Source of the DNA: Candidatus Fermentibacterota bacterium
GTDB taxonomy: Bacteria; JAFGKV01
Reading direction: 5' to 3'
DNA: 35,513 nt
Assembly: GCA_030620115.1 (NCBI GenBank)
Contig: JAUXFG010000025.1
Coordinates: 1 to 35,513 of the forward strand
Shown here: positions 1 through 35,513 of the stretch, one piece after another
Layout: each line of letters begins with the position of its first letter
Position numbering within the stretch: position 1 is the stretch's first letter
The notes under the pieces: model-generated
The model's input: only the letters and a program-made list of their open reading frames with translations
Told to the model about the DNA's origin: nothing
The model's database searches: none
Made by a program: the position numbers and the translations under genes

Positions 1-1
1 G

Positions 2-1192
2 ATGAGACATCTCCGGATTCTGCGACACGGGCGCGGGTGGGTGACATTGCCGGCTGCTGTGAAGGATGTAGAATTGCCGGAAACAGGTACAGAACCTCTG
101 AAACACGATACTAGCTCACCAGCAAGACAACCGACAGTGGCGCTCATCGGCGTCTTCCCTCCTCCATCAGGCGGACAGGGATACTACAACCTCTATCTGG
201 CCGAGGAACTCAAGCGGCGGGGTTGGTCGATAGTGGCCATCGACGTGTCTTCACAGCCATCTGATGCCTCTTCTCAGGCCTTCTCTTATGTGTATGCGCC
301 GACACGCAAAGTACTGACGCGAGCCCTCTTGAGCGGCCACTTTGACCTCCTCCATCTCACGGCCAGCGATACACGGATCATGGGATTCGAGACAATCGTA
401 GGTGTTGTTTCCCGCATCAGGCGGATTCCCTTTATCTACAATCTCCTCGCGGGCGGTTTCGGGCAACGGCTCTCTCATTACGGCCCGCTCAAACGATGCG
501 TCCTGGCGGTTTCACTGCGAGGCGCTCGGTGTTTCCTTGTATCAAATGAAGGGCAAGTGGATGACCTCCGTTCCCTCTCCTTGTCAGTTGACGCGCCCTT
601 CATTACTGCGGGCTGCTTGGTTCCTCTCACCCAAAAGGTAGAGGAGGATCCGGAAATATCGGCCTTCCTCGCGGGCGGAAGGCCTTCCATCATCAGCGTT
701 GGGGCCCTGCGCCCGGTCTATGCCTTCCCATTCCTTGTTGACGCATGTCGGACCTTGACCAAAATAGGTCTGCAACCCAGGCTCTTGCTCATCGCCGCCG
801 GAGACGAAGATCCATCAACCGTAGTGGAGCTTGAAGCAGCAAGACAAAACGCACAGCCCATGGTTCCTATTCGTCTTGTCCGGGAGATCCCACGGGGCCT
901 GGTCTTGGGCGCGGTTCGTGCCGCAGATATCCTGGCTCGTCCCACGTTGGCTGATGGTGACAGCCTCAGCGTACATGAAGCGCTTCAGTTGGGGACCACC
1001 GTGGTGGCCAGCGATGCGGCGCCCCGTCCCGACGGCGTCGTCTTGTTTCATGTCGGAGATAAGAAGTCGCTCGCCGAAAACCTCCGGAAGGCATATCTCG
1101 AACCAATGCCTGCCGGTGATGTTGCTCATTCCGAGCAGGAGTCGTTGGTAGACCGAGTCATAGGCTGCTACGAAACCGTGCTTGGCATATAG
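2..1192 (+). CDS. Glycosyltransferase, family 4-like (GT-B fold); 5' end possibly outside window
   Basis: Probable sugar transferase of a surface polysaccharide or glycolipid pathway, acting at the cytoplasmic face of the membrane. The conserved N-terminal Rossmann part begins near residue 46 (VALIGVFPPPSGGQG followed by YNLYLAEELKRRGW), the usual GT4 acceptor-domain opening with a glycine-rich loop. The C-terminal half starts near residue 230 (PSIISVGALRP). It carries the donor-site pattern GDSLSVHEALQLGTTVVASD near residues 318-338, which matches the E-x7-E region of GT4 enzymes. The reading frame is open to base 2, so the 45 residues before the fold may be an over-extension or the true start may lie upstream. 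The stop is 3 nt before the next gene, implying co-transcription. The sugar and acceptor cannot be told from sequence. Confidence 0.8.
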   Translation: MRHLRILRHGRGWVTLPAAVKDVELPETGTEPLKHDTSSPARQPTVALIGVFPPPSGGQGYYNLYLAEELKRRGWSIVAIDVSSQPSDASSQAFSYVYAPTRKVLTRALLSGHFDLLHLTASDTRIMGFETIVGVVSRIRRIPFIYNLLAGGFGQRLSHYGPLKRCVLAVSLRGARCFLVSNEGQVDDLRSLSLSVDAPFITAGCLVPLTQKVEEDPEISAFLAGGRPSIISVGALRPVYAFPFLVDACRTLTKIGLQPRLLLIAAGDEDPSTVVELEAARQNAQPMVPIRLVREIPRGLVLGAVRAADILARPTLADGDSLSVHEALQLGTTVVASDAAPRPDGVVLFHVGDKKSLAENLRKAYLEPMPAGDVAHSEQESLVDRVIGCYETVLGI

Positions 1193-1195
1193 TCC

Positions 1196-2575
1196 ATGAT
1201 TACTGCAGCGTCGTGGTACATCAGGCAGTCAATGAAGCAGATGATTGCCATGGCGCCCGATCATATGAGAGAACCTCCGGGCCTGAAGCGCAAACGGGCG
1301 TTTCTGGATGGCTCCCAATGGTGGCCCCGAGAGAGAATGCTCCGCTACCGGCTCGAACAGCTGAACAGAATACTCCGCTTTGCGGCTGAACGAGTGCCAT
1401 TCTACCGAGAGCGAACACCTCGCACTCGGCTTCCTCTCGGCGATATCCGAGAGCTGGCGGAGTGGCCGATCATTGACCGCGAGCTTGTTGCCAGCTCACC
1501 ATCCATGTTTTTGGCTGAGGGACTGCCAACGTGGCGGCGACGCTCCGGGTCGACCAGCGGGCGCTCCGGTCGGCCCCTCACCGTGTTCTGGGACTGGCCC
1601 TCGGCAGTATGGTGGGAAAAAGCATTCGTTGCGCGTGCCTTCTCCTGGGCAGGATTGTCTCCTGGGTTCAGACGGGCGGTTCTCCGTGGCAATCTCATCC
1701 ATGGTCCATCCGGTATCGAGACCCGAGAAGCCCAAATCATCCCCCACCGGAATACGTTGGTGCTTTCCGTCTACCAGCTTTCATCACAGAATGTTGACAG
1801 GTATCTGGATCGGATGTGCCGATTCCGTGTCGAGGCATTGCAAGCGTACCCGTCCGCCGCCCTCAAACTCGCTATGCTGGCAGGTGATTCTGCACACGAA
1901 CTCCCTGACCTCAAAGCAATACTCACCAGTTCTGAGCAGCTCACCCCCTCGGCCCGAGAGACAATCGAATCAAATCTCGGCGCACCGGTGTACGATCTCT
2001 ATGGCCATGCAGAGCGCGCCGTTGGAGCCGCTCAATGTGAGCGCCGCCAAGGCTACCATCTATTCGAAGAGTACGGAATCTTGGAGGTGCTCTCCCAAGA
2101 TGGAACCCCGGTTGGGCCCGGCCATGAAGGCGAGCTGGTCGCCACAGGCTTCCTCAACCGGGCAATGCCGTTCATCAGATACCGGACGGGTGACTTCGGC
2201 ACGCTCTCGGATGAACCATGCCCTTGTGGCCGGAGCCAAACAATTCTCTCCGGCATCAGTGGGCGACATTCCGAGTATGTGGTCGACGGGCGTGGTCGCC
2301 ACGTGAGTATCAGGCTCGGATTGGGATCCGAGCTACAGGAAATTGCCCAGATGCGTTTCGTCCAAACACGCCCTGGCTTCGTGGATCTGCTCTACGTGGC
2401 GAACCAGGATGTCTCCGATGCCGAAGATCTCGAGAGACGGCTCATCGGGGCAATTGGCCGGCGGCTCGGGAAGAAAATACACGTGGAGGCACGAAGGGTA
2501 GAGGAGCTCCCACTTGGCCCCGATGGCCGGGCATTCCTTGTAGACCAACAGATAGAGCGCGGAGTCTCGCGTTGA
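1196..2575 (+). CDS. CapK/PaaK-like adenylate-forming enzyme
   Basis: A 459-residue member of the phenylacetate-CoA ligase (PaaK)/CapK superfamily, which activates carboxylates as acyl-adenylates. Visible motifs are the Ser/Gly-rich loop SGSTSGRSGRP (about residues 116-126), YGHAERA in the position of the family's Y-G-x-x-E motif, IRYRTGDFG (the ribose/adenylate-binding Y-R-T-G-D) and a CPCGR cysteine pair. It starts 3 nt after the GT4 stop, and downstream ATGs at 1231 and 1249 are alternative starts. CapK-type proteins often sit in capsule and exopolysaccharide loci, as here, where they are thought to help add acyl or amino-acid substituents. That role is inferred from context; substrate and CoA-dependence are unknown. 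Confidence 0.82.
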   Translation: MITAASWYIRQSMKQMIAMAPDHMREPPGLKRKRAFLDGSQWWPRERMLRYRLEQLNRILRFAAERVPFYRERTPRTRLPLGDIRELAEWPIIDRELVASSPSMFLAEGLPTWRRRSGSTSGRSGRPLTVFWDWPSAVWWEKAFVARAFSWAGLSPGFRRAVLRGNLIHGPSGIETREAQIIPHRNTLVLSVYQLSSQNVDRYLDRMCRFRVEALQAYPSAALKLAMLAGDSAHELPDLKAILTSSEQLTPSARETIESNLGAPVYDLYGHAERAVGAAQCERRQGYHLFEEYGILEVLSQDGTPVGPGHEGELVATGFLNRAMPFIRYRTGDFGTLSDEPCPCGRSQTILSGISGRHSEYVVDGRGRHVSIRLGLGSELQEIAQMRFVQTRPGFVDLLYVANQDVSDAEDLERRLIGAIGRRLGKKIHVEARRVEELPLGPDGRAFLVDQQIERGVSR

Positions 2576-2917
2576 GCCGCTGCAGAATTGGGGCTATGGA
2601 ATGATGGAAAAAGAAGAAAAGCGAAATGCGGGATTGCTGAAGTGGATAGAGATTCTTCGCTCTCTTCAATCGTTCAGAATGACAGTGGTAGTATGCAGAT
2701 GTATGTGGTATCATGTGTCATTCTGAGGGAGCAGAGCAACTGAAGAATCTGGGTGGGAAAGGGGGATTGTGATTCTATCATTTCATCTCTCCGAGAATTC
2801 CTACCCCAACATTCCATTATCCCAACATTCTTCAGGAAGAGACCGAATCGTGAGTCGACACAGAAGAATCTGGGAGCCAAGAACTTGTAGAGTTTCCGAG
2901 ACGCTGGATTATCAACA
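2576..2917. repeat. Gene-free spacer with a large imperfect inverted repeat
   Basis: No gene is seen in these 342 bases. Positions 2650-2684 (from AGATTCTTCG to CAGAATGACA) and 2716-2750 (from TGTCATTCTG to GAAGAATCT) are roughly reverse complements and could form a long hairpin around a ~31-nt loop. The same half-unit recurs at about 18194-18228 and 35255-35290, so this is a dispersed spacer repeat family. Another diverged half (CAGAAGAATCTGGG) lies at about 2861-2874. The spacer separates the GT4-CapK pair from the GT9 gene; no convincing promoter was found in it. Confidence 0.7.
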
Positions 2918-3961
2918 ATGAGACCACGAGCGGGACTCCTGGTGATGTGTACCCTTGGGGTGGGCGACGTACTCCTGGCACAACCTCTACTGGCGGCACT
3001 ACGTGCGTCTGGGCGATTTCAGAGAATCGTTGTTCTTGCGCGGCGTGGCTCTCCGGCGGCTCTGATGCGGCGCCTTGGTGTAGCGGATCATGTGAGGCAG
3101 TACACCTCCGGCGCCAAGCATAGACTTCTTGGGGCTGTTTCCATTGGCTCCTGGATCGCTGCCCAACGATTCAAGGCGGTCCTCACCACCACAGGCATGA
3201 ACCCATACTACACCGGCGTCATGGCCCTCCTGAGTGGAGCACCAACAAGGATCGGCGAACACAGAGGAAGAATGGAGTGGGCGTGGACCGTCACGGTGCC
3301 CACCTCCAATAGGTGTCATGTGGTGGAGCGGAACAGGGCTTTGGGCGAGGCATTGGGAATCCATGCAGGGCTCGTGCCCAAACTGATTCCCACCGGAGAA
3401 GAGTTCAGACGGGCGCGATCCGTTCTCCCGCACCGGAACGATCTTTTCGCTATCGCTCCAGGAAGCAATAGAGAGCTCACACACAAGAGATGGGCGGTGA
3501 GTAAATTCGCCAAGCTCTCAGCCATGCTGATCCATCGGGGTTGTCATCCTGTGATCCTTGGCGGGCCGGATGAAGCCGACCTGGGCCGTGCGATCATAGC
3601 AGACCTCCCTAAAGACGCAGTGACGGATCTCGTGGGAAGGACCGATGTAGGGTTAGCGTTGGGCGTGCTCGCCTATTGCTCACACGCAGTGGGAAACGAT
3701 GGGATGCTGCTGCATCTTGCGGCCGCAGTCGGCACCCCAACCATTGCCTTGTTCGGCCCATCAGATCCCGCATTATACCGCCCCATGGGATCCGGTCATG
3801 TAGTGGTGACATCCGGACGGAACTGCGCGCCGTGCTACGCGATCACACCAAGGGGTTGCCATAAGGCAGAGTGCATGGCTAATTTATCCGTTCAGGATGT
3901 TATGGTCGCAGTGGAGAATGTCATGGACAGGGTAGTCGAGCAACCAAGAAACCTTTCCTGA
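2918..3961 (+). CDS. ADP-heptose:LPS heptosyltransferase-like glycosyltransferase (GT9)
   Basis: A 347-residue GT-B enzyme of family GT9 (WaaC/WaaF/RfaQ-like), which normally adds heptose to the inner core of lipopolysaccharide on the cytoplasmic side. The N-terminus LLVMCTLGVGDVLLAQPLL is the family's G-x-G-D-x-x-x-x-P-x-L signature. The C-terminal donor site NDGMLLHLAAAVGTPTIALF followed by GPSDPALYRP matches the usual D-[ST]-G-x-x-H-x-A-A...FGPT-P motif, but the residue after Asp is Gly-Met rather than Ser/Thr-Gly. A CAPC and a C-H-K-A-E-C pair near the end resemble the cysteine cluster of many GT9 enzymes. A terminator overlaps its stop codon, so it probably ends a transcript. Confidence 0.85.
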   Translation: MRPRAGLLVMCTLGVGDVLLAQPLLAALRASGRFQRIVVLARRGSPAALMRRLGVADHVRQYTSGAKHRLLGAVSIGSWIAAQRFKAVLTTTGMNPYYTGVMALLSGAPTRIGEHRGRMEWAWTVTVPTSNRCHVVERNRALGEALGIHAGLVPKLIPTGEEFRRARSVLPHRNDLFAIAPGSNRELTHKRWAVSKFAKLSAMLIHRGCHPVILGGPDEADLGRAIIADLPKDAVTDLVGRTDVGLALGVLAYCSHAVGNDGMLLHLAAAVGTPTIALFGPSDPALYRPMGSGHVVVTSGRNCAPCYAITPRGCHKAECMANLSVQDVMVAVENVMDRVVEQPRNLS

Positions 3962-3979
3962 TGCGGGAAAGGAATTTTT
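3952..3979 (+). terminator. Rho-independent terminator after the GT9 gene
   Basis: CCTTTCC (3952-3958) pairs with GGAAAGG (3966-3972) across a 7-nt loop and is followed by AATTTTT. The stop codon of the GT9 gene lies in the loop. This is a classical intrinsic terminator layout with a modest stem. Confidence 0.7.
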
Positions 3980-3981
3980 CG

Positions 3982-4010
3982 TTGACTTGGACGCCGTTGC
4001 TACCTAACAT
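3982..4010 (+). promoter_or_regulatory. Putative sigma-70 promoter for the radical SAM gene
   Basis: TTGACT (3982-3987), a 17-nt spacer, then TAACAT (4005-4010). The -35 matches the consensus at 5 of 6 positions and the -10 at 4 of 6. It lies just after the terminator and about 85 nt before the ATG at 4094. Confidence 0.45.
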
Positions 4011-4093
4011 CCGCTCACTTTTCGAACCTCAAGGATACCTGCGCCCTCTTCAGCGCGTTGAACCCGGAGCCGCTCCTTCCCAGGAGACATAGT

Positions 4094-5161
4094 ATGCCAC
4101 AAAAGCAGTTTAGCCCACTCAAGCTCCTGAAGCATATGGATCGGGTTCAGGGGCTGCTTGAGGGGAAAACTATCTTTCCTGTTACCGTGGAACTTGATGC
4201 CAGCAATGCCTGTAACCAGGACTGCATCTGGTGTACCTTCGATCATTACCGCAACGTGCAAAATCATTTGATGCCGGAAGACCTCATGCTGAGGATCGTG
4301 CATGAGCTCGCGGATTGCGGGGTGAAAAGCATCCTCTGGACAGGTGGCGGCGAACCACTGATGAATCCTGCCACCATGAACGCCATGGAGGAGACCATCC
4401 GGCTCGGCATGAAAAACGGTCTTTACACAAACGGTACGCTCCTTGACGAGAAAAAAGTCGACCGCGTAATCGATACATGCAGCTTCGTGCGTTTTAGCAT
4501 GGACGCAGCTACGGCAAAGACCCATCATGCACTACATCAGACCAAGAAGCCCGAAGAGTTCGATCTCATTCTTGCGAACATTCTCCGACTCGTTGAGAGA
4601 CGCAATGCCCAAGGGCTAGAATATCCAACTGTTGGGTACTCTTTTCTTGTACATAGCGAGAATGTCCATGAGATTCTTCCCGCCGCACAGCTCACCAAGA
4701 AGATGGGGCTCGATTATTTCCAGCTAAAGCCTGTGGTCAACTACGACGGCCCCCAGCTGCCCCCGGATTCGCTCAAACTTGCTGATCAAGAGATCTCCAA
4801 GGCCGAAGAATTGAATGACGACGGGTTCGATGTTATCAGTCTCGACTACAAATTCAGCGACATCTCCGATCACCATAAACGCTATGGAAGAGACTATCCG
4901 ACCTGCATAGGTCATGCGTTCCTTGGAACTATTGCCTCCAATGGCGACGTATTCGTTTGCTGCCACAAGCGCGGCATGCCTCGATTCAAGTACGGCAACC
5001 TCAAGGAGCAGTCCTTCAAAGAAATTTGGGCTAGTGCCCAACGGAAACGTGCTATTGACCGCATCGATGTATCGCGCTGCCACCCCCTCTGCAAAGCCCA
5101 TGAATTCAACAAACTTCTTCACAGGATGAGTGGCGAGCAGAAACATCCGGACTTCCTGTAA
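4094..5161 (+). CDS. Radical SAM protein with C-terminal SPASM-like cysteines
   Basis: A 355-residue radical S-adenosylmethionine enzyme. The [4Fe-4S] cluster motif CNQDCIWC (CxxxCxxC, residues 40-47) follows a beta strand VELDASNA, and WTGGGEPLMNP is the SAM-binding GGE motif. The C-terminal part has more cysteines (CIGHAF, VFVCCHKRG, RCHPLCKAHEFN), a SPASM/twitch-type arrangement for an auxiliary Fe-S cluster. I place the start at ATG 4094 because AGGAG lies 7 nt upstream; a TTG 36 nt earlier in frame lacks such support. It sits alone between glycosyltransferase genes with its own likely promoter. Relatives modify peptides or sugars; no precursor peptide was seen next to it, so a carbohydrate or lipid substrate is the contextual guess. 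Confidence 0.85.
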   Translation: MPQKQFSPLKLLKHMDRVQGLLEGKTIFPVTVELDASNACNQDCIWCTFDHYRNVQNHLMPEDLMLRIVHELADCGVKSILWTGGGEPLMNPATMNAMEETIRLGMKNGLYTNGTLLDEKKVDRVIDTCSFVRFSMDAATAKTHHALHQTKKPEEFDLILANILRLVERRNAQGLEYPTVGYSFLVHSENVHEILPAAQLTKKMGLDYFQLKPVVNYDGPQLPPDSLKLADQEISKAEELNDDGFDVISLDYKFSDISDHHKRYGRDYPTCIGHAFLGTIASNGDVFVCCHKRGMPRFKYGNLKEQSFKEIWASAQRKRAIDRIDVSRCHPLCKAHEFNKLLHRMSGEQKHPDFL

Positions 5162-5270
5162 CCCAACGCATCGAAAATCCTACAACTCCATGGCACACAA
5201 CGTCTCTTGTGTTAACTCACGCTTCGGTTTCCTTCATTGCAGACGTGGAATAAGTAAATGGAACGACGAA

Positions 5271-5345
5271 ATCCCCATTCCTCCCCATTACCCCATCACC
5301 CCAGTGCCCCAAATGCACCTGCCTGCCGGCAGGTAGCGCAGCGAA
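5271..5345. repeat. C-rich spacer repeat with CCTGCCGGCAGG palindrome
   Basis: The spacer upstream of the GT2 gene has a C-rich phrase (CCCCATTACCCCATCACCCC) that recurs in variant form at the window end (about 35488-35513). It then has the perfect 12-bp palindrome CCTGCCGGCAGG (5322-5333). Palindromes of this kind are scattered through the window's spacers. Confidence 0.55.
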
Positions 5346-5356
5346 GCCCCTTCTGA

Positions 5357-6505
5357 ATGGAAGTACTCCTCTGGGCCTCTCTATGCCTCATCTTGTATGG
5401 ATATCTTGGCTATCCGATCCTCATTAGTATAATATATAAAATCAGCAGCCATCCAATCAAAAAAGACCCAGCATTCCTACCCACTGTCTCTGTCATAATC
5501 CCCGCGCATAACGAAGTAAAGATAATTGAAAAGAAGCTCAATAATGCTCTCGAGATAGACTATCCAAAGGATCGACTTGAGATTATTGTCGCATCGGATG
5601 CGAGTACTGACGGAACGGATGAAATCGTCAAGGGATATGAGGACCGAGGCATCAGTATCATCCGTCTCGAACCAAGAGGCGGCAAGAACCGTGCGGTGAA
5701 TGCCGTCGTACCCCAGGCCAAAGGCGAAATAGCTGTCCTCTGTGATGCGAACATCATGTTCGATCCTCTGGCAATCCGCAACCTCGTGAGGAACTTCGCT
5801 GATCCCGTGGTTGGATGTGTCTGCGGGAGGAAGATCTATCAGGACAATGAAGCCATGGCGACAGGAAAGGGCGAAGGACTATACTGGCGTTTGGAAGAGT
5901 ACCTGAAACGTTGCGAGAGTGCTGCCGGCTCCGTGACAGGGGCCGATGGGTCCATGTATGCGATTCGCAGGGAGCTATTCGTTCCTTTTGACATCGCTCT
6001 CATGGACGACTTCCTCATTAGCCTGAATATCTTTCAGAAGGGCTATCGTATCGTTTCGGAACCGGAAGCGCGAGCATTCGAGAAGGCGACCACCCTTGCC
6101 AGCGACGAGTTTCGACGCAAGAATCGAATCGTAGCCACAACCATTCGATCGCTGACCCGCTACCCCCATTTCCTGAATCCATTCAGGTCAGGTCGCATGG
6201 CATGGCAGATTTGGAGCCATAAAATATGTAGGTGGCTCGTACCCTTTTTCCTTTTCACGAGCGCAGTAGCATTGGTCAGCTTGGCAATCCAGGGACGATA
6301 CGTCTGGATGGCCACCGCAGCAGCTCTGTTGCTCCTCGCAGGTGGTATCGGAGGTCTACTCCAGCGGGCGGGCAAACCAAGCGGAGGCTTCAGTCTCCCC
6401 TTCTACTTCCTCCTTGTCAACGCGGCAGCAATGGTCGGATGGGTGAAATATTTGGTGGGGAAAGTCGAGACCACCTGGAAGAAACCCGAATCCTCACGAG
6501 TTTGA
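5357..6505 (+). CDS. Membrane glycosyltransferase, family 2
   Basis: A 382-residue processive-type GT2, resembling the poly-GlcNAc/cellulose synthase-like group. It begins with a membrane segment (residues ~3-25). The GT-A domain follows: SVIIPAHNE (~45-53), ASDASTDGTD (nucleotide-binding Asp), LCDAN as the D-x-D-like metal motif, TGADGSMYAIRREL at the acceptor site, and DDFLIS as the catalytic base region. A QxxRW motif is not evident; RRKNRIVAT stands in that position. At least three membrane helices follow (about 289-310, 318-335, 348-370). The first ~120 bases are noticeably AT-rich with codons such as ATA and AAA, unlike its neighbours, suggesting transfer or a recombinant 5' end. It likely polymerises or transfers a hexose at the inner membrane. 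Confidence 0.87.
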   Translation: MEVLLWASLCLILYGYLGYPILISIIYKISSHPIKKDPAFLPTVSVIIPAHNEVKIIEKKLNNALEIDYPKDRLEIIVASDASTDGTDEIVKGYEDRGISIIRLEPRGGKNRAVNAVVPQAKGEIAVLCDANIMFDPLAIRNLVRNFADPVVGCVCGRKIYQDNEAMATGKGEGLYWRLEEYLKRCESAAGSVTGADGSMYAIRRELFVPFDIALMDDFLISLNIFQKGYRIVSEPEARAFEKATTLASDEFRRKNRIVATTIRSLTRYPHFLNPFRSGRMAWQIWSHKICRWLVPFFLFTSAVALVSLAIQGRYVWMATAAALLLLAGGIGGLLQRAGKPSGGFSLPFYFLLVNAAAMVGWVKYLVGKVETTWKKPESSRV

Positions 6506-6578
6506 GGGCGCGTCCCTCTTCCCTGTCAATTCCTTCTCCCGATACAGACAACAGGGACATAGCCATGCCCGGTGAACC

Positions 6579-7739
6579 ATGAAGCATCACCAACGCCCTG
6601 CTCAAAGACCCGTGGTGGTACTCACCGTACCCTTTGGTTCGGCGCACACCCGGACTGCCGAGGCGATCCGGCAAGCGTGGAACACCAAAGATCGACCCAC
6701 AGAACTCCGGATAGCAGCCATGGAGGACTATTTGCCCCACGCAGCGGTGAAGGCCCTCGTCTCAGGATACCTCACCCTTGTCCGTCGCATGCCATGGTTG
6801 TTTCAAATGATCTATTCCCGGGCCCGAGAGCCGGGAGCGGGCGATGGGTTGCTGCGTTTGGCGGTGCGTGCGGCCAAACCCGCGGGACGTCGATTGATGG
6901 AATTCATCGGTGAATGTCCTCCCTTGTGGCTGTCCACTCACCCGTTGACCAGTATCCTTGCGGAGGCTGCTCGGACGAATTCCACGGCGGATCCGCAAGC
7001 CAAGAGATCATCGATGGCAGTACTGGTTACCGATTTTCACTTCCATGCATTTTGGTGTTTCCCCACTGTCCGGACCTATTTCGTGGGCCGGCCGGCCATG
7101 AAACGATCCTTGGTTGCACGGGGGATTCCGCAGAGCTATGTGCGGCTCTCCGGCATCCCTATCGATCCGGTTTTCCACTCGACGAATTCACGAACCCATA
7201 TTGAAGAAACGCTGGGCCTCCCAAGAGCCAACTTCAGGATATTGCTCATGGGAGGAGGATTGGGCATCGGCCCTATTGAACGAATTGCCTCTCAGATCTC
7301 CTCTCTGAATCTTGACCTCCAACTCATCGTGGTGGCCGGCTCCAATCACAGGCTGCGCCACCGCCTCTCAGGCCTTGGCAAGAACACGAGGGTATATGGA
7401 TATGTGGACACCATTCATGCGCTCATGGCCGTCAGTGATCTCTGTCTCACAAAACCCGGAGGACTGACCATCGCGGAAGCGGCTGCAGCCGGTTTGCCGG
7501 CACTGCTATTCGGAGCACTTCCTGGACATGAGGAGGCCAACAGCGAAACACTCGTCAGAGCCGGTGTCGCCTATAGGATCGGTAGTCCTGACCGAGTGGG
7601 CGCGCTTATCACTGAACTCCTGAAACGCCCGAGACTGCTCAAGAAAATGGGCCGACGCATGGCGCGGTTTGGCAAGCCGCACGCGGCCTTTGAAGTAGCC
7701 GATGCGCTGGAGGACCTGTGGTCTCGAGCAGTCAGATAG
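6579..7739 (+). CDS. MGDG-synthase/processive diacylglycerol glycosyltransferase-like protein (GT28)
   Basis: A 386-residue GT-B enzyme. The N-terminal half matches the MGDG synthase N-domain: VVLTVPFGSAHTRTAEAIRQ, corresponding to the family's G-x-G-H-x-x-A-A opening, and VTDFHFHAFWC with YFVGRPAMKRSLV. The C-terminal half is GT28-like: LLMGGGLGIGPIE is the UDP-sugar loop, and TKPGGLTIAEAAAAGLPALL with PGHEEANSE is the donor-site motif. Family members transfer glucose or galactose from UDP-sugar to diacylglycerol at the cytoplasmic membrane. This points to glycolipid synthesis within an otherwise polysaccharide-like locus. The next gene overlaps its end by 22 nt. Confidence 0.85.
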   Translation: MKHHQRPAQRPVVVLTVPFGSAHTRTAEAIRQAWNTKDRPTELRIAAMEDYLPHAAVKALVSGYLTLVRRMPWLFQMIYSRAREPGAGDGLLRLAVRAAKPAGRRLMEFIGECPPLWLSTHPLTSILAEAARTNSTADPQAKRSSMAVLVTDFHFHAFWCFPTVRTYFVGRPAMKRSLVARGIPQSYVRLSGIPIDPVFHSTNSRTHIEETLGLPRANFRILLMGGGLGIGPIERIASQISSLNLDLQLIVVAGSNHRLRHRLSGLGKNTRVYGYVDTIHALMAVSDLCLTKPGGLTIAEAAAAGLPALLFGALPGHEEANSETLVRAGVAYRIGSPDRVGALITELLKRPRLLKKMGRRMARFGKPHAAFEVADALEDLWSRAVR

Positions 7740-8491
7740 GGACGGCGGGCGGTCGTCGGATCGACCGCGCAACTACAGTTGTAGTAGAACCGTATCGAGA
7801 GACAGACCGTCCGCTTATCCGTCAACTGTGCTGCGATGCCGCTTGTGCCGGGAGACCCTTGGAGGAATGGCTTCCTATGGAGAGAGATCTGTTCGCAGAT
7901 CTGTTCACGGCCTACTACACGGATATCGAACCTTGCAATAGCTTCGTCGCTCGGGTGGGGGAGGCATTTGCGGGTTATGTCCTCACCACGCCGGATACCC
8001 GGAATCATGCACGGATATGGAGAAGAAAAATACTGCTGCCTTGCATCTTCAAGGTTCTCACAGGACAATACCGGCTGCCCCTGCGCACCCTTCGGCCCCT
8101 CATGGGGCTTGCCTTGGCCCTCGCTAGATGCCGTGGACTTCGAGTCCCCTTGGATGCCTATCCCGGCCATCTCCATATCAACATCAAGGAATGCTTTCGA
8201 GGTCTCACCGGCGCGTGGCTTGCTCTCGGGAGTCGTGCATTCTCCCGTTTCCACGAGCTGGGAGTGGAAGGTATTCACGGTATCGTGATGACGTCTCGAT
8301 CACGGATGGAAGCCAAATACGAGCGGCTGGGGTTCCGCGTCCTTCAGCAATGTGATGCGCCAAGGCCTCCGGTACGAGGGCAAGAGAAGAGCCGCTGGCT
8401 TGTCCTGGCAATGACCCGGGAAGAGATGCCAACTGAACCGCTGTCCATCAGCTCGTTTCGGATTGCGAGGGGCTCAATCCCCCGGAAGTAG
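7718..8491 (+). CDS. GNAT-like N-acetyltransferase
   Basis: A 257-residue protein with a GCN5-related acetyltransferase look. VEPYRETDRPLIRQLCCDA is the usual opening strand and helix. LHINIKECFRGLTGAWL corresponds to acetyl-CoA motif A in weakened form, and VEGIHGIVMTSRSRMEAKYE with RLGFRVL is the typical C-terminal signature. The middle carries a ~60-residue basic/hydrophobic insertion (RRKILLPCIFKVLTGQYRLP). GTG 7718 is preferred as start because GGAGG lies 4 nt upstream inside the preceding gene; the 22-nt overlap implies translational coupling. The substrate may be a sugar or amine of the glycolipid made by this locus, which is inference. Confidence 0.65.
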   Translation: MVSSSQIGTAGGRRIDRATTVVVEPYRETDRPLIRQLCCDAACAGRPLEEWLPMERDLFADLFTAYYTDIEPCNSFVARVGEAFAGYVLTTPDTRNHARIWRRKILLPCIFKVLTGQYRLPLRTLRPLMGLALALARCRGLRVPLDAYPGHLHINIKECFRGLTGAWLALGSRAFSRFHELGVEGIHGIVMTSRSRMEAKYERLGFRVLQQCDAPRPPVRGQEKSRWLVLAMTREEMPTEPLSISSFRIARGSIPRK

Positions 8492-9034
8492 GGGATCCGC
8501 GCATCACGCATGGGGCATTTGAAGACAGCAAGACCAAAGAAGGTTTCAGGATTCAGTGTTCCGGCGGGAGAGCTATTCCTGCGTCTGACCTGAAACTTCG
8601 TCTCGAACTTTGTCTCGAACTTCTTCAATTCATGCCAACGTTTCTTCCATGAATGGTCCCGCCGACTGGCGGGTGGCGGCATTGACCTGCAAGTTGATCA
8701 GGATTGCGCTTCCCAGAAATCTGACACCTGAACCTTTAAATCCGAAACCTGACGGAGGTTTCAAGGAACATAATGATGTACCCCGAGGCCTGCTCACCAA
8801 GATTCCAGGTGAGAAAAGCGAACAGATCGTATTAGTTAGTTCCCGCGTCATAAGGCAAGACAAAGCCTAGCCCGGACTTCTCACCGGCCTTCGTCGCGAA
8901 ATGGCTGAGATCCCGCAAGGCTTCCGATCGAGGCCGGCCGAAGGCGTATCCTCTGTCCCGCGTCAGACGCGGGATTGTAGTAGAAGGCTGGTGAGAAATC
9001 CGGGCTAGCACGGGGAGCATTCAAGGGGAATCAC
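8492..9034. repeat. Gene-free spacer with nested inverted repeats
   Basis: No gene was found. From left to right it holds a 12-bp near-tandem repeat (TTCGTCTCGAAC / TTTGTCTCGAAC, ~8597-8620), a small hairpin GAAACCT-gacgg-AGGTTTC (8744-8762) and a large element at 8868-9007. The element's 25-bp ends (8868-8892 and 8983-9007) are inverted repeats with two mismatches. Inside it is a compact hairpin TCCCGCGTC-a-GACGCGGGA (8956-8974). The phrase GGCGTATCCTCTG (8943-8955) recurs at 21290-21302, so parts of this element are dispersed. Confidence 0.7.
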
Positions 9035-9505
9035 ATGCAAAGACTATTGACCGTTCTCATCGCCTTCCTCCTGATGATGATGTCAAGCGGGTGTACACCC
9101 TCACTGGATCTTCGCAAGGCAGAGAAGCACATGAAAAAGAGCAGATGGAGCGAAGCTGAAAGGCTGCTGCAGGAGATTGCCGACGCGCACAAGGGATCCA
9201 AGTGGGAGCAAAAAGCCCTTCTGCTCAAAGGGTCTGCCCAGTTCCGTCAGTCAAGACTAGACGAAGCGGAAAGAACATTCAGGGCAGGGCGAGATGCGTT
9301 GCCTGAGGGCGAGTGGGCCGATGATTGCGAGTACTATCTCGCTCGTGTCAACTTCCGGCAGGGAGACTATAGAGACGCCTTGGCCGGATTCAAGCGCGTC
9401 TTGACCGCGTATGGGGATGATCCAAAACGCTCGAATATGAAGGTGCTGGCGCTGCAGGAGATGGAATTTATCCAGAAACAGGGCCTTGTTCATGGGGAAG
9501 ACTGA
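9035..9505 (+). CDS. TPR-repeat lipoprotein
   Basis: A 156-residue secreted lipoprotein. The signal peptide LLTVLIAFLLMMMSSGC ends in a lipobox-like SSGC (Cys ~20). Tetratricopeptide-like helix pairs follow: AEKHMKKSRWSEAERLLQEI, KALLLKGSAQFRQSRLDEAE, CEYYLARVNFRQGDYRDALA. This resembles BamD/YfiO- and YbgF-type periplasmic TPR proteins in architecture, but it is much shorter than BamD (about 245 residues), so I would not call it BamD. AAGGGGAA precedes the ATG. It overlaps the following membrane protein gene by 14 nt, so the two are probably translated together. Confidence 0.7.
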   Translation: MQRLLTVLIAFLLMMMSSGCTPSLDLRKAEKHMKKSRWSEAERLLQEIADAHKGSKWEQKALLLKGSAQFRQSRLDEAERTFRAGRDALPEGEWADDCEYYLARVNFRQGDYRDALAGFKRVLTAYGDDPKRSNMKVLALQEMEFIQKQGLVHGED

Positions 9506-10502
9506 GAAGACCGACGAGAAGACCCCAGGCTTCAAGACGACTCGTCTGATTTGGGTTCTTCTCCTGGCGGTTCTGGTCTACGCGGGCCTCTCCATCACCG
9601 CCGATTGGGCCGATCTATCAGAGGCCCTCTCTGCAATACAGTGGGAGTATCTGCCCGTGATACTCTTGCTTGCATCCACAAACTACCTGATCCGATTCAC
9701 GAAGTGGCACTACTACACTCGCCACCTGGGCTTCCATGTGACCGCGCGAAACAATCTCATCATCTTCCTTGCGGGCCTTGTCATGTCGGTGACTCCGGGG
9801 AAGATGGGGGAAGTACTCAAATCGTACCTGCTCAAGCTAGTCGATCGAACTCCGATGAGCAGGTCAGCCCCGGTTGTCTTTGCGGAACGACTCACCGATC
9901 TCATAGCCCTCATGATCCTGGCGGTTATCGGTGGCTATGCCCTTTCGGGAGCACGGGCAACATTGGCAGCGGGAGCCGTGCTGGTCAGCTCCATCGTAGC
10001 CGTGATCAGCAGCAAGCGGCTCCATTCCGTAGTCCTGGACAGACTCGCCAGGATTGGCCGCCTCCGTACGGTGGCAAACAAAGCAGAGACGAGCCTCGAA
10101 TCAGCAAAATCCCTTGTTGAACCAAGACCCCTCCTTCTCACCAGCGCTGTCTCCATTCCGGCCTGGTTTTGTGAGTGCCTTGGATTCTGGCTCATACTCA
10201 AGGCCGCGGGGGTGACCGACATCGGGATTGGTCAGGCCACAGGGATATATGCCTTGGCCGCGGTCATTGGCGCCTTGAGCATGCTTCCAGGCGGGCTTGG
10301 AGCAACCGAGATCACGATTACCGGCCTTCTCACCGCCTCGGGAGTCCCCAAGGCCCAAGCTGTTGCCTCAATGTTGGTGATTCGCGCGGCCACACTTTGG
10401 TACGCAGTTGTGGTGGGAGCGATATTCCTTGCGGTATTTCGGCTGAGGCTATCACAATGGCGGCAGACCGAGCAGCAAGTTGAAGGAGGCGAGCACGCGT
10501 GA
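9492..10502 (+). CDS. Flippase-like/LPG-synthase transmembrane-domain protein (YbhN/AglD-type)
   Basis: A 336-residue polytopic membrane protein of the LPG_synthase_TM (UPF0104) family. About eight hydrophobic helices are visible, starting with LIWVLLLAVLVYAGLSI. The family signatures are present: the conserved Arg/Lys stretch RFTKWHYYTRHLG, the SVTPGKMGEVLKSYLL motif near residues 97-112, FAERLTDLIALMIL, and LPGGLGATEITITGLL near the end. Relatives are implicated in moving or modifying lipid-linked sugars or aminoacyl-lipids. I take ATG 9492, since the TTG six bases earlier adds only two residues. It overlaps both the lipoprotein gene upstream and the rhomboid gene downstream (GTGA), forming a coupled trio. 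Confidence 0.8.
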   Translation: MGKTEKTDEKTPGFKTTRLIWVLLLAVLVYAGLSITADWADLSEALSAIQWEYLPVILLLASTNYLIRFTKWHYYTRHLGFHVTARNNLIIFLAGLVMSVTPGKMGEVLKSYLLKLVDRTPMSRSAPVVFAERLTDLIALMILAVIGGYALSGARATLAAGAVLVSSIVAVISSKRLHSVVLDRLARIGRLRTVANKAETSLESAKSLVEPRPLLLTSAVSIPAWFCECLGFWLILKAAGVTDIGIGQATGIYALAAVIGALSMLPGGLGATEITITGLLTASGVPKAQAVASMLVIRAATLWYAVVVGAIFLAVFRLRLSQWRQTEQQVEGGEHA

Positions 10503-11356
10503 ATCGCAAGATCAGGAAGTATCACGTGAGCTTCGTGGTGGCATTGCCTCCTATGGTCCGTCGGCTTCTTTTGGGCTCCATTGCGGTCTATTGCTTCCAG
10601 CTCCTCACCATGCACAGATGGGATCATCTCTTCGGCCTTGATCCGACCCTGGTTGTGTCCAATGGCGCCGTCTGGCAATTGGTGACATATATCTTCCTGC
10701 ACGCAAATCCCCTTCACCTCTTCTGGAATATGATCGTGCTTTGGATGTTTGGTGCCGAGCTGGAAATCATATGGGGAAGCAGACGGCTCATCTCGTACTA
10801 CATTCTTTGCGGAGCAGGTGCAGGTCTTTTTGCGATTCTGCTCGACCCCCGGGCCACCACCATCACGGTGGGAGCTTCGGGCGCCATCTTTGGATTGCTC
10901 CTTGCGTTCGGATCGACCTTTCCGGAGCGTCCGATCGCTTTCATGCTCATTCTCCCGATCAAAGCGAAGTACTTTGTCGCGGTCCTGGGCGTGCTCCAGC
11001 TTTTTCTGTTCGTACAGGACGGCGGTGGAGGCATCGCCTATGGGGCCCATATAGGCGGTCTCCTCACCGGTGGGATCTTCCTCTGCATCAGACGAAAAGG
11101 GTGGCGTGGACTGCGAAAGATAAGAATCGTGAGATCCGGCCGCTCTCGGCATCTTCGCGTCGTCCCACCCCTGAGAGGAGCTGGTTCGGATGACATCCAG
11201 CAGGGACACGAAGACTCCGCTTCCCCTGAGGAAGATATCGACAAGATCCTTGACAAGATTTCGGCTCTGGGGCTCCGTGCCCTCACCGACCACGAGCGGA
11301 CCCTTCTGGAAGAAGCCAGTAAGAATCTGGGAAGCAGACGGGAGGAAAAAGACTAG
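10499..11356 (+). CDS. Rhomboid-family intramembrane serine protease
   Basis: A 285-residue intramembrane protease. The catalytic serine is in GASGAIFG (Ser127) and the catalytic histidine in YGAHIGGLLTG (His184). The conserved HANPLHLFWNM (His68, Asn77) supplies the oxyanion-side residues. Six membrane helices fit residues ~22-200. A polar C-terminal tail of ~85 residues follows and ends with IDKILDKISALGLRALTDHE, the small helical motif seen after many bacterial rhomboid domains. The GTG start overlaps the preceding stop (GTGA). Substrates are unknown; neighbours suggest membrane or envelope maintenance. Confidence 0.9.
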   Translation: MNRKIRKYHVSFVVALPPMVRRLLLGSIAVYCFQLLTMHRWDHLFGLDPTLVVSNGAVWQLVTYIFLHANPLHLFWNMIVLWMFGAELEIIWGSRRLISYYILCGAGAGLFAILLDPRATTITVGASGAIFGLLLAFGSTFPERPIAFMLILPIKAKYFVAVLGVLQLFLFVQDGGGGIAYGAHIGGLLTGGIFLCIRRKGWRGLRKIRIVRSGRSRHLRVVPPLRGAGSDDIQQGHEDSASPEEDIDKILDKISALGLRALTDHERTLLEEASKNLGSRREEKD

Positions 11357-11652
11357 GCACACATCCTCGGGACGGCTCCTACCGAGAGCACATCATTTGT
11401 GAGCGGAGGGCAAACTCCGTTATTTGTATGAGTCCAACATTAGGGGAGCATGGCGAGATGTGCCGGCTCTCGAAGCATACACAGCCTGGTGAAGGGATTA
11501 TTCCCTTGTCTGGCCATCGAGTTGATCATAATTGCCTTCCCTGAAACCTGATCACTAACAGACGATACGGGGAACGGAATGAAACAAAGGTGCACCATGT
11601 CGGTTGATCCGAGTATCGAACACGCTCTATCTCATCCGAGGAGTCCGGTACC
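11357..11652. other. Spacer with one small hairpin
   Basis: A 296-bp spacer without a gene. The only structure seen is CGGAG-N6-CTCCG at 11404-11419 followed by TTATTTG, a weak possible terminator for the rhomboid operon. No good promoter stands out. Confidence 0.35.
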
Positions 11653-12663
11653 ATGAAATGGAAACTCCTTGTTATTCCCCTCGTAATCCTGGCCTGTGTG
11701 AAACCTCGAGCCGGCGGTGACTATCGGGAGATTGCGGTCCTGGCAGACGAACATACGTGGACCGCGGTGGAATCCACATTGGTTGGAGCACTTGAAAGAC
11801 ACGTCACCCTGCTCGAAGAAGAGAGCTTTTTCTGGGTGCATTGGTATGCACCCGATCAGCTCGAAGAGGCCCGTCGACGCCCGGCGCTTCTCCTTCTGGG
11901 AGAAGTGGAGAAGCCGGGCATCATTGGGAGCGCCATCGCTTCTATAGTCGGTGATAGTCTTGGGATCTGCGCGGCAAAGAAACCCTTCATGAAGCTGGAG
12001 GATCCTTGGGCCAGGGGTCAGCTTGCCTTCATGCTGGTGGGCCATAACACAGAGAATCTGAATTACCTCATCGCGGGAACAGGCAGCAGGCTGTTCGACG
12101 AATACAAGGCCAACTACTTGAGATATGTGAGGGAACGACTCTACTTCCGGGGCCCGAATATCAAACAAGCAGAGCGGCTGAGGAAGAAATATGGATGGTC
12201 CATTGAGACCCCCCGGCCATGGCAGATGATCGAAGTGGAGGAAGAGAACTGGGTTCACTTCGTAAAATCCCAGCCCGACCGCCATATCTTTGTATTCTGG
12301 CAGTCTTGGGAGGACAGTTCATTCAGGGCGGAACACTGTCTGAGGTTGCGCAGGGAGCTCGTGTGGAAATACTATGATGAAGACGAGATCGATGACGAGA
12401 GGACTTATTTCTCGTGGACCGAGTTCCACGGCCGAAAGGCCCTCGAGATCAAAGGCGCCTGGATCAATTGGAAGCACACGGGAGGGGGACCGTTCAGAAC
12501 CATCTGTTTCTTGGCGGAGGAGCAGAAGCGACTCTATATCATGGATCTTCAGACATTTGCGCCGGACCGCCCCAAGCTGTATCCAATGACCCAGCTTGAT
12601 TTGATCGCTGAGACCTTTAGAACCGGAGCAGATGAGGGCCCATTTGCCTCCGGGCAATGGTAG
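11653..12663 (+). CDS. DUF4837-like lipoprotein
   Basis: A 336-residue probable lipoprotein. The signal sequence LLVIPLVILAC ends in the lipobox ILAC (Cys15). The body resembles the DUF4837 family: an opening IAVLADEHTW, a central segment on failure or absence of data (FMLVGHNTENLNYLIAG), and a C-terminal EIKGAWINWKHTGGGPF corresponding to the family's conserved 'G-x-W-x...GGPF' block. The function of this family is unknown. GAGGAG precedes the ATG. The family is best known from the Bacteroidetes and relatives, which is one hint to the lineage. The family call comes from recognition, not a profile search. Confidence 0.65.
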   Translation: MKWKLLVIPLVILACVKPRAGGDYREIAVLADEHTWTAVESTLVGALERHVTLLEEESFFWVHWYAPDQLEEARRRPALLLLGEVEKPGIIGSAIASIVGDSLGICAAKKPFMKLEDPWARGQLAFMLVGHNTENLNYLIAGTGSRLFDEYKANYLRYVRERLYFRGPNIKQAERLRKKYGWSIETPRPWQMIEVEEENWVHFVKSQPDRHIFVFWQSWEDSSFRAEHCLRLRRELVWKYYDEDEIDDERTYFSWTEFHGRKALEIKGAWINWKHTGGGPFRTICFLAEEQKRLYIMDLQTFAPDRPKLYPMTQLDLIAETFRTGADEGPFASGQW

Positions 12664-12756
12664 AAGCTGCCGTTCAGGGTTCGGCGAAGATCCGAGCCGT
12701 TGATTCGTGAGTTCTGAATGGAGAAGGCATGAGAATAGAACGATTCGAGGAGACCC

Positions 12757-13326
12757 ATGGGAACAACTGCTGATATCCGTAACGGTATGGTAATGATACA
12801 TGCGGGAAATCCTTGGCTCGTCGTTGAATTCCAACACGTGAAGCCGGGCAAGGGAAACGCATTCGTAAGAACAAGATTGAAGAACTTGAAGACGGGAAGA
12901 GTGCAGGATGTTACCTTTCGTTCCGGCGAGCGCATAGAGGAGATACGTGTCGAGCGCAGGAAGATGCAATTCCTCTATCGATCAGGTGATGATCTCTACA
13001 TGATGGACCTCGAATCCTATGAACAGATGCCTGTGAGCATAGACATCATTGGAGATGCCTCTCGGTATATCCGGGAATCCGATGAGGTCTACGTCGCGTG
13101 CTCTGGTGATGAAATCCTCCAAGTGGAGCCATCCATGTTTGTGGAGCTCGAGGTTTCGGAGACCGATCCCGGTTTTCGTGGCGACACCGCCACCGGGGGC
13201 ACGAAGAGTGCGACGCTTGAGACGGGCCTTGTGGTCCAGGTTCCGCTCTTCATTGAACAAGGAAATGTACTCAAGATCGACACACGAGATGGACGCTACG
13301 TTGAGCGTGTCTCGAGAGGCCGCTAG
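12757..13326 (+). CDS. efp: Translation elongation factor P
   Basis: EF-P enters the ribosomal E site and promotes peptide bond formation at polyproline stretches. Length (189 residues) and the three beta-barrel domains fit. The N-terminal KOW-like domain contains the tip loop VKPGKGNAF with Lys32, the residue that is post-translationally modified in many bacteria. DDLYMMDLESYEQ and the C-terminal GLVVQVPLFIEQGNVLKIDT with RDGRYVERV are typical OB-domain motifs. No EpmA/EpmB or YmfI-type modification gene is in the window, so the modification state is open. GAGGAG lies upstream of the ATG. It leads into accB-accC, a common arrangement. Confidence 0.96.
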   Translation: MGTTADIRNGMVMIHAGNPWLVVEFQHVKPGKGNAFVRTRLKNLKTGRVQDVTFRSGERIEEIRVERRKMQFLYRSGDDLYMMDLESYEQMPVSIDIIGDASRYIRESDEVYVACSGDEILQVEPSMFVELEVSETDPGFRGDTATGGTKSATLETGLVVQVPLFIEQGNVLKIDTRDGRYVERVSRGR

Positions 13327-13351
13327 CGTTTAGGAGAAGGGTGAGGCTGTC

Positions 13352-13852
13352 ATGGATTTGAAGGATGTCGAGCATTTGGCTCGACTCGTTTCTGAGCTTG
13401 ATATCGCTGAGATAGAGATCAAGCAATTCGGCAAGAAAGTGCGCATCGTCAAGCATGCGTACAGTCCCCAGACAGTGATGGTCCCTCATGCGGATACTGT
13501 TCCCATCGCACCGCCGATTCAATCTCCCATGGCGATCGGAGGGCCATCGCAGCCAGAAGAGTCATCAAGAAGCGAGGCAGCGCCTCCTGCACGTCCTCTG
13601 GAGGTAATAGCGATCAAGGCCCCCATGGTGGGTACCTTCTATCGCGCTCCGGCGCCCGATGTGCCTCCCTATGTGGAGGTAGGCCAGATGCTTCACTCCG
13701 GGCAGACTGTGTGTATCATCGAAGCAATGAAGCTCATGAACGAAATCCATAGTGATGTAAAAGGGAAGATCATTTCCATCAAGATCGAGAATGCCGAGCC
13801 GGTGGAGTTTGGCCAGGTCCTCTTGGAAGTGGATACTTCGGCGCGAGAATAG
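13352..13852 (+). CDS. accB: Biotin carboxyl carrier protein of acetyl-CoA carboxylase
   Basis: Carries biotin between the carboxylase and transferase reactions of acetyl-CoA carboxylase, the first committed step of fatty acid synthesis. It is 166 residues. An N-terminal helical segment (MDLKDVEHLARLVSELDIAE) is followed by a Pro/Ala-rich linker (~45-85) and the biotinyl domain IKAPMVGTFYRAPAPDVPPY with the biotinylation motif EAMKLMNEI (Lys127). It is followed 17 nt after its stop by accC, so the two form an operon behind efp. Confidence 0.96.
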   Translation: MDLKDVEHLARLVSELDIAEIEIKQFGKKVRIVKHAYSPQTVMVPHADTVPIAPPIQSPMAIGGPSQPEESSRSEAAPPARPLEVIAIKAPMVGTFYRAPAPDVPPYVEVGQMLHSGQTVCIIEAMKLMNEIHSDVKGKIISIKIENAEPVEFGQVLLEVDTSARE

Positions 13853-13869
13853 AAAGGCGATTGGTCGGG

Positions 13870-15222
13870 ATGTTTCAAAAGATCCTCATCGCGAATCGTG
13901 GGGAAATTGCTCTCAGGATCATCAGGGCCTGCCGCGAAATGAATATCAAAACCGTTCTTGTTCACTCTGAGGTCGATTCAGAAAGCCTGCCGGTCAAGTT
14001 GGCAGATGAGGCGCTGTGCATCGGAGCGGCCCCAAGCACTGAGAGCTATCTCAGCATGGCGCGGATAGTCAGTGCCGCGGAAATCACCAACGCCGATGCA
14101 ATTCATCCCGGCTACGGCTTCTTGGCAGAGAATGCGGAGTTCGCCGAAGTCATCGACTCATGCGAGATCACTTTCATCGGACCGAAACCAGAGACCATTC
14201 GGCAGATGGGAGACAAGGCCTTGGCACGTGACGTCATGCGGGAGTCTGGTGTGCCGGTGATTCCAGGGAGTTCTGGACCGGTGGAGGGTTTTGCTCAGGT
14301 CCTCGATGTGGCGAAGGAAATTGGATACCCTCTCCTTCTGAAAGCGTTGGCCGGGGGGGGAGGCAGGGGACTGCGGATAGTCGAGAGTCCGGACAAGCTT
14401 GAATCATCCTTCAGCTCGGCCTCTCGCGAGGCGGAAATGGCATTTGGTGACGGACGTATGTACGTGGAGCGCTATCTCCGAAGCCCGCGGCATATTGAGT
14501 TTCAGATCGCCGGTGATGGGAAGCGGTGTGTTCATCTCGGTGAACGGGAGTGTTCCATTCAGCGGAGGCACCAGAAACTGCTTGAAGAATCACCCTCACC
14601 CGCACTGTCTCCGGAACTTCGCGAGAGAATCGGCACCATGGCGATCCGAGGCGCGGATGCGGTAAAATACCTTGGCCTGGGCACCATGGAGTTCCTGCTG
14701 GACCAGTCCGGCGATTTCTACTTCATCGAGATGAATACCCGGGTCCAGGTCGAACATCCGGTTACCGAAGCCGTCAGTGGAATCGATCTGATCAAGCTTC
14801 AGATCCGGCTCGCTACTGGGGAGACGCTCCCACTCTCGCAACGGGAGATCAAGCTCTCAGGTCACGCCATCGAATGCCGAATCAACGCGGAGGATCCAGA
14901 CAGAGGATTCGCTCCATGCCCGGGGAAGGTAGAGTTCTTCCACCAGCCCGGCGGCCCTGGGGTGAGAATCGATAGTCACCTATACAGCGGCTATACCATA
15001 CCTCCGAATTACGACAGTCTGCTGGCAAAGCTCATCACTACCGGCGAAAACCGAGATGAAGCAATCGCACGTATGCTCAGAGCCCTTGATGAATTCGTCA
15101 TCGAGGGAGTCAAGACGACCATACCGTATCATATCAAGCTATTGAGGAACAGCGACTTCCGGGAGGGGCAGTTCAGTACGGACTTCGTCGAGAGAATGGA
15201 GAGACGGTCCGGTGGAGATTGA
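13870..15222 (+). CDS. accC: Biotin carboxylase subunit of acetyl-CoA carboxylase
   Basis: Carboxylates the biotin of AccB using ATP and bicarbonate. The 450-residue length is normal for the subunit. MFQKILIANRGEIALRIIRA is the conserved N-terminus, so ATG 13870 is the right start; a TTG nine bases upstream is not needed. The ATP-grasp domain shows KALAGGGGRGLRIV (glycine-rich loop), HIEFQIAGD, and FIEMNTRVQVEHPVTE (metal- and bicarbonate-site residues). The C-terminal part (GHAIECRINAEDP) is standard. No carboxyltransferase gene (accA/accD) is in the window. Confidence 0.97.
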   Translation: MFQKILIANRGEIALRIIRACREMNIKTVLVHSEVDSESLPVKLADEALCIGAAPSTESYLSMARIVSAAEITNADAIHPGYGFLAENAEFAEVIDSCEITFIGPKPETIRQMGDKALARDVMRESGVPVIPGSSGPVEGFAQVLDVAKEIGYPLLLKALAGGGGRGLRIVESPDKLESSFSSASREAEMAFGDGRMYVERYLRSPRHIEFQIAGDGKRCVHLGERECSIQRRHQKLLEESPSPALSPELRERIGTMAIRGADAVKYLGLGTMEFLLDQSGDFYFIEMNTRVQVEHPVTEAVSGIDLIKLQIRLATGETLPLSQREIKLSGHAIECRINAEDPDRGFAPCPGKVEFFHQPGGPGVRIDSHLYSGYTIPPNYDSLLAKLITTGENRDEAIARMLRALDEFVIEGVKTTIPYHIKLLRNSDFREGQFSTDFVERMERRSGGD

Positions 15223-15309
15223 CAATTGTTTCGAGGATTTCGCGAACGAGGCGAGGCGGGATGCGAGAATGGGGACTATTTCTGCGCAAACCATTGAGGA
15301 TCAATGATC

Positions 15310-15561
15310 ATGAATGAGAAGCTGCTTCATGAAGGTGCACGACTGTATGCCCGATGGCTGGCCTTGGAGATCGTCGTCGCCCATGGGGATGAGATCGAGC
15401 CGGGACTCGCGGAAGGCAACTTGCAGGCTCGTTTGGGCGTCCCGGTGTTGGATGCATTCAACCGGTACAGGGATACGCTTCCAGAGAAACTGGTGAATAA
15501 GACGCATTACTTTGAGGATGCATTGAACTCGGTCCTCGCGCGAGGGGAAAAGGTGTTCTGA
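15310..15561 (+). CDS. Small protein of unknown function
   Basis: An 83-residue soluble, mostly helical protein (NEKLLHEGARLYARWLALEI through to EDALNSVLARGEKVF). I do not recognise a family. I prefer ATG 15310 because GAGGA lies 9 nt upstream; ATG 15304 would be only 3 nt from it. It ends one base before the ATG of the NfeD-type protease, so it is very likely co-expressed with it. Codon use looks like that of its neighbours, supporting a real gene. Confidence 0.6.
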   Translation: MNEKLLHEGARLYARWLALEIVVAHGDEIEPGLAEGNLQARLGVPVLDAFNRYRDTLPEKLVNKTHYFEDALNSVLARGEKVF

Positions 15562-15562
15562 T

Positions 15563-16852
15563 ATGGATACGAGACCGCTCCTGTCGCTCCTCATTCTACT
15601 CATGATCATCTCCTCCACGGCACTCCCATCGCCTCTGGTGATTGCCAGGGTAGAAGGCTCCATCGACCCTGCCACGGCCTCATATGTGGTGGAGACCTTG
15701 AAAAAGGCCAAAGACCGCGAGGCTGAGCTGTTCATCCTGGAGCTCGATACGCCGGGCGGGCTCATGGAATCGATGAGAGATATCACCGCCGAGTTCCTCA
15801 ACAGCGACATTCCGGTTGTTGTATATGTCGCCCCTCCTGGTGCGCGGGCTGCCAGCGCCGGAGTCTTCATCTCCGCAGCAGCTCATGTGGTAGCCATGGC
15901 GCCAGGTACCCATTTGGGTGCGGCGCACCCTGTGGGACTTGGTGGCGGCAAGATGGACAGCGTCATGGCAGGCAAAGCCGAGAGTGATGCCGCAGCTCAG
16001 ATGCGGGCATTGGCGACGCAACGCGGCCGAAATGCCAAATGGTATGAGGACGCAGTGCGCAAGAGCGTTTCGGCCACCGCAGAAGAGGCCTTGGAGCTCA
16101 ATGTGATCGACCTGATTGCAGGTGACCGAGCAGAGCTCTTGCACAAGCTCGAAGGGATCGAAGTTACTGTTGCCGGGGACAAGACCACGGTCATTTCCAC
16201 CAAAGGAAAGACGGTTATCGAGATCCCCATGAGCCTGAGGCATAAGGTGCTGCATCAATTGGCCAATCCGAATCTCGCCTATATTTTCCTCCTACTGGGT
16301 TTCTATGGGCTCTACTTTGAGCTCTCGAACCCCGGGAGTATCTTTCCCGGAGCGGTAGGCGTTATCCTCCTGCTGCTCGGTCTTTTTGCCTTGCAGATGA
16401 TGCCGGTCAACTACGTCGGCGTTTTGCTAATCGCGTTTGCGATGCTGCTCTTCCTCGCGGAACTCAAGATACCAAGCTACGGGTTGCTCACCGTGGGAGG
16501 AGTCGTCGCGTTGATACTGGGGAGTCTTATGCTGTTCGACACCACAGAAGCCTTGTATCGAGTATCGTGGGCCGTTCTCCTGCCGGCCGTAGTAATCACT
16601 GTTGCGTTTTTTGTCTTTGCGATAGGCATGGGCCTCCGAGCGCAACGCAGACAACCAACCACGGGCAAGGAAGGGCTCATCGGGTTGGAGGCAGAAGTCG
16701 CCCAAAACCTTTCGCCGAGCGGCAAAGTCTTCCTTCTTGGCGAACTCTGGTTTGCGGTCAGCCAAGCAGGCGAGATTCCTGCCGGCGAGACCGTAGTGGT
16801 CACAGGTGTAGAAGGTATGCGACTCAAAGTCGAACGACTAGGGAACGCATGA
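15563..16852 (+). CDS. ClpP-class membrane serine protease with NfeD domain
   Basis: A 429-residue long-form NfeD protein. A signal peptide (LLSLLILLMIISSTALPSP) precedes a ClpP/SppA-like protease domain: FILELDTPGGLMESM is the glycine-rich oxyanion strand, and GARAASAGVFISAAA carries the nucleophile Ser98. RGRNAKWYEDAVRKSVSAT is the conserved helix that contributes the catalytic partner region. From ~230 about four to five membrane helices follow, then a C-terminal NfeD OB-fold domain (GLIGLEAEVAQNLSPSGKVF to GMRLKVERL). The immediately following slipin gene matches the well-known NfeD-stomatin pairing, in which the protease acts on or with the SPFH protein at the membrane. Confidence 0.92.
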   Translation: MDTRPLLSLLILLMIISSTALPSPLVIARVEGSIDPATASYVVETLKKAKDREAELFILELDTPGGLMESMRDITAEFLNSDIPVVVYVAPPGARAASAGVFISAAAHVVAMAPGTHLGAAHPVGLGGGKMDSVMAGKAESDAAAQMRALATQRGRNAKWYEDAVRKSVSATAEEALELNVIDLIAGDRAELLHKLEGIEVTVAGDKTTVISTKGKTVIEIPMSLRHKVLHQLANPNLAYIFLLLGFYGLYFELSNPGSIFPGAVGVILLLLGLFALQMMPVNYVGVLLIAFAMLLFLAELKIPSYGLLTVGGVVALILGSLMLFDTTEALYRVSWAVLLPAVVITVAFFVFAIGMGLRAQRRQPTTGKEGLIGLEAEVAQNLSPSGKVFLLGELWFAVSQAGEIPAGETVVVTGVEGMRLKVERLGNA

Positions 16853-16914
16853 TTTCCCTGGAAATCTCCATCTCTCACAAGGATCTCTGAGGGTCCAGAA
16901 GGAGGGCAACTTCC

Positions 16915-17682
16915 ATGCCGTACAGTTTCACCATAGTGCTTCTCTTCATCCTCTTCATACTCGCCAATGCCGTGAGAGTCCTTCGGGAGTATGAGCGAGG
17001 GGTCATCTTTCGCCTGGGACGATTGGTCGGAGCCAAGGGGCCCGGCCTTATCCTGCTGATCCCCATGGTTGACAAGATGGTGAAGGTGAGTCTTCGGATC
17101 ATCGCCATGGACGTCCCACCACAGGATGTCATTACGCGAGACAACGTCTCGGTCAAGGTGAATGCCGTGGTGTATTTCCGAGTAGTGCAGCCGGAGAAGG
17201 CCATTGTGGCGGTGGAGGATTTTCTCTACGCCACGAGTCAGTTAGCACAAACAACGCTGAGGAGTATCCTCGGAGAGGCCGAGCTCGACGAGCTGCTTTC
17301 AGCCAGGGAGAAGATAAACAACGAACTGCAAGGCATTCTCGACAAACATACCGATCCGTGGGGCATCAAGGTATCCGCCGTTGAAGTCAAGCATGTCGAT
17401 CTTCCTACGGAAATGCAGCGAGCCATGGCCAAGCAGGCAGAGGCTGAGCGTGAGAGACGGGCAAAGATCATTAGTGCGCAGGGAGAATTCCAAGCTGCAC
17501 AGAAACTATCCGACGCGGCTGAGATTCTGTCCCAACACCCGGCGGCACTGCATCTGCGTTATCTCCAGACATTGCAGGTGGTCGCCGCAGAGAACAACTC
17601 CACTACGCTCTTCCCCGTACCGATTGACCTGTTCAAGCCATTCTTGGAGGGAATCAAGTCATTGAACAAGGGCACGACGTAG
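16915..17682 (+). CDS. Slipin (stomatin-like SPFH/Band 7 membrane protein)
   Basis: A 255-residue membrane-anchored scaffold protein. One N-terminal membrane segment ([19 protein letters not shown]) precedes the SPFH domain: [40 protein letters not shown] and [20 protein letters not shown] are all diagnostic. A charged helical region rich in Ala/Glu/Arg ([20 protein letters not shown]) follows, then the typical [19 protein letters not shown] and FPVPIDL. AAGGAGGG lies upstream of the ATG. It forms the classic operon with the NfeD protease. Confidence 0.94.
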
Positions 17683-17700
17683 CCGGTTGTTTTCCCTGAG

Positions 17701-17949
17701 ATGAAGCTCACCCCCACGGCTTTGAGACGGCTGCGGGGTCTGTTCCTGCTCGCGAGTCTCATCGCGGCTTCTGCAGGAGCGATTCTCGCGCTTCGTCTCG
17801 GCCGGCCATCTCTGGGCATAGCCTGTCTCACCGCGGCAGCCATCGGCCTAGCTATGGCGATCGCTGCCGCGGCACTCCAGACGTTCATTCACCAAGGCGC
17901 TAAGCGATCCTTCGATCCACGTAGGAACAAGCGGTTCAAGACACGTTAG
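17701..17949 (+). CDS. Small two-helix membrane protein
   Basis: An 82-residue hypothetical protein with two hydrophobic, alanine-rich segments (LFLLASLIAASAGAILAL and IACLTAAAIGLAMAIAAAAL) and a strongly basic C-terminus ending RRNKRFKTR. It begins 18 nt after the slipin stop and is probably the last gene of that operon. No family is recognised. The positive-inside rule would put both termini in the cytoplasm. The ribosome-binding site is weak, so confidence is moderate. Confidence 0.5.
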   Translation: MKLTPTALRRLRGLFLLASLIAASAGAILALRLGRPSLGIACLTAAAIGLAMAIAAAALQTFIHQGAKRSFDPRRNKRFKTR

Positions 17950-18186
17950 GGGAGCACGGGATCTTCGGAGCTGCAACTTGAATGTGCCATGAGCCACAAA
18001 CCCTTCCCCGAACTGGGGTTTGTGAAATGACCTGGGTAGGGGCATCCGCCAGCTGGCGGACCGTGCCCGGACAGATGTCTGCCTATACGTGCATTCCCCG
18101 CTTCTTCCCAATTCCTCAATCCCCCAAGCCCTCAATTCGCAATCCAGCATTCAAGCATTTCGCTTGTCTTCCCATCTCCTCATCTC

Positions 18187-18368
18187 CCCACCCAGATTCT
18201 TCGGTCACTCCGCTCCCTCAGAATGACACGTCTTGTCACGTCCAATACAAGCTATCTGAATCTCTGGAGGGACGTCCGCCAGCTGGCGGATCGCGTCCGT
18301 CGTTTCGAGCGTCAACGGCCATGACCAAGCATCAAAGATCCGACAACCGGCGGATGGCCCTCCATCAT
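18187..18368. repeat. Dispersed repeat, copy A (partner at 35248-35447)
   Basis: Two blocks are shared in order with the copy near the window end. The first (18187-18274) runs from CCCACCCAGATTCTTCGGTC to GGAGGGACG. The second (18307-18368) runs from GAGCGTCAA to CCTCCATCAT. The blocks are nearly identical between copies while the stretch between them differs. In this copy the insert begins with the palindrome TCCGCCAGCTGGCGGA. Confidence 0.8.
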
Positions 18369-18392
18369 CCCCACTTCGATGTTGATGTTGAA

Positions 18393-18416
18393 CGAATCCG
18401 CCAGCTGGCGGATTCG
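18393..18416. repeat. 24-bp perfect palindrome containing the 16-bp repeat
   Basis: The core TCCGCCAGCTGGCGGA is flanked by CGAA on the left and TTCG on the right, extending perfect self-complementarity to 24 bases. The other three copies of the core in this window lack a fully matching flank. Confidence 0.85.
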
Positions 18417-18667
18417 ATGTTTTCCTCTCCTCCCTCCTTCCTCCACAACAGCATATCAGATCCCATCCGTCTCATTCGACGTTCGACGTTCATACTCCCC
18501 GTCCCCCATCGACCGAAGATCGCAACAATTCTTCTTCGCGCCTTCGCGCCTTCTTGTCACGCCATAGCCCCGGTGCGAAGGCGGATGCGTGAGATTCCCA
18601 TCCCCAGATTGCCAGATTATAGATTTCAGATTCCAGATTTCACATTCTTCCTCCCCAATCTCCATCC

Positions 18668-20902
18668 ATGGATGCACGTTCAAGCCCGCGACCAGCGCTG
18701 AAGGCGTTTCTCATTCTCTCGACGGGAATGGCAATTGCGCACCAAAGCGCACTCTCCGTACTCTTGCTGACGCTTGGAACGATTGGACTCCTCTTTCGAC
18801 TTCCACTGCGACATCCCGATAAGCGTCTCCTCATTGGCTTGCTGCTGGCCGGGGCCGCGCTGGAACGAGGGCAAAGCTTGAGCCTGCCACCTGTCAATGC
18901 CGCCCTTCCTCCCCTGGGAATAGCATGTGGAACCATCACAAGACCAATCAGGCACTATCCCGAACATTGGGCGGCCGATCTCAGACTCATGACCTCGGAT
19001 CAACAGGATACGGATCTTCGACTTCGCATCCTTGCCCACAATACCGTGGCCCTTCCTCTCGAAGGTACCACTGCACGGGTTACGGGCCGATTCTCGCCGT
19101 TGAGACATCCCAGAAACCCCGGTGAAATCGCCTGGGATGCATCCCTGCACCGTCGTGGCGGCCTGGCCAGGCTCTGGGTCACGGAGATCGACAGCTCATT
19201 GATTCGGCCCGGCTCTCTATCCTCGGTTACAGTGGCTCTCCGAACAGACATAGGTCACACATTGCTGGATATCGTGGGGGGACAGGAGGGAATGCTCGCG
19301 CGTGCGATTCTCCTCGGTCTTCGCGACCGCATGGACCGTGAGATCTTGTCGTCGTTCAGGGAAGCCGGCATCGTTCATGTGCTGGCGGTCTCCGGGCTTC
19401 ATGTGGGAATAATCGCGGTCATGCTCGTGTACATCGGTACGCTGATTCTCCCTGGGTATCGTGCCCCCGCTCTTTTTGGACTGGTCGGATTGATAGGCTA
19501 TGTTTGTCTGGTCGGTGCATTTCCGTCGGTACTACGGGCAAGCGTCATGGCGGGAACTGTCCTGTTGGGAATTGTCCTTGGCAAGCGAGCCGATCCGGCA
19601 AACAGCGTGGGGATCGCCGGGCTCATTCTCCTGCTTCTCAAGCCTGAGTGGCTCTGGGAAGCGGGCTTCCAACTCTCCTTCGGCGCGACGCTGGGGATTC
19701 TCCTGCTCACTCCCAAGCTCACCCCTAATACTACCGGCCTGCCTCGAGCATTGCGATGGATCATCACTGCAGTGGCTGCTTCTCTCGGTGCACAGATCGG
19801 AATCCTTCCCGTTGTCCTCTATCATTTCCATCAGTGGCCGAGTTTCGGACTCTTGGCCAACCTCCCGGCAGTAGCGCTGATGACGGTGCTCCTCTGGGCA
19901 TCTGTGGCCACGATTCTCGCAAACGTGGTGTGGCATGAGTTGGCGCTTCTTGTTGGCGCGGTGACACGGGCCTCGGCCCATGCGCTGATTAAACTTGCCC
20001 GTGGGGTCTCCAACTTGCCGGGCTCCATCATCCAATGGGGCGATATCTCATGCTGGATCCTCTTGGCCGTCTGGGCCGTAGCCTTGGCTCTGCTTCTGGC
20101 GCGTCGAAAACGATTTGCAGTCTCCCTTGCAATCATAGTGACGTTGAACTGCTGGCTACTTTGGGGACTGCTGGATCCATGGGAGATGCGACAGAATCGC
20201 CTTTCGTTTCTCCATATCGACCACGGCAACTGCGTTGTCCTGGAATCGCAAGATCGGGATCTCACCGTCATCGACCCAGGAGCTCCCGGTAGGGCACGGT
20301 CTGCCTTCTATGCAGCCACGGACTATCTGCGTTTCCGCCGCATAAAGAGCTTTGACCAGTGCCTGACCACAAGCTCCAGAAGTCACCGTGCCGGCGCCGC
20401 CGGAGCTTTGGCTGCCGAGGGGTTGGTCCACCGACTGATAGGCCCTGCCACAGCATTCGGCGATAGCGGGGAACCGTCTACTCCCGCGCAATGCTGGACA
20501 GCCGTAGCCACGCCAATGATCTGTTCCGGATTCAAACTGATGCCCCTGGGGACCGCCACGAATGATCTCGACGGCCTTCTCATCGAAGCCCCCAACGGCA
20601 TCAGGGCGCTTCTTCTCGGAGAGCAGGGATGGCAGGCTGATGAAAGGCTCGCATCCATGTCGGTAGTGAAGGATATCGAAATTATCTACGTCGGCCCAAG
20701 GCGTACGGTTGGTCCCTCTCATCTCCTTCTCCGGCGCGCCCGACCAAAGCTGGTTGTGGTCGGCGGTGATGATGTGTTGGAGCCGGGAGCTCTCGGGAGG
20801 CTGAGTGCCTCAGGCTGTACGGTCCTGGAGACGACACGCGGCGCGATCGTCTTGGAATTCAATCGCTATCAGGTCACGTGGCGGCAACCCCAATGGTCTT
20901 GA
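18668..20902 (+). CDS. comEC: ComEC/Rec2-family DNA-uptake channel with degenerate MBL domain
   Basis: A 744-residue inner-membrane protein of the ComEC family, the channel for single-stranded DNA during natural transformation. The N-terminal DUF4131-type part (~20-190) has two hydrophobic helices and an OB-like region (TTARVTGRFSPLRHPRNPGE). The Competence domain (~215-480) has the signature FREAGIVHVLAVSGLHVGII and many helices. The C-terminal metallo-beta-lactamase-like part starts LSFLHIDHGNCVVLE. The usual H-x-H-x-D-H metal motif is missing: TTSSRSHRAGA stands at that place, so nuclease activity looks lost in this domain. It starts directly after the repeat spacer. Its TGA lies in the -35 box of the tRNA promoter. 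Confidence 0.88.
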   Translation: MDARSSPRPALKAFLILSTGMAIAHQSALSVLLLTLGTIGLLFRLPLRHPDKRLLIGLLLAGAALERGQSLSLPPVNAALPPLGIACGTITRPIRHYPEHWAADLRLMTSDQQDTDLRLRILAHNTVALPLEGTTARVTGRFSPLRHPRNPGEIAWDASLHRRGGLARLWVTEIDSSLIRPGSLSSVTVALRTDIGHTLLDIVGGQEGMLARAILLGLRDRMDREILSSFREAGIVHVLAVSGLHVGIIAVMLVYIGTLILPGYRAPALFGLVGLIGYVCLVGAFPSVLRASVMAGTVLLGIVLGKRADPANSVGIAGLILLLLKPEWLWEAGFQLSFGATLGILLLTPKLTPNTTGLPRALRWIITAVAASLGAQIGILPVVLYHFHQWPSFGLLANLPAVALMTVLLWASVATILANVVWHELALLVGAVTRASAHALIKLARGVSNLPGSIIQWGDISCWILLAVWAVALALLLARRKRFAVSLAIIVTLNCWLLWGLLDPWEMRQNRLSFLHIDHGNCVVLESQDRDLTVIDPGAPGRARSAFYAATDYLRFRRIKSFDQCLTTSSRSHRAGAAGALAAEGLVHRLIGPATAFGDSGEPSTPAQCWTAVATPMICSGFKLMPLGTATNDLDGLLIEAPNGIRALLLGEQGWQADERLASMSVVKDIEIIYVGPRRTVGPSHLLLRRARPKLVVVGGDDVLEPGALGRLSASGCTVLETTRGAIVLEFNRYQVTWRQPQWS

Positions 20903-20927
20903 CGCCGGCCAAGACCACGCCTATACT
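20899..20927 (+). promoter_or_regulatory. Sigma-70 promoter of the tRNA-Gly-tRNA-Cys unit
   Basis: TTGACG (20899-20904), exactly 17 bases, then TATACT (20922-20927). Both hexamers match the consensus at 5 of 6 positions. The -35 box includes the comEC stop codon, and the first tRNA begins 22 nt after the -10 box. Confidence 0.85.
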
Positions 20928-20948
20928 TGCCGAGCAACTAGGTCCCAT

Positions 20949-21024
20949 GCGGGAGTGGCTCAGTTGGTAGAGCTCCACGTTGCCAACGTGGTTGTCGCGG
21001 GTTCGAGTCCCGTCTCCCGCTCCA
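20949..21024 (+). tRNA. tRNA-Gly (GCC)
   Basis: Complete cloverleaf. The acceptor stem GCGGGAG/CTCCCGC is perfect, D-arm GCTC...GAGC, anticodon stem CCACG/CGTGG with loop TTGCCAA (anticodon GCC at 20982-20984), T-loop TTCGAGT. CCA is encoded (21022-21024). Confidence 0.97.
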
Positions 21025-21028
21025 GTAC

Positions 21029-21102
21029 GGCGGCATGGCCAAGTGGTAAGGCAGAGGACTGCAAATCCTTTACCCCCGGTTCGAATCCGGGTGCCGCCTC
21101 CA
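21029..21102 (+). tRNA. tRNA-Cys (GCA)
   Basis: Complete cloverleaf. Acceptor GGCGGCA/TGCCGCC, anticodon loop CTGCAAA with anticodon GCA (21061-21063), T-arm CCCGG-TTCGAAT-CCGGG, discriminator T and encoded CCA (21100-21102). It lies 4 nt after tRNA-Gly, so both are processed from one transcript. Confidence 0.97.
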
Positions 21103-21484
21103 CCATCCTCTTGCTTCTCCGTTCTCCACCCCGGATATCATCCCGGCCCATGAAGAAATGTTTTCAATTAGGGTTCGCGCAGCATGACCAGTTCCTTCAC
21201 CTGTCATTGCGAGAAGCACTGCGACGAAGCAATCTCATATCAAGAACGAGATTGTTTCGCTGGCGCTCGCAATGACTGAGGACCACGGAGGCGTATCCTC
21301 TGCGATACGGCGAGGAGGCTGAAGAAGTCCGCCAGCTGGCGGAAAGCAGGCAGCCCCGCGCAGTACGCGGGGCTACCGCACTCCAAAGGGGGAAACGAGA
21401 AGATTGGCGAGAGATCCGCGCTATAGATGTGATGCCAAAAGGTGAAGTTACTCCTGCGCGAACCCTGAACCCTGAACCCATAAG
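21103..21484. repeat. Gene-free spacer rich in palindromic elements
   Basis: Between tRNA-Cys and the groEL terminator no gene is seen. It holds the GTCATTGCGAG-type inverted element (21203-21276), the phrase GGCGTATCCTCTG (21290-21302) shared with 8943-8955, one copy of TCCGCCAGCTGGCGGA (21328-21343), and a hairpin AGCCCCGCG-cagta-CGCGGGGCT (21352-21374). Confidence 0.75.
21203..21276. repeat. GTCATTGCGAG...CTCGCAATGAC palindromic repeat element
   Basis: A 74-bp inverted element with ends GTCATTGCGAG and CTCGCAATGAC and inner arms GAAGCAATCTC / GAGATTGTTTC. Elements with these ends are common intergenic palindromes in many bacterial genomes, resembling non-autonomous mobile or REP-like units. 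Confidence 0.8.
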
Positions 21485-21523
21485 AAACGCCGGACTGCGT
21501 CCTATCCCGCAGTCCGGCGTTTT
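21485..21523. terminator. Bidirectional rho-independent terminator downstream of groEL
   Basis: A 14-bp perfect stem: AAACGCCGGACTGC (21485-21498) pairs with GCAGTCCGGCGTTT (21509-21522) across a 10-nt loop. The A-rich and T-rich ends let it act on both strands. It lies 36 nt beyond the groEL stop (- strand) and would also stop readthrough from the tRNA side. Confidence 0.85.
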
Positions 21524-21558
21524 CAGATGCGGTACGGTGACCGCTTTCTCTTATGGTA

Positions 21559-23205
<1,647 letters not shown>

Positions 23206-23250
23206 CTATATCAGGTTTCAACTTCACTGTTCGTGGGGAAACGAGGAATC

Positions 23251-23532
23251 CTACAGAATCGCCAGGATATCGCTTTCCCGCATGATCATGTACTCTTCAT
23301 CGTCGATGGTCACCTCGGTCCCTGCGTACTTCCCGTAGAGGACCTTGTCGCCAATCTTTACTTCCATCTCCTCGCGCTTGCCCTCAACCATCTTGCCGGG
23401 GCCTACTGCGATGATCTCGCCCTGCTGCGGCTTCTCCTTCGCGGTATCCGGTATGATGATGCTTCCCTTCTTCTCCTCTTGGGTCTCCGAGGGCTTGACG
23501 ATTACGCGGTCTGCCAGCGGTTTTACGTTCAC
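23251..23532 (-). CDS. groS: Co-chaperonin GroES (Hsp10)
   Basis: The 93-residue lid of the GroEL chamber. [20 protein letters not shown] is the family N-terminus, [20 protein letters not shown] is the mobile loop and [10 protein letters not shown] follows; the sequence ends [16 protein letters not shown]. Translation starts at GTG 23532, preceded by AAGGAGG at a good distance. It is the first gene of the groESL operon, with CIRCE and promoter about 130-200 bp upstream. Confidence 0.98.
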
Positions 23533-23661
23533 TATTCTTCCTCCTTAGTGTGCGCCTGCGCCTTGCAGGTCTTCCGCTGAGATCCTTGCACTCACACCGG
23601 CCTTTGCTGCCTTATCATGAATCCGATAATGGTGGCCGGCCTTACTATCATGTGAGTCGCC

Positions 23662-23687
23662 TTAGCACTCTATTCCGTAAGTGCTAA
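23662..23687 (-). promoter_or_regulatory. CIRCE operator (HrcA-binding site), slightly variant
   Basis: TTAGCACTC and a TTAGCACTT-type partner face each other upstream of groES. The consensus is TTAGCACTC-N9-GAGTGCTAA; here the right arm reads AAGTGCTAA and the total length is 26 instead of 27, so one spacer base is missing. Arms extend to a perfect 12-bp inverted repeat (23658-23669 and 23680-23691). A third half-site TTAGCACC follows at 23692-23699. HrcA itself is not encoded in the window. Confidence 0.85.
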
Positions 23688-23700
23688 GGCGTTAGCACCA

Positions 23701-23729
23701 AATATAATGCATAGAAACCCGTAGCGCAA
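23701..23729 (-). promoter_or_regulatory. groESL sigma-70-type promoter
   Basis: On the - strand, TTGCGC (23729-23724) and TATATT (23706-23701) are 17 nt apart. The -10 matches at 5 of 6 positions, the -35 only at 3. Transcription would start close to or in the CIRCE repeat, the usual place for HrcA repression. The + strand has a perfect TATAAT at 23703-23708 on the same bases but no good -35. Confidence 0.6.
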
Positions 23730-23859
23730 GGGAAGGTTCCGCCGGGTTGTCGCTGTCCTCTGCCATGAAAGCGGAGACAGCCGCGGAACCGACGCAGTAT
23801 ATTCCGGCGCGCTACTGGGCAACGAGCAGTACTCGCCTTGATGCAGAGAAGGGAAAAAC

Positions 23860-24870
23860 ATGGAAAAGGCAATCACCTCGAGGGAAGAACTCCGACATGC
23901 GGTGAGCGGATACAAGGCAGCTCGCGTGATCCAGGTTGCGGCCAAGATGAGGATCTTTTCCCATACTACCGAGGCGGTGACAGCGCAGCATGTTTCCCAG
24001 GCGGCCTCAGTAAGCATCCGCGGCGCAGAGCTGCTCCTGGATGCTCTGGCCGCACTGGGGCTCTTGGTCAAAAGGAACAACTGGTACCAGAATACCAAAC
24101 TGGCCGCCCAGTACTTGACCACGGAAACACACGGGAGTTTGCTCCACGCCATCGATCATTCAGAGCGGCTTTATCGGCGTTGGGCTAAGCTCCAGGAGAC
24201 GGTCAGATCCGGTATGCCGATTCGTGATGCATCCGCCGATGCCCCTACAGAGAGAGAGATCTCTCGGGCGTTCACGCAGGCAATACACACGCATAGCTCG
24301 CAGCGAGCACAACGGATTGTTGATGCCCTCGATCTGACGGAGATCCGATTTGTGGTAGATATTGGTGGCGGCGCAGGTTCCTACTTGATCGCGCTTAGTG
24401 AGAGAATTCCCCAGATGGAGGGTATCCTCATCGACCATGCATCTACTCTGGAAGCAGCGAGAGACATTCTTGCCAGCGCCGGCATGCTCGGCAATGTCCG
24501 GCTTGAAGAGATGGACATCTTCTCGGAAGAAGAGAAGCCATTCGCAGAGAATGCCGATCTCGCAATTCTCTCCAACATTCTGCACATCGAGGGGCCCGAG
24601 GCCAATATCCGGCTTCTGCACCGTATCCGCAGTTCTCTCCACGACAATGGCCGGCTCCTTATCTTGGAATTCCTGATGGACGAGAGCGCCACGGAACCGA
24701 TAAACTATGCACTCTTCGGCATCAATATGCTCGTGAACACCGAGCGCGGCCGTGCGTGGAGGGCCGTGGATGTGGAGGATTGGCTCCTCAAGACAGGCTT
24801 TGGTTCCATCACATCGCTGCCTGGCAGTACTGACACAGAGGCATGGGTAGTCGAATGCAGCACGGGCTGA
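23860..24870 (+). CDS. SAM-dependent methyltransferase (O-methyltransferase family 2-like)
   Basis: A 336-residue class I methyltransferase with an N-terminal winged-helix dimerisation domain (~10-100: GYKAARVIQVAAKMRIFSH, SIRGAELLLDALAALGLL), as in plant-type O-methyltransferases and their bacterial relatives. The catalytic domain carries the SAM-binding motif VVDIGGGAGSYLIALSERIP (~165-184), then LILEFLMDE and NMLVNTERGRAW. Family members methylate hydroxyl groups on small molecules; the substrate here is unknown. It is transcribed divergently from groESL and is followed 24 nt later by the MBL-fold hydrolase, probably in one operon. Confidence 0.85.
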   Translation: MEKAITSREELRHAVSGYKAARVIQVAAKMRIFSHTTEAVTAQHVSQAASVSIRGAELLLDALAALGLLVKRNNWYQNTKLAAQYLTTETHGSLLHAIDHSERLYRRWAKLQETVRSGMPIRDASADAPTEREISRAFTQAIHTHSSQRAQRIVDALDLTEIRFVVDIGGGAGSYLIALSERIPQMEGILIDHASTLEAARDILASAGMLGNVRLEEMDIFSEEEKPFAENADLAILSNILHIEGPEANIRLLHRIRSSLHDNGRLLILEFLMDESATEPINYALFGINMLVNTERGRAWRAVDVEDWLLKTGFGSITSLPGSTDTEAWVVECSTG

Positions 24871-24894
24871 GGATGAATAATGAAGGAGGATTCA

Positions 24895-25734
24895 ATGGAA
24901 CTCACGGTGCTTGTCGACAACAATACCATCATTGACCGCTACTTCCTCGGCGAACCAGGGGTATGCTATCTCCTCGAGGAGGATGGCAAACGGATCCTAT
25001 TCGACACTGGCTACTCCAACGCTTTTCTCATCAATGCACACAAGATGGGTATTAACCTGCTCCATCTAGACTATGTGGTGCTCTCGCACGGGCATCTCGA
25101 TCATACCTGGGGGCTTGATTCACTCATCAGAATGCGGACCGAGGCAAGCATCGAGGGCTCTCAGCTCAAGCGCCCCGAGCTTGTGGCGCATCCAACTGTA
25201 TTCGTTTCCAAATCGCTTGAAGACGTTCCTGAGGCCGGGTCAATGCTGTCTGAAGAAAAGCTCTCTCGGCACTTCCGGTTGTCTCTCTCGAAAACCCCGG
25301 CGTGGCTCACTGAACGCCTGGTCTTCCTGGGTGAGATCGAACGACTTCTCGATTTTGAAGCTTCCGGGCCCATGGGTCAAATTGGATCCGGTTCGGGAAT
25401 AGAGGAAGACTACCTGCTGGATGACTCAGGCCTTGCGTACCGATCTGATGATGGACTGGTGATTATCGTTGGCTGCAGCCATGCGGGAATCTGCAATATC
25501 ACCGAACAGGCCAAAAGGATCTGCCAAGAAGAAAGGGTGGTGGACATCATTGGCGGCCTCCACCTGCTGAATCCTTCCCGGAAGAGACTCGAGCACACGG
25601 TCCAATACCTCAAGGCATTGAATCTCAAGTCCTTTCACCCATGTCACTGCACAGACCTTGCCTCCAAAATCGCCCTCTCCGAAGCAGCTCCTCTGAAAGA
25701 GGTGGGCGTAGGATTGAGGATCCACTGGCACTAG
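24895..25734 (+). CDS. MBL-fold metallohydrolase, DHPPP-synthase-like
   Basis: A 279-residue metallo-beta-lactamase-fold protein of the group around the archaeal enzyme that makes 7,8-dihydropterin-6-methyl phosphate-type products (COG1237-like). The metal motif LSHGHLDHTWGL (H-x-H-x-D-H) is intact, GCSHAGICNI supplies the next histidine, and HPCHCTD near the end the last one. The start is ATG 24895: AAGGAGG (24883-24889) lies 5 nt upstream, whereas the ATG at 24880 would place this Shine-Dalgarno inside the gene. It follows the methyltransferase closely. The true reaction in bacteria is not established. Confidence 0.85.
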   Translation: MELTVLVDNNTIIDRYFLGEPGVCYLLEEDGKRILFDTGYSNAFLINAHKMGINLLHLDYVVLSHGHLDHTWGLDSLIRMRTEASIEGSQLKRPELVAHPTVFVSKSLEDVPEAGSMLSEEKLSRHFRLSLSKTPAWLTERLVFLGEIERLLDFEASGPMGQIGSGSGIEEDYLLDDSGLAYRSDDGLVIIVGCSHAGICNITEQAKRICQEERVVDIIGGLHLLNPSRKRLEHTVQYLKALNLKSFHPCHCTDLASKIALSEAAPLKEVGVGLRIHWH

Positions 25735-25871
25735 CCAATACCCCACGAGTCGGGTTTGCCGCGGCTGCTTAACCCTGCTATTCCACGAATCAAATCAGTT
25801 ATCTCGTGGCGGACGCATGACAAGGCCGTAGGGGGACGGCATGCCGTGCCCGATGATGAAGCCGTGCTCGC

Positions 25872-27101
25872 TCAACGCGCCACCACAAGTAGCGTAATAT
25901 CATCGGATTGCTCGGTACAGGAAGAGAATCGGCACACTGACCGGTAAATCCGCTGAATGATCTCCTCGGGTTCCCCACTCCGATGTCGCCGTACCAACCG
26001 CTCCAACCGACGTAGGTCGTACATCTCGCCTTGTCGATTCTCAGCCTCGACGACACCGTCGCTGTACAGGACAAGACGATCCCCTTCTACAAATGCGACA
26101 GTCCGTGTCTCGCGGGGAAGATCCGGCATGGTCGCCAAAGGGAGTCCTGTGGATTCGAGGTATTCTATCTCCCCGCTTTTATGCACCAATAGCATCTGAT
26201 TATGGCCCGCGCTCGCATAGCGCAGTACTCCGTCGTGGAATGAGCCGATAAACATTGTAATGAAGAGCCCAGGCGGCATGATATTCGCGAGATGCCGATC
26301 CAGAATCCCCATCTCATCCATGGGATCCTTGCCTTGATCGGCCAAGAAGTGAATGAGACTCGATAGACCGGCCATCCAGAGTGCGGCCCCTGGCCCTTTT
26401 CCGCTCACGTCCCCCACGAGCACACAGTAGCCGTTTGCCACAGCAAAACCATCGTAGATATCCCCACCCATCTGGCGTGCCGGCCGATTGAAGCCCGCAA
26501 TACGCACGCCCGGCGGTGGATCAAACTGATGGGGCAACATTTTCTGTTGGAAAGCCTCTGCCACGGCCAGCTCCATCTGCATACGGCGCTTCTCCAAGGC
26601 CACTGCGTGCATCTGGCTCTTCTTCATGGCAAGGCTGGCAATGAGTGAGAACCCTTCCAATAGCTCTTGATCCCCTCTGCTGAAACGGCCACCCCGGGTA
26701 TGGTTCAGGACCTGCAACGTACCAATCACCTGGTTGCCGACGCGGAGTGGCACCGAGAGATATCCCCGCGTAGGAACACCTGTCTGCTTGGCCACTCCCG
26801 CATAATGCCGCGGGTCCTTGGTTATATCCTCCAGGTTCACCGATTTCCCTTCCCGCGCGACCCAGCCGGCAACACCCACGCCGAGGGGAAAGTGGATCTT
26901 CTTCTCCATCTGGGACGGAAGATTTGTGGAGGCTGCCATTTCGAGACGCTTGAGTCTTCTGTTGACCATGAACAACGAAGCGGCATCTGCGTCCAGCAGT
27001 TTCTTGGCAGATTCCATGATCTCTACGATAACTCGCGCAAAATCATTCTCGTGCAGCACACATCGTATTGCTTCCAATAGGGCCTGGCTCCGTGGATTCA
27101 T
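25872..27101 (-). CDS. GAF domain PP2C-type serine phosphatase (RsbU/SpoIIE-like)
   Basis: A 409-residue signalling phosphatase. An N-terminal GAF sensor domain spans ~10-170 (DADAASLFMVNRRLKRLEMA, GVGVAGWVAREG, GYLSVPLRVGNQVIGTLQVL). The PPM/PP2C domain follows: MGGDIYDGF, VGDVSGKGPGAALWMA, YASAGHNQMLL, LYSDGVVEAEN and DDITLLVV, so all metal-binding aspartates are present. Such proteins dephosphorylate anti-sigma-factor antagonists in partner-switching pathways. No antagonist or anti-sigma gene is adjacent. ATG 27101 with GGAGGAG directly upstream is the likely start; the TTG at 27113 overlaps that Shine-Dalgarno. Confidence 0.93.
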   Translation of the reverse strand: MNPRSQALLEAIRCVLHENDFARVIVEIMESAKKLLDADAASLFMVNRRLKRLEMAASTNLPSQMEKKIHFPLGVGVAGWVAREGKSVNLEDITKDPRHYAGVAKQTGVPTRGYLSVPLRVGNQVIGTLQVLNHTRGGRFSRGDQELLEGFSLIASLAMKKSQMHAVALEKRRMQMELAVAEAFQQKMLPHQFDPPPGVRIAGFNRPARQMGGDIYDGFAVANGYCVLVGDVSGKGPGAALWMAGLSSLIHFLADQGKDPMDEMGILDRHLANIMPPGLFITMFIGSFHDGVLRYASAGHNQMLLVHKSGEIEYLESTGLPLATMPDLPRETRTVAFVEGDRLVLYSDGVVEAENRQGEMYDLRRLERLVRRHRSGEPEEIIQRIYRSVCRFSSCTEQSDDITLLVVAR

Positions 27102-27232
27102 CAGCTCCTCCAAGATCTTGCCCCCTCAGACCTCACCTGAACGTGATCCGGATATGAGCACCTATGCAACGCGGTTATCTTCGTCAACCTTCACATTGCC
27201 ACACCTCCGCGTAAAAGAACGGACAGATTCGC

Positions 27233-27336
27233 TGATACCTCTCCTGCCCTTGCCCGGCCTCATCCCCTTCGTTTTTTCGTATCAGGCGCGAGAAAAGCAA
27301 TCTGATTAAGTTTCTGCGCATATACTTAAATAGTTT
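27233..27336. repeat. Direct repeat DR1 (left boundary of accessory island)
   Basis: A 104-bp segment repeated in the same orientation at 34026-34130 with roughly 90% identity by eye. The last 34 bases (27303-27336) are identical in both copies and contain an inverted repeat TTAAGT-N12-ACTTAA. It lies upstream of the PP2C gene, so it may hold that gene's promoter, or mark an old recombination site. Confidence 0.75.
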
Positions 27337-27692
27337 TGATCACATTGTCTCTGCTTGGCGGCTCCCGCCTTCGCCTGGCGTGGCTACGTTGGACAGGTCC
27401 GACGAACAACTAGCCGTCTTCAATAGGTTGGAAACTTCACAAACGAGTCAAGTTTTGTAATGCCATATGTGGGCTGGCTGCGAGATGATGCTGGTTTCTG
27501 GATGCTTGATGCTGGAAGGAGAACGGAACGACTCCGGCTTCTATCCAGTATCCAGTGACCAACAACCAACAACCAGTAACCAACATCGCTGCGCCTCAAT
27601 CAATAGGCTACGCCATCATGACTCGTCGGTTTGAGGCGCAGCTTCGTTAATGTTGTCATTTTCAGCCGATGGCAATCGTACCAGGTCTATAC
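27337..27692. repeat. Gene-free spacer with palindromes
   Basis: No gene is seen. It holds a degenerate palindromic spacer repeat (~27352-27402, GGCGGCTCCCGCCTTCGCC...), short near-tandem CCAACAA units (~27558-27585) and a perfect 12-bp inverted repeat GCTGCGCCTCAA / TTGAGGCGCAGC (27588-27599 and 27631-27642). That repeat could form a hairpin downstream of the - strand island genes. Confidence 0.6.
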
Positions 27693-28597
27693 TCATTCAC
27701 CATTTCCCCCTTCCTGCCACTCCAGCAGAATCCGCGTTCCCTTCCTCGCTAGATGGTATTCTTGTTTACTGCTTCTGGGTTTGTCGGGGATAGTCATTTC
27801 AATGAAACTTTCCGCCAGGGCCGGAGCAAGATACAGCTCCCTGAATGATTTACGGTCCTGCAGCTTCATGGCGGCCTGCAATTCCTCCCGGGTCATTTCG
27901 CCAAGGATCGCTCGTATCAGTCTTTCGATTTGGGGGGTAACTTCCACTGCGACATGCCCCCTGCCTTCCTGGATCGTGAGCGGCTCAGCCAGCTGCACGA
28001 CAAACCGCATCCGCATCCCGACCTCGGCTATTTCGGGTGCGGGCAATCCCTGTTCCTCGGCCTCCCTGAACATGCGGCGCACTCCGCTGCCCCATTGCTC
28101 GATCAGTTTCAACTCACGGAAAACACGGGCAATGACATGGTTGCGAATTTTAGAAACGCCCTGCAGCATATGGTCGATGGTCATGCCCGGCAAAAGGATG
28201 CCGGGATTCTCGATCTCGATGCGATCATCGAAAAAGGCGATACGGATGGGCGCGCCGCGCTGGGAATAATCGACGTGAACCAGGGCGTCAATCACCGCTT
28301 CGCGCAGGATGCCGAGGGGCATGCTCCAGCCATCCCTGCGCCGGATTTCGGAGAAATCGGCGCCGCGCAATGGGCAGTTCATCAAAAGCAACGCCTTCCA
28401 CGGAACGGCGTAGCTCGACGATCAGCTCACGGTCAGCCTGACGGTTGGTGGAGCCAAGCCGTACATAGGCACCGCCCTCCGGGCCTTCGGTCTTCAGCCA
28501 GTGGGGCCGAGATCCGCTCAGAAAAACCTCGATCACAAGCATGGTCTTGCCGTCCACGGTGATCATCTCGACATTCGGTACCAGGCGTGGTCTGATC
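27693..28597 (-). pseudogene. AlbA_2/RecG-like ATP-binding regulator, broken
   Basis: Remnant of a Schlafen/AlbA_2 plus HATPase_c_4 protein. The N-terminal piece in one frame shows VDGKTMLVIEVFLSGSRPHW, GGAYVRLGSTNRQADRE and VAFDELPI, the end of an AlbA_2 domain. Near 28375 the frame changes and the protein jumps to PLGILREAVIDALVHVDYSQ, EIENPGILLPGMT, the GHKL-like part, ending with a winged-helix tail SFIEMTIPDKPRSSKQEYHL. Intact relatives have roughly 150 residues between these parts, so an internal deletion with frameshift has occurred. The true 5' part (start to mid-AlbA_2) is also missing, lost at the fusion with RhuM near 28595. Not functional as a full protein. Confidence 0.8.
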
Positions 28598-29389
28598 TTC
28601 AGAAAAATCCAGCGACATCATGACAATCCGGTTCAGGTCATTGATTTCATCTTCTTTCAGATAGTTCTTGGCCGTGGTGACATCGGTTCTGCGAACTTCT
28701 CCCACCTTCCAACTGGTGAGACCCATATTGGGAAGCAGATGATTGGCGCGTGATTGAATCAGCTCGGCAGCGGTCATCCCCGTCGCGGAAAAATGCAGCT
28801 TGTTCTGAATCACACTGAAAAACTTCGTGGTTTCCGGCCATGAGGGTTCGTAGTCGGCTGCCATGGCGAATATTTCTTTCACCCGCAAATACATCCGCCG
28901 TTCGCTAGCGCGAATGTCGCGGATACGTTCCAGCATTTCATCGAAATAGTCGGGAACAGCGGAACCCTTGACCGGTGGATTCTTCAGGCGTTCATCATCC
29001 ATGACAAAGCCCTTAACAATGTACTCTTTCAACCGCTGAGTGGCCCAGATCCGAAAACGCGTGGCAACCAGGCTTTTCACCCGGTAGCCAACCGAAATGA
29101 TCATGTCCAGATTGTAGAAATCCAGCTCGCGCCCAACATCCCGCTTCCCCTCCCGTCGAACCGACAAGAATTTCTTGTAAGTTGCATCCGGGGTGAGTTC
29201 CCCTTCCTCAAAGATATTCCGAATATGCTGGCTGATGTTCTGCTGGGTGGTCTGAAACAACTCAGCCATCAAAGGCTGTGTCAGCCAAACGGTTTCATCC
29301 TGCAGCCGCACATCAAGCCTTACCTGCCCGTCCTCAGTCTGATACAGCAGAAATTCTCCGTCCGGCACGCTGGGAAGGTTCTTGCTCAT
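28433..29389 (-). pseudogene. RhuM-family protein with C-terminus replaced by deletion
   Basis: A 318-codon frame whose first ~266 residues are a RhuM-family protein: LLYQTEDGQVRLDVRLQDET, VWLTQPLMAELFQTTQQNIS, the virulence-RhuM hallmark LDFYNLDMIISVGYRVKS, and LNRIVMMSLDFSEDQ. After residue 266 (about 28591) the family sequence stops and the frame runs out of phase through the AlbA_2 remnant, giving a nonsense tail. RhuM proteins are frequent passengers of type I/III restriction-modification cassettes; their function is poorly known. Its ATG overlaps the stop of the methyltransferase remnant (TAATG), showing the original operon. The truncated RhuM might still fold, so 'pseudogene' is likely rather than certain. 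Confidence 0.75.
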
Positions 29390-29888
29390 TAGTCACCGCC
29401 CTTATCGAACAATGAAAGCTGATTCGGGTTGCCCTTGCCGAACTTCCGCCGTGGTTTGGCGGGCTTGTCTTCGGTCTGCTCTTCCAACTCCGGCGGGGCC
29501 TTGGTGAGGTTCTGGATCTCCAGGCTGTGGTCGTCGTGTCCCCACTCGCATTTCTTCAAGACCGCGTTGGGGATTTTCTTGATGGTCAGATTGGAGAACT
29601 CGCCCGGGTCGCAGCGGAAAGCGGAGCAGCAGATGAGCAGGCCGCGTTCCGGTCCGACCTCGTCGCTCAGTCGGGTCAGCATATCCCTACAAACTCCTGC
29701 TCCAGCACCTTCAATGCCGGCAGGTTGTCGCCAAAGATCAGCCTACTGTCGAAAATGTCCTTTTCGCAGTAACATTGAGCCGCGTGGTAGGATTTCTCCG
29801 GGTCCTCAATCAGGATTCTCGGCTCCAGCTCTGGCCGGTTTTTCTTCCCGATCCACGTCAGTTCCAAACGTGTATTCTTTTTTGCCAT
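29389..29888 (-). pseudogene. Site-specific DNA-methyltransferase (Mod-like), central part deleted
   Basis: Two ends of one type III Mod-like adenine methyltransferase with the middle missing. From ATG 29888 the N-terminus MAKKNTRLELTWIGKKNRPE, ILIEDPEKSY and IFGDNLPALKVLEQEF is exactly the family opening. After about 29685 the frame shifts to the C-terminus: LTRLSDEVGPERGLLICCSA, FSNLTIKKIPNAVLKKCEWG and GNPNQLSLFDKGGD. The catalytic DPPY and SAM-binding FxGxG regions, expected right after LEQEF, are gone (several hundred residues). It begins 11 nt after the ATPase stop, and its stop overlaps the RhuM start. No activity is expected. Confidence 0.85.
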
Positions 29889-29899
29889 TGTTTTCCTCA

Positions 29900-31588
29900 T
29901 CAAGAGTCCCTGAACACTGCAAGCGTCCTGTCGATCACGTCCTTGGGAATCTCGCCTCTGTATCGCCCCTTCAGAAGCTTGACGAATTTCTTGCAGAACT
30001 CCAGGCATTCCGTTTTGTGAGCATGAACCCAAGATTTGAATACTTTCTGATTACCACGTCCCCAATGCCGACTTTGCTCTTTGTACCATTTCTTCACCCA
30101 TTCCTTGTTGTCACCTTGCTCCAGGGAGGTACCCCCTTTGGACGTTACGGCATGTTGCCTCGTGTAGGTGGTTCCAACTTTCTTCCAAAATGGGTCGGAG
30201 TCTTTCATCGAGAACAGGTGACGGTAAACAAGAGTCTCTGGGCGTTTGTCTCCCGGCAAAGCAAGGAGACTTTGGGGGGGGTTGGACCATGCATTAGCCA
30301 TATCACCATCCGGAACAAGGATCATGTCCTGCAACTCCGGCAGAGACCTTGACATATCAGCAAGGTTTTTCAGCTGCCCCCCGCCTATAGTGGCAGTATT
30401 TGCGCAAAAGACATACTTCCGAAGCTTTGAACCACAAATCTGCTTGAACAGAAACTTCCCTTCATCATCCTCAAAGACCATCGATACTTTGCGTGGCTTT
30501 CTCCTTGTGGGTGGAGTTGCCTCCACCTTCAAATGATCGCTGATCTCCTGATAGGTCAAGAATTTCTGAGTGACAATCATGCCATCCTCATTGGCCAGAT
30601 ACAGGATTTCAATATCCCTCTTGAGCGGGGATTGATATGCCTTTTCAAGCAGACGCAAAGAATGTGACGTGGCAATGATCTGCAATCCAAGTTCATTCGA
30701 CTCTTCGCAGAACAGTTCAAGAAGCCTATCCTGTGCGAAGGCGTGAAGCGTGGCATCCAATTCGTCGATCAGAAGCATCCCTCCCTGATACTGTCCACCG
30801 AGCTTTCTCTTGAGACCTCGAAAAGACAGGATCGCCGTCAGTAGCTGACTCAGGTTGTCTTGCCCGGCCGAGCAACTTTTGCCGTCATAGTCGCTGCTGT
30901 GAGGAGTGATGAACTTCCTCTTTTCGGCGGTAGCCATGAACTTGGCGCTATTGTCACGCTCATCCAGGCAGAGAATCTCGTTGTACTTATTGACATACCA
31001 ATCCCTATTCTCAGCCGAAAGGGCATCGTCAGAGAAGGTGCATTTCTTCGTCACGGCCAGAGGCCACAAACGATTCAAGCCAAGATAGATCACGGGATGC
31101 GGGAAGTTGCCTTCACCGGACTCATGGCTGGCTCCGGGGCCGGTCACGAAACGCATCCTTGTTACACGCCCTTCAGTCTTTGGGCTCCGCGATTTCGTTA
31201 GCAGATAATTGTTAGGCAAGTTGGTCCCTGCGCCTGCTGGCAACGCCAATTGGGTTTCGTACTGGTACTCCTTGCCAAAGTCAAATTCTTCTGACAGACG
31301 AAACACATCATCGCAGTCATACATAAATCGTTTTCCGGTGAGATCCTTGAATTCATGAAGCTTGAGATCGTGGTAGTTTTCCGTGTAACTGGAAGCATCG
31401 GGTTTTCGGGCCGTCCTGCCGCGCACCACGCCGAATGAGAAGGGCTGCGCCAGCATCCCCAACAGAGTCGATTTGGATGTCCCGTTTTGTCCGGCTATGA
31501 GTGTTACATGGTCACCAAACGGAATAGTGATGCCGCTGAATCGCCTGAATGTGTCAATCTTGAGGCAAACCACTTTTGTTATTCCCAT
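29900..31588 (-). CDS. ABC-type ATPase with C-terminal TOPRIM-like module (OLD/PARIS-like)
   Basis: A 562-residue intact protein. The ATPase part has Walker A GQNGTSKSTLLGML (residues ~33-46), a signature-like CSAGQDNLSQLL, Walker B MLLIDELDATLHAFAQDRLL, and the switch histidine in IIATSHSLRLLE. This is the AAA_15/AAA_23 arrangement of OLD-type proteins. From ~385 a TOPRIM-like region follows: VSMVFEDDEGKFLFKQI gives the acidic first motif, IGGGQLKNL the turn, and MILVPDGDMANAW a D-x-D. The tail ends in a basic helical region. AGGAG precedes the ATG, which overlaps the dam-type gene by 10 nt, so both are translated together. OLD-like ATPase-nucleases defend against phages; here the partner is a methyltransferase. 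Nuclease assignment is inference. Confidence 0.8.
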   Translation of the reverse strand: MGITKVVCLKIDTFRRFSGITIPFGDHVTLIAGQNGTSKSTLLGMLAQPFSFGVVRGRTARKPDASSYTENYHDLKLHEFKDLTGKRFMYDCDDVFRLSEEFDFGKEYQYETQLALPAGAGTNLPNNYLLTKSRSPKTEGRVTRMRFVTGPGASHESGEGNFPHPVIYLGLNRLWPLAVTKKCTFSDDALSAENRDWYVNKYNEILCLDERDNSAKFMATAEKRKFITPHSSDYDGKSCSAGQDNLSQLLTAILSFRGLKRKLGGQYQGGMLLIDELDATLHAFAQDRLLELFCEESNELGLQIIATSHSLRLLEKAYQSPLKRDIEILYLANEDGMIVTQKFLTYQEISDHLKVEATPPTRRKPRKVSMVFEDDEGKFLFKQICGSKLRKYVFCANTATIGGGQLKNLADMSRSLPELQDMILVPDGDMANAWSNPPQSLLALPGDKRPETLVYRHLFSMKDSDPFWKKVGTTYTRQHAVTSKGGTSLEQGDNKEWVKKWYKEQSRHWGRGNQKVFKSWVHAHKTECLEFCKKFVKLLKGRYRGEIPKDVIDRTLAVFRDS

Positions 31589-32463
31589 CGCCGTCTCCTG
31601 TCATCATTGCCTTGGAGTTGTTCGAGATAATCTGGAAGATTCAGTTTACTGATAATCAATTCCTCGGCATTCGTATTTCCTGTGATAGTATGCCTGATGT
31701 GATTTCGATACAGGCTGCAATCGTGGTCGCGATACATTTCTACGATGTTTTCGTGGTTGTCGTAGGAGAGCACCCAAGGAGAGGAACATCCCAGAATGGC
31801 ATCTCGAAGAGACTTATGGTCCTCGTGGCTGAAATGGTTCAGGTATAGTGCGGGACCCTTCTGGTAGTATGGGGGGTCGAAATATATCAGGCACTTTCTG
31901 TTGCGGTGTTGCTGCTTGAGAAGCTTCAGGAAGTTCACTCCGTCCAAGTTGAAAACTTCAAGTGAGTCAGCATGCTTAGCGATAGCCTTGATCTTTGCAA
32001 TAGACGTGGCCTTGTTATATCTGGAGCTGATTCTGTAGACGCCATTTTGCTTCATGCCTCCAATGGGTCTGGCTTCCAAAATCCCTGAATGATTACAGCG
32101 ATTCAGGTAAAATGTGGAGAAGCCGAGTGCAAGCATATCGCTTGTATCCTTGCTGTCGTAGATTGCCTTTTGCCGCCTCCATTCTGCCATACTGACCCGA
32201 GTGCTCCGAATGAGCTTAACAAGCTCCACAGGGCATTCTTTGACAGATTTCCAGAATGAGTAGATCGCAACATCCAGATCATTGAGGAATAGGGACTTGA
32301 CGTGCCCTTTGAGAAGCAACGAGATTGCGGCCCCAGCTCCACCCGCAAAAACCTCGACGAAGGTGCAATTGTCGAGATTGTTCATCGAAATAATGTCGAC
32401 GAACAAATTGCCATACTTTGTTTTGCCACCTGGATATCGTAATGGTGTTAGCGTTTCGGGCAT
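31579..32463 (-). CDS. Dam-type (D12 class) DNA adenine N6-methyltransferase
   Basis: A 294-residue DNA methyltransferase that transfers methyl from SAM to adenine N6. TPLRYPGGKTKYGNLFVDII is the N-terminal signature of the class. EVFAGGAGAAISLLL is the SAM-binding FxGxG, LNDLDVAIYSFWKSV follows, FYLNRCNHSGIL is the conserved N-R-x-x-[HF]-S-G-I block, and the catalytic motif is YFDPPYYQKG. All key residues are present. The likely start is ATG 32463 with AGGAAG upstream; a GTG at 32469 is less well placed. The target site cannot be deduced. It is the first gene of a two-gene operon with the ATPase and probably protects host DNA, or marks targets, for it. Confidence 0.88.
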   Translation of the reverse strand: MPETLTPLRYPGGKTKYGNLFVDIISMNNLDNCTFVEVFAGGAGAAISLLLKGHVKSLFLNDLDVAIYSFWKSVKECPVELVKLIRSTRVSMAEWRRQKAIYDSKDTSDMLALGFSTFYLNRCNHSGILEARPIGGMKQNGVYRISSRYNKATSIAKIKAIAKHADSLEVFNLDGVNFLKLLKQQHRNRKCLIYFDPPYYQKGPALYLNHFSHEDHKSLRDAILGCSSPWVLSYDNHENIVEMYRDHDCSLYRNHIRHTITGNTNAEELIISKLNLPDYLEQLQGNDDRRRRWE

Positions 32464-32472
32464 CTCCACTTC

Positions 32473-32643
32473 CTATCGCACCGTCCACCCTATTGTGAAC
32501 AGAGCTTGAATGTTTGCAGTGTGTTTCAACTGCTTTTTGATTTTACCGATCAGTTCCTCGCGCTACGCATCGCTGGCGTCTTGGTCGACGACGCGCAGCG
32601 GTTGGTGCTCGGTGTCTTCTCCATCAGCGTTTTCATCACTCAC
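32473..32643 (-). pseudogene. Small broken frame upstream of the adenine methyltransferase
   Basis: From GTG 32643, which overlaps the stop of the preceding remnant, a frame reads SDENADGEDTEHQPLRVVDQ, meets TAG after 26 codons, and continues in the same frame as REELIGKIKKQLKHTANIQA to another TAG at 32473. The composition looks protein-like on both sides of the stop. This suggests the start of a former gene cut by a nonsense mutation and truncation. I do not recognise a family. Treat as low confidence. Confidence 0.35.
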
Positions 32644-32880
32644 CATTCAGAATCCCCCTCCCTTTATCCGTCAGCCGGTATTTCTGCTTGCTGCTTCGGG
32701 GCTTGTCAGGGATAGTCATTTCGATCAGCCCGGCTTCAATCAAGGGATTTATTATGCTATTTCTGAAACGTGTCCGGTTTGTCTGCCCTGTTTTTTCTAT
32801 AAGTCTCTGAATCCCGATATTCTCCTGGGCTGTTTCCAGAATAACTGCAGCAATATCACTTGGGACAGACTTGAGACAGA
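32636..32880 (-). pseudogene. C-terminal winged-helix remnant of a second AlbA_2-like protein
   Basis: The frame reads SDIAAVILETAQENIGIQRL, IEKTGQTNRTRFRNSIINPL and ends EMTIPDKPRSSKQKYRLTDK. The last part is nearly identical to the tail of the broken AlbA_2-like gene at 27693 (EMTIPDKPRSSKQEYHL). It has no start or N-terminal domains and is joined out of frame to the helicase fragment upstream. Near the junction, 11-bp near-tandem units (AAGTCTGTCTC / AAGTCTGTCCC on the - strand) are visible. It was too short to stand out as a gene but is clearly homologous to its neighbour. Confidence 0.7.
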
Positions 32881-33269
32881 CTTAGTGCCAGCTTGGTGTC
32901 AGCACCACCGGCACCAAGGGCCTCATGGGCCTTGACTACCGGGATATCGGGCAAAACGGCGGGCAGGAGGAAAGCTATATACACCGAACCGGCCTGTTCC
33001 TGCCAGGCAGGAGCAGGATTGGCGTTCTCCGTGCACCATTGTGCTAAAACAATTCCTGCTTCGATAGTCTTACCAGGACCAACGTCGTCGACGAGAATTC
33101 CACCACTGGATAATGGCGAACGAAGCGCGAACAGAGCTGCATCGATCTGATGCGGGTTAGGGCCAACGCGAGCGTTGGCAATAGACCTGGAGAGGGATTC
33201 GTTGTTGCCACCTGACCCCTGGAGGCTCAAGGCGTTCGCCCAATACTGGCTGTGGTAAGGTGCGCTCAA
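32856..33269 (-). pseudogene. N-terminal fragment of a SNF2-family helicase
   Basis: The first ~80 residues match the opening of SNF2-like helicases found in DISARM and type III-like restriction cassettes: YHSQYWANALSL, GPNPHQIDAALFALRSPLS, then GGILVDDVGPGKTIEAGIVL, the Walker A region (usual form DEVGLGKT; here DDVGPGKT). Beyond AQWCTEN the sequence no longer looks like a helicase and ends after ~58 more codons, so motifs Ia-VI are gone. The TTG start overlaps the XRE stop (TTGA), typical of a coupled regulator-helicase operon. Confidence 0.75.
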
Positions 33270-33493
33270 TCCTTGCCCTCAGATAGATCAAGCTTGCCCT
33301 GCCTCACCATCTTGGAGCAGAGATTATCAAACTGTCTCTTGGCCAACTTGAACGGTGTGGTCTTGCCGTTTTCCCAGCGGTTGATGGTCGCAAAACTCAC
33401 TCCCAACGCATGGGCAAGTTCTTCCTGACTGATTCCCAGTTGCCTGCGAACTTCCTTAACTTTTTCCGGGAATTCTTCGGGACTTTTGGTCAT
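33266..33493 (-). CDS. XRE-family helix-turn-helix regulator
   Basis: A 75-residue DNA-binding protein. The HTH is clear: KVKEVRRQLGISQEELAHAL then GVSFATINRWENGKTTPFKL. I place the start at ATG 33493 (MTKSPEEFPE), with AGAGG upstream; a longer in-frame version to 33541 is possible but poorly supported. Its stop overlaps the helicase-fragment start, so it once controlled the restriction cassette. It is apparently intact and could still regulate the island operon, including the adenine methyltransferase-ATPase pair. Confidence 0.85.
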   Translation of the reverse strand: MTKSPEEFPEKVKEVRRQLGISQEELAHALGVSFATINRWENGKTTPFKLAKRQFDNLCSKMVRQGKLDLSEGKD

Positions 33494-33589
33494 TGCAATA
33501 TCCTCTTGCCGCCTCTTTGTGTGCCTGTTTCCGATCTGCACGCAAGCAAGTGCTTATCCAAATCCATCCGGAGACAGACAATCCACTTA

Positions 33590-33636
33590 ACCTGTAATGC
33601 GAGAATACAATATAACAGGTGCTATGTCACGTGCAA
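33590..33636 (-). promoter_or_regulatory. Possible promoter/operator upstream of the XRE gene
   Basis: On the - strand TTGCAC (33636-33631) and TATATT (33614-33609) are 16 nt apart. An inverted repeat ACCTGT (33590-33595) / ACAGGT (33615-33620) with 19 nt between its arms brackets the -10 box, as expected for an autoregulated XRE operator. The -35 is poor, so this is tentative. Confidence 0.35.
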
Positions 33637-34025
33637 GAGAAATCTCTGTGGATTTCTACAGATTGCAATCACTTCCGGTAAGTAAGCCTCGGCAAACGCT
33701 CAAACAGGCAAACCGTGGCGAACGCATCAATCGCTACCGACTCTTACTCTGTTTCTCCGACTTGTCACGCCAAAGTTCATAGAACGACGACGGATAGGGA
33801 TGGGACAGAAAACAAAAGGCGGGACGTTTTCCCATGGGCATCAATGAACTCTTTGATGGGATCGCCGAGGTTATCAATCGGTTTGCCGAGGAATTGGCAG
33901 AGCAAAGACTGCGGAAAAAGATGTCACGAACCGGCTTGTCGCGGCGTAGTTCCGCAGGAACGAAGTCTGGACAAGGCGCGGAGAACAGGCAAGAAAAAAC
34001 GGAGAAAGAAGGCGGGAAGACTCGA
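33637..34025. other. Spacer with no supported gene
   Basis: Open frames exist here, for example 33834-34028 on the + strand starting MGINELFDGIAEVINRF, but there is no Shine-Dalgarno and no family. The stretch GGCGTAGTTCCGCAGGAACG (~33950-33969) resembles the window's palindromic spacer repeats. Probably non-coding or decayed. Confidence 0.4.
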
Positions 34026-34130
34026 TGATACCTCTTCTGCACTTGCCCGGTCTCATCCCCTTGTTTTTTTTCGTGTGAGGCGCGAGAAAACCAATTTGAT
34101 TAAGTTTCTGCGCATATACTTAAATAGTTT
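34026..34130. repeat. Direct repeat DR2 (right boundary of accessory island)
   Basis: Second copy of the ~105-bp repeat at 27233-27336, same orientation, roughly 90% identical with about nine substitutions and one 1-nt gap. The terminal 34 bases (34097-34130) are identical to 27303-27336 and include TTAAGT-N12-ACTTAA. Confidence 0.75.
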
Positions 34131-34191
34131 CCGTGCCTTCGATCATACTGAGCAACCTGATGGCTATCCGTGAAACAAGGGTAGTAGCGTC

Positions 34192-34290
34192 TCAAAAATG
34201 TTTGAGAGACCCGCGTTGAGGTGGATCGTGTGAATGCCCAATGTAGTAGCTGCCATCAGCACACTGAAGTATGTATGTAGAATATGCCAT
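34192..34290 (-). pseudogene. N-terminal fragment of a GIY-YIG nuclease
   Basis: A 32-codon frame, ATG 34290 to TGA 34192, reading MAYSTYILQCADGSYYIGHS then HDPPQRGSLKHF. The Y-I-L...Y-Y-I-G core with the following H-x-H-D is the opening of the GIY-YIG/UvrC-type fold, but the rest of the domain, including the catalytic Arg helix and Glu, is missing. It lies ~100 nt downstream of an intact GIY-YIG gene on the same strand, so it is either a decayed paralogue or a truncated second gene. Confidence 0.7.
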
Positions 34291-34371
34291 TGCTCTTCTG
34301 GTGGCCTGCCATGAGCAAGGCGCGATCATAGATGACCTGTTGCCCTTCGATGTGCTCTCTGTGTTCGCTTG

Positions 34372-34745
34372 CGCTCTCTATCGCGATGCCTAGAAGTGAC
34401 GGCGAGCGAATTCGCGTCCTGAACCGGATTTGAGATAGCGCTCGAATGCAACCGCCTTGGCCTCAGATCGGAACGAGACAACTGTCTCCATCCGCCATGG
34501 ACGATATTTGGACGTATGAGGAACCTGACCGTAGTTATGCTGCTTCAATCGATTCTCAAGATTCGTGGTTCGTCCAACATAGTGGCGGGCTGGCTTGTTC
34601 ACTGTCACAAGGATGTACACATAGTAGAATTCATTCAAAGCTGGCCTGCCAAGCCGTAGCCTCGCGAAGTTCATTGTGAATTCTGCCCGCCTTCGTCCGA
34701 CAGATCTCGGATCTCCGGCGTGGCAGCCTCCGCTCTCTATCGCGA
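34372..34745. repeat. 15-bp direct repeats flanking the GIY-YIG gene
   Basis: CGCTCTCTATCGCGA occurs exactly at 34372-34386 and 34731-34745. The copies tightly bracket the nuclease gene, the right one ending 8 nt from the 3' end of ssrA. They may be footprints of insertion, or a chance pair of a local repeat. Confidence 0.5.
34390..34674 (-). CDS. Small GIY-YIG domain nuclease
   Basis: A 94-residue single-domain GIY-YIG protein of the UvrC/URI-type small group. EFYYVYILVTVNKPARHYVG gives the paired Y-V-Y / Y-V-G motif. RTTNLENRLKQHNYG carries the conserved Arg helix and His. KYRPWRMETVVSFRSEAKAV and FERYLKSGSGREFARRHF are the typical C-terminal half with the catalytic Glu. The length is normal for the group. 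The role is unknown; such genes are often found next to mobile or decayed regions. A 15-bp direct repeat CGCTCTCTATCGCGA lies on either side of the gene (34372-34386 and 34731-34745). Confidence 0.88.
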   Translation of the reverse strand: MNFARLRLGRPALNEFYYVYILVTVNKPARHYVGRTTNLENRLKQHNYGQVPHTSKYRPWRMETVVSFRSEAKAVAFERYLKSGSGREFARRHF

Positions 34746-34753
34746 GCGAAGGC

Positions 34754-35103
34754 TGGTGGAGGCGGCGGGAATCGAACCCGCGTCCGAAGCTGCCTCAGCC
34801 AAAGCTACTACGTGCGTTTCCCGTCTATTGGTTCTCGCCGCCTCATGCTCCGGCGGGCAGGATCATGAGACAGCCAGCCTCTATAGTCTCGCACGGGGAG
34901 TCGAGACAATTCCCCATGCCAGCCCGCGTGTTCGACGCCCAGCCAGAGCCCCACAGGCAAAAGCTAAGGTGGACGTGGCTGTTTCTAAGCAGCCAGGAGA
35001 TACTGCTCGTTGGCAGTTATGTTTTTCCCGCTGTTTTACGAGGCCGCGGGACCTCGGCACGCAACTCTGACCTCATCCAGCCCCGTCGAAGCCGTTCGCC
35101 CCC
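34754..35103 (-). ncRNA. ssrA: tmRNA (transfer-messenger RNA)
   Basis: A 350-nt one-piece tmRNA that rescues stalled ribosomes by trans-translation. The 5' end GGGGGCGAACGGCTTCGACG and the 3' end with T-arm GGGTTCGATTCCC and CCA pair through a 7-bp acceptor stem (GGGGGCG/CGCCTCC, one G-U). The mRNA-like part (35029-34985, - strand) reads GKNITANEQYLLAA then TAG; the resume codon is probably GGG, though nearby codons are possible. The tag ends LAA as in most bacteria. Its 3' end faces the accessory island. Confidence 0.97.
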
Positions 35104-35513
35104 AGAAATCCATGAGACTCACGATCATTTGACCGAGCTTTTCTCAGGTCCAATATACAAACACCATCCCCGATTCGCAAGATCCACAACTCCCCCTCCG
35201 AGATTCCAAATTCCGGGAATCCAGCATTTCGCTTCTCTCCCCATCCCCCCACCCAGATTCTTCGGTCACTCCGCTCTCTCAGAATGACACGTCTTGTCAC
35301 GTCCAATACAAATTATCAGAATCTCTGGAGGGACGCGCTCCGTCGTCAGTGGCGCAGGCGTCCCTGCCTGCGATCTTTCCGTATCGAGCGTCAATGGCCA
35401 TGACGGAGCATCGAAGATCCGACAACCGGCGGATGGCCCTCCATCATCTGAATGCTGAACGCTGAACGCTCAGCGCATTCTTCTTCCCAATCTCCCATTA
35501 CCCCATCCCCCCA
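35104..35513. repeat. Spacer upstream of ssrA with dispersed repeats
   Basis: No gene is seen up to the window end. 35248-35447 is copy B of the repeat at 18187-18368. Then come short near-tandem GCTGAAC units (~35454-35472) and a C-rich phrase (CCCATTACCCCATCCCCC) similar to 5283-5302. A clear ssrA promoter could not be picked out. Confidence 0.65.
35248..35447. repeat. Dispersed repeat, copy B (partner at 18187-18368)
   Basis: The first block (35248-35335) and second block (35386-35447) match copy A closely. The insert between them differs: here it holds GGCGCAGGCGTCCCTGCCTG instead of the TCCGCCAGCTGGCGGA palindrome. Confidence 0.8.

What the first reader, a model, noticed from the sequence alone, without database searches (positions are those of the whole stretch)
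29900..32463. Intact two-gene operon: Dam-type adenine methyltransferase plus ATPase with TOPRIM-like C-terminus
Seen: two undamaged genes overlapping by 10 nt. The first has all D12-class methyltransferase motifs (FxGxG, DPPY). The second has Walker A/B, a signature-like motif and a switch His, followed by an acidic motif and a DGD consistent with a TOPRIM nuclease. Known: OLD-family and PARIS proteins pair ABC ATPases with TOPRIM modules in phage defence. Inference: here a modification enzyme is directly coupled to such an ATPase-nuclease, which could be a restriction-like or modification-sensing system not matching the named OLD, Gabija or PARIS layouts. The genes look less GC-rich than the chromosome and are the only intact pair among wrecks, which suggests selection to keep them.
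Basis: partly seen in the sequence, partly recalled or inferred. Interest (0 to 1): 0.68.

Follow-up and report, generated by a model that had tools for sequence, protein, structure and literature searches.

The report
Methyltransferase paired with OLD-like ATPase
Two intact neighbouring genes, a DNA-marking enzyme and an ATP-driven protein that probably cuts nucleic acid, form a widespread but apparently uncharacterised bacterial and phage immune pair that shares its marking enzyme with a proven anti-phage system (PD-lambda-5).

Summary
On the minus strand, an intact D12 adenine methyltransferase (31579-32469) overlaps an intact 562-aa ABC ATPase (29900-31588) by 10 nt, amid broken defence genes. 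They come from many phyla, an archaeon, prophages and plasmids. The methyltransferase is PADLOC's PD-lambda-5_B (3e-99). The ATPase is not PD-lambda-5_A, which is a ParB-like protein. In viral contigs the methyltransferase is paired with the ParB-like protein (24 of 39), the ATPase (12) or both (1). The ABC part belongs with OLD/PtuA/AriA/GajA. The C-terminal domain has the TOPRIM order beta-E-alpha-beta-alpha-beta-DxD with OLD-like spacing, and its acidic residues are invariant in 65/65 homologues. No Pfam, profile-profile or isolated-domain fold search confirms TOPRIM, so the nuclease remains an inference. One clade has exchanged the D12 enzyme for type I RM or C5-methyltransferase plus NgoPII-like RM. 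Best reading: a methylation-gated OLD-like effector, a sister layout to PD-lambda-5. A guard of RM systems is the main rival. Function is untested.

The parts
31579..32469 (-). D12-class (alpha-group) adenine-N6 DNA methyltransferase, 296 aa from GTG or 294 aa from ATG 32463; PD-lambda-5_B family
   Evidence: Pfam MethyltransfD12 1.5e-19; PADLOC PDLC04018 PD-Lambda-5_B 3e-99; DPPY and the glycines of the FxGxG motif conserved in 12 aligned sequences
29900..31588 (-). OLD-like ABC ATPase with C-terminal TOPRIM-like domain, 562 aa
   Evidence: Pfam AAA_21 1.2e-14; AlphaFold2 pLDDT 88.7 and best PDB fold match OLD nuclease 6p74, 3.4e-10
30524..31588 (-). ABC ATPase region (about residues 1-355): K39, S240, G242, D244, D275, E276, Q303, H309 invariant in 65 homologues
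29903..30511 (-). C-terminal TOPRIM-like domain (residues 360-562): E373, D374, D427, D429 invariant in 65 homologues
31579..31588 (-). 10-nt overlap of methyltransferase stop and ATPase start, implying one operon
29676..29888 (-). 5' remnant of a type III RM modification gene (Mod residues 1-67), starting 11 nt after the ATPase stop
   Evidence: 72% identity to residues 1-67 of L021 Mod; PADLOC MTase_III 7.6e-22
29389..29682 (-). 3' remnant of the same Mod gene (residues about 500-599); the catalytic middle, about 430 residues, is deleted
   Evidence: 55% identity to residues 500-599 of L021 Mod; PADLOC MTase_III 1.7e-19

Best explanation
A two-gene, methylation-gated immune module. The methyltransferase puts an N6-methyl-adenine mark on the cell's own DNA (class shown by sequence; activity and motif inferred). 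The ABC ATPase dimerises and uses ATP to control a C-terminal TOPRIM-like nuclease (ATPase shown by homology; dimerisation and nuclease inferred). While the host mark, or the methyltransferase itself, is present, the nuclease is kept off. Entry of unmarked phage DNA, or loss of the mark during infection, releases it, and it cleaves DNA or another nucleic acid. It acts like a restriction-modification pair whose restriction half is an OLD-type ATPase-nuclease, and it is a sister layout to PD-lambda-5, in which the same methyltransferase works with a ParB-like partner.
For: Conserved pairing: 97 of 112 non-redundant ATPase loci carry this methyltransferase, 88 within 150 bp, in both gene orders and convergently, although the loci were fetched with ATPase queries only. 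ATPase and methyltransferase distances correlate, Mantel r 0.54, 0 of 2000 shuffles as high. The reverse survey of the methyltransferase in viral contigs gives partner ATPase 12, ParB-like 24, both 1, none 2 of 39; one of the two is at a contig edge and the other is a fragment. Methyltransferase family PD-Lambda-5_B 3e-99; PD-lambda-5 affected all but one of ten phages tested in E. coli, and was cloned in a host lacking the mrr region (PMC9519451). If that was needed because Mrr attacks the new methylation, the family is an active methylase of a motif other than GATC (inference). ATPase catalytic residues and the E/DxD acids are invariant in 65 homologues. OLD-like fold. Defence and mobile contexts: E. 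coli prophages, P2-like Vibrio phage, Streptococcus phage, plasmids, RM loci.
Against: The TOPRIM assignment has no significant profile or isolated-domain fold match. In one 12-member clade the ATPase sits with C5-methyltransferase plus NgoPII-like endonuclease or with type I RM, systems that already have a nuclease and use other motifs. That is hard to square with the ATPase being a motif-matched restriction enzyme. Seven of 112 loci have no modification enzyme in view. There are no experimental data on this pair.
Confidence: 0.45

Rival explanations
1. Guard (second-line, PARIS-like) module. The ATPase watches over a methyltransferase or a whole RM system. When a phage inhibits it (Ocr-like mimics, SAM depletion), the ATPase fires its TOPRIM-like effector and aborts infection, regardless of methylation motif.
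For: The ATPase sits beside type I, II and III RM systems that already have nucleases: L040, L051, L088; L037, L057, L063, L075; L021, L029. It changed modification partner within one clade. 21 of 112 loci also carry the ParB-like PD-lambda-5_A. [quoted passage not shown] Vassallo et al. call PD-lambda-5 a compacted RM+Abi system.
Against: Most loci (76 of 112) have the D12 methyltransferase without the ParB-like partner, and few of these have an RM enzyme in view to guard. The effector is fused to the ATPase rather than sequestered as a separate AriB.
Confidence: 0.3
2. A PD-lambda-5 accessory rather than a system of its own: the ancestral unit is methyltransferase + ParB-like + ATPase, and two-gene versions such as the window's are reduced or partly decayed.
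For: Three-gene loci exist in 21 of 112, for example Vibrio phage ValB1MD-2 with the ParB-like gene split in two. The window locus lies among decayed genes.
Against: Two-gene pairs are the majority, are widespread and well conserved, and two-gene ParB-like pairs are also common. The window's own clade (L020, L021) has no ParB-like gene.
Confidence: 0.12
3. The C-terminal domain is not a TOPRIM nuclease but another Rossmann-like acidic domain (for example a regulatory or nucleotide-binding module), and the ATPase acts on the methyltransferase or DNA without cutting.
For: No consistent Pfam match in 65 members and none in the window's own. Isolated-domain Foldseek has no hit below 0.001 and lists Rossmann-like enzymes at noise level. 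Profile-profile comparison with OLD TOPRIM gives E 0.28, no better than a shuffled control.
Against: E373, D374, D427 and D429 are 100% invariant. E-to-DxD spacing is 49-61 in the family (median 54) and 50-62 in true OLD TOPRIMs. The strand/helix order is TOPRIM-like. Full-length fold hits to OLD 6p74 and GajA use about 630-668 alignment columns, against 354-387 for several SMC and Rad50 heads.
Confidence: 0.13

Closest known systems
PD-lambda-5 (Vassallo et al. 2022, PMC9519451)
   Same: Same methyltransferase family (PD-Lambda-5_B, 3e-99), prophage and plasmid homes, two-gene layout; sometimes the same locus holds all three genes
   Different: PD-lambda-5_A is a ParB-like ~440-510 aa protein; the window has an OLD-like ATPase in its place and no PD-Lambda-5_A among the flanking genes
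OLD family nucleases, classes 1-5 (PMC10568477, PMC12796447)
   Same: N-terminal ABC ATPase, C-terminal TOPRIM-like acids with matching spacing; best full-length fold match is OLD 6p74
   Different: Partner is a DNA methyltransferase rather than none (class 1), UvrD-like helicase (2), reverse transcriptase (3), the PARIS layout (4, from memory) or the Sulfolobales membrane protein (5); C-terminal domain not recognised by the Pfam OLD TOPRIM model
PARIS (AriA/AriB)
   Same: ABC ATPase related to AriA (PADLOC AriA 5e-15) with a presumed TOPRIM effector; link to RM biology
   Different: Effector domain is fused, no separate AriB/DUF4435 gene, and a methyltransferase is the fixed partner
Gabija (GajA/GajB)
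   Same: ABC ATPase plus TOPRIM-like domain in one protein; full-length Foldseek match
   Different: No GajB helicase next to it
Septu/retron PtuA ATPases
   Same: ABC ATPase region is close in sequence (PtuA 1.3e-11; PDB 8ee4)
   Different: PtuA partners with an HNH nuclease (PtuB); no methyltransferase
Type II RM pair
   Same: Methyltransferase plus a putative nuclease as neighbours
   Different: No recognisable restriction endonuclease; the partner is an ATPase without an identified target-recognition domain

Membership tests
PD-lambda-5 | PD-Lambda-5_B methyltransferase | tested here: met
   PDLC04018 3e-99, PDLC04019 9.2e-57
PD-lambda-5 | PD-Lambda-5_A (ParB-like) next to it | tested here: not met
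   PADLOC scan of seven window proteins of the locus gives no PD-Lambda-5_A hit among the families listed; the family HMM finds no ParB-like gene within 3 kb of the window ATPase; model PDLC04017 finds nothing in the genome, but rang nowhere in controls
OLD family nuclease | N-terminal OLD-like ABC ATPase | tested here: met
   AAA_21 and AAA_15 above cut-off; profile-profile with OLDs 98.7%, 1.7e-16; Foldseek 6p74 3.4e-10
OLD family nuclease | C-terminal TOPRIM domain | tested here: inconclusive
   Motifs, spacing and topology agree; Pfam, profile-profile and isolated-domain fold searches do not confirm
Gabija | GajB UvrD-like helicase gene adjacent | tested here: not met
   Adjacent genes are the methyltransferase and a Mod remnant; the next flanking fragments are RhuM and SNF2-like, with no GajB hit among the families listed
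PARIS | AriA ATPase with a separate or fused AriB (DUF4435) TOPRIM | tested here: not met
   AriA matches only through the shared ABC core (residues 246-314, 5e-15); no DUF4435 match in P0001 and no significant profile match of the domain to DUF4435
Retron-associated OLD or PtuA | Reverse transcriptase and msDNA locus adjacent | tested here: not met
   No retron reverse transcriptase hit among the families listed for the flanking window proteins; Rfam not run
Dam (GATC) methyltransferase | TIGR00571 dam score above cut-off | tested here: not met
   51.5 bits against 114.85
D12-class adenine methyltransferase | MethyltransfD12 domain with FxGxG and DPPY | tested here: met
   1.5e-19, 71.2 bits over cut-off 22; motifs
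Restriction-modification system | Methylation of the host motif protects from the partner nuclease | not testable with these tools
   Needs methylome and restriction assays
Anti-phage defence system | Lowers phage plating when expressed | not testable with these tools
   Shown for PD-lambda-5 (PMC9519451), not for this pair

The most novel reading that the evidence does not exclude
A distinct, unnamed immune family: a D12 methyltransferase that serves as an exchangeable self-marker for two unrelated executioners, a ParB-like protein (PD-lambda-5) or an OLD-like ATPase-TOPRIM, with the ATPase also able to move onto type I, II and III RM systems as a general methylation-controlled second-line nuclease. 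It would be a further OLD class, defined by a methyltransferase partner.
Probability: 0.4. Interest if true: 0.75.

Novelty: new variant of a known kind. Interest (0 to 1): 0.57.

Why it matters
If the mechanism holds, current defence annotation is splitting one widespread system into an 'orphan type II methyltransferase' and an unnamed ATPase. It would connect restriction-modification with the OLD/PARIS/Gabija ATPases, show that one methyltransferase can be coupled to alternative executioners, and make the guard-versus-restriction question testable in E. coli, where 94 of 5426 complete genomes carry a relative of the ATPase.

Tried and rejected
Single-protein search of genome contigs with P0001: no confirmed relative; an alignment query was needed. 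PD-lambda-5 as the name of the whole pair: rejected, because the A component is a different protein. TOPRIM proof by Pfam on 65 members, PDB sequence profile, hhalign against nine OLD TOPRIMs and four DUF4435s, and Foldseek of the isolated domain on PDB and viral libraries: none significant. A first hhalign run used a wrong option and forced end-to-end alignment; it was redone. Island insertion at the tmRNA 3' end: the 20-nt 3' end occurs only once in window and genome, so no att repeat is seen. Search for ATPase-methyltransferase fusion proteins: none. Relatives in the same phylum: only three genomes held, and neither of the other two has the ATPase or a D12 methyltransferase. Literature: no paper found on the pair; Krishnan et al. 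2020 on ABC ATPases in conflict systems, the most likely place for an earlier mention, is not held.

Full report
WHAT IS THERE. Window positions 29900-32469, minus strand, hold two complete genes that overlap by 10 nt. The upstream one is a D12-class adenine methyltransferase (Pfam MethyltransfD12 1.5e-19) with FAGGAG and DPPY; DPPY is invariant in 12 aligned sequences. The downstream one is a 562-residue ABC ATPase (AAA_21 1.2e-14). The pair has 49.2% GC against 55.9% in positions 1-27000 and is present once in its 4.1-Mb genome. Only three genomes of its phylum are held, and the other two lack the ATPase.

THE SURROUNDINGS. Eleven bases after the ATPase stop begins a type III RM modification gene, of which only the ends remain. 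The first part matches residues 1-67 of an intact 600-aa Mod at 72% and the second matches residues 500-599 at 55%. The catalytic middle is gone. Beyond it lie a frameshifted RhuM gene and a HATPase_c_4/Fic-like-C gene. Upstream are a DrmD-like SNF2 fragment and an XRE regulator. The two nearest homologues lie in genomes described as a deltaproteobacterium (L020, 49% identity) and Riflebacteria (L021, 45%). They form a fully supported clade with the window, have the same gene order and also sit beside RM genes: HsdS and a type I R-like protein in L020, Mod and Res in L021.

IS THE PAIRING REAL? Loci were collected with ATPase queries only, so they were not chosen for the methyltransferase; a handful of seed loci came from the phage, plasmid and E. 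coli searches with the ATPase. After clustering at 80% identity, 97 of 112 ATPase loci contain this methyltransferase within 4.5 kb and 88 within 150 bp. The order is ATPase first in 73, methyltransferase first in 16, convergent in 7 and divergent in 1. Of the 15 exceptions, 4 carry a C5-methyltransferase with a restriction enzyme, recognised by Pfam as NgoPII-like in L057, 3 lie in type I RM operons, 1 is at a contig end and 7 show nothing comparable. Members come from Proteobacteria, Bacteroidota, Firmicutes, Actinobacteria, candidate phyla, the archaeon Methanococcoides, phages and plasmids. In E. coli, 94 of 5426 complete genomes carry a relative of the Citrobacter phage phiNP ATPase, and the two loci inspected have the methyltransferase ~80 bp downstream. 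Distances of the two proteins correlate (Mantel r 0.54, 0 of 2000 shuffles). No D12 relative was seen beside the small control set of OLD and DUF4435 loci, whose flanks are short.

THE LINK TO PD-LAMBDA-5. The methyltransferase is PADLOC's PD-Lambda-5_B (3e-99). PD-lambda-5 is a proven E. coli defence system that affected all but one of ten phages tested, and it was cloned in a strain lacking the mrr region (PMC9519451). If the mrr deletion was needed because Mrr attacks the new methylation, the family is an active methylase of a non-GATC motif; that step is an inference. The window's ATPase does not match PD-Lambda-5_A among its listed hits, and the phage and Acinetobacter ATPases do not either. 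True PD-Lambda-5_A proteins are ~440-510 aa, one of them annotated ParB/Srx. Surveying the methyltransferase itself in viral contigs gives partner ATPase 12, ParB-like 24, both 1, neither 2 of 39. 21 of the 112 ATPase loci have all three genes. The methyltransferase is therefore a shared module with two alternative partners.

THE ATPASE. AlphaFold2 gives a confident model (pLDDT 88.7). Its best PDB fold match is OLD nuclease 6p74 (3.4e-10), followed by SMC, PtuA and GajA entries. The OLD and GajA matches use about 630-668 alignment columns, whereas several SMC and Rad50 heads use 354-387, consistent with the OLD and GajA alignments running past the ATPase domain. The TM-scores normalised to the query are low (0.2-0.37), so domain packing differs. 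Invariant in all 65 aligned homologues are K39, S240, G242, D244, D275, E276, H309, E373, D374, D427, D429 and W468.

IS THE C-TERMINUS A TOPRIM? For: order strand-E-helix-strand-helix-strand-DxD, complete conservation of the acids, and spacing E to DxD of 49-61 (median 54) against 50-62 in nine OLD TOPRIMs, with a glycine-containing turn at a similar offset in most of them. Against: no Pfam family for the window domain and none shared by the 65 members, no PDB sequence match, no significant isolated-domain fold match in PDB or viral models, and hhalign E 0.28, no better than a shuffled control. Judgement: TOPRIM-like is likely (about 0.75) but not shown.

HOW IT MOST LIKELY WORKS. Shown: conserved linkage of the two genes, sequence classes, conserved catalytic residues, mobile and RM contexts. 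Inferred: methylation of self DNA, ATP control of a nuclease, and release by unmarked DNA or loss of the mark. The alternative is a guard that fires when a phage disables the methyltransferase or RM system, as PARIS does with Ocr (PMC12839542). The clade that moved to type I and C5-type RM favours the guard. The many stand-alone pairs favour restriction-like gating. The two share the core claim that the OLD-like effector is governed by a modification system.

NOVELTY. The parts are known families; the pairing, its breadth, the partner exchange with PD-lambda-5_A and the moves among RM systems appear undescribed in the papers that could be searched. The paper most likely to contain an earlier mention (Krishnan et al. 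2020) is not held, so a new variant of a known kind is the safe rating.

Noticed in passing
window 29389-29888: Type III Mod gene reduced to its two ends by a ~430-residue internal deletion, directly downstream of the pair; intact Mod-Res stands next to the homologous pair in L021.
   Followed up: yes
window 28433-29389: RhuM-family gene, frameshifted near its C-terminus (PADLOC candidate family PDC-S05).
   Followed up: partly
window 27693-28391: HATPase_c_4 plus Fic-like C-terminal domain gene, possibly the truncated end of a larger regulator.
   Followed up: no
window 32856-33541: DrmD-like SNF2 helicase fragment (~49 aa matched) next to an intact XRE-type regulator: remains of another defence gene.
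   Followed up: no
window 34390-35103: tmRNA gene on the minus strand at the edge of the defence remnants with a small ORF that looks GIY-YIG-like (by eye) next to it; no duplicated tmRNA 3' end was found.
   Followed up: partly
L010 2587-4249 and L005 3965-5733: In Fusobacterium and Psychrobacter the ATPase is split into two ORFs at about the same place, inside the TOPRIM-like domain between the E and DxD motifs; frameshift, error or true split is unknown.
   Followed up: no
L016 4001-8443 and L028 7584-12140: A third possible partner of the methyltransferase: a ~460-470 aa protein beside a HerA-like (DUF87) gene; L028 also has the OLD-like ATPase.
   Followed up: no
L037, L040, L051, L057, L063, L075, L088: ATPase clade that sits with C5-methyltransferase plus NgoPII-like restriction enzyme or inside type I RM operons instead of with the D12 methyltransferase.
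   Followed up: partly
L002 6467-8019: Vibrio phage ValB1MD-2 has ATPase, methyltransferase and a ParB-like PD-lambda-5_A-type protein split in two ORFs, all in one locus.
   Followed up: partly
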